Origin: Bacillota bacterium
GTDB lineage: Bacteria > Bacillota > Limnochordia > Limnochordales > Limnochordaceae
Length of the DNA: 64,000 bases
Direction: 5' to 3'
NCBI GenBank assembly: GCA_017577405.1
Contig: PIUA01000021.1
Span: 167,002 to 231,001, forward strand
Numbering within the stretch: position 1 is the first letter of the stretch; every line of letters begins with the position of its first letter. The notes beneath the pieces were generated by a model. That model ran no database searches and was not told where the DNA came from. It worked only from the letters and a program-made list of their open reading frames with translations. The position numbers and the translations under genes are program-made. Positions 1 to 64,000 of the stretch are shown piece by piece.

Positions 1-844
1 GCCGCTCGCCCAAGCTGGGGACGGCCCGGTTTTCCCAGAAGACGCCGGTCCGGATGGGCTCCTCCGAGCGGGTCGCTTCGGCGATGAAGGCGGCCATTCG
101 GGCCTGGAGGGTGGCCTCGTCCGTCCCTGGGAGGATCACCGGATCGTAGCTGGGTTCCAGGGGGGCGTAGCGGGGGAGACCACCCCGATCCTTCCCGGCG
201 AACCAGGCCTTGGTGTGGAGGTTGTTGTAGGTGGGGCAAGGCTGGAGGACCTCCAAGAAGGCCAAGCCCGGGTGGCGGATGGCCTGTTGGATCAAACGGA
301 CCAGCCCCCGGATGTCAAAGGCGTACCCACGGCCGATCCAGGTGTAGCCCGAGGCCATGGCCAGCATCAGCGGGTTGATGCCGCTTTGGATGGTGGGCTC
401 GGGCAGGCTCTTGGTCTGGGCGCCCAAGGGGAGCGTGGGCGAGGCCTGCCCCTTGGTCAGCCCATAGACCTCGTTGTTGAAGAGGATGTAGGTCAGGTCC
501 AGGTTGCCCCGGCCGGCGTTGACGAAGTGGCCGGCCCCGATGGCCATGCCGTCGCCGTCGCCGCCCACCGCGATCACCGTCAGCGCCGGGTTGGCCAACT
601 TGGCCCCGATGGCGTACGGGAGGACCCGCCCGTGGAGGGTGTGGATATCGTAGGCGTTGACGTAGTACTGGGTCTTGCCCGAGCAGCCGATCCCACCGAA
701 GACCGCCACCTCATGGGGCCTGAGGCCCAAGCCGGCCAGAGCCTGCTGAAGGGCGTTGAGGATCCCAAAGTCCCCGCAGCCCGGGCACCAGTCGTTGGGG
801 TAGTCAACCTGGAAATCCTTGACGGTCACTGTCGCCACCGACAT
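1..844 (-). CDS. 2-oxoacid:ferredoxin oxidoreductase beta subunit (partial, runs off left edge)
   Basis: Reverse-strand translation from ATG at 844: MSVATVTVKDFQVDYPNDWCPGCGDFGILNALQQAL...GGIGCSGKTQYYVNAYDIHTLHGRVLPYAIGAKLANPALTVIAVGGDGDGMAIGAGHF; TPP-binding GDGD motif typical of KorB/PorB. Confidence 0.92.
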   Translation of the reverse strand, partial: MSVATVTVKDFQVDYPNDWCPGCGDFGILNALQQALAGLGLRPHEVAVFGGIGCSGKTQYYVNAYDIHTLHGRVLPYAIGAKLANPALTVIAVGGDGDGMAIGAGHFVNAGRGNLDLTYILFNNEVYGLTKGQASPTLPLGAQTKSLPEPTIQSGINPLMLAMASGYTWIGRGYAFDIRGLVRLIQQAIRHPGLAFLEVLQPCPTYNNLHTKAWFAGKDRGGLPRYAPLEPSYDPVILPGTDEATLQARMAAFIAEATRSEEPIRTGVFWENRAVPSLGER

Positions 845-880
845 CTCCAAACCACCTTTCTGGGCAGCGCCCGCTGCCGG

Positions 881-2821
881 TCACTCGAAGGGGTTGCGGA
901 TGACGTACCGCGGCCCCGCCTTGCCAGCCAGAATCGCCCGCATGGCCTCGAGCAGCTCGTTGACGGCGATGGGGCGGCCATTGTACTTGACCACCAGATG
1001 GTCGGGCTTGGTGCCCGTCTCCTGGGTCAGGAGCCGGGCCATCTGGCCTGAGTAGTTGGTCTCCACCACCACCAGCGGTTGGGCCGTCGCCAGGAACGGC
1101 GCCAGCTCTTGGGCGGGGAAAGGCCAGAGCATGCGGATCTGGAGGTGCCGGACCTGCACACCTTCTGCGGCCAGCCGCTGGGTCGCCTCCAGGATGGCCC
1201 CCTTGGTGGAACCCCAGCTCAGGACGGTGAAGGCTGCATCAGGATCGCCGTAGACCTGGAGCTTCTCCTCGGCCGGGATCTCCCGGGCGGCCACCTCCAG
1301 CTTCCGCATCCGCTTCTCCATCTGCTGTTCCCGGGTGGTCGGGTCTTCGGTGACCCGTCCCACCTCCGAGTGCTCGGCCCCCGTCAGCCAGTGCATGCCG
1401 CCGGGCTGGCCCAGGAGGGGCCGGGGCGAGATGCCCGACTCGGTGGGCCGGAAGCGGGGGAAGCCCCCGGGCCAGGCTCCGTTCTCGGCCGGCTCGGCCA
1501 CCAGCCCCCGGTCGATGGAGAGCTGGCTGGTGTCGAAGGGGTCCACCGTCTGGAGGGTGCTGGCCAGGGTCTTGTCCAGCAGGTGGATCACCACCGTCTG
1601 GTACCGCTCAGCGTAGTTGAAGGCCTGGGCCGCGTCCACGAAGGCCTCGGCCACATCGCCCGAGGCCAGGACAAAGCGGGGGAACTCCCCGTGACCGGCG
1701 TGGGCCGCGAAGAGGAGATCGCCCTGCTCGCTCCGGGTGGGAAGCCCCGTGGCCGGGCCGCCCCGCTGGTAGATGGTGACCACCAAGGGGACCTCGTTGA
1801 TGCCCGCCCAGCCCAAACCTTCGGTCATGAGGGAGAGGCCCGGGCCGGAGGTGGCCGTGGCGCTCCGGGCGCCGGTCAGGGCGGCCCCGCTGGCGGTAGC
1901 CACCGCGGCCAACTCGTCCTCTGTTTGCCAGACCAGGACCGAGCTGGTGCCGCCGTCCACGGTGGGGACGGTGGCGTGGCGCTCCAGGTAGACGCTCTCA
2001 TCGGTGGCCGGGCTGATGGGGTAGTAGCTTTGGAAGGCGATGCCGGCCGCCAGCTTCCCCATGGCCACCGCCTGGGTGCCGGAGAGGAAGAGCCGGACGG
2101 GGCGCTCTGCCCGGGGGGCGAGCCGGAGGGGCAGGGCCTCCAGATCCCAGGTCTCCCGCGCGTAGGCGTAGGCCAAGTCGACGGCCTGCTGGTTCAGCTC
2201 GGTCATGGGGCTCGAGCCGAAGGTGAGGGCCACGCCCTTCTTGATCAGCTCCGGATCGTACTGGAGCAAGGCGCCCGAGAGGGCGACGGCCACCGTGTTG
2301 ATCATCCGCTCGGCCCGGGCCCGGGAGGCGCCCAGGGTGCTGGTGAGGTGCTCGGCCAACTCGCCGTAGGGGACGGAGAGGACCGTCACCCCCCGTCGGC
2401 GAGCCGCCTCCAAGAGCCCGGCGGTGGTGGGGGGGAGCCCCGCCTCTTCCAGGTGGGAGACCAAAGCCTCCTGGAGCGGGGGATCCAGGAAGACCATCCG
2501 GTCAATGGGGACGTCGGCCGCCCCGGCGTCGTGCAACAGGAGCCCCCCGGCGGCCACGGCCAGCGCGTGCCGGACCAGGGTCTCCGTCTCGAAAGTGACC
2601 AGGATGTCCACCGGGTTCCGGTGAACCGCCACCGGGTGGGTGGCCACCCGGATGTCGAAGTAGCTGTGCCGGCCCATGATGTTGGAGTAGTACTCCCGAC
2701 GTCCGAAGACGAAGAAGCCTCCCGCGGCCGCGGCGCGCCCAAAGACGCCGGCGGCCGTGTCCACACCCTTGCCCTGGGGCCCGCCGACCCGCCAGGCGAT
2801 ATCGACCACGTTTGCGCTCAC
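881..2821 (-). CDS. 2-oxoacid:acceptor oxidoreductase, fused gamma-alpha subunit
   Basis: Gamma-domain start (VDIAWRVGGPQGKGVDTAAGVFGRAAAAGGFFVFGRREYYSNIMGRHSYF) followed by alpha domain (GTQAVAMGKLAAGIAFQSYYPISPATDE). Start placed at GTG 2821 behind GGGAGGAGCG. Confidence 0.9.
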   Translation of the reverse strand: MSANVVDIAWRVGGPQGKGVDTAAGVFGRAAAAGGFFVFGRREYYSNIMGRHSYFDIRVATHPVAVHRNPVDILVTFETETLVRHALAVAAGGLLLHDAGAADVPIDRMVFLDPPLQEALVSHLEEAGLPPTTAGLLEAARRRGVTVLSVPYGELAEHLTSTLGASRARAERMINTVAVALSGALLQYDPELIKKGVALTFGSSPMTELNQQAVDLAYAYARETWDLEALPLRLAPRAERPVRLFLSGTQAVAMGKLAAGIAFQSYYPISPATDESVYLERHATVPTVDGGTSSVLVWQTEDELAAVATASGAALTGARSATATSGPGLSLMTEGLGWAGINEVPLVVTIYQRGGPATGLPTRSEQGDLLFAAHAGHGEFPRFVLASGDVAEAFVDAAQAFNYAERYQTVVIHLLDKTLASTLQTVDPFDTSQLSIDRGLVAEPAENGAWPGGFPRFRPTESGISPRPLLGQPGGMHWLTGAEHSEVGRVTEDPTTREQQMEKRMRKLEVAAREIPAEEKLQVYGDPDAAFTVLSWGSTKGAILEATQRLAAEGVQVRHLQIRMLWPFPAQELAPFLATAQPLVVVETNYSGQMARLLTQETGTKPDHLVVKYNGRPIAVNELLEAMRAILAGKAGPRYVIRNPFE

Positions 2822-2991
2822 CGTCGCTCCTCCCTGGGCTTCCACTGGTTCTGTGTACACTGTATGAAGAAACCTACTCATAGCTATTCTCGATTGGCCA
2901 GAGATCTCCTGCGCCTCGCCACCGGCCCGCCGCCCATCACCCCGGACCCACCGGTCCAGCCCTCAGACTTCTCTGCCACTTTGCCAGGGAG

Positions 2992-3020
2992 TTGACGGCA
3001 CGCCAAGGAACGGCTAGACT
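2992..3020 (+). promoter_or_regulatory. sigma-A-like promoter of the met operon
   Basis: TTGACG (2992-2997) - 17 bp - TAGACT (3015-3020), just upstream of the SAM-I riboswitch. Confidence 0.65.
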
Positions 3021-3077
3021 GGCACCAAGTGACGGTCTCCGGCCGTCTCGCCACAACTGCATAGTGCTTTTGAGGTG

Positions 3078-3185
3078 CTTTCATCCAGAGTGGCGGAGGG
3101 ACAGGCCCGATGAAGCCCGGCAACCGGCACCCCTGGCGGGGGTGTGCGGTGCCAATTCCTGCCGGATTTCCCGGAGAGATGAGAG
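3078..3185 (+). ncRNA. SAM-I (S-box) riboswitch
   Basis: Core GGCGGAGGGACAGGCCCGATGAAGCCCGGCAACC...GGTGCCAATTCCTGC...GAGATGAGAG; P1 ends CTTTCATC/GATGAGAG; lies upstream of metNIQ. Confidence 0.93.
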
Positions 3186-3195
3186 CCGACGGAGC

Positions 3196-3226
3196 GGCCT
3201 CTTCACTCGGGAAGAGGCCTTTTTCT
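3196..3226 (+). terminator. Intrinsic terminator of SAM-I expression platform
   Basis: GGCCTCTTC-ACTCGG-GAAGAGGCC followed by TTTTTCTT. Confidence 0.88.
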
Positions 3227-3380
3227 TCCTCAAGCTCACGGCCCGTCGCCCGAGGCGGGCGCTCCCGGGGCCGGCAGCCGCTTCTGGCACGGGAGCGCCG
3301 GAGCACGGCGACGGGAGGGAAGACCCCTGGCCTACGTAACACCGGACGGGTCCCTGGGAACGGTTCCCGCCACGCCCCAG

Positions 3381-4442
3381 GTGGCAGCCCCGCGGGCCGG
3401 ACGGGTCGTCGTTCGACTCCAGGGTGTCCACAAGGGATTTGAGACGGAAAACGGGCGGATCGAGGCCCTGCGGGGCATCGATCTGGAGGTGCGCGCCGGC
3501 GAGATCTACGGCGTCATCGGGGTGAGCGGCGCCGGCAAGAGCACCCTGGTCCGCTGTGTCAACCGCCTGGAACGGCCTGATGCCGGCCGGGTGGAGGTGG
3601 ACGGGGTGGACCTCACCTCGCTGGAAGGGGCCGAACTGCGCCGCATGCGCCAACGCATCGGCATGGTCTTCCAGCACTTCAACCTCCTCCGTTCCCGGAC
3701 CGTGGCGGGGAATGTGGCCCTCCCCCTGGAGATCGCCGGGCGACCCCGGGCGGAGATCCGCCAGCGGGTGCAGGAGCTCCTGGAGTGGGTGGGGCTGGCC
3801 GACCGGTGGGCCAGCTACCCCTCGGAGCTGTCGGGCGGCCAGAAGCAGCGGGTGGGCATCGCTCGGGCTTTGGCCAACCGGCCCCGGTTGCTTCTCTGCG
3901 ACGAGCCCACCTCCGCGCTGGATCCCGAGACCACCGCCTCGGTCTTGGACCTGCTCAAGCGGGTGCGGGACGAGATGGGGGTGACCATCCTCATCATCAC
4001 CCACCAGATGTCGGTGGTCCGGGCCATCTGTGACCGGGTGGCGGTGGTGGAGGCGGGCCGGGTGGTGGAGGAAGGGCCCACCAGCGAGGTGCTCGTCCGG
4101 CCCCAGTCGGAGGCGGCCCGCCGCCTGCTGGGCCGGTCCGGCCCCCGGCGCCAGCCCCTGCCCGACCGGACGCCGCCCCCACCGGGCCAGGAAGCCCGGC
4201 TGGTGGAGCTCCACTTCGTCGGCGAGACGGCCAAGGAGCCGGTCATCACCCACCTGGTCCGGCGGTTCCCCGTCATGGCCAACATCCTGAGCGGTCAGAT
4301 CGACCGGTTGGGCGGGACGCCCTTCGGGGTGCTCTTGGTGGAGTTGACGGGCAAGCCCGGCGACCTGGAGCGGGCCCTCACCTACCTCCGGGAGGTCGGG
4401 GTGATCATCCAGGAGTGGCATGAGGAGGTGGAGGAGCGATGA
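3381..4442 (+). CDS. metN: Methionine ABC transporter ATP-binding protein
   Basis: Walker A GVSGAGKST, LSGGQKQR signature, C-terminal NIL-like domain; downstream of SAM riboswitch and followed by permease and binding protein. Confidence 0.92.
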   Translation: MAAPRAGRVVVRLQGVHKGFETENGRIEALRGIDLEVRAGEIYGVIGVSGAGKSTLVRCVNRLERPDAGRVEVDGVDLTSLEGAELRRMRQRIGMVFQHFNLLRSRTVAGNVALPLEIAGRPRAEIRQRVQELLEWVGLADRWASYPSELSGGQKQRVGIARALANRPRLLLCDEPTSALDPETTASVLDLLKRVRDEMGVTILIITHQMSVVRAICDRVAVVEAGRVVEEGPTSEVLVRPQSEAARRLLGRSGPRRQPLPDRTPPPPGQEARLVELHFVGETAKEPVITHLVRRFPVMANILSGQIDRLGGTPFGVLLVELTGKPGDLERALTYLREVGVIIQEWHEEVEER

Positions 4443-5098
4443 TCATCTCGCCCGTGGTCCTCAAGCTGACCTGGGAAGCCCTCCAGGAGACCCTGCTCAT
4501 GGTCGGCGTTGCCACGGTCTTGGCTGAGCTGGGCGGGCTGCCACTGGGGGTTCTCTTGGTGACGACCGCCCCCGGGCGGATCCTCGCCTCGCCCCGCCTC
4601 CACCACGTGCTGGGCCTGATCGTCAACGTGGGCCGATCCATTCCGTTCATTATTTTGATGGTGGCCATCATCCCCTTCACCCGCTGGTTGGTGGGAACCT
4701 CCATCGGGACCACAGCGGCCATGGTCCCGCTGACCGTCGCCGCCATCCCCTACGTGGCCCGGCTGGTGGAAAGCTCCCTCAACGAGGTGGATCCGGGCGT
4801 GGTGGAGGCGGCGGTCGCCATGGGGGCCACCCCCTGGCAGGTGATCTGGAAGGTCTACCTGCCCGAAGCGGTCCCGTCCCTCATTCTCGGAGGGACCATC
4901 ACGGCCATCACCCTGGTGGGCTACTCGGCCATGGCCGGGGCCGTGGGGGGCGGCGGGCTGGGCGACCTGGCCATCCGGTACGGGTACCAGCGGTTCCGGA
5001 CGGACGTGATGCTGGTCACCGTGGCGGTGTTGGTGGTGCTGGTCCAGGGGATCCAGTACCTGGGCAGCTACTGGGCCCGGCGGCTGGACCGGCGGTGA
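4439..5098 (+). CDS. metI: Methionine ABC transporter permease
   Basis: 219 aa, MetI-type permease (ALQETLLMVGVATVLAELGGLPLGVLLV...EAVPSLILGGTITAITLVGYSAMAGAVGGGGLGDLAIRYGYQRF); overlaps metN stop. Confidence 0.92.
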   Translation: MIISPVVLKLTWEALQETLLMVGVATVLAELGGLPLGVLLVTTAPGRILASPRLHHVLGLIVNVGRSIPFIILMVAIIPFTRWLVGTSIGTTAAMVPLTVAAIPYVARLVESSLNEVDPGVVEAAVAMGATPWQVIWKVYLPEAVPSLILGGTITAITLVGYSAMAGAVGGGGLGDLAIRYGYQRFRTDVMLVTVAVLVVLVQGIQYLGSYWARRLDRR

Positions 5099-5171
5099 AG
5101 GTTTGGGGTTGGGGGAACCCCACGCGGGAGTGACGCGCCCAAAGCGCAACGAAGGAGGCGACGTACGTACG

Positions 5172-5981
5172 ATGGGAAGCCGTGCCATCTTCCGGGGAGC
5201 CGGGCTCTTGGGGGTGCTCTTGATCCTGGCCATGGCCCTTGTGGCCGGGACCGCCGCGGCCCAGACGGTGCTCCGGGTCGGGGCGACGCCGGTGCCCCAC
5301 GCTGAGGTGCTCCAGGTGATCCAGCCCCAGCTGGCCGCGGAAGGGATCCAGTTGGAGATCGTGGAGTTTACCGATTATGTCCAGCCCAACCTGGCGCTGG
5401 CCGCGGGCGATCTGGACGCCAACTACTTCCAGCACATCCCCTACCTGGAGCAGTTCTCCCAGGACCACCGCCTGGACCTCACCTACATCGCCGCGGTCCA
5501 CATCGAGCCCATGGGCGTCTACTCGGGCCGGTGGACCCGGCTGGAGGACCTGCCCCAGGGGGCTTCCATCGCCATCCCCAACGACCCGACCAACGGGGGC
5601 CGGGCCCTGCTCCTCCTCCAGTCGGCGGGTCTGATCCGCCTGGACCCGGCCGCCGGCATCACGGCGACCATCCTCGATGTGGTGGAGAACCCCCTGGGCC
5701 TCCGCTTCCGGGAGCTGGAGGCGGCCCAGCTGCCTCGGGTCCTCCCCGATGTGGACGCGGCCGTCATCAACACCAACTACGCGCTGGAGGCGGGCCTCAA
5801 CCCCGTGGCCGACGCCCTCACCATCGAGGGGAGCGACTCGCCCTACGCCAACGTGCTGGCCGTCCGCACCGACCGGCAGGACGATCCGGCCCTCCAGGCC
5901 CTGGCCCGGGCCCTCACCTCCAGCCAGGTCCGGGACTTCCTCCTGGAGCGGTACGGCGGCGCGGTGGTGCCCGCCTTCTGA
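5172..5981 (+). CDS. metQ: MetQ/NlpA family substrate-binding protein
   Basis: VLRVGATPVPHAEVLQVIQPQLAAEGIQLEIVEFTDYVQPNLALAAGDLDANYFQHIPYLEQF; ATG 5172 behind GAAGGAGG; signal peptide lacks a lipobox Cys. Confidence 0.9.
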   Translation: MGSRAIFRGAGLLGVLLILAMALVAGTAAAQTVLRVGATPVPHAEVLQVIQPQLAAEGIQLEIVEFTDYVQPNLALAAGDLDANYFQHIPYLEQFSQDHRLDLTYIAAVHIEPMGVYSGRWTRLEDLPQGASIAIPNDPTNGGRALLLLQSAGLIRLDPAAGITATILDVVENPLGLRFRELEAAQLPRVLPDVDAAVINTNYALEAGLNPVADALTIEGSDSPYANVLAVRTDRQDDPALQALARALTSSQVRDFLLERYGGAVVPAF

Positions 5982-6003
5982 GCCTGAACCGTCATCCCCT
6001 CGG

Positions 6004-6034
6004 GGCCCCGGCTTCGCCGGGGCCTCTCCCTTTT
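6004..6034 (+). terminator. Intrinsic terminator after metQ
   Basis: GGCCCCGGC-TTC-GCCGGGGCC followed by TCTCCCTTTT. Confidence 0.75.
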
Positions 6035-6145
6035 CAAAGGCCTCCCGACCCCTGATGCGGAACTGGATACCAAGCGGCCTGTCCCGCTTTGCAGTTGGGA
6101 GTGGTATGCTAAGCCGCGAACGGCTCATTTCGTGAGGGAGGGTCC

Positions 6146-8962
6146 TTGTTGTCAAGTCAGTCAGCGCAGCGTCCCCAGGAGCGTGGCCAGGGCGGGATCG
6201 CTGACCACCTTCGCTGGGCGACGGCCGAGGTCGAGGCTGTAACCCAGGAGCTGAAGGTTGATGCCCATCAAGGTCTCCCGTCCGACGAGGCGGCTCGCCG
6301 GCTGGAGACGCATGGTCCCAATCGTTTGGCCGAAGCCCCGGGCCGGAGCTTCTTCCAGATGGTTTGGGATCAGATCACCGAGCCGCTGGTCCTAATCCTC
6401 ATCGGCGCCGCGCTCCTCTCCGCCGTCTTAGGCGAGTGGGCGGACGTCGTCGTTATCCTCGCCATCGTCATCCTCAACGCCCTCCTCGGTGCCTCGCAGG
6501 AGCAGCGGGCCGAGGCGTCCCTGGCGGCCTTGAAGAAGATGGGCGCGCCCACGGCCCGGGTCCTCCGGGACGGCCGGGTGCGGGAGGTGCCCGCGGAGGA
6601 ACTGGTCCCGGGGGACGTGATCCTCTTGGAAGCGGGGGACAGCGTGCCCGCCGACGCCCGGATTCTGGAGTCCGCCTCCCTCCGAACCGATGAGGCGGCC
6701 TTGACGGGGGAGTCGGAACCCGTGGAGAAGGGGCACCGACCCCTCGACCCCGAGAAGGTCCACGGTCTGGGCGACCTGGGGAACCTGGTCTTCAACGGCA
6801 CCACCGTGGCCTACGGGCGGGGGCGGGCGGTGGTCTATGCCACCGGGATGGAGACGGCCCTGGGCCAGATCGCCGGCCTCCTGGCCGATGAACCCCAGGA
6901 GCAGACCCCCCTGCAGCGTCGGATGGGCGAAGTGGGGCGGACCCTGGGGCTGGCCGCCGGTGTCCTGGTCCTCCTCGTCTTCGGTATGGGCCTCATCCGG
7001 GGCGAGGAGCTCATCACCATGCTCCTTACAGCCGTCAGCTTGGCGGTGGCCGCCATTCCCGAAGGGCTGCCGGCCATTGTGACCATCGTTCTGGCCCTGG
7101 GTGTGCAACGGATGGCCGCCCGGCGGGCCATCATCCGCCGCTTGCCGGCGGTGGAGACCTTGGGCACGGCCACCGTGATCGCTTCCGACAAGACGGGCAC
7201 CCTGACCCTGAACCGGATGACCGTCACCCACCTGGTGACGGCCGAAGGCGAGCTGGATCTCTCCGATGGGAGCAGCGAGGCCGCCGCGGCTCAGGGCGCC
7301 CCGGCGGTGGCCGCCGTCCCCGAGGCGACGGGCCCCGACGGGGTGCTGGCCCCCACCGTCGCCTGGCTGGTGGCGGGGGGCGCCTTGGCCAACGACAGCC
7401 GGTTGGAGGAAGAGGACGGCACCGTGCGGGCCATCGGCGATCCGACCGAGACCGCCCTCCTGGCCGTCGCCCGGCGCCTGGGCGTCAGCCTCAGCCGGCT
7501 TGACCGGGCCTTCCCCCGGGTGGCCGAACTCCCCTTCGACTCGGACCGGAAGCGGATGACCACCTTCCACCGCCCGGAGGCCGGGGCGGAGGACCTGGTG
7601 CCCGGGATCACCCAGCTGGGCGAGCTGGTCGCCTTCACCAAGGGCGCCCCTGACGTGGTGATCGAGCGCTGCCAGTCCATCCTGGGCCCCGATGGCGTCC
7701 GGCCGCTCAAGGATGAGGACCGGCAGAAGCTCCTGGCCGCCAACGAGCGCCTGGCCGGCCAGGCCCTCCGGGTCTTGGCCGTCGCCTGCCGGGCCTGGCC
7801 GGCGGTGCCCGATCCCCTGGAGCCGGAGACGGCGGAAGACGAGCTGATCTTCCTGGGGTTGATGGGGATGCTCGATCCGCCCCGTCCCGAGGTGGCCCAG
7901 GCCATCCGGGAGGCGAAGGGCGCAGGCATTCGCACCATCATGGTGACGGGCGACCATGCCATCACCGCGGCCGCCATCGCCAAGCGCTTGGAGCTGGTCG
8001 ATCCGGGCCAGGAGCCGGAGATCATCTCGGGCCGGGAGCTGGAGACCATCGACGACGAGACCCTGAAGGAGAAGGTCCGGACCGTCTCGGTCTTCGCCCG
8101 GGTGAGCCCCGAGCACAAGCTCCGGATCGTCCGGGCCCTCAAGGCCAACGGGGCGGTGGTGGCGGTGACGGGCGACGGCGTCAACGATGCGCCGGCCCTC
8201 AAGGGGGCGGACATCGGCTGCGCCATGGGCATCACCGGCACCGACGTCTCCCGGAGTGCGGCCGACATGGTGCTGGCCGACGACAACTACGCCACCATCG
8301 TCTCGGCCGTCCGGGAAGGGCGGGTCATTTACGCCAACATCCGGAAGGCCATCCACTACCTGCTCTCGTGCAACATCGGCGAGATCGTGGCCATCTTCTT
8401 CGGTATCGCGCTGGGCCTGGGCTCGCCTCTGACGCCCATCCAGATCCTCTGGGTCAACCTGGTGACTGACGGGCTCCCCGCGCTCGCCCTGGGGGTGGAG
8501 CCGGCCGAGCCGGGTGTCATGGAGCGTCGGCCCCGCAGCCCGAAGGAGAGCATCTTCAGCGGCGGCCTGGGCTGGCAGATGCTCTGGCAGGGGGCCATGA
8601 TCGGGTTCCTCACCCTGGGCCTCTACTGGTGGGGTCTCATGTACCTGACGCCGGGTGAGGCCCGGACCCTCGCCTTCGCCACCCTGGCTTTTACCCAGCT
8701 GGCCCACAGCTTCAATGTGCGCTCCACCCACGCCAGCCTCTTCCAGATCGGCTGGTTCTCCAACCGGGCGCTCCTCCTGGCGGTGGCCGCCTCGGCCTTG
8801 CTCCAGGTTACGGTGCTGGCCGTTCCCTTCCTGGCGCCCTTCTTCGATGTGGTGCCGCTGTCCATCCTGGACCTGGAGCTCCTCCTGGTGGCCACGGTCA
8901 CGCCGTGGGTGGTGGTGGAGCTGTACAAGGCCATCCGCCGTTGGGTGGTGAAGGAAGCCTGA
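6146..8962 (+). CDS. Cation-translocating P-type ATPase (P2-type, calcium-transporter-like)
   Basis: 938 aa; TGES, DKTGTLT, GDGVNDAPALKGADIG motifs and N-terminal cation-ATPase domain. Confidence 0.9.
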   Translation: MLSSQSAQRPQERGQGGIADHLRWATAEVEAVTQELKVDAHQGLPSDEAARRLETHGPNRLAEAPGRSFFQMVWDQITEPLVLILIGAALLSAVLGEWADVVVILAIVILNALLGASQEQRAEASLAALKKMGAPTARVLRDGRVREVPAEELVPGDVILLEAGDSVPADARILESASLRTDEAALTGESEPVEKGHRPLDPEKVHGLGDLGNLVFNGTTVAYGRGRAVVYATGMETALGQIAGLLADEPQEQTPLQRRMGEVGRTLGLAAGVLVLLVFGMGLIRGEELITMLLTAVSLAVAAIPEGLPAIVTIVLALGVQRMAARRAIIRRLPAVETLGTATVIASDKTGTLTLNRMTVTHLVTAEGELDLSDGSSEAAAAQGAPAVAAVPEATGPDGVLAPTVAWLVAGGALANDSRLEEEDGTVRAIGDPTETALLAVARRLGVSLSRLDRAFPRVAELPFDSDRKRMTTFHRPEAGAEDLVPGITQLGELVAFTKGAPDVVIERCQSILGPDGVRPLKDEDRQKLLAANERLAGQALRVLAVACRAWPAVPDPLEPETAEDELIFLGLMGMLDPPRPEVAQAIREAKGAGIRTIMVTGDHAITAAAIAKRLELVDPGQEPEIISGRELETIDDETLKEKVRTVSVFARVSPEHKLRIVRALKANGAVVAVTGDGVNDAPALKGADIGCAMGITGTDVSRSAADMVLADDNYATIVSAVREGRVIYANIRKAIHYLLSCNIGEIVAIFFGIALGLGSPLTPIQILWVNLVTDGLPALALGVEPAEPGVMERRPRSPKESIFSGGLGWQMLWQGAMIGFLTLGLYWWGLMYLTPGEARTLAFATLAFTQLAHSFNVRSTHASLFQIGWFSNRALLLAVAASALLQVTVLAVPFLAPFFDVVPLSILDLELLLVATVTPWVVVELYKAIRRWVVKEA

Positions 8963-9069
8963 CGGGCTGAAGGCCGAACTCGCGGAAGATAGTGAAAGGA
9001 GCCCCTCCCTCAAGGGCTTCGGCCCCGCCTCCGACACAAAAGGGTGGGGCCGAAGGGGAGGGGCTCTTG

Positions 9070-10212
9070 GTGCGTTTGGTTCCACTGGAGGCCGTGTCCC
9101 CAGGGACCATGCTGGGGCGCGACCTCATGTTGGATGAACGGACTCTCTTGCGGGCGGGCGTCCGGCTCAGCCCCCACATGCTCCGTCGTTTGGCCCAACT
9201 GGGCTTTGAGGCGGTCTGGATCTGCGAGCCGGGGGAGATCCCCGCCGGCTCCACCGGCGAGTTGCTGACCGAAGAGACCCGGCAAGCCTCCATGCGAGCT
9301 TTGAAGCGGTACGTGCATCGCCTGCGCAAGGGGTATGCGGGCGATCTCCGGCCCATCGCCGCGGTCGTCTCCCAGATCCTCGATGAGATCCTGGCCAACT
9401 CGTCGGTCTTGGTGGAGCTCACCGCCATCCGGGGCCTGTTGGACGAGCAGGAGTATCTCTTCGCCCACTCGGTCCGGGTGGCCGCCTTGACCCTCCTCCT
9501 CGGCCTCCACAGCGGGCTTGATCCCAGAGAGCTGACCGTTCTGGGCATGGGCGCCCTCCTCCACGATGTGGGGAAGGTCCGGGTGCCCCTCTCCATCTTG
9601 ACCAAGGAGGGGCCCCTGACCCAGGAGGAACGGGCTCAGATCCAGCTCCACCCCGTCCACGGCTTCGAGATCCTCCGGCGCCACCGGGAGCTGGACCGGC
9701 GGGCGGTCCACGTGGCCTACCAGCACCACGAGCGCTGGGACGGCTCGGGGTATCCCCGGGGCCTCCAGGGGACGGAGATCCACCGGTTCGCCCGCCTAAC
9801 GGCCGTGGCCGATGTCTTCGACGCCCTCACCAGCCCCCGCCCCTACCGGCCCGCCTGGCCCGTCCACCAGGCCTTGACCTTCATCGCCGATGAGGGGGGG
9901 CGCAGCCTGGACCCAGCGGTCGTCCGCACGTTCCTCGCCCGGGTCGCCCCTTACCCCGTGGGCACCCTGGTCCGCCTCAACACCGGCGAGGAAGCCCTGG
10001 TGGTCCGCCTCAACCCCATCGCCCCGGCCCGGCCTGTGGTCCGGGTCTGGAACGGGGAGGCCCGGGGGACGGAGGTGGACCTGCTCACCCGTCTGGAGTG
10101 GCGGATCGTCGGCCCCGTGACCGACCCTCTCCCCGACGGGGAGGCCCCAGGGGGCGGGGCCCTTAGGGGAGCTGGACCCGGTAGCGCCGGAGCCAGTGAT
10201 CCAGCTGGATGA
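9070..10212 (+). CDS. HD-GYP domain protein (putative c-di-GMP phosphodiesterase)
   Basis: HDVGKVRVP...HHERWDGSGYPRGLQGTEI; ORF is open from 8992 but the first codons lie in a hairpin, so GTG 9070 (SD GGAGGGG) is preferred. Confidence 0.85.
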   Translation: MRLVPLEAVSPGTMLGRDLMLDERTLLRAGVRLSPHMLRRLAQLGFEAVWICEPGEIPAGSTGELLTEETRQASMRALKRYVHRLRKGYAGDLRPIAAVVSQILDEILANSSVLVELTAIRGLLDEQEYLFAHSVRVAALTLLLGLHSGLDPRELTVLGMGALLHDVGKVRVPLSILTKEGPLTQEERAQIQLHPVHGFEILRRHRELDRRAVHVAYQHHERWDGSGYPRGLQGTEIHRFARLTAVADVFDALTSPRPYRPAWPVHQALTFIADEGGRSLDPAVVRTFLARVAPYPVGTLVRLNTGEEALVVRLNPIAPARPVVRVWNGEARGTEVDLLTRLEWRIVGPVTDPLPDGEAPGGGALRGAGPGSAGASDPAG

Positions 10213-12001
10213 GGTACGCCAGGAGCTGGGGCAGGCGCATGAGCTGGCCGAAGAAGGGCACGTCCAGATCGGGGGCCTCCTTCTGGAGCAGCCGGACCAG
10301 GTGCCTCCGGTCCACCAGGCCCAAAAGGGGTGAGGACCGGTCGGCCAGGATCTCCAAGAGCCACCCGCGGACCGCCGCCAGGTAGGCGGGGTGATGGGTC
10401 TTGGGGAAGGGGCTCTTCCGCCGCTCGAGGACTTCCGGCGGGAGAAGCCCGGCCAGCGCCCGGCGGAGGAGCCCCTTCGGCACGCCGTCCAGCGCCTTGA
10501 GGGCCCAGGGAACGTTCCAGACGTACCCGACCAGGCGGGGGTCCAGGAAGGGAAGGCGGAGCTCCAGCCCCGCCGCGGCGCTCATTCGATCGGCCCGGTC
10601 CAGGAGGACGGGGAGCCACCGGGTCAGGGTGAGGTAGAGCCGCTCCCGGGCCCGGGCCTCGTCGGGCGTCTCGCCGGCCAGGCGAGGCACCTCCTCCAGG
10701 GCTTCCCGGTACCGCCGCTCCAGGTAGGCGTGGGGCTGGAGCTCCGCCACCACCTCGGGGGCCAGGAGGGCAAGGCGGGCAGGAAGCCGCCGCACCCAGG
10801 GAAAGGTGGAGGCTTCCAGGTCCTGGGGCCGCCAGAACCACGGGTAGCCCCCGAAGACCTCATCGGCCCCCTCCCCCGAGAGGGCGACGGGCGCCGCGGT
10901 CCGGATCCGCTGGGCGAAGAGGTAGAGGGACGCGTCCACGTCGGCCATGCCCGGCAGATCCCGGGCCTCCGCCGCGGCAGGCAAGGCGGCCACCAGGTCC
11001 GCTGGCTCCAGGTGCACCTCCCGGTGCTCGCCCCCCAGGAAGGCGGCCACCCGCCGGGCCCAGGGCCCGTCGGCCGCCGGTTGGAACTCGTCGGGCTGGA
11101 AGTGGGTCTCGTTCCCCGCGTGCTCCAGGGAGAAGGTGAGGAGCGGACCGCCCCGCCGCTGGCGGTGCCGGGCCGCCAGGGCGGAGACCGCGCTCGAGTC
11201 CAGCCCTCCCGACAGTAGGGAAGCGATGGGGGCCTCCCGGGGGACATGGCGCGCGACGGCGTCCTCCAGAAGGGCCCGGACGTGGTCCAGGGTGGTGGCC
11301 AGGTCGTGGGGGTGGGGGCGGCTCTCCAGCCGCCAGTAGGTTCCGCTCTTGAGCCCGTCGCGACCGGCCTCCAGCCAAGCTCCGGGCCGCAGCTCGGCCA
11401 CGCCGCGGAAGATGCCGTGTCCAGGGGTCCGGGCCGGCCCCAGCACCAGCACCTCCGCCAGCCCCTCCCGGTCCAGCGCCGGCTCCACGGCCGGGTGGGC
11501 CAGCAGGGCCTTCAGCTCCGAGGCGAAGAGGAACGCCCCCGGGCGGGCGGCGTAGAAGAGGGGCTTCACCCCCAGCGGGTCCCGGGCGAGGAAGAGGCGC
11601 TCCCGGCGCGTGCTCCAGATGGCGCAGGCGAAGACCCCGTTGAGGCGGCTGAGGCCCTGGGCACCCCACTGGGCGTAGGCGGCCAGAATCAGCTCCCCGT
11701 CCGAAGGATCCGGGAGGGGATGACCCCGGGCCGCCAGCTCGGACCGGAGCTCGGCCCCATTGTACAGCTGGCCGTCCCACACCAGGGCCAACGTCTCCCC
11801 GCTCCAGTGGCGGACCAGAGGCTGGGTGGGACCGGTCCCGTCGCCGCCCAGCCGACGGTGGCCCAGGGCCGCGTGGGGCGAGAGCCAAATCCCCTGGCCG
11901 TCCGGGCCCCGGTTCTTGAGCGTGGCGCCCATGGCCTCCAACCGGGCTCCCTCCCGGGTTAGGTCCGCCTCCCAGCTGATCCATCCCACGATGCCGCTCA
12001 C
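10163..12001 (-). CDS. Asparagine synthase-related protein (AsnB family) with Ser replacing the N-terminal Cys
   Basis: Synthetase motifs SLLSGGLDSSAVSALAA and SGEGADEVFGGYPWFW intact; N-terminus from GTG 12001 reads (M)SGIVGWISWEAD, family norm is MCGI. Confidence 0.88.
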   Translation of the reverse strand: MSGIVGWISWEADLTREGARLEAMGATLKNRGPDGQGIWLSPHAALGHRRLGGDGTGPTQPLVRHWSGETLALVWDGQLYNGAELRSELAARGHPLPDPSDGELILAAYAQWGAQGLSRLNGVFACAIWSTRRERLFLARDPLGVKPLFYAARPGAFLFASELKALLAHPAVEPALDREGLAEVLVLGPARTPGHGIFRGVAELRPGAWLEAGRDGLKSGTYWRLESRPHPHDLATTLDHVRALLEDAVARHVPREAPIASLLSGGLDSSAVSALAARHRQRRGGPLLTFSLEHAGNETHFQPDEFQPAADGPWARRVAAFLGGEHREVHLEPADLVAALPAAAEARDLPGMADVDASLYLFAQRIRTAAPVALSGEGADEVFGGYPWFWRPQDLEASTFPWVRRLPARLALLAPEVVAELQPHAYLERRYREALEEVPRLAGETPDEARARERLYLTLTRWLPVLLDRADRMSAAAGLELRLPFLDPRLVGYVWNVPWALKALDGVPKGLLRRALAGLLPPEVLERRKSPFPKTHHPAYLAAVRGWLLEILADRSSPLLGLVDRRHLVRLLQKEAPDLDVPFFGQLMRLPQLLAYLIQLDHWLRRYRVQLP

Positions 12002-12096
12002 CGGTGTCACCCCTCTCCCGTGGGCTGCGGTCACCCCGTCCGGTGCAGGCTACGCTCCCCCGCGCCGGCCTGTGCCCCGGGGCCGACCCCCGCCGA

Positions 12097-12126
12097 TTGA
12101 CAGTCTCTGGGACCTTTTGTTACGCT
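12097..12126 (+). promoter_or_regulatory. Putative sigma-A promoter of proS
   Basis: TTGACA (12097-12102) - 18 bp - TACGCT (12121-12126). Confidence 0.45.
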
Positions 12127-12184
12127 GGGAGCACGTGCCACGGTCTTTGGCGCCGTTGGGCGACATCGGAGGAGGGGCTGAGGG

Positions 12185-13633
12185 GTGGCGAAGGAAGAGC
12201 CGCTGGTCAAGGAGATCGTACCCCAGTCGGAGGATTTCTCGGCCTGGTACATCAGTGTCATCCGCAAGGCCGACCTGATGGACTACGCGCCGGTGCGGGG
12301 CTGCATCGTCTTCAAGCCCGACGGGTACGAGCTGTGGGAGGCCTGCCAGGAGGGCCTCAACCGCCGGTTCAAGGCGACGGGGCACCGGAATGCCTACTTC
12401 CCCACCTTGGTCCCCGAGAGCTTCTTCGAGAAAGAGAAGGAGCACGTGGAGGGCTTTGCGCCTGAGCTGCCCTGGGTGACCGAGGTGGGCGACGAGGAGC
12501 TGGAGGAGCGGCTCGCCCTCCGCCCAACCTCGGAGACCATCATCGGCCACATGTACGCCCGCTGGATCAAGTCCTACCGGGACCTGCCCGTCCTTATCAA
12601 CCAGTGGGCCAACGTCTTTCGCTGGGAGAAGCGGACCCTGCCCTTCTTGCGGACCACCGAGTTCCTCTGGCAGGAGGGCCACACGGCCCACGCCACCGAG
12701 GAGGAGGCCCGGGAGGAGACCTTGCGGATGCTCGAGGTCTACCGGGACTTTGTGGAGACGGACCTGGCCATCCCCGTGATCAAGGGGCAGAAGACCCCCC
12801 GGGAGCGGTTCGCCGGGGCGGTGGAGACCTACTCCATCGAGGCCATGATGAAGGACGGCAAGGCGGTCCAGGCGGGCACCTCCCACTACCTGGGGACCAA
12901 CTTCGCCCAGGGCTTCGGCATCCAGTTCCTGGACCGGGACAACCAGCTCAAGTACGTCCACACCACCTCGTGGGGGGTGTCCACCCGCCTGATCGGCTGC
13001 CTGATCATGGTCCACGGCGACGACCGGGGCCTGGCCCTGCCACCCAAGGTGGCCCCCACCCAGGTGATCCTCATCCCCATCGGCCCGGCCAAAGTGCGGG
13101 ACCAGGTGGTGGCCCGGGCGAAAGAGCTGCTCCAAGCCCTGCAGGCCGCGGGCGTGCGCGCCCGGCTGGACGACCGGGACGAGTACTCGCCGGGGTGGAA
13201 GTTCGCCGAGTACGAGATGCGGGGGATCCCCCTCCGCCTGGAGCTGGGTCCCCGGGATCTGGAGCAGAACCAGGTGCTCGCGGTCCGGCGGGATACGGGC
13301 GAGAAGCTGCCCATCAGCCAGGATGGGCTGGTCGAGCGGGTGCAGGCCCTGCTGGAGGAGATTCAGGCCACCATGTTCCAGAAGGCCCTGGCCTTCCGGG
13401 AGGCCCACAGCTACCAGGCCGAAACCCTGGCGGAGCTGGCGGGCATCCTCCAGGAGAAGACGGGCTTTGTGCTGGCGGGGTGGTGCGGCGACGACGCCTG
13501 CGAGGTCAAGGTGAAGGAGGAGACCAAGGCGACGGCCCGCAACATCCCCTTCGACCCGCCGGCCCGGATGAAGCGGTGCCTGGTCTGCGGGCGGGAAGCC
13601 CAGCACACCGTCTGGTATGCGAGGGCGTACTGA
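12185..13633 (+). CDS. proS: Prolyl-tRNA synthetase (short archaeal/eukaryal-type ProS)
   Basis: 482 aa; KEIVPQSEDFSAWYISVIRKADLMDYAPVRGCIVFKPDGYELWE... class II aaRS, short type without the editing insertion. Confidence 0.93.
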   Translation: MAKEEPLVKEIVPQSEDFSAWYISVIRKADLMDYAPVRGCIVFKPDGYELWEACQEGLNRRFKATGHRNAYFPTLVPESFFEKEKEHVEGFAPELPWVTEVGDEELEERLALRPTSETIIGHMYARWIKSYRDLPVLINQWANVFRWEKRTLPFLRTTEFLWQEGHTAHATEEEAREETLRMLEVYRDFVETDLAIPVIKGQKTPRERFAGAVETYSIEAMMKDGKAVQAGTSHYLGTNFAQGFGIQFLDRDNQLKYVHTTSWGVSTRLIGCLIMVHGDDRGLALPPKVAPTQVILIPIGPAKVRDQVVARAKELLQALQAAGVRARLDDRDEYSPGWKFAEYEMRGIPLRLELGPRDLEQNQVLAVRRDTGEKLPISQDGLVERVQALLEEIQATMFQKALAFREAHSYQAETLAELAGILQEKTGFVLAGWCGDDACEVKVKEETKATARNIPFDPPARMKRCLVCGREAQHTVWYARAY

Positions 13634-13658
13634 ACCAGGTTCGGCGTCTGTGGATTGA

Positions 13659-13696
13659 GAGGCCCCGGCGGCCAGGCCGGGGCCTCGCCCTTCATT
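13659..13696. terminator. Possible bidirectional terminator between proS and methyltransferase gene
   Basis: GAGGCCCCGGC-GGCCAG-GCCGGGGCCTC, 11-bp perfect stem between convergent genes; weak T-tract. Confidence 0.6.
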
Positions 13697-14481
13697 CAGT
13701 CGTCATGGGCCGCTGGCCGGCGTCCCATCAGGAGCCCTTCGGTCAGGGTGAACCGGATATGTCCCGCCTCCGCCCGGGGCTTGAGCCAGGCCTGAACGGC
13801 AGGCGGGGCTTCCAGGACGAGCTGCCGGAGGGTGGCCAGAGTCAGGTTGCTCGCGCCCGAGCGGCGGGCCCAGGTCTCCAGGTCCCGCTCCTTCTGGAAA
13901 GTCTCCACCCATTCGACGGTCAGGCCCGCGTCTTGGAAGAAGCGGGTCCAATCATCCAGGCTGTAGGCCCAGTGGTGCGAGGGATCGTGCACTTTCTCAA
14001 AGGCGTTGACGTATTCGGCTACCGCGCGATCTTCAGGCACCACGTTGTCGATGACGGCGACGAGACCCCCGGGGCGGACCACCCGGACCGCCTCCCGGAC
14101 GAAGCGGGCCACGTCTGGGAAGTGGTGGGGCGCCACCCGGCAGGTCACGAGATCGAAGGAGGCGTCGGGGAAGGGAAGCGCCTCAGCGTCGGCCACGGCG
14201 AAGGTCACGTTGGTGACGCCTCGCTCGGTTGCATGGCGCGCCGCCGCCTGGACCATGGCTGGGGCCAAGTCGGTGGCGATGACCCGGCGTACCCGCGGCG
14301 CGAGGGCCAGGGCCGTGTGGCCCCCGCCCGTGGCCACATCGAGCACCTCCCAGTGGGGCTGGGGGTCCGCCAGTTCCACCAGCCGGTCCAGGCTCTCACT
14401 CCAGGCATGGTCCGGGCTTTGGACATAGGCTTCGGCATAGGTTCCAAACTGCTGACGATTCAGAGCTTTGAGACCATCCAT
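13696..14481 (-). CDS. Class I SAM-dependent methyltransferase
   Basis: VLDVATGGGHTALALA, DAEALPFPDASFDLVTCRVAPHHFPDVARFVREAVRVVRPGG motifs. Confidence 0.85.
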   Translation of the reverse strand: MDGLKALNRQQFGTYAEAYVQSPDHAWSESLDRLVELADPQPHWEVLDVATGGGHTALALAPRVRRVIATDLAPAMVQAAARHATERGVTNVTFAVADAEALPFPDASFDLVTCRVAPHHFPDVARFVREAVRVVRPGGLVAVIDNVVPEDRAVAEYVNAFEKVHDPSHHWAYSLDDWTRFFQDAGLTVEWVETFQKERDLETWARRSGASNLTLATLRQLVLEAPPAVQAWLKPRAEAGHIRFTLTEGLLMGRRPAAHDD

Positions 14482-14527
14482 GGCAAGAACATTTTAGCGG
14501 CCAAGGGCGCGACGGGCAAGGTTGGGG

Positions 14528-15850
14528 TCAGGCCGGGCCGAGCCCGTCCCGGAGGAGCTCCAGGTACTGGCCCACCTCCTGGAGGAGGTGGGCCAGCCGC
14601 TCCAGCGACTGGTCCGGTTCGCTGGTGAGCTGGACCATCTCCCGGTTGGTGAAGGTGTCCACCACCAGCATCACCAGCTCCAAGGCCCGGGCCGGGGGCA
14701 CGTCGGGCCGGAAGGGGGAGGTGTCGATCCCCTTCAGGAGCAGGGTCCAGCCCTCGGCCAAGCCCTCCACGGCGTACGCCTCCAGGGCCGGCCGGACGGC
14801 CTCTGGTGGGTTGGCGAAGGCGGCCAGAGAAAGCTGGTAGAGGGTTGGGAACGCCCGGAAGACCTGGACCTTCCGCTGGGACCAGGCGCAGATCCGCTGG
14901 AAGAGGTCGGCGGGGGGTGGGGGGAGATCCTGGAGGAAGGCGGTGGACATCTGCGTGGCGGCGTCGCCCACCGCCGCCAGGTAAAGGCCCGCCTTGGACC
15001 CGAAGTGGTGGAAGATGAGCCCCTTGGCCACCCCCGCCTCCTCGGCGATGGCCTCCGCGGAGGTCCCGTCGTACCCCCGGGCCGCGAAGAGCCTTTGAGC
15101 GGCCCGGAGGATGCGGTCCCGCCGCTGGTCGGGCTCCTTGGGGGAGGGGGCCAGTCGGGCGGTCAGGTTGAGGAACGCGGTGGGATCCCACTCACCCAGG
15201 GGCTGGGCGACGGCCGAACGTCCCGGCTGGTAGATGCCCTTCCGGAGCAGCTCCATCAGCGAGCGGACCTGCTCCCGGGCCGCCGCAGGCGTCACCGCTT
15301 CCAAGCCGCCCGCATTCAGCCTCTGGAGCCAGGTCGTCACCAGCCCTTCGGCCACCAAGCCGAGCAGGTCAATGGCCCGTTGGGGCGCGATCCCAGGCCG
15401 GAAGCTTTGAGGGGCGATCCCGGTGCAGAAGGCCACCCGCTGGTGATGGAGCCGCTCCTCCAGGCGGGCCCGGAAGGGCCCGCCCAGAATCCGGGCGCTC
15501 TGGCCCAGGAGGCGGCCCACGAGGCGGGCGTGCTCGGGGTAGGCGTGGAGGCGGCGGAGCTGCTCCATCAGGGCCGCCTCCAGCCGCTGGTACGGATCGG
15601 CCGGGAGGGGCTCCTCGATGGGGGCCAGGATGAGCGCCCACGCCTCCTCCAAGGCGGCCTCGTAGAGTGCCTGCTTGGAGCCGAAGTGGTGGAAGATGAG
15701 CCCCTTGGCCACCCGAGCCCGCTGGGCGATCCGGTTGGTGGACGCGCCCGCGTAGCTGGACCGGGCAAACTCCTCCACCGCCGCGGCCAAGACCCGGCGC
15801 CGGCGCTCCTCAGGGTCCCGGCGGGGCGCAGGCTGGCTCACAGGCGCCAC
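14528..15850 (-). CDS. Tandem (single-chain fused) TetR/AcrR-type transcriptional regulator
   Basis: 440 aa with two complete TetR N-terminal HTH domains (ASTNRIAQRARVAKGLIFHHFGSKQALYEAAL and TSAEAIAEEAGVAKGLIFHHFGSKAGLYLAAV) 227 residues apart. Confidence 0.92.
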   Translation of the reverse strand: MAPVSQPAPRRDPEERRRRVLAAAVEEFARSSYAGASTNRIAQRARVAKGLIFHHFGSKQALYEAALEEAWALILAPIEEPLPADPYQRLEAALMEQLRRLHAYPEHARLVGRLLGQSARILGGPFRARLEERLHHQRVAFCTGIAPQSFRPGIAPQRAIDLLGLVAEGLVTTWLQRLNAGGLEAVTPAAAREQVRSLMELLRKGIYQPGRSAVAQPLGEWDPTAFLNLTARLAPSPKEPDQRRDRILRAAQRLFAARGYDGTSAEAIAEEAGVAKGLIFHHFGSKAGLYLAAVGDAATQMSTAFLQDLPPPPADLFQRICAWSQRKVQVFRAFPTLYQLSLAAFANPPEAVRPALEAYAVEGLAEGWTLLLKGIDTSPFRPDVPPARALELVMLVVDTFTNREMVQLTSEPDQSLERLAHLLQEVGQYLELLRDGLGPA

Positions 15851-15864
15851 CTCCCTCCTTCAGC

Positions 15865-16884
15865 CTAAAGATAATACCGCAGGGCCGTTCGGACCAGCCA
15901 GGTGGCTCCGCGGGCGAGGGAGAGCCGACCCAGGCTCACCTCCACGTCGCTGGTGCCCGGCACCAGCTCGTAGGTGGCGGTCAGACCCCACTGGGTCTGG
16001 GGCGTCTCCTCCAGCGTGGCGGCCCCGTCCAGGCTGATGCTGAGGCCGAGGGTGGGGGCGTAGGCCAGCTGAAGGGCGGCCAGCGGCTCAGGGGGCTGGT
16101 CAGGCAGGAAGGGCGCCCGGGCCACCTCTCCCGTCCAGAGGAGGTCGCCCGCGTAGCCCGTGGCCCCCACCGCGGCCCGGGGCCGGGCCTCGCCGGGGAC
16201 CACCCACCCTTCCCCGTAGACCACCACCGAGCCGACCAAGCCGCTCCCGCCCAAGCCGGCGACCAGGCGGCCGGCCTCCAGCACCCCGTGGGCCGTCAGC
16301 TCCCAGCCCGAGAAGGCCCGCCGCCAGCCGGCGACCGGGGCCCAGCCGTCACCCCTCTGGACCAGGGCCAGCTGGAGGCGGTCGTCCGCCAGGTAGAGGT
16401 CGGCCCGGGCCCCGTCCACCCCGGGCCGGCGCCCGTGCTCGTCTCGGGGGGTGATGGTGTACGGTTGGGTGAGGCGGGCCGTCTCCAGGGGCAGGAGGAT
16501 GCGTCCCACCTGGAGGTCGCCCAGGGGTGCCCGGAAGGCCAGGTACCCCTCAATCAGCCCCAGGGAGAACGGTTCGACCGGGGTTCCGGCGCCCGCCAGG
16601 GGGAGCCTCGGCTCGGCGGTGAGGGCCACCTGCCAGGGCCCACGGGCCAGGTGCCCCTCCAGGTGGGCGGCCAGGGTCGCCGCCGTCTGGGAGGAGACGT
16701 CGTCGAGACGCCGGTGGTCGACCTCCAGACCGACGGACCCCCAGAGATCCACCGAGCCCCCGAGAGACCTCTGGGCTGCGACCCCTGCGGCGAGAAGCAG
16801 GAAGCCCACCGCCACCGCCAGGGCTTTCCCCAACGCCCGGCGCCAGTGGCCGGCGGGGCCGGTGGGCCGCCTCGTCGCCCTCAT
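15865..16884 (-). CDS. Secreted protein, predicted outer-membrane beta-barrel
   Basis: N-terminal signal sequence (ALAVAVGFLLLAAGVAAQ); alternating beta-strand-like composition; C-terminal strand ends TALRYYL; inside the ABC/LolA-like operon. Confidence 0.55.
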   Translation of the reverse strand: MRATRRPTGPAGHWRRALGKALAVAVGFLLLAAGVAAQRSLGGSVDLWGSVGLEVDHRRLDDVSSQTAATLAAHLEGHLARGPWQVALTAEPRLPLAGAGTPVEPFSLGLIEGYLAFRAPLGDLQVGRILLPLETARLTQPYTITPRDEHGRRPGVDGARADLYLADDRLQLALVQRGDGWAPVAGWRRAFSGWELTAHGVLEAGRLVAGLGGSGLVGSVVVYGEGWVVPGEARPRAAVGATGYAGDLLWTGEVARAPFLPDQPPEPLAALQLAYAPTLGLSISLDGAATLEETPQTQWGLTATYELVPGTSDVEVSLGRLSLARGATWLVRTALRYYL

Positions 16885-17576
16885 GCCCCCGGCCCCCTCT
16901 CATCACGCACCACCCGCCCGTCCTCCAGCCGGACGATGCGGGTGACGTGCTCCAGCAGGCGGGGATCGTGGGTGGAGAAGACGAAGGTGACGCCTTGCTC
17001 CTGGTTGAGCCGCTTCATCAGCTCGATGAGGGCCCGGCCCGTCTGGGAGTCCAGGTTGGCCGTGGGCTCATCGGCCAAGATCACCTGGGGCTCCGCGGCC
17101 AGGGCCCGGGCGATGGCCACCCGCTGCTGCTGGCCGCCCGAAAGCTGGTTGGGGCGCCGGTGGGCATACGCCGCCATGTCCAGAGCCTCCAAGGCGGCCA
17201 TCGCCTTGGCCTCCCGCTCCCGCCGGGGCCGCCCCTGGAGCTCCAGGACGAAGGCGGCATTCTCCAGGGCGGTTAGGACGGGGATCAGGTTATACGCCTG
17301 GAAGACGAAGCCGATCTCCCAGAGGCGGACGTGGGCCAGCGCGACGGCGTCCAGCTGGTCGGTCCGCCGGTCCCCCAGCCAGGTCTCCCCGGCGGTGGGC
17401 CGGTCCAATCCCCCCAAGAGATGCAGGAGGGTGCTCTTGCCCGAACCGCTTGGGCCCGCGATGGCGGTGAACTCCCCCTTCTGGATGGTCAGGTCGACGC
17501 CCTGCAAGGCGGGCGTCTGGATCCCACCGGTGGTGTAGATCTTGGTGACTCCTTTGGCTTGCAGAATGGGTTCCAA
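16881..17576 (-). CDS. LolD/MacB-type ABC transporter ATP-binding protein
   Basis: 231 aa; GPSGSGKSTLLHLLGGLDRPTAGE, LSGGQQQRVAIARAL, ILADEPTANLD; 4-nt overlap with the barrel gene. Confidence 0.92.
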   Translation of the reverse strand: MEPILQAKGVTKIYTTGGIQTPALQGVDLTIQKGEFTAIAGPSGSGKSTLLHLLGGLDRPTAGETWLGDRRTDQLDAVALAHVRLWEIGFVFQAYNLIPVLTALENAAFVLELQGRPRREREAKAMAALEALDMAAYAHRRPNQLSGGQQQRVAIARALAAEPQVILADEPTANLDSQTGRALIELMKRLNQEQGVTFVFSTHDPRLLEHVTRIVRLEDGRVVRDERGPGA

Positions 17577-17637
17577 CCTTGCCGACCTCCTCCCTCACCG
17601 TGCAGGCCTGCTCGCCCGGGGCGGTGCCCCCGGAACG

Positions 17638-18867
17638 TCAGGTGACGTGCCGCATGGCTTCCACCGGCTGGAGCCGACCCGCCACCCAGGCGGGCCAGAG
17701 GGCCGCGGCCAGGGCGGTGCCCACCGCGAAGAGGATGGTGATCACCAGCTGGCCGGTGGTCAACCCGGCGTACATGACCGCCGGAATGCCGAACTCCACC
17801 GTGTACTCCGTCAGGGCATTGGGGAAGCGGAAGCCTTGGGCCAGCCGGGCGATAAGGCCCAACCCCAGGGCGGTGCCGACGGCCGTCCCCGTCAGGACCA
17901 ACACCAAGGACTCGCTGATGACCATCCGCATCACCCGCCAGCGGTCGGCGCCGAGGGCGATGATCACCCCGAACTCCCGGATCCGCTCGGCCAGGCTCAG
18001 GTAGACGGTGTTGACCACCAAGAGGCCCGCCAGGACGAAACCCAGCCCGTTGAACACGAGCATGATGGGATCCACCAGGTCCAGGAGGGTGGCCAGACCC
18101 GGCTCCGCTTCCCGCCAGGTCTTGACGTGCAGTTCGGGTCCCAGGGGCTGGGCGAGCCGGTCCCGAACCTGCTCGAGCCGGTCCTCGTCGGTGATCCGGT
18201 GGAGGTCTGGGAGGTGGAGCTGGAACCGGGTGGCCGCCTCGGGCGCGGCCAGCTCCTGAGCCGCCGCCAGGGAGACGTACGCGGTCCGGCCCTCCAGGGC
18301 CGCTTCGGGAAAGTCCAGAAGGCCCACCAGGGTGTAGGCGCCCGCGCCCAGACCTTCGGTGCCGGGAGCGAAGATGTAGACCACCTCACCCACGTCCACC
18401 CGCAGCGCCCGGGCCAAGGCCTCCCCGAGCACGATCTCGTCCAAGCTGTCGGGGTCCGGCAGCCGGCCGGCGCTCAGGTAATCCTGGGCAAACTGCCGTT
18501 CAAGGCCCGGGGTCTGGCGGAGGCCCACCAGCTGAATGCCCCGGGAGCGGGAGCCGCCGCTGGCCAGCACCGGGACCTCCAGGAGCACGGCCAGCTCCCC
18601 TTCACCGGCCACCTCCCGCAAGGCGGCCTCCACCCGGGCCGCTTCCCGGATCAGGTGAGCGTCGAACTCCCTGGCTTCATCGGCCCCTGCCCGGGTCACC
18701 ACCAGGTGGCCGGCCCGTTCGGTCAGCACCTGGAACATGCCGTTCTTCATGGCCTCGGCCAGCCCGAAGAAGAGGAGGGTGGAGAGGACTACCAGGGCGA
18801 CGGCACTGGCGGTGACCAGGCTGCGGGCCTTCTGACGCCACAGGTTCCGCCACGCCAGACGCCACAC
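17638..18867 (-). CDS. FtsX-like / LolC-E-type ABC transporter permease
   Basis: 409 aa; N-terminal TM (WRLAWRNLWRQKARSLVTASAVALVVL), large periplasmic domain, C-terminal FtsX (VNTVYLSLAERIREFGVIIALGADRWRVMRMVISESLVLVL). Confidence 0.88.
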   Translation of the reverse strand: MWRLAWRNLWRQKARSLVTASAVALVVLSTLLFFGLAEAMKNGMFQVLTERAGHLVVTRAGADEAREFDAHLIREAARVEAALREVAGEGELAVLLEVPVLASGGSRSRGIQLVGLRQTPGLERQFAQDYLSAGRLPDPDSLDEIVLGEALARALRVDVGEVVYIFAPGTEGLGAGAYTLVGLLDFPEAALEGRTAYVSLAAAQELAAPEAATRFQLHLPDLHRITDEDRLEQVRDRLAQPLGPELHVKTWREAEPGLATLLDLVDPIMLVFNGLGFVLAGLLVVNTVYLSLAERIREFGVIIALGADRWRVMRMVISESLVLVLTGTAVGTALGLGLIARLAQGFRFPNALTEYTVEFGIPAVMYAGLTTGQLVITILFAVGTALAAALWPAWVAGRLQPVEAMRHVT

Positions 18868-18868
18868 G

Positions 18869-19642
18869 TCAGCGGCCCCCCCGTTCCAGCGCTTGCAGGG
18901 TGAAGCTTCCGGCCGGCAGTTCGATCCCGAAGCGCGCGTCGCTCAGGCGCACCTCGGTCCGGTGGCCGGGGCGGGTGACGTCCTGGACCGCCATCCGCAG
19001 GGGAACCCACCGGTCCCCCACGGGGGTGTACTCGGAGAGCTCGGCCCGCTTCACCACATTCCCCCGCTGGTCGTAGTAGTCGATACGCTGGGGCACCAGC
19101 CGCTCCGCCTCCACCTCCAGCCGTACCTGGCCGTAGGGGGTGGGGGCGCCCGGCTTGGGCACCAGTTCCAGGGTGAGGGTCTGGCCGCTGGAGGCGAGGA
19201 TGGAAGGCGTGTAATCCTCTTCCAGGTCCCGTCCGGCCAGGTCGTTGTAGCTGATGTCCGAGCCCAGGAAGGCGCCGTTGCGGCCGCTGGGCGGGAGCCT
19301 CAGGGAGCGGCCCAGACGGGGGTTGTACACCCAGAGGTCATCTCCGTCGATCAGAAAGGCCTGGCCCGCCTCCCGGGGCGGTTGGACCACCCGGATCAGC
19401 CCCCGGTCCTCCCCGTCGCTGAGGACGGTCATGACATACTGGGTGGTCCGGTTGGGGCGCTCCACGGTGACGGTGTAGGTCCCCTCCAGAGTGCCGCCCC
19501 GGAGGTTGTCCACCACCCTCCGGACGATCTCCGTCGCATCGAGCTCCTGGGCCCCGGCGAGGAGGACCGCCCAGGTGGCTGCCAGCAGGGCCAGAAGGAG
19601 GATCCCCCAAGTCCTCAGCAACCGGTTCGCCATTCGAGCCAT
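18869..19642 (-). CDS. Outer membrane lipoprotein-sorting protein (LolA-like)
   Basis: Translation from ATG 19642: MARMANRLLRTWGILLLALLAATWAVLLAGAQELDATEIVRRVVDNLRGGTLEGTYTVTVERPNRTTQYVMTVLSDGEDRGLIRVVQPPREAGQAFLIDGDDLWVYNPRLGRSLRLPPSGRNGAFLGSDISYNDL, characteristic of the family. Confidence 0.85.
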   Translation of the reverse strand: MARMANRLLRTWGILLLALLAATWAVLLAGAQELDATEIVRRVVDNLRGGTLEGTYTVTVERPNRTTQYVMTVLSDGEDRGLIRVVQPPREAGQAFLIDGDDLWVYNPRLGRSLRLPPSGRNGAFLGSDISYNDLAGRDLEEDYTPSILASSGQTLTLELVPKPGAPTPYGQVRLEVEAERLVPQRIDYYDQRGNVVKRAELSEYTPVGDRWVPLRMAVQDVTRPGHRTEVRLSDARFGIELPAGSFTLQALERGGR

Positions 19643-19697
19643 GGCTTTCCCGCCTCCCATCGTTCCTTTCCTGGTGCTTCGGTTTCCCGGGGCGCGC

Positions 19698-20942
19698 CTA
19701 GGCACTCCGCATCGCCTCCGCGGGCTGGAGCCGGGCCGCCCGCCGGGCGGGGAACAGGGCGCTGAGCCCCACCGCCACCGCCACGGTGATGGCGGAGTAG
19801 AGGATGTACGCGGGCCGTACGGCGCCGTAGAACTCGTCGGCCAGGCCGGTCTCCTGGAATCCCTCGCCGACGGCGGCGAACAGGGGGCCCAAGAGGTTGT
19901 AGCTGGCCAGAAGCCAGGCGACGCCGTAGCCCAGGACCAGCCCGACCCCCCAGCCGACGGCGCAGGCCAAGAGCGCCTCGTAGGTGACCAGGGTGCCCAG
20001 CCGCCGGGGCGGCAGCCCCAGCGCGGCGATGACGCCGAACTCCCGGGTTCGCTCCAAGACGCTGACGAAGATGGTGCTGGCGACGGCCAGGGCGGCGAAG
20101 AGGCCGAGGAAGAGCCCGAGGGGCAGCGCGAAGGCCTTGCCTGCCTCGATGTCGCCCTTGATGGGGCCCACCAGATCCCAGGCCCCCCGAGCCTCCAGAC
20201 CCGGAGGAAGGACCTCCTGGACCCGCCGAGCCACCTCCCCTTCCCTTCCCCGGGGGACATCAAGGGCCAGGGTGGTCGCGGTGGCCACCCCCGTCAGGAG
20301 GCGCGCGTCCTCCAGGTGGCCCACGACCAGGGTCTCATCCAGCCCCGCCACCCCCGTCTCGGCCAGGCCCACCACCGTCAAGCCCAGGGCCTGGGGACCC
20401 GCCAGGGCGCCGGCGCTCACCACCACCCGCTCCCCCACTCGCACGTCGATCCGCTGGGCCAGCTCCTTCCCCAGGACCACCTCGCCGGGCCCTACCAGCC
20501 AGCGCCCTTCCCCGATCTTGTTGGGGATCTGGCTCACCCGCCCCTCGGCCGCGGGGTGGACGCCCCGGATCTCAGCCCCCACGGCGGCATAGGACGATTG
20601 GAGCAGGCCCGGGAAGACCAGGCGGGGCGCGACGGCCCGCACCCCCCGGACCTGGGCCACCGGCTCGATGACGCTCAAGTCGGCCAAGGCATGCTCGGGA
20701 TCGGGATCCTCGTGCCAGGCCGCCGACGCGATCCGGACCGGGGCGGCGATGTAGCGGGCGTAGGCGTTCATCACCGAACCTTCATAGCCATCGATGAAGC
20801 TCCAGTAGATCACCGTCGACAGGGTGGCGTAGGCCACCACGACGATCAGAAGCACCGTCCGCTGGCGGTGACGCCAGAGGTTGCGCCACGCCAGGCGAAC
20901 CAGCGGTGTGGCCGCTGCCCCCTTGGGCGCGGTGCTTGCCAT
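19698..20942 (-). CDS. FtsX-like / LolC-E-type ABC transporter permease (second)
   Basis: From ATG 20942: MASTAPKGAAATPLVRLAWRNLWRHRQRTVLLIVVVAYATLSTVIYWSFIDGYEGS...VLERTREFGVIAALGLPPRRLGTLVTYEALL; SD-like AAAGAGGTGGTGGAG. Confidence 0.88.
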   Translation of the reverse strand: MASTAPKGAAATPLVRLAWRNLWRHRQRTVLLIVVVAYATLSTVIYWSFIDGYEGSVMNAYARYIAAPVRIASAAWHEDPDPEHALADLSVIEPVAQVRGVRAVAPRLVFPGLLQSSYAAVGAEIRGVHPAAEGRVSQIPNKIGEGRWLVGPGEVVLGKELAQRIDVRVGERVVVSAGALAGPQALGLTVVGLAETGVAGLDETLVVGHLEDARLLTGVATATTLALDVPRGREGEVARRVQEVLPPGLEARGAWDLVGPIKGDIEAGKAFALPLGLFLGLFAALAVASTIFVSVLERTREFGVIAALGLPPRRLGTLVTYEALLACAVGWGVGLVLGYGVAWLLASYNLLGPLFAAVGEGFQETGLADEFYGAVRPAYILYSAITVAVAVGLSALFPARRAARLQPAEAMRSA

Positions 20943-20997
20943 CTCCACCACCTCTTTCCAGACCTCGGGGGGCCCGCCCCCGGCCGCCAGCGTCCAT

Positions 20998-21051
20998 ATT
21001 GACCATCCGGTCAGCACCTCCAGCATAGCCAAGATTGACCAGATGGTCAAT
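20998..21051 (-). promoter_or_regulatory. Operon promoter with two TetR-type palindromic operators
   Basis: Minus strand: TTGACC - 17 bp - TATGCT; palindrome ATTGACC-N4-GGTCAAT (21034-21051) covers the -35, palindrome TGACC-N4-GGTCA (21000-21013) covers the predicted start site. Confidence 0.75.
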
Positions 21052-21206
21052 ACCGGAGGTGGCTTGGACCACCCAGGCGGCGCCGTGGGCCGGCCTGAAC
21101 CGAGATGATCCCTCAGGGCCTCGGCAGCATACGGGTGGGGGAGGACAGGACCATTCCTGCGGTGTCCAGGCGGCCACTGGTGGGCCGCCCGGGGGGAGGG
21201 AGTGCC

Positions 21207-21968
21207 TTGCCAGAGCCAACCATGGAATGGCCCCCGCAGGCGATCATTGCCTGGGCGGCTCAGCGTTTCGGGGAACGGCTCGTCGTCTCGTCGTCCTTTG
21301 GGAATCCGGAAGGGACGGCCCTGCTGCACATGGTCGCCCAGACGGCACCCCATGTGCCCGTGGTCTGGGTCAACACCGGGTTTCTCTTCCCGGAGACCCT
21401 GGCCTTTCAGGAGGTCCTCACCCGGCGCTTGGGGCTCCGGGTGGTGGAGTTGATGCCCCGCCTGTCGCCCGAGGAGCAGGCTCTGGCGTACGGGCCGGCC
21501 CTCTGGTCGCGTGATCCGGACCTCTGTTGCCAGCTCCGGAAAGTGGAGCCTCTCTTCAGCTACCTTCAGGGGTACGATGCATGGATGACCGCCATCCGGC
21601 GGGGCCAGACGCCAGCCCGGGCCCAGGTCCAGGTCCTGGAGGAGCACCGTCTCCCGACCGCCGATGGCTTCCGGCCGGGTCAACTGATCACCAAGATCAA
21701 CCCCCTGGCCGGCTGGAGCCGGGAGCAGGTCTGGCAGTACCTGGACGCGCACCAGCTGCCATACAACCCCCTCCTCGATCAGGGGTACACCAGCCTGGGC
21801 TGCATCCAGTGCACCCGCCGCATGGCGCTGGCCGGCGACCGGGGAGACGACCGCACGGGACGCTGGTGGGGGCAGGGGAAGACCGAGTGCGGTCTCCACA
21901 CCCGGACGGTCCGCCTGGAAGCCGGCGGATCGTCCGGGGGCGCCGGATGGGCGATCAGCCCAAGGTGA
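21207..21968 (+). CDS. cysH: Phosphoadenylyl/adenylyl-sulfate reductase, Fe-S type
   Basis: VVSSSFGNPEGTALLH PP-loop; CCQLRKVEPL and GCIQCT Fe-S cysteines; KTECGLHT catalytic Cys. Start TTG 21207 or ATG 21222. Confidence 0.9.
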   Translation: MPEPTMEWPPQAIIAWAAQRFGERLVVSSSFGNPEGTALLHMVAQTAPHVPVVWVNTGFLFPETLAFQEVLTRRLGLRVVELMPRLSPEEQALAYGPALWSRDPDLCCQLRKVEPLFSYLQGYDAWMTAIRRGQTPARAQVQVLEEHRLPTADGFRPGQLITKINPLAGWSREQVWQYLDAHQLPYNPLLDQGYTSLGCIQCTRRMALAGDRGDDRTGRWWGQGKTECGLHTRTVRLEAGGSSGGAGWAISPR

Positions 21969-22773
21969 CGTCGAGGTAGAGCATGATGATGAGGCCGAGC
22001 ATGGTCCCGACGGTGGCCACCCGCTTCTGGGCGCCGCCGTGGGTTTCGGGGATGATCTCGTCGCAGATGACGTAGAGCATCGCCCCCGCGGCGAAACCCA
22101 TGGCATAGGGAAGGATGGGCCGCGCGACGGTCACCGCCCAGGCGCCCAGGACAGCCAGGGGGATCTCCACCAGGCCGGCTCGGATCCCCGTGTAGGCGGC
22201 ATAGAAACGCCGGCCGAAGCCGGCCTGCAGGGCGGTAAAGGCGACGGCCATGCCTTCGGGGATGTTCTGCAGGCCGATGGCCCACATGAGGGTGAGGGCC
22301 TCGCTGATGTTCCCGGACCCGAAGCCGACGCCGACGGCCAGGCCCTCGGGCATATTGTGGAGGGTGATGGCCACGATGAAGAGGAGGACGGCCGCCACCC
22401 GGTTGCCGGCCACCCCTTCCTCGGCCGTCGCGGCCTCGTGCTCGCTGGGCAGGGTCCGGCCGGTGATGGCCACGTGGAGGTGGGGGACCCAGCGGTCGGC
22501 CTGGCCCAGGACCACCGCGCCCAAGATGATCCCCACGATGACCGGGATCGCCCCGGCCAGCTCGATGCCGGGAAGGATCAGGCTGGTAAAGCTGGCGGCC
22601 AGCATCACCCCGGCGGAGAAGCCCAGGCTGGCGTTGAGGAAGGCTTCCGACGGGTTCCGCACGAGCAGGACCACCAGCGCCCCCACCAGGTTCAGGGTGG
22701 CGATGACCAGGCCCCCGACCAGCCCTTGCCAGACCGGGTGGGGCCCGGCGATGCGGAGAAAGAACTCGACCAC
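21955..22773 (-). CDS. ZIP family metal transporter
   Basis: 272 aa; multiple TM helices with HNMPEGLAVGVGFGS and LQNIPEGMAVA motifs. Confidence 0.92.
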   Translation of the reverse strand: MVEFFLRIAGPHPVWQGLVGGLVIATLNLVGALVVLLVRNPSEAFLNASLGFSAGVMLAASFTSLILPGIELAGAIPVIVGIILGAVVLGQADRWVPHLHVAITGRTLPSEHEAATAEEGVAGNRVAAVLLFIVAITLHNMPEGLAVGVGFGSGNISEALTLMWAIGLQNIPEGMAVAFTALQAGFGRRFYAAYTGIRAGLVEIPLAVLGAWAVTVARPILPYAMGFAAGAMLYVICDEIIPETHGGAQKRVATVGTMLGLIIMLYLDVTLG

Positions 22774-22807
22774 AGCCTTCGCCTCTTCCTGCAGGGGTTT
22801 CAGACGT

Positions 22808-22862
22808 ACTAAAACAGGATTTAGTCCGCCCTAATTCTAGCCCACCGGGGTGCGTCGTGCAA
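22808..22862 (-). promoter_or_regulatory. ZIP transporter promoter with palindromic operator at the start site
   Basis: Minus strand TTGCAC - 17 bp - TAGAAT, then 18-bp palindrome ACTAAA-TCCTGT-TTTAGT about 8 nt downstream of the -10. Confidence 0.6.
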
Positions 22863-22986
22863 CCGCTCGGGCTGCCGGTGGCAAGGATCGCCACGGTCCA
22901 GGGCGGAGGAAGGGCTTCCCCCTCGCGGAATGAGACGGAAGGAGGGCTTGGGCCGGGACAGGCCCGGACGAATGGGGGATGGCGTG

Positions 22987-23901
22987 ATGGCGGAAGCGGA
23001 CCCGCGGGTCGGACCGGGACGGGAGCGCCGGGCGGGCCCGCCCCTCCCGGGCGAGCACGGCGCCTGGGCGACCTTGGTGGCCTGCCTCGCCTTGGGCGGG
23101 GCGCTGGCCTTGCAAAGCGGCGGCTCGCTGCTCCTGGCCCTGGGGGCCGGTCTGGCCGCCATTGACCTCTTCATGCTCCGGGAAGCCCTCTACCAGGGTT
23201 TCCGGCCCATTCGGGCCCGGAACCCGCGGCAGCGGGCGGCCGCCGCAGCTGCCGCCGCCCACGCCCGGCGGTGGGCTGGAGGGGAGCTGCTCCTCCTGGT
23301 GGTGCTGGGGCTGGCTTTGATCCTGGCCACCGGTCAGTGGTGGCTGGCCGGCGTCGGGGTGGCCGCCCTGGGCTTCTTGGCCCTCTTTGTCGCCCTCCGG
23401 CACAGCCGGAAGGAGCACACCTTTGGCGCGGAGGTGGTGGGGTTCACGGGCGTGGCGGCCGCCTGTCCCGTCACCTACCTGCTGGCGGCCTCCGTGCAGG
23501 GGGACCTGGCCCAGCTGCCGGGCGCGCCCTGGCCTGGGGGGCTGCTGGTGGAGGCGGCCTTGCTCTGGGTCTTGCTGGCCGCCTATTTTGTCGGTCCCGT
23601 CTTCTACGTGCGGATGAAGGTGGCCCAGCAGCGGGAGCGGCCCCAGGGGCTTGGGGAGCGCCTCCGCCTGGGCCTGGGGACGGGGAGCTACGCCCTCTTG
23701 GTGGCAGCCCTCTTGGCGTGGGCCGGCGGGCCGTTGGGGTTGGGCCCGTGGCCCCTCCTCGCCTACCTCCCCGCCCTGGCCAAGAACCTGGTGGGCATCG
23801 TGCGGGTCCGGCTCCCCCTCAACTTGATCCGGATCGGGCTGACAGAAGTGGGCCTGGCCTTCCTCTACGCGGTGGGGCTCTACCTGGGCCTGGCGGCCTG
23901 A
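22987..23901 (+). CDS. YwiC-like membrane protein
   Basis: PGEHGAWATLVACLALGG motif, ~8 TM helices, adjacent to Crp/Fnr gene (as ywiC-fnr in B. subtilis). Confidence 0.75.
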   Translation: MAEADPRVGPGRERRAGPPLPGEHGAWATLVACLALGGALALQSGGSLLLALGAGLAAIDLFMLREALYQGFRPIRARNPRQRAAAAAAAAHARRWAGGELLLLVVLGLALILATGQWWLAGVGVAALGFLALFVALRHSRKEHTFGAEVVGFTGVAAACPVTYLLAASVQGDLAQLPGAPWPGGLLVEAALLWVLLAAYFVGPVFYVRMKVAQQRERPQGLGERLRLGLGTGSYALLVAALLAWAGGPLGLGPWPLLAYLPALAKNLVGIVRVRLPLNLIRIGLTEVGLAFLYAVGLYLGLAA

Positions 23902-23956
23902 CCCCTGGGCGGGCGGCTCCTTGGGGATTAAAGTGAGAGGCAGGAGGGCAGTCACC

Positions 23957-24682
23957 GTGTCCTTGGCACCCGTTCCCGGCCCGCCCCGGCCCGAACCTGG
24001 CCCCAGGGGCTGGGATCCCGAAGAGATCCGGCGCCTCCTGTGGCATCACCCCTACCTGGGCCTGTTGAGCGACGATGAGCAGGAGGCCCTCCTCCAGCGC
24101 GCCCGGGTGGTCCGGGTTCGCCGGAATGGCCTCCTCTTCGCGGAGACGGAGCCCTGCCGCGCCTTCTACCTCCAGCTTTCGGGCCGGTTGAAGCTGGCCA
24201 AGCACTCCCCCGACGGGCGGGAGCAGACCCTCCGGGTGGTGGATCCCGGCGAGAGCTTCGGGGAAGCCGATGCCCTCACCGGGACCCATCTGGCCGCCGG
24301 CATCGCCCTCCGGTCCTCCCGGGTTCTGGCCCTCCCCGCCGACTTCTTGCGGCAGGCCCTCGAGAGGGGGGGCCCTGTGGCCCAGGCCCTAGCCGCCACC
24401 CTGGCGGCCGACGCCGTCCGGCTGGGCAACCTGGCGGCGGAGCTCTCGCTACTCAACGTGACGGCCCGGGTGGCCCGGCTCCTCCTCACCCGGGAGGACT
24501 GCCTGGTTGGCGCCAGCGGGGGTTTGAGCCAGCAGGAGATGGCCTCCCTGGCGGGGACGGCCCGCCAGGTGGTGGGCCGGATCCTGCGCCGCCTGGAAGA
24601 AGAGGGGATCATCGATCTGGAACGGGGGCGGATCCAGGTGCTGGATCCGGCCAGGCTGGCCGCGCTGGCGCACTGGCATTGA
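23957..24682 (+). CDS. Crp/Fnr family transcriptional regulator
   Basis: cNMP-binding-like domain plus C-terminal HTH (LSQQEMASLAGTARQVVGRILRRLEEEGII); GTG 23957 behind CAGGAGGG. Confidence 0.87.
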   Translation: MSLAPVPGPPRPEPGPRGWDPEEIRRLLWHHPYLGLLSDDEQEALLQRARVVRVRRNGLLFAETEPCRAFYLQLSGRLKLAKHSPDGREQTLRVVDPGESFGEADALTGTHLAAGIALRSSRVLALPADFLRQALERGGPVAQALAATLAADAVRLGNLAAELSLLNVTARVARLLLTREDCLVGASGGLSQQEMASLAGTARQVVGRILRRLEEEGIIDLERGRIQVLDPARLAALAHWH

Positions 24683-26582
24683 CCCGCCCCAGCGGGGGCG
24701 GGGTGGGCCGGTAGACCAGGAGGCGGAGGCTGTTGGCGATCACCGCCAGCACGCTGCCCTGGTGGACGAGCATGGCCCACCCCAGGTGGCCGTGGCCCGA
24801 GAGGACGGCCCCCAGCAGCACGACCGCGGTGAGGATGGCCAGGGCCAGGTTCTGCCCGATGATCCGCCGGATGGTCCGGGCGAGGTCGATGGCCAGGGGA
24901 ACCTGGGTGATCTCGTCCCGGGCCAGCACCACGTCGGCCACGCCTTTGGCCAGGTCGGTCCCCTCCAGGCCCATGGCGAAGGCCACCTCCGCCCGGGCCA
25001 GGGCCGGCCCATCATTCACCCCGTCGCCCACCATGCCCACCCGGTGCCCCCGGGCGACCAGGCGGGCCACTGCCTCGTCTTTCTCCGCGGGGAGCATACC
25101 GCCCCGGGCCTCATCCAGGGCCAGGGCCCGCCCCACCGCCTCCACCGCCGCGGGCCGGTCGCCGGAGAGGATGGCCAGCCGGCCGACCCCCAGGTGGCGG
25201 AGCCAGGCGAGCGCGGCGGGCGCCTCGGGGCGGAGGGTGTCCTCCAAGGCGAGGAGCCCGATGAGCCGGCCCTCGACCGCCACCATGACCGGGCTCCGGC
25301 CGGCCTCCTCTTCCCGCGCCAGGAGCGCCTGGGCCTCGGGGGGCACCGCCACCTGAGCTTCCGCCATGAGCCGGGGGCTGCCCACCAGGACCGGGCGGGC
25401 GGGGCCAGAAGCCCGGCCTGGGGGACGCACCCGGGCCTGGAGCCCCCGCCCGGGGAGAACCTCCAGCGCCTCCACCTCCCACGGCGGGTGGGGACCGGCG
25501 GCGGCCAGGACCGCCTGGGCCAAGGGGTGCTCGGAGCGGGCCTCCAGGGCGGCGGCCACCTCCAGCACCTGCTGGGGCGCCCACCCCCCGAAGCCGTGGA
25601 CCTGGCTCACCCGAGGCCGGCCCTCGGTCAGGGTCCCCGTTTTGTCGAAGAGGAGGGTGTCCAGGCGGGCCAGGGACTCCACCGCGGAGGCCCGCCGGAG
25701 GAGAACCCCGTGCCGGGCGGCCACGGCCAGCCCGCTCATGAGGGCCACGGGCGCGGCCATCACCAGCGCGCCGGGGCAGGCGACCACCAGAAGGGTGAGG
25801 GAGAGGTGCAGGTCGCGGGTGAGCGCCAGGCTGGCCGCGGCCAGGAGCAGCACCAGGGGCGTGTAGACCCGACCCACCCGGTCCAGCACCTCCTGCACCC
25901 GGGGCTTGGCCTCCTGGGCCTCCAGGATTAGATCCAGCACCCGCTGGAAGGTGCTCTCCGCCCCCACCCGGGTCGCCTCCACCTCCAGGTAACCCACCTG
26001 GACCAGGCTGCCCGCGATGACCGAGTCCCCAGGCTCCACGTCCAGGGGGATGGACTCGCCCGTCACCCGGGAGGTGTCCACGCTGGCCCGGCCCGTGACC
26101 ACCCGGCCATCGACGACCACCTTCTCCCCCGACCGGATCCGGACCCGATCCCCCGGGCGGATGGCCTCGACGGGTACCTCCTCCCAGCCGCCTTCCTTCA
26201 AGACCTGGGCCCGCTCGGGCATCCAGGCCATCAGCTCTTCCAGCGCCCGCCGGGTGCGGGCCAGGCTGGCTCCCTCCAGGAGGCCCCCCAAACTGTAGAG
26301 GACCGTCACCGCGGCGGCCTCCCAGGCCTCGCCCAGGAGGATGGCGCCCGCCGCGGCCAGGGTGACCAGCCCGTCGATGCTCAGGGAGCGGAAGCGCACG
26401 GCCCGCCACGCCCGGAGCGCGATGGGGGTCCCGGCGATGAGGGCGGCGGCGATCATCCCCGCCTGGGAGAAGGTGCTGAAGCCTGCCCGGCCCGCCGCCC
26501 ACGCCAACAGGGTGAGGGCCCCGGCCAGGGCCGGCCCCAGCCAGGGAGGCCGGGAACGGATCTGGGGCAGCTGGGCCGTCAT
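24609..26582 (-). CDS. Heavy-metal-translocating P1B-type ATPase with CPG membrane motif
   Basis: TGES, VVACPGALVMAAP, DKTGTLTEGRP, HPLAQA, GDGVNDGPAL; no N-terminal HMA domain (encoded by the preceding gene; ATGA overlap). Confidence 0.9.
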   Translation of the reverse strand: MTAQLPQIRSRPPWLGPALAGALTLLAWAAGRAGFSTFSQAGMIAAALIAGTPIALRAWRAVRFRSLSIDGLVTLAAAGAILLGEAWEAAAVTVLYSLGGLLEGASLARTRRALEELMAWMPERAQVLKEGGWEEVPVEAIRPGDRVRIRSGEKVVVDGRVVTGRASVDTSRVTGESIPLDVEPGDSVIAGSLVQVGYLEVEATRVGAESTFQRVLDLILEAQEAKPRVQEVLDRVGRVYTPLVLLLAAASLALTRDLHLSLTLLVVACPGALVMAAPVALMSGLAVAARHGVLLRRASAVESLARLDTLLFDKTGTLTEGRPRVSQVHGFGGWAPQQVLEVAAALEARSEHPLAQAVLAAAGPHPPWEVEALEVLPGRGLQARVRPPGRASGPARPVLVGSPRLMAEAQVAVPPEAQALLAREEEAGRSPVMVAVEGRLIGLLALEDTLRPEAPAALAWLRHLGVGRLAILSGDRPAAVEAVGRALALDEARGGMLPAEKDEAVARLVARGHRVGMVGDGVNDGPALARAEVAFAMGLEGTDLAKGVADVVLARDEITQVPLAIDLARTIRRIIGQNLALAILTAVVLLGAVLSGHGHLGWAMLVHQGSVLAVIANSLRLLVYRPTPPPLGRVNASAPARPAWPDPAPGSAPVPDR

Positions 26583-26827
26583 CGGGGCTCCTCCTGAGCC
26601 GCCACCACCGTGTACCCCAGCTGCCGGACCCGCTCGGCCACCTCGTCGGCCCCCGGGCCATCCTGGGCCAGGTCCACCACCAGCCGCTGGGAGCCAAACT
26701 GCAGGCGCGCCGCCCGCACCCCCGCCATCCGGCGGACGGTCCCCTCGATGCGGGCCACACACGAGGGGCAGGTCAACCCCGTCAGTTGAATGACACCCCG
26801 GCGCTCCACACCCTGGGTCTGAGCCAT
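26579..26827 (-). CDS. Heavy-metal-associated (HMA, CopZ-like) protein
   Basis: VIQLTGLTCPSCVARIEGTVRRMAGVRAARL; 82 aa; ATG 26827 behind GAGGAGG. Confidence 0.88.
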   Translation of the reverse strand: MAQTQGVERRGVIQLTGLTCPSCVARIEGTVRRMAGVRAARLQFGSQRLVVDLAQDGPGADEVAERVRQLGYTVVAAQEEPR

Positions 26828-26932
26828 CGTCCCCAACCTCCTCACGGTAGATGCGGGCCGCCCCGGAAAGCCCTGGGGCCGCCCGGCGCCTCCATGGTAC
26901 GGGGGAAGGGTGGGGATAAGCGAGGACTTAGG

Positions 26933-27646
26933 TCACACCCGCCAGCGGGGAGGGGCCTCCTCGCCGGCGAGGGCCCGGAGGCCCTCCCAGTCCCGCAGGT
27001 GGACCTGTCGCCCGTCCACCTGGAGGAGGCCCAGGTCCTGAAGGCGCCGCAGGGAGCGGCTCAGGCTCTCCCGGGCGCAGCCCAAGAGCCGGGCCGTCTC
27101 CGCCCGGGAGAAGGGGATCTGGAAGGTGGCCGCGCCCCCGGAGAGGCGGAGGAAGAGGCTGGCCACCCGCTCGTCCACGCTTTGGGTGGCGAGGCTGCCC
27201 GCCATCCGGGTGGTCTCGTCCAGGAGGCGGGCCAGCTCCCGCAGCAGGTCCCAGCCCAGCTCGGGCCAGGTCTCCACCGCCCGGCGGAGGGCGGCCCCGT
27301 CCAGAATGCAGGCCTCCACCGGCTCCACCGCCCGGACCTCGCCGGGCGTGGGGCGGCCGGTGAAGAGGGCCATCTCACCGAAGAACTCCCCGGGGCCCAG
27401 GAAGCGGAGGACCTGCTCCCGGCCCCCGGGGGAGGTGACCGCGTGGCGGGCCAGGCCGGCGGCCAGGATGGTCAGGTGGGTCGCCTCCTCGCCCGGGGTG
27501 AGGAGCTGGCCCGGGGCGTAGTGCCGGTGCCTTAGCTCCCGGGCCAGGTGCTCCCGGGCCGAGGCGGGCAGGCGGGCGAAGACGGGCACCCGCTCAATGC
27601 AGCTCTGGCGGCTCAAGGGCACGGGGGGCTCAGGGCCCAGCGGCAT
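26933..27646 (-). CDS. Crp/Fnr family transcriptional regulator
   Basis: cNMP-like domain and HTH_Crp (FSRAETARLLGCARESLSRSLRRLQDLGLL); ATG 27646 behind AAGGAGGT. Confidence 0.88.
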   Translation of the reverse strand: MPLGPEPPVPLSRQSCIERVPVFARLPASAREHLARELRHRHYAPGQLLTPGEEATHLTILAAGLARHAVTSPGGREQVLRFLGPGEFFGEMALFTGRPTPGEVRAVEPVEACILDGAALRRAVETWPELGWDLLRELARLLDETTRMAGSLATQSVDERVASLFLRLSGGAATFQIPFSRAETARLLGCARESLSRSLRRLQDLGLLQVDGRQVHLRDWEGLRALAGEEAPPRWRV

Positions 27647-27804
27647 GGGCACCACCTCCTTGGGTTCATGATGATCTTTTCGGCCTGAACGCTCCCGGCC
27701 CTGGGGTACGGGGACCGGCCTTGTGGCGCCGGGAGCCATGGGCTACACTGCAAGCAAGTGGCCACGATGGCGGCCGCGGCTGGATGGGAGGGGAAGAGGC
27801 AGCG

Positions 27805-29067
27805 ATGGACCGGAATCAGTTGCTCCACGAAGGTGTGGTGGCCAAGTTCCTCCGCTACGTCCAGGTGGAGACCACCTCCGCGGAGGAGCCGCAGACCATC
27901 CCCAGCACGCCAGGCCAGTGGGAGCTGGCCCGGATGCTGGCCGCGGAGTTGCAGGCCATGGGCTTGACCGATGTGGAGGTGGATGAGCACGCCTTCGTCA
28001 CCGCCACCCTACCCGCCCGGGGGGCGGAGCATGCGCCCGTCATCGGTTTTCTCGCCCACATGGACACCAGCCCCGCCGCACCGGGCAGGAACGTGAAGCC
28101 CATCCTGCACCGGGCCTACCCCGGCGGGCCGATCCAGCTTCCCGCGGGTCCCGTCCTCCGGGAGGAGGAGCAGCCCCTCCTCCGGGAGGTGATTGGCCAC
28201 GACCTGATCACGTCCAGCGGCGACACCCTCTTGGGGGCCGACAACAAGGCGGGGATCGCGGTGATCATGGAGGCCCTGGCCCGCCTCCTCAGGGATCCCA
28301 GCCACATCCACGGGACCTTGCGAATCGCGTTCACCCCGGATGAGGAGAACGGGAGCGGCATTGCCCTCTTCGACCCCGCCCGCTTCGGGGCTGTGGCGGC
28401 CTACACCGTCGATGGCGGCCCCTTGGGGGAGTTGGAGTGGGAGAACTTCAACGCCCTCAACCTGCGGGTGGTGATCGAAGGGCGGGCCGCGCACACAGGC
28501 ACCGCGCGGGGAACCATGATCAACAGCCTCCACCTGGCAGCCCAGCTCATTGGGAGCGTGCCGGCCACGGCCCGACCCGAGACCACCCTGGGGAGGGAGG
28601 GCTTCATCCACGTGGACCGGATCGAGGGTTCGGTGGAGCGGGTGGCCATGGTCTGGCTCTTGCGGGACTTCACCGCTTCGGGGCTGGACGCCAAGCGGCA
28701 GTGGCTGGAACGGGCGGTGGAGGCGCTCCGCCTGGCCCACCCGGGCTGCCGGATCACGGTGGAGGCGTTGGGCGGGTACCGGAACATGCGGGAGGTGCTG
28801 GAGACCTTCCCGGAGGTGGTGGAGCGAGCCCGCCAAGCCTACCGGGATGTGGGGGTGGAGCCCGTGGAGCTCCCCATCCGGGGCGGCACCGACGGCGCTC
28901 AGCTGACTCACATGGGGCTGCCCACGCCCAACCTGTTCACCGGGGGGGTCAACTTCCACTCACGGACCGAGTGGGTTTCAGTCCAGTGGATGGAGAAGGC
29001 GGTGGAGGTCCTCCTCGCCCTGGCCCGCCGCTGGGCGGAGAGCCCGGCGCCCCAGGCTCGCCCTTGA
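27805..29067 (+). CDS. pepT: Peptidase T (tripeptide aminopeptidase)
   Basis: FLRYVQVETTSAEEPQTIPSTPGQWELARMLAAELQAMG, FTPDEENGSG, RGGTDGAQLTHMGLPTPNLFTGG. Confidence 0.92.
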   Translation: MDRNQLLHEGVVAKFLRYVQVETTSAEEPQTIPSTPGQWELARMLAAELQAMGLTDVEVDEHAFVTATLPARGAEHAPVIGFLAHMDTSPAAPGRNVKPILHRAYPGGPIQLPAGPVLREEEQPLLREVIGHDLITSSGDTLLGADNKAGIAVIMEALARLLRDPSHIHGTLRIAFTPDEENGSGIALFDPARFGAVAAYTVDGGPLGELEWENFNALNLRVVIEGRAAHTGTARGTMINSLHLAAQLIGSVPATARPETTLGREGFIHVDRIEGSVERVAMVWLLRDFTASGLDAKRQWLERAVEALRLAHPGCRITVEALGGYRNMREVLETFPEVVERARQAYRDVGVEPVELPIRGGTDGAQLTHMGLPTPNLFTGGVNFHSRTEWVSVQWMEKAVEVLLALARRWAESPAPQARP

Positions 29068-29229
29068 GCAGGGGGCGGGGGAGGGCCCGGCGAAGAAGAC
29101 CCCAGTTCCGTCCCGGGTTGAGGACGGCATGAAACCGGGCTGCCCTGGAGAGAAAGAAGGAGTGCAACCAGGGTCGCAGAACCTGGGAGTCGGAAGGGGT
29201 AGCTTGGTTCCTGGAAGGGGGGGTTCGCT

Positions 29230-29463
<234 letters not shown>

Positions 29464-29514
29464 GGAACCCTTCTCGGGAACGGAGGGCTTGCCGCTTCCG
29501 TTTCCACCATGCAG

Positions 29515-29546
29515 GGCGCCTTCCCGCCGGAAGGCGCCTTTTGTTT
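29515..29546 (+). terminator. Intrinsic terminator after ferredoxin gene
   Basis: GGCGCCTTCC-CGCC-GGAAGGCGCC followed by TTTTGTTT. Confidence 0.85.
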
Positions 29547-29583
29547 CCCCCACACCAAGGCCCGGTGCCCAGGCTGAGGGAAC

Positions 29584-30660
29584 CTAACGGCGCAGCTCGC
29601 CCAGGGCCTGCCGGCTCAAGGCGGCCAGGAGCGTCACGCCCGCCACGCCCATCAGGGTGTAGAGGTTCCGGACCAGGGCCGCCAGGCCCACCTGGGCCAT
29701 CAGCCAAGCCAGGACGCTGACGGCCAGGGTGGTGGTCCTCCACCGAGAGACGGCCCCGCGGGCCGGACCGCGGGGAGGGGCCGGGCGTGGGAAGGGGGAG
29801 CGGTCCAGCCGGGCCACCAGCCCAAAGAGATTGGCCACCGCGGTGGTGAAGATCTCGGCCAGGAGGACCAGGCTGTAGGCGGGACCCAGCCCCGGGGCCA
29901 GCCGGGTGGCCAGGAGGACCATGGGCAGCTCTGTCTCCTGGAGCACCTGGGGTTCCAAGGTGAAGAGGCTGAAGTGGATGGCCAGGGCCCCGCTGGCCAG
30001 GATGGCGGCCCCCACGAGGGCCCCCGGCAGCAGGGCCTGGCGGGGGCTGGCCCGCCCCAGGGGCCCCAGCACCCCCACCGCGAGGATCAGGTTGTACGAT
30101 CCGTACGCCACGGCGGCGAGAGGCCAAGCCGGGAGCACCGCGGGGGCGGGTGGGGCCCACCCCGGATCCAGGGGGTGGGTGGCCAGGTTGCCGAGGGCCA
30201 CCAGGAGCACGGCGCCCAGCAACCAGGGGACCACCGCCGCGATGGTCCGGACCACCCCGTCGAGGCCGAAGAGGACCGCCGTCGCCGCCCCGGCCACCAA
30301 GAGGGCAGAGCCCGCCGGGGCGGGTAGCCCCAGCTGCTCGCGGGCGACGGCCCCCGCGCCGGCCGCCATGGCTGCCAGGCCGCCCAAGAGGAAGAGGAGC
30401 AGGAGCCCATCGAGGAGGGCGGCCAGCGGGGGGGTGGCGAGCCCCGTCAGGAGCTCCCGGTGGGAGCGGGCCTGGAAGCGGGCGCCCGCCCGCAGGATCA
30501 GGTAGCCATAGCCCGCGAGAAGGGCCCCGGCCAAACCCACCCCCCAGCCGGCCTGCAGCCCGTAGAGCCCGAAGAACTGGAGGATCTCCTGCCCCGACGC
30601 GAAGCCCGCGCCGACCACCGTGCCGGCGAAGGCGGCCCCTACCCGGAGGGCGGCCCCCAT
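29584..30660 (-). CDS. YkvI-like membrane transporter (LeuT-fold family)
   Basis: GTVVGAGFASGQEILQFFGLYG near the N-terminus, ~10 TM helices. Confidence 0.75.
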   Translation of the reverse strand: MGAALRVGAAFAGTVVGAGFASGQEILQFFGLYGLQAGWGVGLAGALLAGYGYLILRAGARFQARSHRELLTGLATPPLAALLDGLLLLFLLGGLAAMAAGAGAVAREQLGLPAPAGSALLVAGAATAVLFGLDGVVRTIAAVVPWLLGAVLLVALGNLATHPLDPGWAPPAPAVLPAWPLAAVAYGSYNLILAVGVLGPLGRASPRQALLPGALVGAAILASGALAIHFSLFTLEPQVLQETELPMVLLATRLAPGLGPAYSLVLLAEIFTTAVANLFGLVARLDRSPFPRPAPPRGPARGAVSRWRTTTLAVSVLAWLMAQVGLAALVRNLYTLMGVAGVTLLAALSRQALGELRR

Positions 30661-30736
30661 GATCTCCCTGCCCCTGGTGGTGTTGCCGGCCATGGTCCAG
30701 CATACGCCGGGGGCAGGGGGCTAGCACGGTTGGGGC

Positions 30737-31366
30737 CTAGAAGCCGCCGAAGATGAGGCCGATGCGGAAACCTGGCCGCTGGATGGCCCTCAGATCACCC
30801 AGCGCGGCGCTGCTCCCCATGGGGATGGGGAAGGTGTAGGTGACCCCGACCTGGGCCGTCCCCAGCTGGCCCAGCCCGAACTCGATGGCCGCCTCCGGCC
30901 GGAAGAGGAGGAAGGCGAGCCGCTCGGGCTGGGACCCGTGCTGCAGGGAGGCCATCCCGAGACCGAAGAGGACGCCGAGGCTGGTCCGTGGGGTGACCGC
31001 CGGGAAGGCCCCCTGGGCCCCGGGCAGGTACGCGGCGTGGATGCCGCCGTAGCTGAGGCTGAAGCTGGGGCCGTCCCCCGTTGGGGCCGTCTGGCCCGCC
31101 GCGCCGTACCCGCCCACCCGCCAGGCCTGGTGTCGGCCGAAGCCGCCCCCACCCTGGAGCACCAGCATCTCGGGGAGGGCGGGGAGGCCCAATTCCGCCG
31201 GGTCGATGAGGAGGAGCTCCACCATGGGCCCGCCCCCACCGGTGAGGAGCCCCTGGGCCCCAACCGATCCGGCCGCGGTCAGGACCAGGAGGACGATGCC
31301 CGCCGCGGCGAGGAGCGCTGCAGCCTTGCCCCGGCCGCGGGCGGTGGATGCTGCCAAGACCGCCAT
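30737..31366 (-). CDS. Secreted glycine-rich protein, possible small outer-membrane beta-barrel
   Basis: Signal sequence; C-terminus RPGFRIGLIFGGF ends in an aromatic residue; ATG 31366 behind AAGGAGG. Confidence 0.5.
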   Translation of the reverse strand: MAVLAASTARGRGKAAALLAAAGIVLLVLTAAGSVGAQGLLTGGGGPMVELLLIDPAELGLPALPEMLVLQGGGGFGRHQAWRVGGYGAAGQTAPTGDGPSFSLSYGGIHAAYLPGAQGAFPAVTPRTSLGVLFGLGMASLQHGSQPERLAFLLFRPEAAIEFGLGQLGTAQVGVTYTFPIPMGSSAALGDLRAIQRPGFRIGLIFGGF

Positions 31367-31480
31367 GATCCATGCCTCCTTCCCGATGCGCGCCCAGGCG
31401 CACCGGTCGATGGTCGCCGCCTTAGCTATCGGTCGGGGCGGGGCGGAGATGAAGGCTGGCGAGGGGCGCAGGCCTCGGGG

Positions 31481-32158
31481 TCAAGGAGCGTCCGACCAGG
31501 AGAAGCCGTGGTAGCGCAGGGTGAGGGTGAGGCCCCACGGGGAGACCCGGATCTCTTGGTTGCGGACCACCTGGTGTCCCAGCTCCAAGCCGTACTCCAG
31601 GGTGGAGTCGATGCTCCCCCACCAGTAGGTGAGGGCGATGCGCCGCAACTCCCCTGTCTTCAGCGAGATCCAGATGGAGCCCTTCTGGGCGCCGGAGGCT
31701 CCTTCTTTCAGGGTGCCTTGGAACAGGGCTTGGGGTTCCCCCTCGAGGAGCTCCACGCCCACAAAGTTGAAATCGAAGTCGGCCAGGTAGGTCCGGGCGT
31801 CGCGGAGGACCGTCTCAATCTCCCGGGGAACGAAGGCGGGCGCCTTCTCCACGCTGACCACCGCCCGCGGGCCTTGCTGCTCCACCGTGGCCACGAAGGG
31901 CGCCCGGAGACCCACCAGGGAGACGTGCCCATCCACCTGGAAGCGAACCCCTCCTTGATCGAGAGGCCGCCGCTCGATGAGTTGCTCCAGAATCTGGTAG
32001 GCCTCGCCTGGGTCCAGGGTGAACGGGTCGGGGGCTTGGGCGCTCACCCGGCCCACCCCGCCCAGCCCGACCAGAGCCAGGGCCAGGAGGGCGGCCAGCC
32101 AGCCTTGGCAAACGCCCCGGGCCGTCCTTCGGGTCTGAGGGAGTTGGGCCCTCCTCAC
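31481..32158 (-). CDS. Secreted protein, possibly LolA-like
   Basis: Signal sequence (GWLAALLALALVGLGGVGRVSAQ) then beta-rich domain (VRFQVDGHVSLVGLRAPFVATVEQQG...GSIWISLKTGELRRIALTYWWGS); GTG 32158 behind GGAGGG. Confidence 0.45.
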   Translation of the reverse strand: MRRAQLPQTRRTARGVCQGWLAALLALALVGLGGVGRVSAQAPDPFTLDPGEAYQILEQLIERRPLDQGGVRFQVDGHVSLVGLRAPFVATVEQQGPRAVVSVEKAPAFVPREIETVLRDARTYLADFDFNFVGVELLEGEPQALFQGTLKEGASGAQKGSIWISLKTGELRRIALTYWWGSIDSTLEYGLELGHQVVRNQEIRVSPWGLTLTLRYHGFSWSDAP

Positions 32159-32268
32159 GCCTTCCCTCCTCGCCACGGGCTTGGGCGTCTTGCGCCGCCA
32201 GTATAGCATACAGGTCCGAGAAGAGAGAAGATGGTGGCAAAAGGCTGGGAGAGGGACGGGCCGGGGCC

Positions 32269-32778
32269 TCATCCGGCGGCGCGGGTCGTCCGGGGCAGGG
32301 CGAGGCCCGGCAGCCCCAGGCCCGGGGGGAAGGCCTCGCCCTCGCCGGCCCGGAGGGCGGCCCCCACCTGGGTGGCCATGGGTTCTTCGATCATCTGAAG
32401 GTAGGCCTCCAGAGAGACGGGGATCTGGAGGGCCTGGAGGATCCGGAAGCCCCGCACGAAGGCGGAGCGCTCGATCTCCCAGGGCACCTGGGACCAGTGG
32501 TGGTGGCGGATCCGCTCCAGCTCCTGGGGCTTTTCGTCAAAATCGAGGACATGGCCCAGCTCGTGGGCAAGAATGACCACCAGGAAGGAGAGGGATTGGC
32601 GGCTCAGATCGGGGGTCCAGACATCGAGAATCCGCTCCTCCGGATGGTAGAGCCACTGCTCCCGGACCTGGCCCGGCCGCAGGCGGACCCCCAGGGCCTG
32701 AAAGGAGCGGAGCAGCCGGAGGATGTACTGGTTTCTGGGAAACTGGCCCATCAGGTTGTCGGTCGGGTGCGGGCTCAT
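32269..32778 (-). CDS. Small putative zinc metallopeptidase (HELGH motif)
   Basis: FLVVILAHELGHVLDFDEKPQELERIRHHHWSQVPWEIERSAFVRG. Confidence 0.6.
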   Translation of the reverse strand: MSPHPTDNLMGQFPRNQYILRLLRSFQALGVRLRPGQVREQWLYHPEERILDVWTPDLSRQSLSFLVVILAHELGHVLDFDEKPQELERIRHHHWSQVPWEIERSAFVRGFRILQALQIPVSLEAYLQMIEEPMATQVGAALRAGEGEAFPPGLGLPGLALPRTTRAAG

Positions 32779-32935
32779 GGCCGGGCCTCCTCGAAGGTTT
32801 CCAGAGCCTTCGGCCTCCAAGGGACCGCCTCCTGGTGCCGCGGGGTGGCAATGGCTGCCAGGGGGCCGCAGGATCCTCGGAGAGGGGGCGCCGCCCGCCG
32901 GGCTGGGTCCGGGCTGGGCAAAGGAGGGATGGCTG

Positions 32936-33589
32936 GTGGGTTGGGGTCCCTTCCCCTTTCCCGGGGAATCGGAGGTCGATTGGGTGGCCCTGGTGGCCGA
33001 AGCCCGGATCGAAGAGGCCATGAAAGAAGGCCGTTTTGACAACCTTCCAGGCCGGGGAAAGCCCCTCCAGCTGAAAGAGTACCCCTTCGTGCCGGCCCGG
33101 CTGCGGGTTCCTTACAAGATCCTGCACGACGCGGGGTTGGCCCCGGCCTGGATCCAACGGAGCCAGACCCTGGCCGAGCTGGAGGAGCGGATCGGCCAGG
33201 TGATGGAAGAACACCTGGCCTGGCTAGCCCGGGAGCGGGAGGCCCAGGAGCGCCTGGCGGCCCAAGGGACGGCCTCAAGCCGGGAGCAGGCCCGGGCCCG
33301 CCTGGAGCTGGCCCGTCGGGCCCACGGACACGCCGTCGCCCAGGTCCGGGAGCTGATGGAGGCCCGCAACCGAGCCCTCGACCAGTTCAACCAGATGGTC
33401 CCCAACATCCTCTGGCAGAAGGGGCGCTGGTCCATCCCCGAACGGCTGGCCCGGTTCGAGGCGGCGTGCCGCGACGCCTTCCCCGGGCTGACGGCGGGGG
33501 CTGGCCCTCCCTCGTCGGCGGCAACGCCCCCGCCCGGTACCCCCCTGCCCCCGTCAGGCGGGGGTCCAGAGGGTGAAGGGGATGGCTGA
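32936..33589 (+). CDS. DUF1992 / DnaJ-homologue-subfamily-C-28-like domain protein
   Basis: DWVALVAEARIEEAMKEGRFDNLPGRGKPLQLKEYPFVPARLRVPYKILHDAGLAPAWI; GTG 32936 behind AAGGAGGG. Confidence 0.8.
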   Translation: MGWGPFPFPGESEVDWVALVAEARIEEAMKEGRFDNLPGRGKPLQLKEYPFVPARLRVPYKILHDAGLAPAWIQRSQTLAELEERIGQVMEEHLAWLAREREAQERLAAQGTASSREQARARLELARRAHGHAVAQVRELMEARNRALDQFNQMVPNILWQKGRWSIPERLARFEAACRDAFPGLTAGAGPPSSAATPPPGTPLPPSGGGPEGEGDG

Positions 33590-34960
33590 GATGAGATCCC
33601 CCAGGCCCACCGTCCACAGCGGGCGGTCCACCCAGCGGGTGGGCATGCCCACCAAGGTCAGCCCCTGCCACTGGAGTCCTGGGCCGTCCAGGCTCCCCGT
33701 CACCCCGGGAAGCTCACTCAACGCCTGCAGCAGCTCCAGCCCGGTGGACGCCAAGGGGGTGGCCAGGTGGTCGGCGAGGGCGGCGGGTGTGGCCCGCCCC
33801 CGGGCGGAGCGGGCGGCGGCGGCCAGGGCCGTGTAGGCCAGGGCCAGCCGCTCCAGGAGGGCCCTTTCGGGGCGGGTGGTGGAGGTCAGGTAGAGGCCGG
33901 GCATGTGCAGCTGGATCCGCTGAAGGCCTGTCCTTTGGTGGAGGAGGTGGAGGGTCTCCAGCATCCAGCGGGGCCCGGGCCGTGCCGGCCAGTCGGGATG
34001 GCCCAGGTCGTGGGCCATCAGCCCCAGCTCCGCCTCGTTGAGGCCGAGGCTCTGCACCTGGGGCAGGAGGTGCTGGAGGAGGTACGTCCGGATCTGGGGC
34101 GAGGCCATGGAGGCCCACTCGTAGTGGATGAGGAGGCCGGGCGCCTCCGCGCGGACCGTGGCCAGCCCTTCCAAGAGGGGACCGGCCCAGGTGTCGAAGC
34201 GGCTCCCGTCGGGATAGGTCTCGGAGAGGAGCTGGAAGCCCGAGAGGATCAGGTGGCTGAACTCCCGGGCGTAGGGGGCAAAGGCCCGCAGCCACTGGGT
34301 CCCCTCGCCCAGGCGGTGGTTCCCCGGGTTCCAGGCGGCGATGAACCGGTTGGCCCGGGTGGTGGTCAGGGTGCGGCCGGGCAGGGGGAGGGCCATCCCC
34401 TTCGGGTACTCGAAGATCCAGTGGAGGGCTCCTTCCCGGGCGGGCGTGGGCGCCTCCGAGATGGGAACGGGTCCCTCAGGGGCCAGGACCAGGATCTGGG
34501 GCGCCTGGGCCAGGAGCTGGGCCAGTTGGGGGTGGAGGGGAGGGGTGAACACCAAGACCCGGGGCAGGCCCAAATCGGCCAGGGCGAGGGCCATGTTCCC
34601 CGAGTTCCCTCCCACCGTCGGCTGGTCCACGGGGAAGTGCTCCATGAGCCAGTGGAAGGTGGTTTCGTCGGTGATGACCCGTTCTAGGGCGGTGCTCCGG
34701 CTGACGGACCAGGCGATGGCCGCGAAGAGATCGGCCGGGGAGCGGAGCTCTCCGGGCGCGTGCTCAAGGCCGCGGGCGGCCGCCTCCTGCCATGTCGGGT
34801 CCGTGGCCAGCAGGTGCGCCAGCTCCTGGGGCCGGGCCCGATGGAGGCCGTCCACCACCGTGTGGAAGGCCAGGGCCACACCTCGGACGGCTCCAATCTT
34901 CTCAGGGATGACGGCCAGCGCCTCCTGGTAGATGGCCTGCCACCGGTCTGGGCTCACCAT
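33554..34960 (-). CDS. ADP-dependent glucokinase/phosphofructokinase family protein
   Basis: VGGNSGNMALALADLG; HWIFEYPKG...TTTRANRFIAAWNP; HLILSGFQLL; SLGLNEAELGLM; TVGLGDLISAIPF, matching the archaeal/eukaryal ADP-dependent sugar kinase pattern. Confidence 0.82.
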   Translation of the reverse strand: MVSPDRWQAIYQEALAVIPEKIGAVRGVALAFHTVVDGLHRARPQELAHLLATDPTWQEAAARGLEHAPGELRSPADLFAAIAWSVSRSTALERVITDETTFHWLMEHFPVDQPTVGGNSGNMALALADLGLPRVLVFTPPLHPQLAQLLAQAPQILVLAPEGPVPISEAPTPAREGALHWIFEYPKGMALPLPGRTLTTTRANRFIAAWNPGNHRLGEGTQWLRAFAPYAREFSHLILSGFQLLSETYPDGSRFDTWAGPLLEGLATVRAEAPGLLIHYEWASMASPQIRTYLLQHLLPQVQSLGLNEAELGLMAHDLGHPDWPARPGPRWMLETLHLLHQRTGLQRIQLHMPGLYLTSTTRPERALLERLALAYTALAAAARSARGRATPAALADHLATPLASTGLELLQALSELPGVTGSLDGPGLQWQGLTLVGMPTRWVDRPLWTVGLGDLISAIPFTLWTPA

Positions 34961-35189
34961 CGCCCCACCGCCTTTCCCGTTGGCTCTCTTCCCGGCTCCT
35001 GGTTCGCCCTGGACCCGGGCCCTTCCTCTGCCCAGCCCCTTCCCGGCGGGCCTGCCCAGGGATCCCGAGCGGGAAACCCTGGACGCCGAAGCTGGCCCCT
35101 GAACGGAGCGGGGATGGTGCCGAATCCATCATTTGGGAGGAAGGGCTCGCGACGGGCGGGAACTCTTCCCAGCAGGAGGCGCGAACCGA

Positions 35190-36827
35190 TTGCAGGAGAT
35201 CCTCATCGTCAACGGCCGGGTTCACACCATGAGCCCCCTGGGGACCCTTCCCGGCGCGGCGGTGGCCCTGCGGGCGGGCCGGGTGGTGGGTGTGGGCCCT
35301 GAAGAGGCCATGCGCCGTCTCTTGGGGCGGTCGGTCCTGCGGGTCGATGCCCAGGGCGGCTCGGTCCTGCCCGGGTTCACCGATGCCCATATCCACCTCA
35401 CCGCGTTCGCCCAGCGGGCGCACCAGGTCGATCTCCGGGGGGTCCGCCACCTCACCGAGGCCTTGGAGCGGGTCCGGGCCCAGGTGGCTGAGCTGCCCCC
35501 GGGCGCGTGGGTGCTGGGCGGGGGCTTCGACCTCAATGGGTGGACGGGCGAGGCCCCGACCGCCGCTGCCTTGGATCAGGTGGCCCCCGAGCACCCCGTC
35601 GCCTTGGGGAGCAAGGACGGCCACCAGGTCTGGGTGAACAGTCTGGCCCTCCAGCAGGCGGGTTTCGGCGATGGGGCGGGGGACCTGCCGGGCGGGGTGG
35701 TGGAGCGGGACGCCGCAGGCCGGCCCACGGGCATCCTCAAGGAACGGGCCGCGGAACGGGTGTGGGCGGCGGTCCAGGAGCCGGAGCCGGCCGTCCTGCG
35801 GGAGCTGGTCTTGCGGGCCCAGGAGCGCCTCCATGCCCTGGGCATCACTGGGGTCCACGTGCCCGAGGGCGCTGGGGCTTTCCGGCTCCTCCAGAGCCTG
35901 GCCCAGGCCGGGGAGTTGGCCCTCCGGGTCACCTTCATGCTCCCCGTCCAGCTCCTGGAGGCGGCGGTCCAGCTTGGGCTGCAGGATGGCTTCGGCAACG
36001 ACCTCCTCCGCCTTGGGCCGCTGAAGATCTTCAGCGACGGCACCCTGGGGGCCCAAACGGCCGCTATGCTGGAGCCCTACGTGGGCCGGGAGGCCGACGG
36101 CTACCGGGGCGTGGTGACCATCGAGCCCGAGGAGCTGCACGAGGTGGTGGCTCAGGCCACCCAGGCAGGCTTGGCGGTAGCCATTCATGCCATCGGCGAC
36201 CGGGCCAACCGGATGGCCCTCGACGCCCTGGAGCCGTGGGTCTTTCAGAGCCGGCGCCGGGGCTTGCGCCACCGGATTGAGCACGCGCAGCTGGTCGATC
36301 CCAAGGATCGGGTCCGGTTTGGGCAGTTGGGGGTGGTCGCCTCCGTCCAGCCCATCCACGGGCCTTACGATCGGGAGCTGGTCCGGCGCCACTGGGGGCC
36401 CGAGCGGGCCCAGTGGGCCCATGCCTGGCGCTCGCTGCGGGCCGCGGGAGCCCGGCTCGCCTTCGGTTCCGACGCTCCGGTGGAGAGCCCCGATCCGCTC
36501 CTGGGCGTGTATGCGGCCCTCACCCGGCGGCTGCCCCACCAGGCGGACGAGCCCCTGGAGGCGCACGAGGCCCGGGAACGGCTCACCCTGCACGAGGCCT
36601 TGGAAGGGTACACCACGGGGGCCGCGTACGCTTCGGGCGAAGAGCGGGTGAAAGGGAGCCTGGAGCCGGGGAAGGTGGCCGATCTGGTCATCTTGAGCCA
36701 TGACCTGGTCCGGCTGCCCTTGGAGGCGTGGGGGGAGCTGCACGTCCGGGGGACGGTGTGGAATGGCCGGATGGTCCACCAGACGCCCGACCTTCCGGTG
36801 GAGATGGACGTGCGGGTCGGTTCGTGA
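35190..36827 (+). CDS. Amidohydrolase family protein (YtcJ-like)
   Basis: ILIVNGRVHTMSPLG..., GGSVLPGFTDAHIHL, HAIGDRANRMALDALE, GSDAPVESPDPLLGVYAALTRR. Confidence 0.9.
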   Translation: MQEILIVNGRVHTMSPLGTLPGAAVALRAGRVVGVGPEEAMRRLLGRSVLRVDAQGGSVLPGFTDAHIHLTAFAQRAHQVDLRGVRHLTEALERVRAQVAELPPGAWVLGGGFDLNGWTGEAPTAAALDQVAPEHPVALGSKDGHQVWVNSLALQQAGFGDGAGDLPGGVVERDAAGRPTGILKERAAERVWAAVQEPEPAVLRELVLRAQERLHALGITGVHVPEGAGAFRLLQSLAQAGELALRVTFMLPVQLLEAAVQLGLQDGFGNDLLRLGPLKIFSDGTLGAQTAAMLEPYVGREADGYRGVVTIEPEELHEVVAQATQAGLAVAIHAIGDRANRMALDALEPWVFQSRRRGLRHRIEHAQLVDPKDRVRFGQLGVVASVQPIHGPYDRELVRRHWGPERAQWAHAWRSLRAAGARLAFGSDAPVESPDPLLGVYAALTRRLPHQADEPLEAHEARERLTLHEALEGYTTGAAYASGEERVKGSLEPGKVADLVILSHDLVRLPLEAWGELHVRGTVWNGRMVHQTPDLPVEMDVRVGS

Positions 36828-36880
36828 AGCTTTGGAGCGCGCGGGCAAAGGGCGGCTCGGGTTGGCAAGGGGTGGGTGTC

Positions 36881-38113
36881 TTGGGACGGATGCGACGCTG
36901 GTGGCGTAGGGATTACTTTCTCGATCTGGGGGCGACGACCACCCTTTTTGCGGCCGCAGGAGATCCCGCCTTCCGGTCGGAGGCGAGCCTCCTCATCCTC
37001 CGGCGGGGGCTGGCTGCGCCGTACGCGGCCGGGGACGCCGTCCGCCACCTGATCGGGCGGCTGCCCCCCAGTTTCCGGCTGGCCCGGCCGTACCGGGACG
37101 GCCGGCTGGAGGACGCGGATCTCCTGGAGCAACTCCTCCGGAGCTTGATCGGCGAGCGCCTCCACGGCGGCTGGCGCCGCCGCCACGTGTGGGTCACCCT
37201 CTCCATGGCCAGCAGTCCGGCCGAGCGGCAGGCGGCGGTCAAGGTCCTGCGGAACCTGGGGGCGGGCCGGGTCTATCTCACCGCAGAGCCCTTCGTCATC
37301 GCCTTGGGCGCGGGGGATCTGGACCAGCCGGGTGGGGTGGCGGCGGTGATCAACGTGGGGGGCGAGTCGACGGAGCTGGCGGTCCTGGTCCGGGACGCCG
37401 TGGTGGCCGCCCGGGTGATCCCGGTGGGCGGCCGGGCCCTGGACGAGACGGTCCGGGCGTGGGCCCTGACCCAGATGGGCGTGGAACTGAGCCCCTTGAT
37501 GGCCGAGGAGGCCAAGTTCCGCTTGGGCCACCTCCGCCCGCCCGAGGGGTCGGAGGTGGATCCCATTCCTGTGGCCGGGAAAAATCTGAAGACGGGCCTT
37601 CCCGCCCGGATCCAGGTGGACCCCGAGGTCTTCCGGGCTCGGGTGATGGAGCAGATCCACCAGATCGCGGCCGCCTTCGGCCGCCTGGTGGAAGGGTGCA
37701 GCGCGGAGGTGGCCGCCGACCTGGTGGAGCGGGGCGTGGTCCTGGTCGGGGGCGGCGCCCGTCTGGGCGGGTTCGACCAGGTCCTGGCGGAAGCGCTGGA
37801 GCTCCCCGTCCGGACCGAGCCGGAACCGGACGCCTTCCTCCTCCAGGGCTTCCAGCGGTGGGCCGCCCAGCCCACGGTCATCCCCGCGGAGGGGGTCCGC
37901 CGGCCCGCCCGAGAACGGGAGAAGGGAATCTTCCCCGGGGTCCCGGGAGGCGACGGCGTCTGGTACCCCAACGGACCCGTGGACCTGGACGGCGGGGTCT
38001 GGGACGGGGTGGTGGGAGGGGCCGACCAGGCGGCCGCTGCCCAGGAGCCCGACGGGGCCGGCGACGAGGAGCCGGTGGAGGCCTCCCGCCCACCGGGCCC
38101 GGGGGAGGCCTGA
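36881..38113 (+). CDS. Divergent MreB/Mbl-like actin homologue with acidic C-terminal extension
   Basis: FLDLGATTTLF (phosphate 1), AVINVGGESTELAVL (phosphate 2), VYLTAEPFVIALGAG, IPVGGRALDETVRAWA, ERGVVLVGGGARLGGFDQVLAEALELPV. Confidence 0.78.
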   Translation: MGRMRRWWRRDYFLDLGATTTLFAAAGDPAFRSEASLLILRRGLAAPYAAGDAVRHLIGRLPPSFRLARPYRDGRLEDADLLEQLLRSLIGERLHGGWRRRHVWVTLSMASSPAERQAAVKVLRNLGAGRVYLTAEPFVIALGAGDLDQPGGVAAVINVGGESTELAVLVRDAVVAARVIPVGGRALDETVRAWALTQMGVELSPLMAEEAKFRLGHLRPPEGSEVDPIPVAGKNLKTGLPARIQVDPEVFRARVMEQIHQIAAAFGRLVEGCSAEVAADLVERGVVLVGGGARLGGFDQVLAEALELPVRTEPEPDAFLLQGFQRWAAQPTVIPAEGVRRPAREREKGIFPGVPGGDGVWYPNGPVDLDGGVWDGVVGGADQAAAAQEPDGAGDEEPVEASRPPGPGEA

Positions 38114-38263
38114 CCGGAGCCGGAGGAAGCACCCGGCCGGGCCTCGAGCGGCGGAGCGGAGGAAGCGGGGCCTCTACGGCGAAGAGCGGTCTGGGCGGTG
38201 GGATCGTCACAGGGTTTCCCCCCGGCGCTGCGCGCCAATCGGACCGCCCGAAGGAGGACAGCG

Positions 38264-39541
38264 ATGAAGCAGGTGACGGTTCCCACCTTGCAGGTGGAGG
38301 CCTACGCGTCCCTCGCCGGTGAGGCGGCGGTGGAGCGGATTCGCGCTCTAGCCCGTCCCCTGGAAGGGCTGCGGGTCGTGCACGTCAACGCGACCGCCTA
38401 CGGCGGAGGGGTTGTGGAGCTGTTGTACCCGCTGGTGGGCCTGATGAACGGCCTCGGGATCCCCACCGAGTGGTGGGTGCTGGAAGGGACCGATGCCTTC
38501 TTCAATGTGACCAAGACGGCCCACAACGGGCTCCAGGGCGCAGACGTGGCCATCGACCCGGCCATGCAGGCGATCTACCGGGAGGTCAACCTGGCCAACA
38601 GCCGGTTCGATTGGGATCGTTACGATCTGGTCATCATCCACGACCCCCAGCCGGCGGCCCTGGCCAGCCTCGTCGGCGAGCGAAAGGCGCCGTGGATCTG
38701 GCGGTGCCACATTGACCTGTCCACGCCCAATCCCGATGTGTGGGCGTGGATCCGGCCGTACGTGGCGGCCTACGACGGGGCCATTTTCAGCCTGGCCCAG
38801 TACGTCCAGCGGGACCTGACCCTGCCCCTGATCGCCATCATCCCTCCGTCCATCAACCCCTTGAGCGAGAAGAACCGGGATCTGGAGCCGGCGGAAGTGG
38901 AGGCGGTACTGGAGCGCTTTGGGATCGACCGGAACCGGCCCCTCATCACCCAGATCTCCCGGTTCGACCCGTGGAAGGATCCCCTGGGCGTCATCGACGC
39001 CTACCGGCTGGTCAAGGAGGCCATCCCGGGGGTCCAGTTGCTCCTGGTGGGTTCCATGGCCACCGACGACCCGGAAGGCTGGACCTTCTACGACCGGACC
39101 CTGCGGCGGGCGGGTGAAGACGGGGATATCTTCGTCCTGGCCAACCTGCACGGGGTCCACGACCGGGAGGTGAACGCCTTCCAGCGGGCCTCGGACGTGA
39201 TCATCCAGAAGTCCCTCCGGGAGGGCTTCGGCCTGACGGTGACCGAGGGGCTCTGGAAGGGCCGGCCGGTGGTGGGGGGAGAGACGGGCGGCATCCCCCT
39301 GCAGATTCAGGATGGCCAGAACGGCTTCCTGGTCGATTCGGTGGAAGCCTGCGCCGAGCGGACCCGGTGGCTCTTGGAGCACCCCGATGAGGCGAGCCAG
39401 ATGGGCGCCCGGGGGCGGGAGCACGTGCGGGAGCACTTCCTGTCCACCCGGGAGCTGGAAGACCATCTCCAGCTCATGGCCCGGGCGCTGAAGATCACAC
39501 CGCCGGTGACGCCCCGGGAGGGCCTCTTCCTCGCGGGCTAG
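38264..39541 (+). CDS. treT: GT4 glycosyltransferase, TreT-type trehalose synthase
   Basis: VVHVNATAYGGGVVELLYPLVGLMNGLGIPTEWWVLEG...FFNVTKTAHNGLQG; ATG 38264 behind AAGGAGGAC. Confidence 0.83.
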   Translation: MKQVTVPTLQVEAYASLAGEAAVERIRALARPLEGLRVVHVNATAYGGGVVELLYPLVGLMNGLGIPTEWWVLEGTDAFFNVTKTAHNGLQGADVAIDPAMQAIYREVNLANSRFDWDRYDLVIIHDPQPAALASLVGERKAPWIWRCHIDLSTPNPDVWAWIRPYVAAYDGAIFSLAQYVQRDLTLPLIAIIPPSINPLSEKNRDLEPAEVEAVLERFGIDRNRPLITQISRFDPWKDPLGVIDAYRLVKEAIPGVQLLLVGSMATDDPEGWTFYDRTLRRAGEDGDIFVLANLHGVHDREVNAFQRASDVIIQKSLREGFGLTVTEGLWKGRPVVGGETGGIPLQIQDGQNGFLVDSVEACAERTRWLLEHPDEASQMGARGREHVREHFLSTRELEDHLQLMARALKITPPVTPREGLFLAG

Positions 39542-40335
39542 GGGCTGCAGCGGCCCTCCTCCCCATGGTCCGGCGGTCGGCGCCATTCGGCGGCGGCGGT
39601 CAGGGTGGGCCGCTCCAGGACCGGAGGCGTGGCGCGGCCGGCGTGGTAGGCCACAATGCCGGCCGCAATCGCCTCGGCGATGGCCTGGCGCCCGCCGGGA
39701 CTGGCCAGCTGCTCCCGGTCCGTGCTGGAGGTGAGGAAGCCAGCCTCCACCAGCACCGTCGGGTAGGGGACGTGGCGGAGCAGGTAGAAGTCGCCCGGGA
39801 GGATGCCGTTCTGGTTGCCCGGGAGGACCCGCTCCAGCTCAGCCTGGATGTGGGCGGCCAGGCGGCGGCTCTCGGGCAGGTGGGGCTGGTAGAAGACCAT
39901 AGCGCCCGACAGGTGGTCGGAGCTGGCCGCGTTGACGTGGAGGCTGACCAGGATGGCGGCGCCCACCTCCCGGGCCAGCTTCACCCGGGCTTGAAGGTCC
40001 CGCAGGTGGCGCCCCCGGACCGTCGGCTCCAGGGGGTCCAGGTCCCGATCGGTGGCCCGGCCCAGGAGGGCGGGGACCTGTTGGGCCTCCAGCCGGTTCT
40101 TCAGCTCTAAAGCCAGGTCCAGGGTGATCTCCTTCTCCAGGAGGTCGCCCCAGTGGCAGCCCGAGTCGATGCCGCCGTGGCCTGGGTCAATGAGGACCCG
40201 GAAGGGGACCGGGCGGGGCTCCGGCGGGGGAAGGGCGCCGGCGTCGATGAGGAAGAGTCCGGCCGCCCCGAGGGTCCCCAGGAGCAGGAGCAGGGTCCAT
40301 CCGGGGATGACCAGAATGGGGCGGAGCCTGGGCAC
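39538..40335 (-). CDS. cwlD: N-acetylmuramoyl-L-alanine amidase (CwlD-like)
   Basis: VLIDPGHGGIDSG...EKEITLDLALEL...ILVSLHVNAASS...PTVLVEAGFLTSSTDREQL. Confidence 0.87.
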   Translation of the reverse strand: MPRLRPILVIPGWTLLLLLGTLGAAGLFLIDAGALPPPEPRPVPFRVLIDPGHGGIDSGCHWGDLLEKEITLDLALELKNRLEAQQVPALLGRATDRDLDPLEPTVRGRHLRDLQARVKLAREVGAAILVSLHVNAASSDHLSGAMVFYQPHLPESRRLAAHIQAELERVLPGNQNGILPGDFYLLRHVPYPTVLVEAGFLTSSTDREQLASPGGRQAIAEAIAAGIVAYHAGRATPPVLERPTLTAAAEWRRPPDHGEEGRCSP

Positions 40336-40431
40336 CGGTTCTCGCCTCCCGGGCTGGAGTGGGCGGTGTGCGTCATCCTACGCGGCGGCCGCTCCCACCA
40401 GAACCAGAAGGCTGGAGGGGGGAGGACGATC

Positions 40432-41619
40432 ATGGCCCAGTGGGTGGAGGCCCTGCGCCGTCAGCTGCCGGTCACCCGGCAGTGGATCTACATGAACACG
40501 GGCACCTCAGGCCCGGTGCCGGAGCCTGCCTTGGAGGCGGAAGCCCAAGCCGCCCGGGCCATGAGCGAGGCCGGCCCGGGCCGGGAGGCGACGGTGCGGG
40601 CTGGCGAAGCCCGGCTGGAGACGATCCGGCAGGAGTTGGCCCGGTTCCTGGGCACCAGCCCGGAGCGGCTCAGCTTGACCCAGAGCACCAGCGACGGGAT
40701 CGCCAAGGTGGTGGCCGGCCTGCCCTGGCGACCGGGCGATGAGGTGATCACCTCCGAGCTGGAGCACGCCTCGGGGATCCTCCCCTTCGCCTACCTGCGG
40801 GACCGGGCGGGGGTGCGGGTCCGGCTGCTCCGGCCCCGGGACGGGGTGTGCCTGACGGTCGATGAGCTGCGGGAGGCCCTCACGCCCCGGACCCGTCTGG
40901 TCTGCATGAGCCACGTCTCCTACAGCACCGGCGCCCGGCTGCCGGTGGAGGCCGCGGCCGAGATGGTCCAACAGCACGGGGCCCTCCTCCTGGTGGACGG
41001 CGCCCAGTCGGCGGGCGTTCTTCCCGTCAATCTGGAGGCCCTGGGCGCGGACGCCTATGCCGTGCCCGGCCAGAAGTGGCTCCTCGGCCCGGAAGGGACG
41101 GGGGTGCTGGCCATCACCCCCCGGGCCCAGGAATGGGTGGCCCCCACCAGCCTCGCCTGGGCGTCGGTGGACCACGGCGACGGTCCCGCCCATCCCCTGG
41201 CCTACCGGCTCAAGCCGTCGGCCCGGCGGTACGAGCTGGCCACCATGAGCCTGCCCCTCTTCGAGGGGCTGCGGGCGTCGGTGGCCATCCTGGACCAGGT
41301 GGGGGCGACGGCCGTTTGGGAGCGGGTCGCCTCCCTGGCGACCCGGCTGAAGGAGGGGTTGGCCGCCCGACCCGGGGTGGAGCTGATCACGCCCCTGGAG
41401 GCCGACCGCTCCGCGGGGCTGGTCACCTTTAAGCTCCGGGGCGTGCCCGCCCCGGAGGCGGCCCGGCTCCTGACCGAGCGGTATCGGGTGGTGGGGCGGT
41501 GGGTGCCCCGGCCCGAGGCGGTCCGGCTCTCCGTCCACCTCTTCAATACCGAGGACGAGGTGGAGCGGGTCTTGGAGGCCATCGATGAACTGGTTGCGGG
41601 TGGGAGGCGCGAGCGGTGA
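40432..41619 (+). CDS. Aminotransferase class V-fold PLP enzyme (cysteine desulfurase-like)
   Basis: WIYMNTGTSGPVPEPAL, SELEHASGILPF, LLVDGAQSAGVLPVNLEALGADAYAVPGQKWLLGPEGTG. Confidence 0.87.
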   Translation: MAQWVEALRRQLPVTRQWIYMNTGTSGPVPEPALEAEAQAARAMSEAGPGREATVRAGEARLETIRQELARFLGTSPERLSLTQSTSDGIAKVVAGLPWRPGDEVITSELEHASGILPFAYLRDRAGVRVRLLRPRDGVCLTVDELREALTPRTRLVCMSHVSYSTGARLPVEAAAEMVQQHGALLLVDGAQSAGVLPVNLEALGADAYAVPGQKWLLGPEGTGVLAITPRAQEWVAPTSLAWASVDHGDGPAHPLAYRLKPSARRYELATMSLPLFEGLRASVAILDQVGATAVWERVASLATRLKEGLAARPGVELITPLEADRSAGLVTFKLRGVPAPEAARLLTERYRVVGRWVPRPEAVRLSVHLFNTEDEVERVLEAIDELVAGGRRER

Positions 41620-42407
41620 CGGAGCTGGAGCAGGAACAGCACGAGAGCCAGGATCGGAGCGGGGGCGGTGGGGAGCTTCAGGCGGCCCTGGCCGCCCTGG
41701 AGCGGTTCATGGCCCGGGCCCGGCGGCGGCTGCTCATCATCGTGGGCACCTTCCTCACCCTGGTCATGGTCGCCTTCTTCGCGGGGGAACGCTTCCTTGA
41801 GGAGCTGCTGGCCGTCCAGCCCCGCCTCAGCTCGCTGGTCTTCCTCTCGCCGGCTGAGGCCCTGGTCAGCCAGTTCAAGCTGGCCCTGGGGCTGGCCGCC
41901 ATCGGCACCTACCCCGTCTTCCTCTGGCAGATCTGGCAGCTGGTCCGGGACCGGGCCCGGGGCGGCTCCCGGATGATCTACTGGGTGGTCCCCCTGGCCA
42001 GCCTCCTCTTTGCCGGTGGGGCGGCCTTCGCCTTCTTCCTGGTCCTGCCCACCACCCTTGCCTTTTTCTTGAGCTTTGCCAGCCCGGAGCTGGAGGCGAT
42101 GATCTCCACCAGCAGCTTCGTCAACTTTGTCCTGTACCTGACCCTGCCCTTCGGGTTCCTCTTCCAGTTCCCGGTGATCGTCTACTTCATGGCCCGGGTC
42201 GGCCTCCTCAGCCCCGGTTTCCTCGCCCACAACCGGCGGTACGCTATCCTGCTGGTCTTCATCCTGGCCGCCTTCCTGACACCGGGAACCGATCCCTTCT
42301 CCCAGCTGCTCCTGGCCATCCCCATGGTGGTCCTCTACGAGGTGGGCCACCTGGTCGCCCGGCTCGCCTGGCGCCGCCGGCGCCGGGCCGAGGTGGCCCA
42401 AGGCTGA
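41616..42407 (+). CDS. tatC: Twin-arginine translocase subunit TatC
   Basis: FLSPAEALVSQFKLALGLAAIGTYPVFLWQIWQLV, FGFLFQFPVIVYFMARVGLLSP, AAFLTPGTDPFSQLLLAIPMVVLYEVG; overlaps upstream stop by 4 nt. Confidence 0.9.
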   Translation: MTELEQEQHESQDRSGGGGELQAALAALERFMARARRRLLIIVGTFLTLVMVAFFAGERFLEELLAVQPRLSSLVFLSPAEALVSQFKLALGLAAIGTYPVFLWQIWQLVRDRARGGSRMIYWVVPLASLLFAGGAAFAFFLVLPTTLAFFLSFASPELEAMISTSSFVNFVLYLTLPFGFLFQFPVIVYFMARVGLLSPGFLAHNRRYAILLVFILAAFLTPGTDPFSQLLLAIPMVVLYEVGHLVARLAWRRRRRAEVAQG

Positions 42408-42410
42408 CGA

Positions 42411-42439
42411 TTGGAACCCGGAATCGACTTTGTTATAAT
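42411..42439 (+). promoter_or_regulatory. sigma-A promoter
   Basis: TTGGAA - 17 bp - TATAAT upstream of the ferredoxin/thioredoxin reductase gene. Confidence 0.7.
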
Positions 42440-42516
42440 GAGCGAGCGCGTGGCATCGGCGAGCCCGTCGAATCCGCGCCGTCCAGCCGGCAGGCTGGGC
42501 AGATGGCCTCAGCGGG

Positions 42517-43557
42517 GTGACAAACGTCTTGGACAGACTGGAGCGCTCCCTCGGGGATGGGGGATCGGGGACGGACGAGCGGGTGTACGACATTACCATC
42601 ATCGGCGGCGGCCCCACCGGGCTCTTCGCGGCCTACTACGCGGGCGAGCGGGATATGTCCTGCAAGATCATCGAAAGTTTGAACCAGTTGGGGGGCCAGC
42701 CCGCCGCGCTCTATCCGGAGAAGACCATCTATGACGTGGCCGGCTTCCCGGAGGTGCTCGCCAAGGACCTGGTGGCCCGGCTGGTGGAGCAGGCCCTCCA
42801 GCGGAACCCCACCGTCTGCTTGGGGGAAGAGGTGCTCCACATCACCCAGGAGGCGGACGGCGTCTTCCGCCTGGAGACCACCAAGGGGGTCCACTTCTCC
42901 CGGTCGGTGCTGGTGGCCGCAGGCGTCGGGGCCATGACCCCGCGGAAGCTCCGGGTGCCCGGCGCTGAGGCGCTGGAAGGGCGGGGACTGGCCTACCAGG
43001 TGGACTCCCTCGAGAGCTACCAGGGGGCTCGGGTTCTGGTCGTCGGCGGGGGCGATTCGGCCGTCGACTGGGCCCTCATGTTGGAGCCCGTGGCCCGGGA
43101 GGTGGTCTTGATCCACCGCCGGCACGGCTTCCGGGCCCATGAGAGCAGCGTGAAGCGCCTGAAGGCGTCGCGGGTCCGGGTGATGACGCCCTATGAGCTC
43201 CGGGCGCTCCACGGGGACGGCCGAGTGACCGGGGCCACCATCTTCCACAACCAGACGGACGAGGAAGAGGAGCTGGAGCTGGACCACGTGGTGGTCAGTA
43301 TCGGCTTCGAGATGGACCTGGGCCCCATCCGGACGTGGGGCCTGGCGATGGACGACCAGGGCATCGTCGTCGACACCCGGATGGCCACCTCCATCCCGGG
43401 GATCTTCGCGGCCGGCGATCTGGTCTCGTACCCCGGCAAGGTGAAGCTGATTGCCACCGGGTTCGGTGAAGCGGCGACGGCGGTCAACAACGCCAAGATC
43501 TTCGTCGACCCCGAAGCCCGTCTCTTTGCGGGGCACTCCACCAGTCGGAAGCGCTGA
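42517..43557 (+). CDS. Ferredoxin--NADP+ reductase / thioredoxin-reductase-like FAD enzyme (YumC-like)
   Basis: DITIIGGGPTGLFAAYYAGERDMSCKIIESLNQLGGQPAALYPEKTIYDVAGFPEVLAKDLV; VVGGGDSAVDWALML. Confidence 0.9.
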   Translation: MTNVLDRLERSLGDGGSGTDERVYDITIIGGGPTGLFAAYYAGERDMSCKIIESLNQLGGQPAALYPEKTIYDVAGFPEVLAKDLVARLVEQALQRNPTVCLGEEVLHITQEADGVFRLETTKGVHFSRSVLVAAGVGAMTPRKLRVPGAEALEGRGLAYQVDSLESYQGARVLVVGGGDSAVDWALMLEPVAREVVLIHRRHGFRAHESSVKRLKASRVRVMTPYELRALHGDGRVTGATIFHNQTDEEEELELDHVVVSIGFEMDLGPIRTWGLAMDDQGIVVDTRMATSIPGIFAAGDLVSYPGKVKLIATGFGEAATAVNNAKIFVDPEARLFAGHSTSRKR

Positions 43558-43573
43558 AGGCCAGCCTTCATGG

Positions 43574-43602
43574 GCCCGGGCGGTGGCCGCCCGGGCTTTT
43601 TT
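43574..43602 (+). terminator. Intrinsic terminator
   Basis: GCCCGGGCGG-TGG-CCGCCCGGGC-TTTTTT. Confidence 0.9.
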
Positions 43603-43614
43603 CCATATGGGGGC

Positions 43615-43668
43615 TTGACCGGGCCGGGCCCGTGCTATAATAGGCATGGAAGGTCAGGAAAGGTCAGT
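43615..43668 (+). promoter_or_regulatory. ctsR operon promoter with CtsR box
   Basis: TTGACC - 15 bp - TATAAT (43636-43641); heptad direct repeat GGTCAGG-AAA-GGTCAGT (43652-43668), matching the CtsR operator pattern. Confidence 0.8.
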
Positions 43669-43681
43669 ACGGGGGTCGGAG

Positions 43682-44146
43682 ATGGCAACGCTGGCAGAAC
43701 AAATCGAGGCACACCTGAAGCGGCTGCTGGCAGCTTCCAACGGCATCATCGAGATCCAGCGCCGTGAACTGGCCCGTCTGTTCGCCTGTGTGCCCTCTCA
43801 GATCAACTACGTCCTGGAGACCCGGTTCACCCCCGAACGGGGGTACCGGGTGGAGAGCCGCCGGGGCGGCGGGGGCTACATCCGGATCACCTGGCTGGGG
43901 CCGTGGCAGGAGGGATCCGAGCCCATCAAGGCCTGGCCGCCCTGGAGGGCCATCGGCTCCGAGGTGGAGGCCGAGTACGCGGAGGAGCTGGTCCGGGTCC
44001 TGGAGGCTGACGGGTGGTTGGAGCCCCGGCAAGGGGTCCTGGTCCGGACTGCCTTGGACCAAGCTACTGGAGACCTGGAAGGACGGATGGCGGACCGGGT
44101 TCGGGCCCGGGTCCTGCGGTCCATCCTCATGGTCTTGCTCCAGTAG
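43682..44146 (+). CDS. ctsR: Transcriptional repressor CtsR
   Basis: LAEQIEAHLKRLLAASNGIIEIQRRELARLFACVPSQINYVLETRFTPERGYRVESRRGGGGYIRI. Confidence 0.95.
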   Translation: MATLAEQIEAHLKRLLAASNGIIEIQRRELARLFACVPSQINYVLETRFTPERGYRVESRRGGGGYIRITWLGPWQEGSEPIKAWPPWRAIGSEVEAEYAEELVRVLEADGWLEPRQGVLVRTALDQATGDLEGRMADRVRARVLRSILMVLLQ

Positions 44147-44195
44147 GGGTCAGGCTCAGGGAGCCCTGGGCAGCTCTGGCGGAGGGGGTGGGGTC

Positions 44196-44720
44196 ATGCT
44201 GTGTGAAGACTGCCATGAGCGGGAAGCGACGGTCCACATCACCCATGTGGTCAACGGGGAGCGGAGTGAGGCCCACCTGTGCGAGCGCTGCGCCCAGAAG
44301 CGGAGCGAGAGTGAGGGGGTCGCCCCCTTCGGGCTCCAATCGTTCCTCAAGGGGCTCTTCGACCCCGAGACCCTCTTCGGGCCCGGCGCCTCGGGAGGGT
44401 TGGCAGGCGTCGAGCGGGTGGAACGGTGCCAGCGCTGCGGGCTGAGCCTGGATGACTTCCGCCGGCTGGGCCACCTGGGGTGCAGCCACTGCTACCAGCA
44501 GTTCCACCGGCAGCTCCTGCCGGCGCTCCAGCGGATCCACGGCGCCACCCGGCACCGGGGCAAGGTGCCGAGCCGGGGGAACGAGACGGTCCTCCTCCGC
44601 CGGGATCTGAAGCAGCTGCGGGAGCAGCTGAACGCGGCCATCCAGCGGGAGGCGTACGAGGAGGCGGCGGTGCTCCGGGACCGGATCCGGGCCCTGGAGG
44701 AGCAGCTGGGCGCCTCGTGA
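44196..44720 (+). CDS. mcsA: Protein-arginine kinase activator McsA
   Basis: MLCEDCHEREATVHITHVVNGERSEAHLCERCAQK, second zinc-binding CQRCG...GCSHCY, UVR motif. Confidence 0.93.
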   Translation: MLCEDCHEREATVHITHVVNGERSEAHLCERCAQKRSESEGVAPFGLQSFLKGLFDPETLFGPGASGGLAGVERVERCQRCGLSLDDFRRLGHLGCSHCYQQFHRQLLPALQRIHGATRHRGKVPSRGNETVLLRRDLKQLREQLNAAIQREAYEEAAVLRDRIRALEEQLGAS

Positions 44721-44748
44721 CGGCCGCCGCGTCCAAGGGGGAGAGGCC

Positions 44749-45828
44749 ATGGCACTCGATGAGATCCTCAAGCATCCGGTGGCCCAGTGGATGGTGGGCG
44801 ACGCCCCGGCCAACGATATCGTGGTGGGAACCCGGGTTCGCCTGGCGCGAAACCTGCACGAGATTCCCTTCCCGGGGGTGGCCACCCGGACCCAGCTGGG
44901 GCAGGTGGTGGACCAAGTCCGGGAGGCGATCACCCACGCCGCCCAGGGGGACGGGCGGACGCCGAGATTGGGCCGGCTCCACTTCTTCACCATGGACGCC
45001 CTGTCCCCCCTAACGAAGCAGTTGCTGGTCGAGCGCCACCTGATCAGCCCGCAGCACGCCCAGACGGGGGCCGGGCACGGCGTGGCCCTGCGGGATGACG
45101 AGCGGGTCAGCATCATGGTCAACGAGGAGGACCATCTCCGGATTCAGGTCCTCCTGCCCGGGTTCCAACCCCAGGAGGCCTGGGAGATGGCCAACCAAGT
45201 GGACGATGCCCTGGATGCTCGGCTGGTCTACGCTTTCTCCGACGCGGTCGGGTACTTGACGGCGTGGCCCACCAATGTGGGCACGGGCCTGCGGGCGTCG
45301 GTGATGCTCCACCTGCCGGCCCTGGCCCGGGCCGGCCAGATCCGGGCGTTGATCAGCGCGGTGGCCCAGCTGGGCCTGACCGTGCGGGGGATCTACGGCG
45401 AGGGGACCGAGGCCTGGGGAAACCTCTTCCAGCTCTCGAACCAGGTGAGCCTGGGGCGCTCGGAGGAGGAGATCACCACCCACTTGGCCACCGTCGCCCG
45501 CCAGGTGATCCAGCAGGAGCGGCAGGCTCGGGAGGCGCTTCTTAACCGCCAGCGCATCGAGCTGGAGGATGCCATCTACCGCTCCTTCGGCATCGTCACC
45601 CACGCCCGGTCCCTTTCGACCAAGGAGGCCCTCCGCCTCCTGTCCGATGTGCGGCTGGGGATTGATCTGGGACTGATCAGCGGCATCCCTGAGACCATCC
45701 TGCAGGAGCTTATGGTCCGCATTCGTCCGGCGCACCTGCAGCGCTTGGTGGGCCGGGAGCTGTCGGCGTCGGAACGGGATCTCCAGCGGGCGACCTTGAT
45801 CCGGGAACGGTTCAAGGTTCAGCGTTAG
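44749..45828 (+). CDS. mcsB: Protein-arginine kinase McsB
   Basis: VVGTRVRLARNLHEIPFPG, VMVNEEDHLRIQ, ATP:guanido phosphotransferase motifs; synteny. Confidence 0.95.
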   Translation: MALDEILKHPVAQWMVGDAPANDIVVGTRVRLARNLHEIPFPGVATRTQLGQVVDQVREAITHAAQGDGRTPRLGRLHFFTMDALSPLTKQLLVERHLISPQHAQTGAGHGVALRDDERVSIMVNEEDHLRIQVLLPGFQPQEAWEMANQVDDALDARLVYAFSDAVGYLTAWPTNVGTGLRASVMLHLPALARAGQIRALISAVAQLGLTVRGIYGEGTEAWGNLFQLSNQVSLGRSEEEITTHLATVARQVIQQERQAREALLNRQRIELEDAIYRSFGIVTHARSLSTKEALRLLSDVRLGIDLGLISGIPETILQELMVRIRPAHLQRLVGRELSASERDLQRATLIRERFKVQR

Positions 45829-45867
45829 AATATCAAGGGAGAGCGTGTGAAGGAAGGTGCTTCCAGG

Positions 45868-48312
45868 ATGTTTGGACGGTTCACCGAACGGGCGCAGAAG
45901 GTGGTCGTGCTCTCGCAAGAGGAGGCGCGGCGGCTGGGCCACAACGTGGTCGGCACGGAGCACATCCTCCTCGGTCTCGTCGCCGAAGGTGAAGGGGTTG
46001 CCGCCCGAGCTCTCCAGCAACTGGGCATCAGCCTCAACGGGGTCCGGGCTGAGGTGGAGAAGGTGATCGGCCGGGGTGAGAGCCCACCGACGGGCCAGAT
46101 CGGCTTCACCCCCCGGGCCAAGCGGGTGCTCGAGCTGGCCTTCGATGAGGCCCGCCAGCTGGGCCACACCTACATCGGCACCGAGCACATCCTCCTAGGG
46201 CTCATCCGGGAAGGGGAAGGGGTGGCTGCCCAGGTCCTGCGGAACATGGGCGCCGACCTGGAGGGTGTGCGCAAGCAGGTGGTGGAGCTCCTGGGCGGCG
46301 GGGGCAGCGGCGGCCCGGGCAAGTCGGCCCGCTCCCGCAAGACCCCGACCTTGGACCAGTACGGCCGGGATCTGACCGAGCTGGCCCGGGAAGGGAAGCT
46401 GGATCCGGTCATCGGCCGGGAGAAGGAGATCCAGCGGGTGATCCAGGTCCTCTCCCGCCGGACCAAGAACAACCCGGTCCTCATTGGCGAGCCGGGCGTG
46501 GGCAAGACGGCCATCGCGGAAGGGCTGGCCCAGATGATCGTCAACGGCGATGTGCCCGAGACCCTGTTGGGGAAGCGGGTCGTTACCCTCGATTTGGGCG
46601 CTTTGGTGGCCGGGTCCAAGTTCCGGGGTGAGTTCGAGGAGCGCCTCAAGAAGGTGATGGACGAGATCCGCACCTCGGGGGATGTCATCCTCTTCATCGA
46701 CGAAATGCACACCATCATCGGGGCGGGGGCGGCCGAGGGCGCCATCGACGCTTCCAACATCCTCAAGCCCGCCCTGGCCCGGGGTGAACTGCAGGCGATC
46801 GGCGCCACCACCTTGGATGAGTACCGGAAGCACGTGGAGAAGGACCCGGCGCTGGAGCGCCGGTTCCAACCGGTGATGGTGGAGGAGCCCACGGTGGAGG
46901 AGACCATCGCCATCCTCGAGGGCTTGCGGGACCGGTACGAGGCGCACCACCGGGTGAAGATCACCGACGAAGCCCTGCAGGCGGCGGCCAGGCTCTCGGA
47001 CCGGTACGTGAGCGACCGGTTCCTGCCCGACAAGGCCATCGACCTGATCGACGAGGCCGCGTCCAAGGTCCGCCTCCAGGGGCTGATCCAGCCGCCCGAG
47101 CTGAAGCAGCTGGAGGAAGAGATCGAGGAGACCCGGGTGGAGAAGGAGGCGGCCATCAAGAACGAGGAGTTCGAGAAGGCGGCCAGCCTCCGGGACAAGG
47201 AGCAGAAGATGCGGGAGGAGCTGGAGCGGAAGCGGGCCCAGTGGAAGAACGACCGCTCCCGCACCGAGGCCACGGTGGACGCGGAGGACATCGCCGAGGT
47301 GGTCTCGGCTTGGACGGGGATTCCCGTCAACAAGCTCCAGCAGGCGGAGACGGAGCGGCTCCTCCACCTGGAGGCGATCCTCCGCCAGCGGGTCATCGGC
47401 CAGGAGGAGGCCATCGGCGCCGTCTCCCGGGCGATCCGGCGGGCCTTTGCCGGCTTGAAGGACCCCCGCCGGCCCATCGGTTCCTTCATCTTCCTGGGGC
47501 CGACGGGTGTGGGCAAGACGGAGCTGGCTCGGGCCTTGGCCGAGGCCCTCTTCGGCGACGAGGACGCCATGATCCGCATCGACATGTCCGAGTACATGGA
47601 GCGGCACACCGTCTCCCGGCTAATCGGCGCGCCGCCGGGCTATGTGGGCTATGAGGAGGGCGGCCAGCTGACCGAGCGGGTGCGCCGGCGGCCCTACTCG
47701 GTGGTCCTCCTCGATGAGATCGAGAAGGCCCACCCCGAGGTCTTCAACATCCTGCTCCAGGTGCTGGAAGACGGCCGTCTGACGGACAGCAAGGGCCGGA
47801 CCGTCGACTTCCGCAACACCCTGCTCATCATGACGTCCAACGTGGGCGCCCATGAGATCCAGCGGGGGAGCGGCATCGGCTTCACCGTTCAGAAGGATGA
47901 GCGGGAGAGCTACGAGGTGATGCGGAAGACGGTCATGGACGAGTTGAAGCGGACCTTCCGGCCCGAGTTCCTCAACCGGATCGATGAGGTGATCGTCTTC
48001 CACGCGCTTAACCAGGAGCAGCTGAACGCCATCGTGGAGATCATGCTCCGGGACGTGAAGGCCCAGCTGCGGGAGCGGGGCTTCGAGATCGAGTTCACCG
48101 AGGCGGCCAAGGAGCTCATCACCAAGGAGGGGTTCGAGCCCGATTACGGCGCCCGGCCGCTGCGGCGGGCCATCCAGCGGCTGGTGGAGAACCCCCTCTC
48201 CGACGAGATGCTCCGGGGTGCCTTCCATGAGGGCGATGTGATCGTGGTGGACGCGGTCGACGGGAGCATGCGCTTCAGGAAGAAGGAGGTGGCCGCTCCC
48301 GTCGAGCCGTGA
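45868..48312 (+). CDS. clpC: ATP-dependent Clp protease ATP-binding subunit ClpC
   Basis: [37 protein letters not shown]; two Walker A ([18 protein letters not shown]); UVR domain. Confidence 0.97.
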
Positions 48313-48318
48313 CCGAGG

Positions 48319-48353
48319 GGAGCCCGGCGCCAGAACGCCGGGCTCCGCCTTTT
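48319..48353 (+). terminator. Intrinsic terminator after clpC
   Basis: GGAGCCCGGCG-CCAGAA-CGCCGGGCTCC followed by GCCTTTT. Confidence 0.8.
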
Positions 48354-48462
48354 GGGCATCCTGGGCCCCGATGGCCTGGGCTTCCGGAGGGCCTGGGCTC
48401 CACTAGTCGCCGGAAATGGCCGATGCTATAATCGCACTGAGGGAACGAACGGGGGGAGTCTC

Positions 48463-49557
48463 TTGGCGGCGGCCGATGGAAAGGCCCGGGGGGACGACCA
48501 GCTGCTCCAGGTTCTCCGCATGGTGGCTCCGGGCACCGAACTGCACGAGGCGCTGGAACACATCCTGCGGGCGCGGACGGGTGCCTTGCTGGTCCTGGCG
48601 GACAGCGATGAGGTCCTCTCCCTGGTCAACGGGGGCTTCCGCATTGATGCGCCCCTGCATCCTTCGGCCCTGTACGAGCTGGCCAAGATGGACGGAGCCA
48701 TCGTCCTCTCCGGTGACGCCCGCCGCATCCTGTACGCCAACACCCAGCTGGTCCCCGACCCCATGATCCCCTCATTTGAGACGGGGACCCGGCACCGGAC
48801 GGCGGAGCGGGTCGCCCGCCAGACCGGTGCCTTGGTGATCGCCATCTCCCAGCGCCGGAGCGTCATCACCCTCTACAAAGGCGATCTCAAGTACGTGGTG
48901 CGGGACATCGGCGTCCTGCTGGCCAAGGCCAACCAAGCCCTCGCCACCCTCGACAAGTACCGCTCCGTTCTCGATCAAGCCCTCAACAACCTGAGTGCGG
49001 TGGAGTTCGAGGACTTGGCCACCCTCTACGACGTGACCACGTGCATCCAGCGGGCCCAGATGGTGGCCCGGATCGGCCGGGAGATCGAACGGTACGTGGC
49101 CGAGCTGGGGACCGAAGGTCGCCTGGTCAAGATGCAGCTGGAAGAGCTGATGGTGGATGCCAAAGACGAAGGGCCCATGATTGTGCGGGACTACTTGGTG
49201 AAGTCGGGGGATGCGGAAGAGGCGGCCAAGGTCTGGGAGGCCATGCTGAACCTGGACGCCGATGAGCTGCTGGACCACAGCCTGATGGCCCGGCTCCTGG
49301 GCTACGGCACCTCCGGAGCCGCCTCCCTCGATCAGCCCGTCACCCCCCGGGGTTACCGGGTGGTCCGGAAGATCCCCCGGGTCCCCATGCCCGTCATCGA
49401 GAACCTGGTCAGCGTCTTCCAAACCCTGCCGAGCATCTTGAACGCGTCCATCGAAGAGCTGGACGATGTGGAAGGGATCGGCGAGGTCCGGGCGCGGGCC
49501 ATCAAGCAAGGCCTGAACCGCCTCCGGGAGCAGGTCCTTCTCGACCGACACCTGTAG
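48463..49557 (+). CDS. disA: DNA integrity scanning diadenylate cyclase DisA
   Basis: AKMDGAIVLS (DGA), GTRHRTAERVARQTGALVIAISQRR (RHR), C-terminal HhH region; TATAAT at 48427-48432. Confidence 0.95.
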   Translation: MAAADGKARGDDQLLQVLRMVAPGTELHEALEHILRARTGALLVLADSDEVLSLVNGGFRIDAPLHPSALYELAKMDGAIVLSGDARRILYANTQLVPDPMIPSFETGTRHRTAERVARQTGALVIAISQRRSVITLYKGDLKYVVRDIGVLLAKANQALATLDKYRSVLDQALNNLSAVEFEDLATLYDVTTCIQRAQMVARIGREIERYVAELGTEGRLVKMQLEELMVDAKDEGPMIVRDYLVKSGDAEEAAKVWEAMLNLDADELLDHSLMARLLGYGTSGAASLDQPVTPRGYRVVRKIPRVPMPVIENLVSVFQTLPSILNASIEELDDVEGIGEVRARAIKQGLNRLREQVLLDRHL

Positions 49558-49659
49558 CCTGAAGAGCGTTGGAGCCTGGAGGCCGCTGGCAGGACCGGGC
49601 TGGACGGCACGAGCCAGCCCGCGGCGGGGAAGGGGCAGAAGAGGTAGGGGCTCAGAAGG

Positions 49660-50097
49660 CTAGCGGAGCCCGTAGGGACCGAGCAGGTCCATGTGCCGTT
49701 GTTCCTGGTCGATGACGTCCTGAACCTGGAGTCCCAGAATCTGGGCCAAAGCCGTCAGGTAAAAGAGGTGCTGGCCCATCTCGGTCTCCACGATTTCCCG
49801 GCACTGCTCGCACAAGGCTCCGGTCACGTGGGATTCCACAGCCTTCAAGGCATCCTCCAGGGTTCCGTCGGTGGGGAAGGTCTGCTTGCGCGCGTGCACC
49901 TCGATGCAGCCGCACTGGGTGATGGCCTTGGCCACCGCCCGCTGGAGGCGGGCCTGGGACTCCTGCAGCTTGGTGGCCAGGTCCAGAACGCTTCGGTGGC
50001 GGATCAGCTGACGGTTGACGGACTGCTGGAAGTGGGCGAGGTCCACGGAACGTGACGGCGCGTCGCCGGGGGCCTGGCTGCTCGGGGGGGTGGCCAC
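49660..50097 (-). CDS. Conserved hypothetical protein (N-terminal-DUF1573-like, Cys-rich)
   Basis: FQQSVNRQLIRHRSVLDLATKLQESQARLQRAVAKAITQCGCIEVHARKQ...GALCEQCREIVETEMGQHLFYLTALAQILGL; divergent to carD. Confidence 0.6.
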   Translation of the reverse strand: MATPPSSQAPGDAPSRSVDLAHFQQSVNRQLIRHRSVLDLATKLQESQARLQRAVAKAITQCGCIEVHARKQTFPTDGTLEDALKAVESHVTGALCEQCREIVETEMGQHLFYLTALAQILGLQVQDVIDQEQRHMDLLGPYGLR

Positions 50098-50227
50098 GAG
50101 ATCACGCTCCTTGGGGGGCTGAGGTACGGCCCCATTATAGGGATGGGCCAGCGAGGGTGTCAAGCGAGCCCCTGGCGGCGGAGGCCGGGCGCGCTGGGCG
50201 GGCGCGGCCCAGGGGCGGCCGCCCAAA

Positions 50228-50256
50228 TTGACAGCGGGACGCAGGAAGGGTAGAAT
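50228..50256 (+). promoter_or_regulatory. sigma-A promoter of carD
   Basis: TTGACA - 17 bp - TAGAAT. Confidence 0.72.
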
Positions 50257-50308
50257 AATCACTGTACGGTCCTTCTTCGGGATGGGCCAATAAGGAGATG
50301 GGAGCTCG

Positions 50309-50794
50309 TTGGGACAGACTTTTGAGATTGGTGCCAAGGTGGTCTACCCCATGCACGGTGCTGGGGTCATTGAGGCCATCGAGGAACGGGAGGTCCTGGG
50401 GGAACGACAGAAGTACTACGTGATGCGCCTGCCCATCGGGGATATGAAGGTGATGATCCCCATTGCCAACGCCGAGGAGATTGGCTTGCGTGAGGTGATC
50501 GACGAAGAGGGCATCAAGAAGGTCTTCGAGATCCTCCAGGGCGAAGAGACCGAGATGTCGAGCAATTGGAATCGTCGCTTTCGTGCCAACATGGAAAAGA
50601 TCAAGTCGGGAAACATCTTCGAGGTGGCCGAGGTGGTCCGCAACCTCGCCATCCGCGACCGGGAGAAGGGGCTCTCCACCGGTGAGCGGAAGATGTTGGA
50701 TACGGCCCGGCAGATCTTGGTGAGCGAGCTGGTCCTGGCCCAGGACACCACCCCCGACCAGGTCGAGCACCGTCTTGCCGAGCTTTTTGCGTGA
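50309..50794 (+). CDS. carD: CarD family transcriptional regulator
   Basis: FEIGAKVVYPMHGAGVIEAIEEREVLGERQKYYVMRLPIGDMKVMIPI...WNRRFRANMEKIKSGNIFEVAEVVRNLAIRD. Confidence 0.93.
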   Translation: MGQTFEIGAKVVYPMHGAGVIEAIEEREVLGERQKYYVMRLPIGDMKVMIPIANAEEIGLREVIDEEGIKKVFEILQGEETEMSSNWNRRFRANMEKIKSGNIFEVAEVVRNLAIRDREKGLSTGERKMLDTARQILVSELVLAQDTTPDQVEHRLAELFA

Positions 50795-50918
50795 ACGTCC
50801 TTCCGCAGCGCCCAGGCCACGTCGCGCTGCTTGTTCCTGCCTCGGGGTTCAGGCTGGATAGGATTCCAAGAACTGTGCACCCTACCATCGATCAAGGACG
50901 TGGAAGGGGGTGGGGGGA

Positions 50919-52004
50919 GTGTCCGTCGAAAGGGTCGCCCGGATCCTTCTGGCGGTCACTGGCCTCATCGCCGGTTATCAGGCGACCAACGCCATCATCG
51001 CCCACCCGGCCCTCTTCGGCCTGACCGGCGAACCATGGCGTCTCCTCCTCATCGGATCACTCTTGCTCGGCATGGTGGGCTACCTCCTGGGTCCCTGGCT
51101 CGTCCGGGGGATCCAGGCGGGGAGCCGCTGGATTTCGGGAACGGTGCAAGGGATTCCCACCGCTGACCTCCTGGCGGGCGCGGTGGGTCTTCTCATTGGT
51201 CTTATTCTTGCGCTCCTCATCACCTTGCCCCTCCCCGATCAGATCCCCTTGGTGGGGCCCTACCTGCCCCTGGCCATCACCGCCATCCTCGGCTACACCG
51301 GTTGGACGGTGGGCGTCAAGAAGCGGGAGGAGCTGGTCCAGTTCTTCCGCCTCCCCGCCGGGACGGAGCGGGGCCGCGCCCGGCGGTTCCGCTCGGGCAC
51401 TCGGAAGATCCTGGACACCAGCGTCATCATCGATGGGCGGATCGCCGACATCTGCGCCACCGGCTTCCTCGAGGGCCCGCTGGTGGTGCCCCGGTTCGTG
51501 CTGGAGGAGCTCCAGCACATCGCGGACAGCTCCGACGTCCTCAAGCGGAATCGGGGACGGCGGGGGCTGGATGTGCTCCAGCGGCTGCAGGAGATCGCGC
51601 CGGCCATGGTCGAGGTGGTGGAGCGGGACTTCCCCGACCTGACCGAGGTCGACTCCAAACTGATCCGCCTGGCCAAAACCATGCAGGCCAAGATCGTCAC
51701 CAATGATTTCAACCTCAACAAGGTGGCCGAGCTCCAAGGGGTTCCGGTCCTCAACGTGAACGATCTGGCCAATGCCCTCAAGCCGGTGGTCCTCCCGGGC
51801 GAGGAGATGGTGGTCCACGTCATCCGCGACGGCAAGGAACAGGGCCAGGGTGTGGGGTACTTGGACGACGGGACCATGATCGTTGTCGATGGCGGCCGCA
51901 AGCACATCGGCCAGTCCATCGAGGTCCTGGTCACCAGCGTGCTCCAGACCTCGGCGGGGCGGATGATCTTCGCCCGGCCCAAGCCGCTGGAGAAGGCCCT
52001 GTAG
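50919..52004 (+). CDS. PIN/TRAM domain membrane protein
   Basis: Four TM helices, PIN domain ([23 protein letters not shown]...[32 protein letters not shown]), C-terminal TRAM. Confidence 0.93.
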
Positions 52005-52035
52005 CCGCGGCACCAGCTCCAGAGGAGGGACCCCG

Positions 52036-53259
52036 ATGAGGGTTGTCGCCTTGGTGCCCGCCGCAGGCCGCGGGGAGCGGATGCGGCGGGCGCTGCGCGC
52101 GCGGGGCGGGGAAGCCCCGGCGCCCAGAAAGCTTTTCCTCCCCCTGGCCGGCCGGCCCGTCCTCCAATGGACATTAGAGGCCCTGCAGCGCTCGCCGGCC
52201 GTCGAGGCCCTCTGGGTGGCGGCGCCGCCAGGGGAGACGGCGGCCCTGGAGGCCACCCTGGCCGCCTGGGGCCTGAACCCGGTGCATGTGGTGGAAGGCG
52301 GGGCGAGCCGCCAGGAGTCGGTTCGGCGCCTGCTGGAGGCCCTGCCTGAATCAGTCGAGTGGGTGGTGGTCCACGACGGCGCCCGTCCCCTGGTGGCCCC
52401 GGAGCTGGTGGAGCGGGTGCTGGCCGCCGCCCTCCGGGAGGGGGCGGCCGCGTGCGGCCTTCCGGTCCATGAGACGGTCAAGCGGGTCGATGGGACAGGG
52501 CTGGTGGTGGAGACGGTGGACCGGGAGGGCCTGTGGACCATTCAGACGCCTCAGGCCTTCCGGCGAGATCTCCTCCTCCAGGCCCACCGCCAGGCCCTGG
52601 CCGACGGGGCGTCGGGAACGGACGACGCCGCGCTGGTGGAGCGCCTAGGCCGTCCCGTCCGCGTGGTCCCCGGCCACCCGGCGAACCTGAAGGTGACCAC
52701 ACCCGACGACTTGGTCCGGGCCGAGGCTTGGCTCCAGCGCCCGGAAGGGCTGGCGACGGCCGTGCCCCCGGCCTGGGGCCTCCGAGCCGGCTTTGGCTTT
52801 GATGTCCACCGGCTGGCGCCCGGGCGGCCCTTGATCCTGGGCGGGGTGACCATCCCCTGGGAGCGGGGCTTGGTAGGCCACTCGGATGGAGACGCCCTCT
52901 CCCATGCCATCGCCGACGCGCTCCTGGGCGCGGCCGGCCTGGGGGACTTGGGGGGCCACTTTCCTGACGATGATCCGGCCTTTGCCGGGGCCTACAGCCT
53001 GGGCCTCCTCCGGCGGGTGGTGGAGGCGGTGGACGAGGCGGGGCTTCAGGTGGTGGCGGTGGATGCCACCATCCTGGCCCAGGAACCCCGTCTGGCCCCC
53101 TACGTGCCCGCCATGGTCGCCAAGCTGAGGGAGGTCTTGGGGGCCCAGGCGGAGGTCAATGTGAAAGCGACCCGCCCCGAGGGTCTGGGCGCCCTGGGGC
53201 GGGCCGAAGGGATCGCAGCCTTCTGTGTGGCCATCTGCGCTCCCCGGGTGGTGGGGTAG
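52036..53259 (+). CDS. ispDF: Bifunctional IspD/IspF (MEP cytidylyltransferase / MEcPP synthase)
   Basis: VALVPAAGRGERM...VVVHDGARPLV...ETVKRVD (IspD) fused to GFGFDVHRLAPGRPLILGGVTIPWERGLVGHSDGDALSHAIADALLGAAGLGDLGGHFPD (IspF). Confidence 0.95.
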   Translation: MRVVALVPAAGRGERMRRALRARGGEAPAPRKLFLPLAGRPVLQWTLEALQRSPAVEALWVAAPPGETAALEATLAAWGLNPVHVVEGGASRQESVRRLLEALPESVEWVVVHDGARPLVAPELVERVLAAALREGAAACGLPVHETVKRVDGTGLVVETVDREGLWTIQTPQAFRRDLLLQAHRQALADGASGTDDAALVERLGRPVRVVPGHPANLKVTTPDDLVRAEAWLQRPEGLATAVPPAWGLRAGFGFDVHRLAPGRPLILGGVTIPWERGLVGHSDGDALSHAIADALLGAAGLGDLGGHFPDDDPAFAGAYSLGLLRRVVEAVDEAGLQVVAVDATILAQEPRLAPYVPAMVAKLREVLGAQAEVNVKATRPEGLGALGRAEGIAAFCVAICAPRVVG

Positions 53260-53278
53260 CAGGGGCGGGTCCGGGCCG

Positions 53279-53761
53279 TCAGGCGGGGGGTGCCTGCCAC
53301 CGGCGGAGGAGGTTGGCCATCTCCACCGCGGCCTGGGCCGCCTCGGCCCCCTTGTTGCCCGCCTTGCCGCCGGCCCGGTCCAGGGCCTGCTCCAGGTTCT
53401 CGGTGGTCAGCACGCCCAGGGTGCAGGGAATCCCCGTGGTGAGGGCCACTTCCTGGATGCCCCGAATGGCCTCCTGGGCCACGTACTCGAAGTGCGCGGT
53501 CTCGCCCCGGATCACCACCCCCAGGCAGACCACCGCGTCCACCTGGCCCGAGCGGGCGAGGGCCAGGGCGGCGACCGGCAGCTCAAAGGCGCCCGGCACC
53601 CGGGCTACCTGGATCCCTTCAGCCGGTACCCCCAGCCGGCTCAGCTCTGCCAGGGCTCCGTCCAGGAGCCGGTCGGTCACCAGGCTGTTGAACCGGGAGG
53701 CGATCACGCCGATCCGGAGCTGACGTCCGTCGAGGGAAGCTTCCACGGGTGCGGGCCTCAT
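53279..53761 (-). CDS. ribH: 6,7-dimethyl-8-ribityllumazine synthase
   Basis: [21 protein letters not shown]...[14 protein letters not shown]...[18 protein letters not shown]. Confidence 0.96.
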
Positions 53762-54993
53762 CCTTGGGTCACCCTTTCTGCGAGAGCCTCTTCCAGCCAA
53801 TGGCCCATCTTGGTCCGTTTGGTCTCCAGGTAGCGACGGTTGCTGGGGTTGGCCCCGATCTCCAGCGGCACCCGCTCCACCACCTCAATCCCGTAGCCTT
53901 CCAGGCTCCGGACCTTGTCGGGGTTGTTGGTCATGAGGCGGACCGACCGGACACCCAGGTCCTTGAGGATCTGGGCGCTGATGCCGTACTCCCGGAGATC
54001 GGCGGGGAAACCCAGGGCGTGGTTGGCCTCCACCGTATCCAGCCCCTGATCCTGGAGGGCGTAGGCCCGGATCTTGTTGAGAAGGCCGATGCCCCGGCCT
54101 TCCTGGCGCATGTAGATGAGGACGCCCCGGCCCTCCCACTCGATGTGCTGGAGGGCCGCTTCCAGCTGGGGCCCGCAGTCGCACCGGAAGCTCCCGAACA
54201 CCTCGCCCGTGAGGCACTCGGAGTGGACCCGGACCAGGACGGGCTCGCCGTCGTCCACCTCACCCTTGACCAGGGCGACGTGGTGTTCCCCGGGAGCGAT
54301 GGCCTCGTAGCCCACCAGGCGGAAGGTGCCGTGCTCGGTGGGCAGGCGGGTCTCGGCCACCGGCCGGACCACCTGCTCATGGTGCATCCGGTACCGGATC
54401 ACATCCCGGACCGAGAGCAGGACCAGCCCGTGCTCCTGGGCGAAAACCTCCAGCTCGGGACGCCGGGCCATGGTGCCGTCGGGGTTCATGATCTCGCAGA
54501 TGACCCCCACGGGCTGGAGACCGGCCAAGCGCATGAGGTCCACCGCCGCCTCGGTGTGCCCCGCCCGGCGCAGGACCCCGCCCGCCTTCGCCTTCAAGGG
54601 GAAGATGTGGCCGGGCCGGATGAGATCCTCCGGCCGGGTGGCCGGGTCGGCCAGGAGCTGGACGGTCCGGGCCCGTTCCGCCGCGGAGATGCCGGTGCGC
54701 ACCCCCCGGGCGTCGACGGAGACGGTGAAGGCGGTCCCCATCGATTCCTCCCCCTGGTCGACCATCAAGGGCAGCTGGAGCTCGGCCGCCCGCTCCGCGG
54801 TCATGGGCACGCAGACCAACCCCCGGCCGTACCGGGTCATGAAGTTGATGGCCTCCGGTGTCGCCTTCTCCGCGGCCATCACCAGGTCGCCTTCGTTCTC
54901 CCGGTCTTCATCGTCCACGACGATGATCATCCGGCCCGCCCGAAGGGCCTCCAGGGCCTTCTCCACCCGTTCCAGAGCGGTCTTGGGGTCCAT
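53758..54993 (-). CDS. ribBA: Bifunctional DHBP synthase / GTP cyclohydrolase II
   Basis: [35 protein letters not shown] and [25 protein letters not shown]. Confidence 0.96.
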
Positions 54994-55622
54994 TAGGGGG
55001 TCACCTCCTGACCCGGCACCGCGCCGGCTTGGAGCAGGGTCTCCATGTACCGGGCGAGCGCATCCACCTCAACGTTGATCCGGTCACCCGGCTGCCGGCG
55101 GCCGAGGGTGGTCACCTCCCATGTGTGGGGGATGATCATGACGGCCACCTGGATTTGGTCGCCGACCTGGCGCCGCGCCGCGATGGTCATGCTGACGCCG
55201 TCCAGGGCGACGGAGCCCTTGTAGGGCATGTACTTGGTCAGGCTCTGGTCGGGCAGGAGCCACATCCGGTGGCTCTCCCCCTCGGGCAGCACCTCCACCA
55301 CCTGGGCCGTGCCGTCCACGTGGCCCAACACCATGTGCCCGTCCAGGCGGCCGTTCATCTGCAGGGCCCGCTCCAAGTTGACGGGGTGGCCCGGCGCCAA
55401 ATCCCCCAGGTTGGTCCGAGCCAGGGTTTCAGGCGCACACTCGACGGTGAAGGTGGCCGCATCCCGCTCCACCACCGTGAGGCACGTGCCGTTGACGGCG
55501 ATGCTGGAGCCGATCTCCAGGTCGTCCATCACCTTCTCGGCCTGGATGACCAAACGGGTCAGCCCCTCCCGGCGCTCGACGGCCTGGACCTGGCCCATCT
55601 CCTCCACGATGCCAGTAAACAT
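54993..55622 (-). CDS. ribE: Riboflavin synthase (alpha subunit)
   Basis: [12 protein letters not shown]...[14 protein letters not shown]...[14 protein letters not shown]...[13 protein letters not shown]. Confidence 0.96.
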
Positions 55623-55637
55623 CAGTCTCCCCCTCCC

Positions 55638-56816
55638 TCACGATGCCGCGGGCGACGCCTCCGCCGCCCGGACAGGAACCCCTTCAAAGACCACATCGCT
55701 CCCCACACGCCGAACGCGCCCGGGCTCCAGGCGCCACCCCTCGGCCAGCCGGTCCTTGGGGTGGCCCGCCACCGCGGGCACCCCTCCCGGATCGCCGAGG
55801 ATGCGGGGAGCCACATACCAGCTCACCCAGTCGACCAGGCCTTGCTCCAGGAGGGCCGCGGCCAGCCGGGACCCCCCCTCCACCAGGACCGAGGCGATCT
55901 CCGCCTCACCCAACCGGCGGAGGAGGGCCTGCAGATCCAGGCCGGTCCCAGGGCTGGCAGGATCGGGCGGAAGCCGCCAGACCTGGACTCCCCTGGCCAG
56001 CAGCTCCCGCTCCGTCGCCGGCGAGGCGTCGGGACCCGTGGCGACCACGGTGGGGATCGCCCCCGCGGAGGTGACCAGCTGGGCATGGAGAGGCAGCTGG
56101 AGGCGGCGGCTCACCACCACCCGCCAGGGCTGGTGGATGCCCCCGGGGGGCTCCACATCCCGGACGGTGAGGGCCGGATCATCGATCCGGACGGTCCCGG
56201 CTCCGACCATGACCGCCCCGGAGCTGTGACGGAGCCAGTGGACCTCCTGGCGGGCTGCGGGCGAGGTGATCCAGCGCGCGTCGCCGGTGCGCGCCGCCAG
56301 CCGGCCGTCCAGGGTGCTGGCCAGCTTCAGGTGGACCCACGGCCGGCCGAGGTGGATGTAGGTGGGAAACCAGGGGTTGATCGCCTCGCTCTCGGCCGCC
56401 CTGAGCCCCACGTCCACGGTGATGCCGGCCTGCCGCAGGCGCTCGATGCCTCCACCGGCGACCCGGGGGTTGGGGTCCCGGGCCGCCACCACCACCCGCT
56501 GGATCCCGGCGGCCAGGATGGCCTCGGTGCAGGGGGGCGTCCGCCCCTGGTGGCTGCAGGGTTCCAGGGTGACGTAGAGGGTGGCGCCTCGGGCCCCCTC
56601 GCCCGCTTCCCTCAGGGCCAGGACCTCGGCGTGGGGCTCCCCGGCCCGGCGGTGGAACCCCTGCCCCACCACCTGGCCGTCCCGCACCACCACCGCGCCC
56701 ACCGCCGGGTTGGGCTGGCTGTGCCCGATCCCCTGGCGGGCCAAGGCCAGGGCCTGGCCCATCCACCGGTGGTCGTCGGCGCTGAAAGGATCCGGAGCGG
56801 CCTCCCGAGTCTCCAC
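55638..56816 (-). CDS. ribD: Bifunctional riboflavin biosynthesis deaminase/reductase RibD
   Basis: MGQALALARQGIGHSQPNPAVGAVVV...GEPHAEVLALREAGEGARGATLYVTLEPCSHQGRTPPCTEAIL. Confidence 0.94.
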   Translation of the reverse strand: METREAAPDPFSADDHRWMGQALALARQGIGHSQPNPAVGAVVVRDGQVVGQGFHRRAGEPHAEVLALREAGEGARGATLYVTLEPCSHQGRTPPCTEAILAAGIQRVVVAARDPNPRVAGGGIERLRQAGITVDVGLRAAESEAINPWFPTYIHLGRPWVHLKLASTLDGRLAARTGDARWITSPAARQEVHWLRHSSGAVMVGAGTVRIDDPALTVRDVEPPGGIHQPWRVVVSRRLQLPLHAQLVTSAGAIPTVVATGPDASPATERELLARGVQVWRLPPDPASPGTGLDLQALLRRLGEAEIASVLVEGGSRLAAALLEQGLVDWVSWYVAPRILGDPGGVPAVAGHPKDRLAEGWRLEPGRVRRVGSDVVFEGVPVRAAEASPAAS

Positions 56817-56844
56817 CCAACCTGTCCCCCTTGCCGCACCCCAA

Positions 56845-56878
56845 CAAAAAACCCCGGGGGCGAAAACACCCTCGGGGC
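56845..56878 (-). terminator. Terminator of FMN riboswitch expression platform
   Basis: Minus strand CCCCGAGGG...CCCCCGGGG followed by TTTTTT. Confidence 0.7.
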
Positions 56879-56904
56879 ACAAGACGGCCGCGCGCGGTCG
56901 CCTG

Positions 56905-57050
56905 GGACCTTCTCCCATCCGGACTTTACCGTCGGCCCCGGATTCGCACCGGGTCAACCCTGATGCCAGGGCTCGTGGGCTCGCGGCGTGTGGCCGCATC
57001 ACCACCGGTCGGGAATTGCGCCAGAGGCGCTCACCCTGCCCCGAAGGTCC
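56905..57050 (-). ncRNA. FMN riboswitch (RFN element)
   Basis: Minus strand CTTCGGGGCAGGGTGAG...ATTCCCGACCGGTGGTGATG...GGTTGACCCGGTGCGAATCCGGGGCCGACGGTAAAGTCCGGATGGGAGAAGG. Confidence 0.95.
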
Positions 57051-57132
57051 TGATCGATTGCACTTCCAGGATATCACCGAACGGCCGGCGAAGCAACGAC
57101 CTTGCTCCAAGGCGGCAAAGGAGGGTGAGGGG

Positions 57133-57585
57133 TTGCGGCGGCGCTGGACGGTGGCGGTCTTCGTTGTCCACCAGGGGCGGGTGCTCCTCCTCTGGCACCG
57201 GAAGCACCAGACGTGGCTGCCCCCGGGAGGCCACATCGAGCCCGACGAGCTGCCCGATGAGGCGGCCCGCCGGGAGGTCCGGGAGGAGACGGGGCTGGAG
57301 GTGGAGCTGGTGGGGCCCCGGGGGCTTCCCGGCCTGGAGCAGCCCCGTCAGCTGGTGGTCCCGGCCGGAATCCAGGTGGAGCCCGCGGGCCCTGGCCGGG
57401 AGCACATCGACCTGGTCTACCTGGCGCGCCCGGTGCGGCTGGGTCCCCTCCGGCCCAATCACGAGTCGGACCACCTGGACTGGTATGGGCCCGACCGCCT
57501 GGCCACCCTCCCCCTCCGGGAGGATGTCCGGCGCTGGTGCCGCCGGGCCCTGGAGGAGTTGGGATCCGGGGAGGCACGGGCCTGA
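57133..57585 (+). CDS. NUDIX hydrolase
   Basis: GGHIEPDELPDEAARREVREETGLEVEL; in-frame TTG 57133 behind GGAGGGTGAGG. Confidence 0.85.
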   Translation: MRRRWTVAVFVVHQGRVLLLWHRKHQTWLPPGGHIEPDELPDEAARREVREETGLEVELVGPRGLPGLEQPRQLVVPAGIQVEPAGPGREHIDLVYLARPVRLGPLRPNHESDHLDWYGPDRLATLPLREDVRRWCRRALEELGSGEARA

Positions 57586-57593
57586 GGGTCCGG

Positions 57594-57623
57594 TTGACGC
57601 TTGCTGGGCCCAGTTCCTATAAT
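57594..57623 (+). promoter_or_regulatory. Promoter of T-box/cysE/cysS transcript
   Basis: TTGACG - 18 bp - TATAAT. Confidence 0.65.
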
Positions 57624-57654
57624 GGATCCACCTCTGAGGGATCCACCTCGAGGC

Positions 57655-57957
57655 CCGCTGGGAGCCGGCCTCGGGGCGAGGATGCATCGAAGGCGATGAA
57701 GGGAGAAGGGCCCAAGGTCCGGCCTCCAGAGAGGGGCGTCCCGGCTGCGAGCGCCCTGGCCCGCCTGGTGCCGGTGCCTCCCGGAGCTGCCCGTCCGAAC
57801 GCCCACCGCGGCCAGTAGGGCGTGCCGGTTCCGCCCGTTACTGCGGAGGACGCTGGACGTCCGCAACGAGGGGGCCCGTTCTGGGGGCGGGCCAAGCAGA
57901 GTGGAACCGCGGGGAGACCCGTCTCTGCAGGCAGGCTGCGAGGCGGGCTTTTTTCTT
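57655..57957 (+). ncRNA. T-box leader (likely tRNA-Cys specific)
   Basis: AGAGTGGAACCGCGGGG T-box sequence, terminator stem CCCGTCTC...GAGGCGGGC-TTTTTT; candidate UGC specifier at 57746-57748 in GGCTGCGAGC; precedes cysE-cysS. Confidence 0.9.
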
Positions 57958-57991
57958 GGGGCCAGGTGCAGGGGTTGTGAGGGGGAAGGGC

Positions 57992-58726
57992 ATGTTTGAA
58001 CGGATCAAGCGGGACATCCAGGTGGTCTTCGAGCGGGACCCGGCCGTCAAGAGCGTCTGGGAGGTCATCTTGGCCTATCCGGGCTTCCACGCCATCCAGA
58101 TCCACCGAATCGCCCACTGGCTCTACCGCCGCCGGCGCTACGTTTTGGCCCGGGTCGTCTCCCACATCGGCCGGTTCCTGACGGGCATTGAGATCCACCC
58201 GGGGGCGAAGCTGGGCCCCGGCCTCTTCATCGATCACGGCATGGGCGTGGTCATCGGCGAGACCGCTGAGATCGGGGAGAATGTCACCCTCTACCAGGGC
58301 GTTGTCCTGGGCGGGACGGGCAAGGAGAAAGGGAAGCGGCACCCGACCATCGGCAACAATGTGGTCATTGCCGCAGGGGCCAAGGTGCTGGGCTCCTTCA
58401 AGGTGGGGGACGGGGCCAAGATCGGGGCGGGGGCGGTGGTCCTCCAGGAGGTGCCCCCCAACTCGACGGTGGTGGGGGTGCCCGGCCGGGTGGTGGTCCA
58501 GGACGGCCGGCGGGTGGACAGCATCGATCTGGACCACGCCCGCCTGCCGGATCCGGTGGCCAGCGCCCTCCAGGCCCTGGAGGCTCGGCTCGCAGCCTTG
58601 GAGGCTCGCTTGGACGCCCTGGAGAAAGGGATGCAGAATGGAAGCGGAGCACAGGGAGGTCAGGACGGTGCCCATCCAGATCTACAACACGCTCACCGGG
58701 AAGAAGGAGCCTCTGGAGACCGTTGA
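57992..58726 (+). CDS. cysE: Serine O-acetyltransferase
   Basis: [33 protein letters not shown], hexapeptide repeats [31 protein letters not shown]. Confidence 0.95.
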
Positions 58727-60140
58727 ACCGGGCCGGGTGAAGATGTACTCCTGCGGGCCGACGGTCTACGACTACTTTCATGTGGGGAACGCCCGGGCCT
58801 TCGTGGTGCCTGACGTGATCAAGCGGTACCTGCGGGACCGGGGCTACCAGGTCCTCCACGTCCAGAACGTGACCGATATTGATGATAAGATCATCCAGCG
58901 GGCCCAGAGTCTGGGGGTCTCGGTGGACGAGGTGGTGGACCGCTACACCCGGGCCTACCTGGAGGACCTCCTCCGGCTGGGGTGCGAGATGCCCACGGTC
59001 CTCCCCCGGGCCCGGGACCACGTGGGCCCCATGATCGACCTGATCCGGGTCCTCTTCGACAACGGCCTGGCCTACGCTGCCGGCGGCGACGTCTACTTCT
59101 CCGTCGAACGGTTTCCCCGCTACGGCCAGCTCTCCCGCCAGGAGGTGAGCCAGCTGGAGGCGGGCGCCCGGGTGGAGGCCTCGGCCCACAAGCGCCATCC
59201 GGCCGACTTCGTGCTCTGGAAGGCCGCCAAGCCGGGGGAGCCTTGGTGGGAGTCGCCCTGGGGCCGGGGGCGGCCTGGCTGGCACCTGGAGTGCTCCGCC
59301 ATGTCCATGGCCTACCTGGGGGAGCGCTTCGACATCCACACGGGCGGGGCTGACTTGATCTTCCCCCACCACGAGAACGAGATCGCCCAGAGCGAAGGCG
59401 CCGTGGGGCACCCGGTGGTCACCTACTGGGTGCACAACGGCTACATCAACGTGGACGGCGAGAAGATGTCCAAGTCCCTGGGCAACTTCTGGCTCTTCCG
59501 GGACGTGGCCGACCGCTGGGGCGCGCCGGTGGTCCGGGCCCTGCTCCTCTCCAAGCATTACCGGACGCCCATTGACTTCACCGAGGAGGCGCTGGAGGCC
59601 CAAGCCCGGGGTTTGGAGCGGCTCTACCGGACGGTGGGCGACCTGGCTCGTCGCCTCCACCCCGACGCCCCCCAGCTCTCCTCTGAGGCGGCGGCCGCCG
59701 GGCCGGCTGAACAGGCGCTGGAGCGGGTCCTTCAGGAGAAGGAAGCCGCCTTCCATGAGGCGATGGAGGACGACTTCAACACCGCCATGGCCCTGGCCCG
59801 CCTCTTCGAGCTGGCCCGGGAGGTGAACCGGTACCTGACGGAGGCGGAGCCCGCGCCCCAGCCGGGCCCCCAGCCCACCCTCCACCGGGCGTACCGGCTC
59901 CTCATCCGGCTGGGCGGCATCCTGGGCCTGCGGCTGGACGAACCGCTGCACTCGCGGGCGGACGACGGGGAGCTCCTGGTTCCCTTGGTCGACCTCATCC
60001 TGGAGGTGCGCCAGCAGGTCCGGAGCGAGCGGCGCTTTGATCTGGCCGACCAGATCCGGGACCGGCTGAAAGCCCTGGGCATTCAGGTGGAGGATACCCG
60101 GGAGGGCGCGCGGTGGATCCTCAGCGACGCAAGCCGGTAA
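58668..60140 (+). CDS. cysS: Cysteinyl-tRNA synthetase
   Basis: [56 protein letters not shown] 58668 behind AGGGAGGT (ATG 58638 also possible). Confidence 0.95.
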
Positions 60141-60946
60141 AGGGCCGAAACCCCCGACGGGAACGAGCCCGCCTCAGCCGGGTGGAGGGGCGCCAGGCGG
60201 TGCTGGAGATGCTCCGTTCGGGCCGGCCCATCGACCGCCTTCTCGTGGCCGAGGGCCGGCGGGGCCGCACTTGGGAGGAGCTCCTGCAGGCGGCCGAAGC
60301 GCGCCAGGTCCCCATCGAGTGGGTGGCGCCGGACGATCTGAACCGGCTCAGCCAGACGGGCCGCCACCAGGGCGTCATCGCGGAAGGACCCGCCCCCGCC
60401 CCCTGGAGCCTGGGGGAGCTCCTCCAGACCCTCGCCCCCAGGGAGGAGGCCCTCCTCCTGGCCTGCGACCAGGTGCAGGATCCGCACAACCTGGGCGCCC
60501 TCATCCGGAGCGCCGACGCCGCCGGCGCCGACGGGGTGGTGGTCCCCGCCCGGCGGAGCGCGACCGTGACCCCGGCGGTGGAGCGGGTGGCCGCTGGCGC
60601 CACCAGCTACCTCCCCTGGGTGGAGGTGGTCAACCTAGCCCGGGCCCTGGTCCAGCTCCAGGAGGCGGGCTTCTGGGTGATGGGGCTTGATCCCGCTGGA
60701 GCCCGGAACCTCTGGGAGGTGGAGCTGCCGCCCCGGCTGGTGGTGGTGGTGGGCTCGGAAGGGGCGGGCTTGCGGCCCCTGGTGCGCCAGCGGTGCGACG
60801 AGCTAATCCGGATTCCCATGCGGGGCCACGTCAGCTCCCTCAACGTCTCGGTGGCGGGGGCCCTCTGCCTCTTCGAGGTCCTCCGCCGCAGGATCCTGGC
60901 GGAGGAGGCGGAAGGCACCAGTCCACCGGCCAGGGGCGGCGCATAG
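60113..60946 (+). CDS. rlmB: 23S rRNA (guanosine-2'-O-)-methyltransferase RlmB (SpoU/TrmH family)
   Basis: DQVQDPHNLGALIRSADAAGADGVVVP, VVGSEGAGLRPLVRQRCDELIRIPMRGHVSSLNVSVAGALCLFEVLRRR. Confidence 0.94.
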   Translation: MDPQRRKPVKGRNPRRERARLSRVEGRQAVLEMLRSGRPIDRLLVAEGRRGRTWEELLQAAEARQVPIEWVAPDDLNRLSQTGRHQGVIAEGPAPAPWSLGELLQTLAPREEALLLACDQVQDPHNLGALIRSADAAGADGVVVPARRSATVTPAVERVAAGATSYLPWVEVVNLARALVQLQEAGFWVMGLDPAGARNLWEVELPPRLVVVVGSEGAGLRPLVRQRCDELIRIPMRGHVSSLNVSVAGALCLFEVLRRRILAEEAEGTSPPARGGA

Positions 60947-60974
60947 ACTAGGGGCGAAAGGCGGGGATGGGGCC

Positions 60975-62273
60975 ATGGCAAGGCTTGGCCGCCAGGTCGC
61001 CGGCCTGGTGACGATCCTCTGGGTCGCGGCCCTCATCGTGCTCTCCTACAGCCCTGGGTTCCTGACCGCCGCGCCCGAGCCCTGGTCCGCCCCGCGCCTG
61101 GAGGCCTTGGACGAGGCCCTGGCCCGGCGAGAGGTCCACCTCTGGGTGGAGGGGAGCGACCAGACGTGGCGCCTCACCGGGGCCGATGTGGCCCTGCGGG
61201 TGGACTGGGTGGCCACCCGGGCCCTGGCCGCCGCGCCGCCCCGGCCTGAGAGCCCCGACCTCCCCGTGGTCACGCTGGAGGCGTGGCGGATCCGCAGCTG
61301 GCTGCGGGAGCGGGTGGCCGGCTCCGTCCGGGTGGATCCCGTCCCCGCCAGGCTCGATGCCCAGGGCCGGGTGATCCCCGACCAGCCCGGCCGGCGGCTG
61401 GACCTGGACGAGGCGGTCCGCCGGGTCGAGACGGCCTTCCGCCGCCTGGGGGCCGGTCCCGGGCCCCTCCGGATTCAGCTGCCCGTGGTCGCCACCCGGG
61501 CTGAGGTGACCGCGGAACGATTGGAGGCCCTGGCGCCCTGGACTCGCCTCAGCTCCTTCACCACCCGCTTCGATCCCGATGACGTCAACCGGGCGACCAA
61601 CATCCGGCTGAGTGCCTCCCTCTTGGACGGCACCCTGGTGGAGCCGGGCCAGATCTTCTCCTTTAACGACGTGGTCGGCCTGCGCACTGAAGCCCGGGGC
61701 TTCCTGCCGGCGCCCATCATCGTCAGCCGGCGGCTGGTGGCCGGGATCGGCGGCGGGGTTTGCCAGCTGTCGTCCACCACCTACAACGCCGCGCTCTTGG
61801 CTGGGCTGGAGGTGGTGGAGCGGCGCCACCACTCCATCCCCGTGACCTACCTCCCCCTGGGGCGGGATGCCACCGTCCTCGACCGCCTCATCGACTTGCG
61901 CTTTCGCAATACCTTGAGCCATCCCGTCCTGATCCAGAGCCTGGTGGAGGGCGACCGGCTGATCGTCACCCTCTGGGGCCACCCCGGCGACCGCCAGCAG
62001 GTGGAGGTCCGGACCCGCCTGATCCAAGAGGTGCCGCCTCCGTTCCAATGGGAGGATGGGACCGACGTGAGGGACCTGCCGCCGGGCCTCTCGGTGCACG
62101 AGCTGGAAGTGGTCGTCCCCGGCCGCCCCGAGTACGTGGTGGAGACAGAGCGGCTCTTCTTCGGGACGGATGGCCAAGTGGTGCGAACTGAGAAACTCTC
62201 CAGGGATCGCTACCTGCCCGAGCCCCGCATTGTGCGGCCGCCCGGGCCCCTCCAGCCCCCCGCCCAGCCGTGA
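60975..62273 (+). CDS. VanW family protein
   Basis: FTTRFDPDDVNRATNIRLSASLLDGTLVEPGQIFSFNDVVGLRTEARGF...GGGVCQLSSTTYNAALLAGLEVVERRHHS. Confidence 0.9.
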   Translation: MARLGRQVAGLVTILWVAALIVLSYSPGFLTAAPEPWSAPRLEALDEALARREVHLWVEGSDQTWRLTGADVALRVDWVATRALAAAPPRPESPDLPVVTLEAWRIRSWLRERVAGSVRVDPVPARLDAQGRVIPDQPGRRLDLDEAVRRVETAFRRLGAGPGPLRIQLPVVATRAEVTAERLEALAPWTRLSSFTTRFDPDDVNRATNIRLSASLLDGTLVEPGQIFSFNDVVGLRTEARGFLPAPIIVSRRLVAGIGGGVCQLSSTTYNAALLAGLEVVERRHHSIPVTYLPLGRDATVLDRLIDLRFRNTLSHPVLIQSLVEGDRLIVTLWGHPGDRQQVEVRTRLIQEVPPPFQWEDGTDVRDLPPGLSVHELEVVVPGRPEYVVETERLFFGTDGQVVRTEKLSRDRYLPEPRIVRPPGPLQPPAQP

Positions 62274-62316
62274 TGAGACGGGATGGGACGGGCCCGATGG
62301 GCCGAAAGGGCCTTTC

Positions 62317-62346
62317 TTGACGCTTCTCGCGAGCCTAGTGTATAAT
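62317..62346 (+). promoter_or_regulatory. sigma-A-like promoter of sigH
   Basis: TTGACG - 18 bp - TATAAT. Confidence 0.65.
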
Positions 62347-62502
62347 CCGCGTGGACGACTTGTCCGGTTGAGAGGCTCCCCAAGACCAGCACGGCCGGTT
62401 CCCCAGAACCGGCCGTAACGGCAGGTCGGCCCCTGGAAGGGGCCGGAGAAGCCACCACAACGCAGGGAATCCGTCTCCATTTCCCGAGCGGCGCATCTGG
62501 AC

Positions 62503-63207
62503 TTGAATGAATCTTCCTATGGGGGCGATTTTGCTTTGAGCCTTCCCGCCCGTAAAGAGGCGTCTCGCCGAGAACTCTACGAGCTATTCGAGCGACTGGA
62601 CGACGAGGAAGTCGTCGAGTTCGCGCGGGAGGGTGAGGAAGCGGCCCTCGAGTACCTGATCGACAAGTACCGCAACTTCGTGCGGGCCAAAGCCCGCTCC
62701 TACTTCCTCATCGGGGCCGATCGCGAGGACATCATTCAAGAGGGTATGATTGGCCTTTACAAGGCGATCCGGGATTTCCGGGCCGAGAAGTTGGCCTCCT
62801 TCCGGGCCTTTGCGGAGCTGTGCATCACCCGTCAGATGATCACCGCCATCAAGACGGCCACCCGGCAGAAGCACATCCCGCTCAACTCGTACGTCTCGCT
62901 GAACAAGCCGATGTACGACGAGGAGTCGGACCGGACCCTCATGGACGTCCTGGCCGGGAGCCGGATCAGCGATCCTGAGGAGCTGGTCATCAGCCAGGAG
63001 GAGTTCAACGACATTGAAAGCAAGATGAACGGCTTCCTTAGCCCGCTGGAGTGGCAGGTGCTCATGTCCTACCTGGAAGGGAAGTCGTACCAGGAGATCG
63101 CGGACGATCTCTCCCGGCACGTCAAGTCCATTGACAACGCCCTGCAGCGGGTGAAGCGGAAGCTGGAGCGGTACTTGGAGCGGCGGGAGATGGAGAGCCG
63201 CTCGTGA
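62503..63207 (+). CDS. sigH: RNA polymerase sporulation-type sigma factor SigH
   Basis: EYLIDKYRNFVRAKARSYFLIGADREDIIQEGMIGLYKAIRDFR...ITRQMITAIKTATRQKHIPLNSYVSLNKP...LSPLEWQVLMSYLEGKSYQEIADDLSRHVKSIDNALQRVKRKLE. Confidence 0.93.
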   Translation: MNESSYGGDFALSLPARKEASRRELYELFERLDDEEVVEFAREGEEAALEYLIDKYRNFVRAKARSYFLIGADREDIIQEGMIGLYKAIRDFRAEKLASFRAFAELCITRQMITAIKTATRQKHIPLNSYVSLNKPMYDEESDRTLMDVLAGSRISDPEELVISQEEFNDIESKMNGFLSPLEWQVLMSYLEGKSYQEIADDLSRHVKSIDNALQRVKRKLERYLERREMESRS

Positions 63208-63274
63208 GGGCTGGGCCGGGCCGGAGCCGTTGACGGCGAGGCCAGAGGCCGTTAAGATTCAACATGGAGTTCAG

Positions 63275-63362
63275 GCCGGCGTAGCTCAACTGGTAGAGCG
63301 GCTCCCTTGTAAGGAGACGGCCCGAAAGGGAATTGCGGGTTCGAGTCCCGCCGCCGGCTCCA
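63275..63362 (+). tRNA. tRNA-Thr (anticodon TGT) with ~17-nt variable region
   Basis: Acceptor GCCGGCG/CGCCGGC, D-arm GCTC/GAGC, anticodon loop CTTGTAA, T-arm GCGGG-TTCGAGT-CCCGC, TCCA end; variable region CGGCCCGAAAGGGAATT. Confidence 0.9.
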
Positions 63363-63410
63363 GGGCCGGACCGGTCGGTCCGGCCCTTCACCGTCTCAGG
63401 GGAGCCGGCC

Positions 63411-63439
63411 TTGACGCTCCGTCGCGGCCCTGCTATAAT
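63411..63439 (+). promoter_or_regulatory. Promoter of downstream tRNA cluster
   Basis: TTGACG - 17 bp - TATAAT. Confidence 0.75.
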
Positions 63440-63469
63440 CGTCCTTGCGGCTCGGGCGGTTGCCGACGC

Positions 63470-63555
63470 GGAGGGATTCCCGAGCTGGCCAAAGGGGGCA
63501 GACTGTAAATCTGCTGGCGTTGCCTTCGGAGGTTCGAATCCTCCTCCCTCCACCA
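63470..63555 (+). tRNA. tRNA-Tyr (anticodon GTA)
   Basis: GGAGGGA acceptor, GCAGACTGTAAATCTGC anticodon arm, class II variable arm, TTCGAAT, ACCA. Confidence 0.95.
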
Positions 63556-63582
63556 AGCAGGCAACCGTCCGTGCCACCGCGA

Positions 63583-63657
63583 CGCGGGGTGGAGCAACGG
63601 TAGCTCGTCGGGCTCATAACCCGGAGGTTGCCGGTTCGAATCCGGCCCCCGCAACCA
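63583..63657 (+). tRNA. Initiator tRNA-fMet (anticodon CAT)
   Basis: CGCGGGG/CCCCGCA with C1:A72 mismatch, CGGG-CTCATAA-CCCG anticodon stem, encoded ACCA. Confidence 0.93.
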
Positions 63658-63680
63658 ACCGGCCGGCGACGCCGGCCCCT

Positions 63681-63756
63681 GCCCGCATAGCTCAGTCGGT
63701 AGAGCGCCTCCATGGTAAGGAGGAGGTCGGCGGTTCAAGTCCGCCTGCGGGCTCCA
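63681..63756 (+). tRNA. tRNA-Thr (anticodon GGT)
   Basis: GCCCGCA/TGCGGGC acceptor, CCTCC-ATGGTAA-GGAGG anticodon arm, standard AGGTC variable loop, TCCA. Confidence 0.94.
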
Positions 63757-63773
63757 ATCCAAACCGATGGACC

Positions 63774-63804
63774 ATGGCCTCCAGCATGCTGGAGGCCATT
63801 TTTT
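63774..63804 (+). terminator. Intrinsic terminator between tRNA cluster and tuf
   Basis: ATGGCCTCCAGC-AT-GCTGGAGGCCAT followed by TTTTT. Confidence 0.88.
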
Positions 63805-63873
63805 CGTGCAGCGCCCGCCCGATGATTGGCCGTCTCGCCCGAGGGGCATCCTCCAAACCTTGGAGGGATGGCT

Positions 63874-64000
63874 ATGGCGAAGCAGAAGTTCGAGCGGACC
63901 AAGCCGCACGTGAACGTGGGGACCATCGGGCACGTGGACCACGGGAAGACGACGCTGACGGCAGCGATCACGGCGTATCTGGCGCATCAGGGGAAGGCGG
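63874..64000 (+). CDS. tuf: Elongation factor Tu (partial, runs off right edge)
   Basis: [42 protein letters not shown]. Confidence 0.97.

Follow-up and report, generated by a model that had tools for sequence, protein, structure and literature searches.

By which means diderm bacteria outside the Proteobacteria bring lipids and other hydrophobic compounds across the periplasm is a largely open question, and the cassette described here bears on it: what could a gene set with two FtsX-type permeases, a LolA-like carrier and a predicted outer-membrane barrel be moving in a Bacillota genome, and is it a Lol system? In the window, a stretch of 64,000 nucleotides from a member of the class Limnochordia, the six cassette genes span positions 14528-20942, all on the minus strand, exactly where the first-pass annotation had placed them, with intergenic spacings from permease 1 to the TetR gene of 55, 1, 61, -4 and 14 bp. 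The features of the locus are the following:

21036-21049, no strand assigned: candidate operator 1, palindrome TGACCATCTGGTCA, overlapping the -35 box (palindrome search; kept in orthologous promoters)
21022-21050, minus strand: predicted SigmaA-type promoter, TTGACC-17-TATGCT (promoter scan)
21000-21013, no strand assigned: candidate operator 2, palindrome TGACCGGATGGTCA, between the -10 box and the first gene (palindrome search)
19698-20942, minus strand: FtsX/MacB_PCD permease 1, 414 aa (Pfam; clade A1)
18869-19642, minus strand: LolA-like periplasmic carrier, 257 aa (PF17131)
17638-18867, minus strand: FtsX/MacB_PCD permease 2, 409 aa (Pfam; clade A2)
16881-17576, minus strand: ABC ATPase of LolD/MacB type, 231 aa (Pfam ABC_tran)
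15865-16884, minus strand: predicted 18-stranded outer-membrane beta-barrel with signal peptide, 339 aa (AF2; PDB folds)
14528-15850, minus strand: tandem TetR, 440 aa, last cassette gene (TetR_N twice, Pfam)
13696-14481, minus strand: SAM methyltransferase, a neighbour probably outside the cassette (Pfam)

Pfam searches matched FtsX and MacB_PCD in both permeases, PF17131, ABC_tran and two copies of TetR_N. Gene order and content are kept at 30-65% identity in other genomes, so the arrangement is not due to chance; no recurrent neighbour gene was seen when the flanks of orthologous cassettes were inspected by eye. The methyltransferase gene, which lies 46 bp downstream and had been put forward as a possible seventh member, was rejected as such and is probably not part of the cassette, since no homologue was found beside orthologous cassettes and the gene is immediately preceded by a promoter-like site at 14519-14491.

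The host genome is diderm, as had been supposed: a genome search found Omp85 and LpxC, and members of the class show an outer membrane by microscopy (PMC11456536). Among the Limnochordia, 8 genomes (8/73 of the class) keep the order permease-LolA-permease-ATPase-barrel, and the cassette core also occurs in Deinococcota, Bipolaricaulota, Armatimonadota and gammaproteobacteria; a plasmid collection returned two weak matches and nothing else. The proposed link to an outer membrane withstood a search for the cassette in monoderm relatives, from which it is close to absent. In a set of 399 genomes from the phylum, 44 have the permease family, and 43 of these carry Omp85 (p 7e-28, with no phylogenetic correction); a strong LolA-like match is present in 73, of which 72 carry Omp85 (counts again uncorrected for phylogeny). 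Lipopolysaccharide is unlikely to be an obligate cargo, because the cassette occurs in Thermus, Meiothermus and Truepera and no LpxC was found in the Thermus and Deinobacterium control genomes.

The energizing unit, with its FtsX and MacB_PCD domains and MacB/LolD-type ATPase, belongs to the type VII ABC transporters (MacB/FtsX/LolCDE superfamily). Permeases 1 and 2 form two separate and fully supported clades in the tree, A1 (100/100) and A2 (100/99), each with several phyla, from which we infer that they work as a heterodimer. The carrier, which has a hydrophobic N-terminal signal-type segment and no lipobox Cys, matches the LolA_like profile PF17131 over its full length (150.8 bits, cut-off 30; Pfam), and its AF2 model (pLDDT 85.7) bears out the LolA fold first suggested for it, with 3bk5, NE2245, P. 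gingivalis LolA3 and a DUF1329 protein as best folds. PF17131 is also present in control genomes of archaea that lack an outer membrane, and the carrier alone is therefore no proof of an outer-membrane target.

For the 339-aa protein, which has no family in Pfam or NCBIfam, the earlier prediction of a barrel agrees with the AF2 model: a signal peptide and 18 consecutive strands (pLDDT 89.7, pTM 0.79) in a fold that matches the solved outer-membrane barrels AlgE, Occ/OprD and chitoporin, so that by signal peptide, strands and fold it is a predicted outer-membrane beta-barrel. Its C-terminus is RYYL, with no terminal aromatic; five of the six Limnochordia barrel orthologues compared end in LRWFF or LRYFF. 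Among cassettes with a complete downstream ORF (n=66), the N-terminus of this ORF is signal-like in 64 and the last residue is F, Y or W in 56, against 6.6% of background ORFs, which argues for a barrel as a constant partner of the cassette. No sequence link was found by hhalign between the barrel family of the window and the gammaproteobacterial one (probability 5.8%), and the fifth component may thus have been recruited multiple times.

The cassette also appears to be under dedicated regulation. Within 7.8 kb there are two promoter-like sites, against 0.3 expected, and the predicted promoter of the cassette is one of them; its TTGACC-17-TATGCT spacing recurs, by eye, in the orthologue L038. 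The promoter is overlapped by a double candidate operator, two TGACCnnnnGGTCA palindromes spaced 36 bp; the 2.25 Mb genome contains just three exact TGACCNNNNGGTCA palindromes, operator 1 being one of them, and in a search of the whole genome the pair occurs at the cassette promoter alone. Furthermore, the pair is intact in orthologues with the tandem TetR, a protein conserved in 4 other Limnochordia genomes, and not in those without it. This uniqueness and this co-occurrence are the grounds for proposing dedicated regulation, with the tandem TetR as the likely ligand of the double operator, presumably by binding at both palindromes. At the same time, since the genome-wide search found the pair at no other promoter, it offers no regulon from which the cargo could be guessed.

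We consider it somewhat better than an even prospect that the cassette is a substrate-dedicated, TetR-controlled, shuttle-type trans-envelope exporter for a hydrophobic cargo other than lipoproteins. Under this hypothesis the tandem TetR would sit on the two palindromes over the promoter and keep the operon off when no inducer is present, until a ligand, probably the cargo itself or an envelope-stress signal, frees the promoter. The FtsX-type ABC pump would then hand the cargo to the LolA-fold carrier, whose open half-barrel would take it up; the loaded carrier would cross the periplasm and dock on the 18-stranded barrel, and this in turn would insert the cargo in the outer membrane or pass it outside. 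By analogy, the cargo may be a lipid-like small molecule, because RND-powered systems that combine a barrel with a protein of the same LolA superfamily have been linked to hydrophobic compounds: deletion of AmeABCD lowers monoterpene tolerance (PMC6394551), Thalassolituus TOL_3187/3188 is tied to growth on C28 alkane (PMC6304351), and the P. gingivalis version is among the genes that hemin represses most (PMC10470040). A separate RND-powered version is present in the window's own genome (L058, G000:C47). It should be said that these functional analogues are RND-powered and not ABC, which speaks against the exporter reading.

A narrower form of the exporter reading, differing in cargo, is a pump that expels toxic hydrophobic compounds (solvents, terpenes, drugs), is induced by its substrate via TetR and has no part in building the envelope. 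TetR control with a dedicated candidate operator, the accessory distribution and the multiple LolA lines that coexist in a genome (as many as 7 PF17131 matches) would all suit such a pump, as would the monoterpene phenotype of AmeABCD, but Pfam gave no match to an HlyD/MacA adaptor or to TolC among the cassette proteins, and we regard it as rather unlikely.

A Lol-type system with the barrel in LolB's place, as the first-pass annotation had it, would be a lipoprotein route of diderm Bacillota: lipoproteins would be extracted by the ABC unit and then carried by the LolA-like protein, and the barrel would either serve as receptor instead of LolB or flip them onto the cell surface. Structure comparison gives LolF, LolE and LolC as the nearest PDB chains of permease 1, the carrier has a LolA fold, the best NCBIfam match of the ATPase is LolD, and for a similar Borrelia cluster, one with an Omp85 barrel, a role in lipoprotein transport has been suggested as a possibility (PMC13078400). 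However, E. coli LolC/LolE join the LolF-like family of the class in the tree (100/98) and the cassette permeases sit in other clades, and every NCBIfam Lol cut-off is missed: by the permeases for LolC/E (78-81 bits, cut-off 362), by the ATPase for LolD (TIGR02211, 217.9 bits, cut-off 307.75) and by the carrier for LolA (12.5 bits, cut-off 112). A canonical Lol system was rejected on these two grounds, and the sporadic presence in the class, together with the link to a repressor, further argues against lipoprotein sorting. Among the cassette proteins there is no LolB or other lipoprotein receptor. The gammaproteobacteria that carry the same core possess a normal Lol system, and this counts against the reading as well. 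Moreover, P. gingivalis LolA3, by fold a PF17131-type relative, has only weak affinity for LolB, and the LolA arginine is missing from it (PMC13103446), and diderm Terrabacteria are reported to be without outer-membrane lipoproteins (PMC11784454). We find a Lol route improbable, and a lipid or other hydrophobic cargo fits better than lipoproteins; many PF17131 genes may be misnamed when they are automatically labelled 'outer membrane lipoprotein-sorting protein'. The first interpretation thus holds for the barrel, the LolA fold, the diderm genome and the outer-membrane link, but not for the Lol-type label nor, probably, for the methyltransferase.

Uptake, in which the barrel would admit a hydrophobic nutrient and the carrier bring it inward to an accepting inner-membrane unit, has in our view little chance of being correct. 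To our knowledge, FtsX/MacB_PCD (type VII) ABC transporters with known function export or transmit force, and the analogues cited are RND or FadL-type, not ABC, although induction of an MMPL-LolA pair and a porin is on record. There the inducer was C28 alkane (PMC6304351). Very improbable is a MacAB-like unit, or an FtsEX-like one regulating cell-wall hydrolases, with the LolA-like protein and the barrel as incidental neighbours: the FtsX/MacB_PCD domains would allow it, and a related pair of permeases in Anaerolinea (Chloroflexota) is accompanied by an HlyD/MacA-type adaptor lipoprotein and not by a LolA, but 43 of the 44 permease-family genomes carry a strong LolA-like gene and a terminal-aromatic protein closes 56/66 cassettes.

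If the cassette is a shuttle-type exporter, it can be set beside several known systems. We tentatively suggest, with rather less than even confidence, that it is one branch of a large unnamed trans-envelope class with a diffusing LolA-fold carrier, powered by a type VII ABC heterodimer or by RND and with a barrel instead of LolB, which spans Terrabacteria and Gracilicutes and of which Lol may be a specialized descendant, derived from an older shuttle for lipids or hydrophobes; where LolA and LolDF came from is unclear according to a recent review (PMC11784454). With the Lol pathway (LolCDE or LolDF, LolA, LolB) the cassette has in common a pair of FtsX permeases (each about 400 aa), an ATPase resembling LolD and a carrier with the LolA fold, whereas its permeases lie in other clades, the curated cut-offs are missed, its carrier belongs to PF17131 instead of PF03548, a barrel gene stands in the final position, and it is TetR-linked and sporadic. 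In Borrelia BBJ23-29 (PMC13078400), genes for a type VII ABC unit, a LolA-like carrier and an outer-membrane barrel are likewise clustered, but with a single (homodimeric) permease, an Omp85-family barrel and two TPR proteins, where the cassette has a permease pair and an AlgE/OprD-like barrel, and no Omp85 or TPR match among its proteins (Pfam). MacAB-TolC shares the FtsX/MacB_PCD type VII export unit and differs in using a fixed HlyD-type bridge and a TolC exit, where the cassette has a LolA-fold carrier that is soluble and a barrel of porin type. AmeABCD of Castellaniella (PMC6394551), the sole analogue with deletion evidence found in our literature comparison, also encodes an inner-membrane pump, a LolA-superfamily periplasmic protein and an outer-membrane protein in one operon, but has an RND (HAE3) pump, a DUF1329 carrier, a DUF1302 barrel and an extra AmeC, whereas the cassette is ABC-driven. 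In one Limnochordia family an RND pump is apparently fused to the LolA-like carrier. Finally, the MmpL/RND-LolA-barrel operons (that of the window's own genome, Thalassolituus TOL_3187/3188 and the P. gingivalis TetR-MMPL-LolA-like genes) have a carrier of the same LolA-like superfamily, a predicted barrel where examined and often a TetR, and differ from the cassette in that their pump is proton-driven.

Six minus-strand genes, lying exactly where the first-pass annotation had placed them, most likely encode a dedicated exporter whose cargo is hydrophobic or amphiphilic. The features of the locus are:
14528-20942, minus strand: cassette of, in transcription order, permease PERM1 (414 aa), LolA-like carrier (257 aa), permease PERM2 (409 aa), ATPase (231 aa), predicted barrel (339 aa) and tandem TetR (440 aa)
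21036-21049 and 21000-21013: palindromes TGACCATCTGGTCA and TGACCGGATGGTCA, 36 bp apart, 5' of the first gene, a putative operator pair
12185-13633, plus strand: adjoining prolyl-tRNA synthetase of archaeal/eukaryote-like type, by eye
10163-12034, minus strand: asparagine synthetase, by eye
In Pfam, both permeases carry FtsX and MacB_PCD, the carrier matches LolA_like PF17131 (150.8 bits), the ATPase is an ABC_tran protein and the regulator has two TetR_N domains; the 339-aa protein matched no family in Pfam or NCBIfam. Gaps within the cassette range from -4 to 61 bp, and no terminator-like site turned up between 13400 and 21200. The genome (2.25 Mb, 86% complete) carries the window on its contig C25.

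By the tests available the cassette is not Lol, contrary to the Lol-like route, with a barrel in place of LolB, proposed in the first-pass annotation. Its proteins fall short of the NCBIfam cut-offs for LolC/E, LolD and LolA by wide margins, and no genome of the class passed the LolC/E cut-off. A tree of 93 rows joins E. coli LolC and LolE to a separate LolF-like family found in some Limnochordia (100/98), and PERM1 and PERM2 fall outside it, each forming its own clade (100/100 and 100/99, respectively), the exact placement of E. coli MacB and LolC being unsure because of long branches. Since each clade includes Limnochordia, Deinococcota, Armatimonadota and Bipolaricaulota, the duplication that produced the two permeases is old, which favours a predicted obligate heterodimer. 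Loci L209-L214, of families f8, f9 and f13 of the class, hold LolF-LolD-like pairs grouping with E. coli LolC/LolE, some of them next to a putative lipoprotein gene. These pairs merit attention because, according to a 2024 review, Halanaerobiales alone among diderm Terrabacteria have Lol (PMC11784454).

The carrier model (pLDDT 85.7) has its closest folds among PF17131-type structures (TM about 0.7-0.76), namely 3bk5 of Vibrio, NE2245 of Nitrosomonas, LolA3 of Porphyromonas gingivalis and a DUF1329 protein; true LolA and LolB rank behind these with lower scores. LolA3 shows weak LolB binding, has neither the arginine of LolA nor the leucine of LolB, and was suggested by its authors to have a separate function (PMC13103446). 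Both cysteines of a C-terminal C-x9-C motif (as CFTLQALERGC) are kept in 11/12 aligned carrier orthologues; both are gone from the window's carrier (SFTLQALERGG, 18869-18905), which suggests that a disulfide may have been lost.

The barrel predicted for the 339-aa protein agrees with the AlphaFold2 model (window protein plus 12 relatives; pLDDT 89.7, pTM 0.79), which has an N-terminal helix, the signal peptide, followed by 18 consecutive strands over residues 44-338. Foldseek matched the model to AlgE, chitoporin, OprD/Occ porins and further outer-membrane barrels in the PDB (best E 1e-10; TM-score at most 0.65 of the query). Five out of six compared orthologues from Limnochordia have LRWFF or LRYFF at the C-terminus, and the window protein has RYYL there. 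Among cassettes with a complete downstream ORF, the downstream protein has a signal-like N-terminus in 64/66 cases and a terminal F/Y/W in 56/66, against 6.6% for terminal F/Y/W among background ORFs. Homology between gammaproteobacterial barrels and those of Limnochordia and Deinococcota was undetectable.

The proposed link to an outer membrane was also supported. In a 399-genome sample of the phylum, 44 carry the permease family (E <= 1e-30), 43 of them with Omp85 versus 60/355 others (Fisher p 7e-28), and 73 have strong LolA_like matches (E <= 1e-19), 72 of them with Omp85 (p 4e-53), p-values that overstate certainty because shared ancestry is ignored; these counts argue against equal presence in monoderms. 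The Omp85-less exception, G426, is a fragmented genome whose family is otherwise positive, and weak LolA_like matches in the same 399 genomes showed no association with Omp85. The association persists outside the window's class (permease family 32/33, strong LolA_like 58/59), where neighbourhoods mostly hold a permease pair, ATPase, LolA-like protein and a signal-peptide protein ending in YSF, YPF or similar. Within Limnochordia, Omp85 is nearly universal and isolates have an outer membrane visible by electron microscopy (PMC11456536). LpxC is present in the window's own genome and in 31/73 of the class, with whole families (f8, f13, f15, f5) lacking it, which suggests that LPS was lost separately in individual families.

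Close carrier orthologues (50-64% identity) occur in seven of the 73 class genomes besides the window's, all seven with permease-LolA-permease-ATPase, and with the barrel wherever the contig extends far enough. The 40 LolA-like neighbourhoods examined in the class comprise 8 of the window type, 9 ATPase-permease-permease-LolA, 21 RND(MMPL)-LolA-barrel (some apparently fused), one on a truncated contig and one without a recognised partner. The window's genome has a second, MMPL/RND-powered LolA-like operon (G000:C47:52325-56880; locus L058 7325-11880; L002), behind which lies the gene of a 442-aa protein that weakly matches Porin_4 and ends in VRF; in L074, L077 and further members of family f13, a single reading frame of about 1015-1060 aa encodes both the RND pump and the LolA-like domain, as in Thalassolituus TOL_3187. 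A permease-1 alignment was also run against 84,980 species genomes. Among the best 80 of 260 relatives, Thermus, Meiothermus, Truepera, Armatimonadota and Bipolaricaulota have the cassette at about 39-58% identity; at about 30%, many gammaproteobacteria and members of other diderm phyla have it in the order LolA-permease-permease-ATPase-barrel. No downstream barrel was recognised at the two Bipolaricaulota loci. An Anaerolinea MAG (L139) combines a related permease pair, ATPase and TetR with an HlyD/MacA-type adaptor lipoprotein, without LolA or barrel, a single case on long branches.

A sigmaA-type promoter, TTGACC-17-TATGCT, has its -35 box overlapped by the first palindrome, TGACCATCTGGTCA. 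Since two of only three exact matches in the whole genome are the cassette pair, we regard it as a putative private operator. The pair recurs at three orthologous loci (L038, L042, L043). Five genomes carry the tandem TetR, among them all four in which both palindromes are complete; the remaining one is G013, whose contig end is too close to judge. Where tandem TetR was not found (G005, G006 and the fragmented assembly G011), one or no exact palindrome is left. Deinococcota loci have a different small regulator gene upstream instead, MarR/GbsR-like by eye.

In the proposed export line, the ABC heterodimer would extract the cargo, the LolA-fold carrier would ferry it and the barrel would deliver it. 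The carrier fold and RND-powered analogues point to a lipid-like cargo: AmeABCD deletion lowers monoterpene tolerance (PMC6394551), C28 alkane induces an MMPL-LolA system with a putative porin (PMC6304351), and a P. gingivalis TetR-MMPL-LolA-like operon is among the most hemin-repressed (PMC10470040) and is also iron-responsive (PMC10434189). These three are RND-powered whereas the cassette is of ABC type, so we infer its cargo by transfer. The parts are of known kinds; in the open-access papers searched, we found no description of a permease heterodimer combined with a PF17131 carrier, porin-type barrel and private double operator, nor of its spread. The nearest published ABC-type proposal, the computationally described Borrelia BBJ23-29 cluster, combines one permease with a barrel of the Omp85 family (PMC13078400), whereas the cassette has a putative permease heterodimer and a predicted porin-type barrel.
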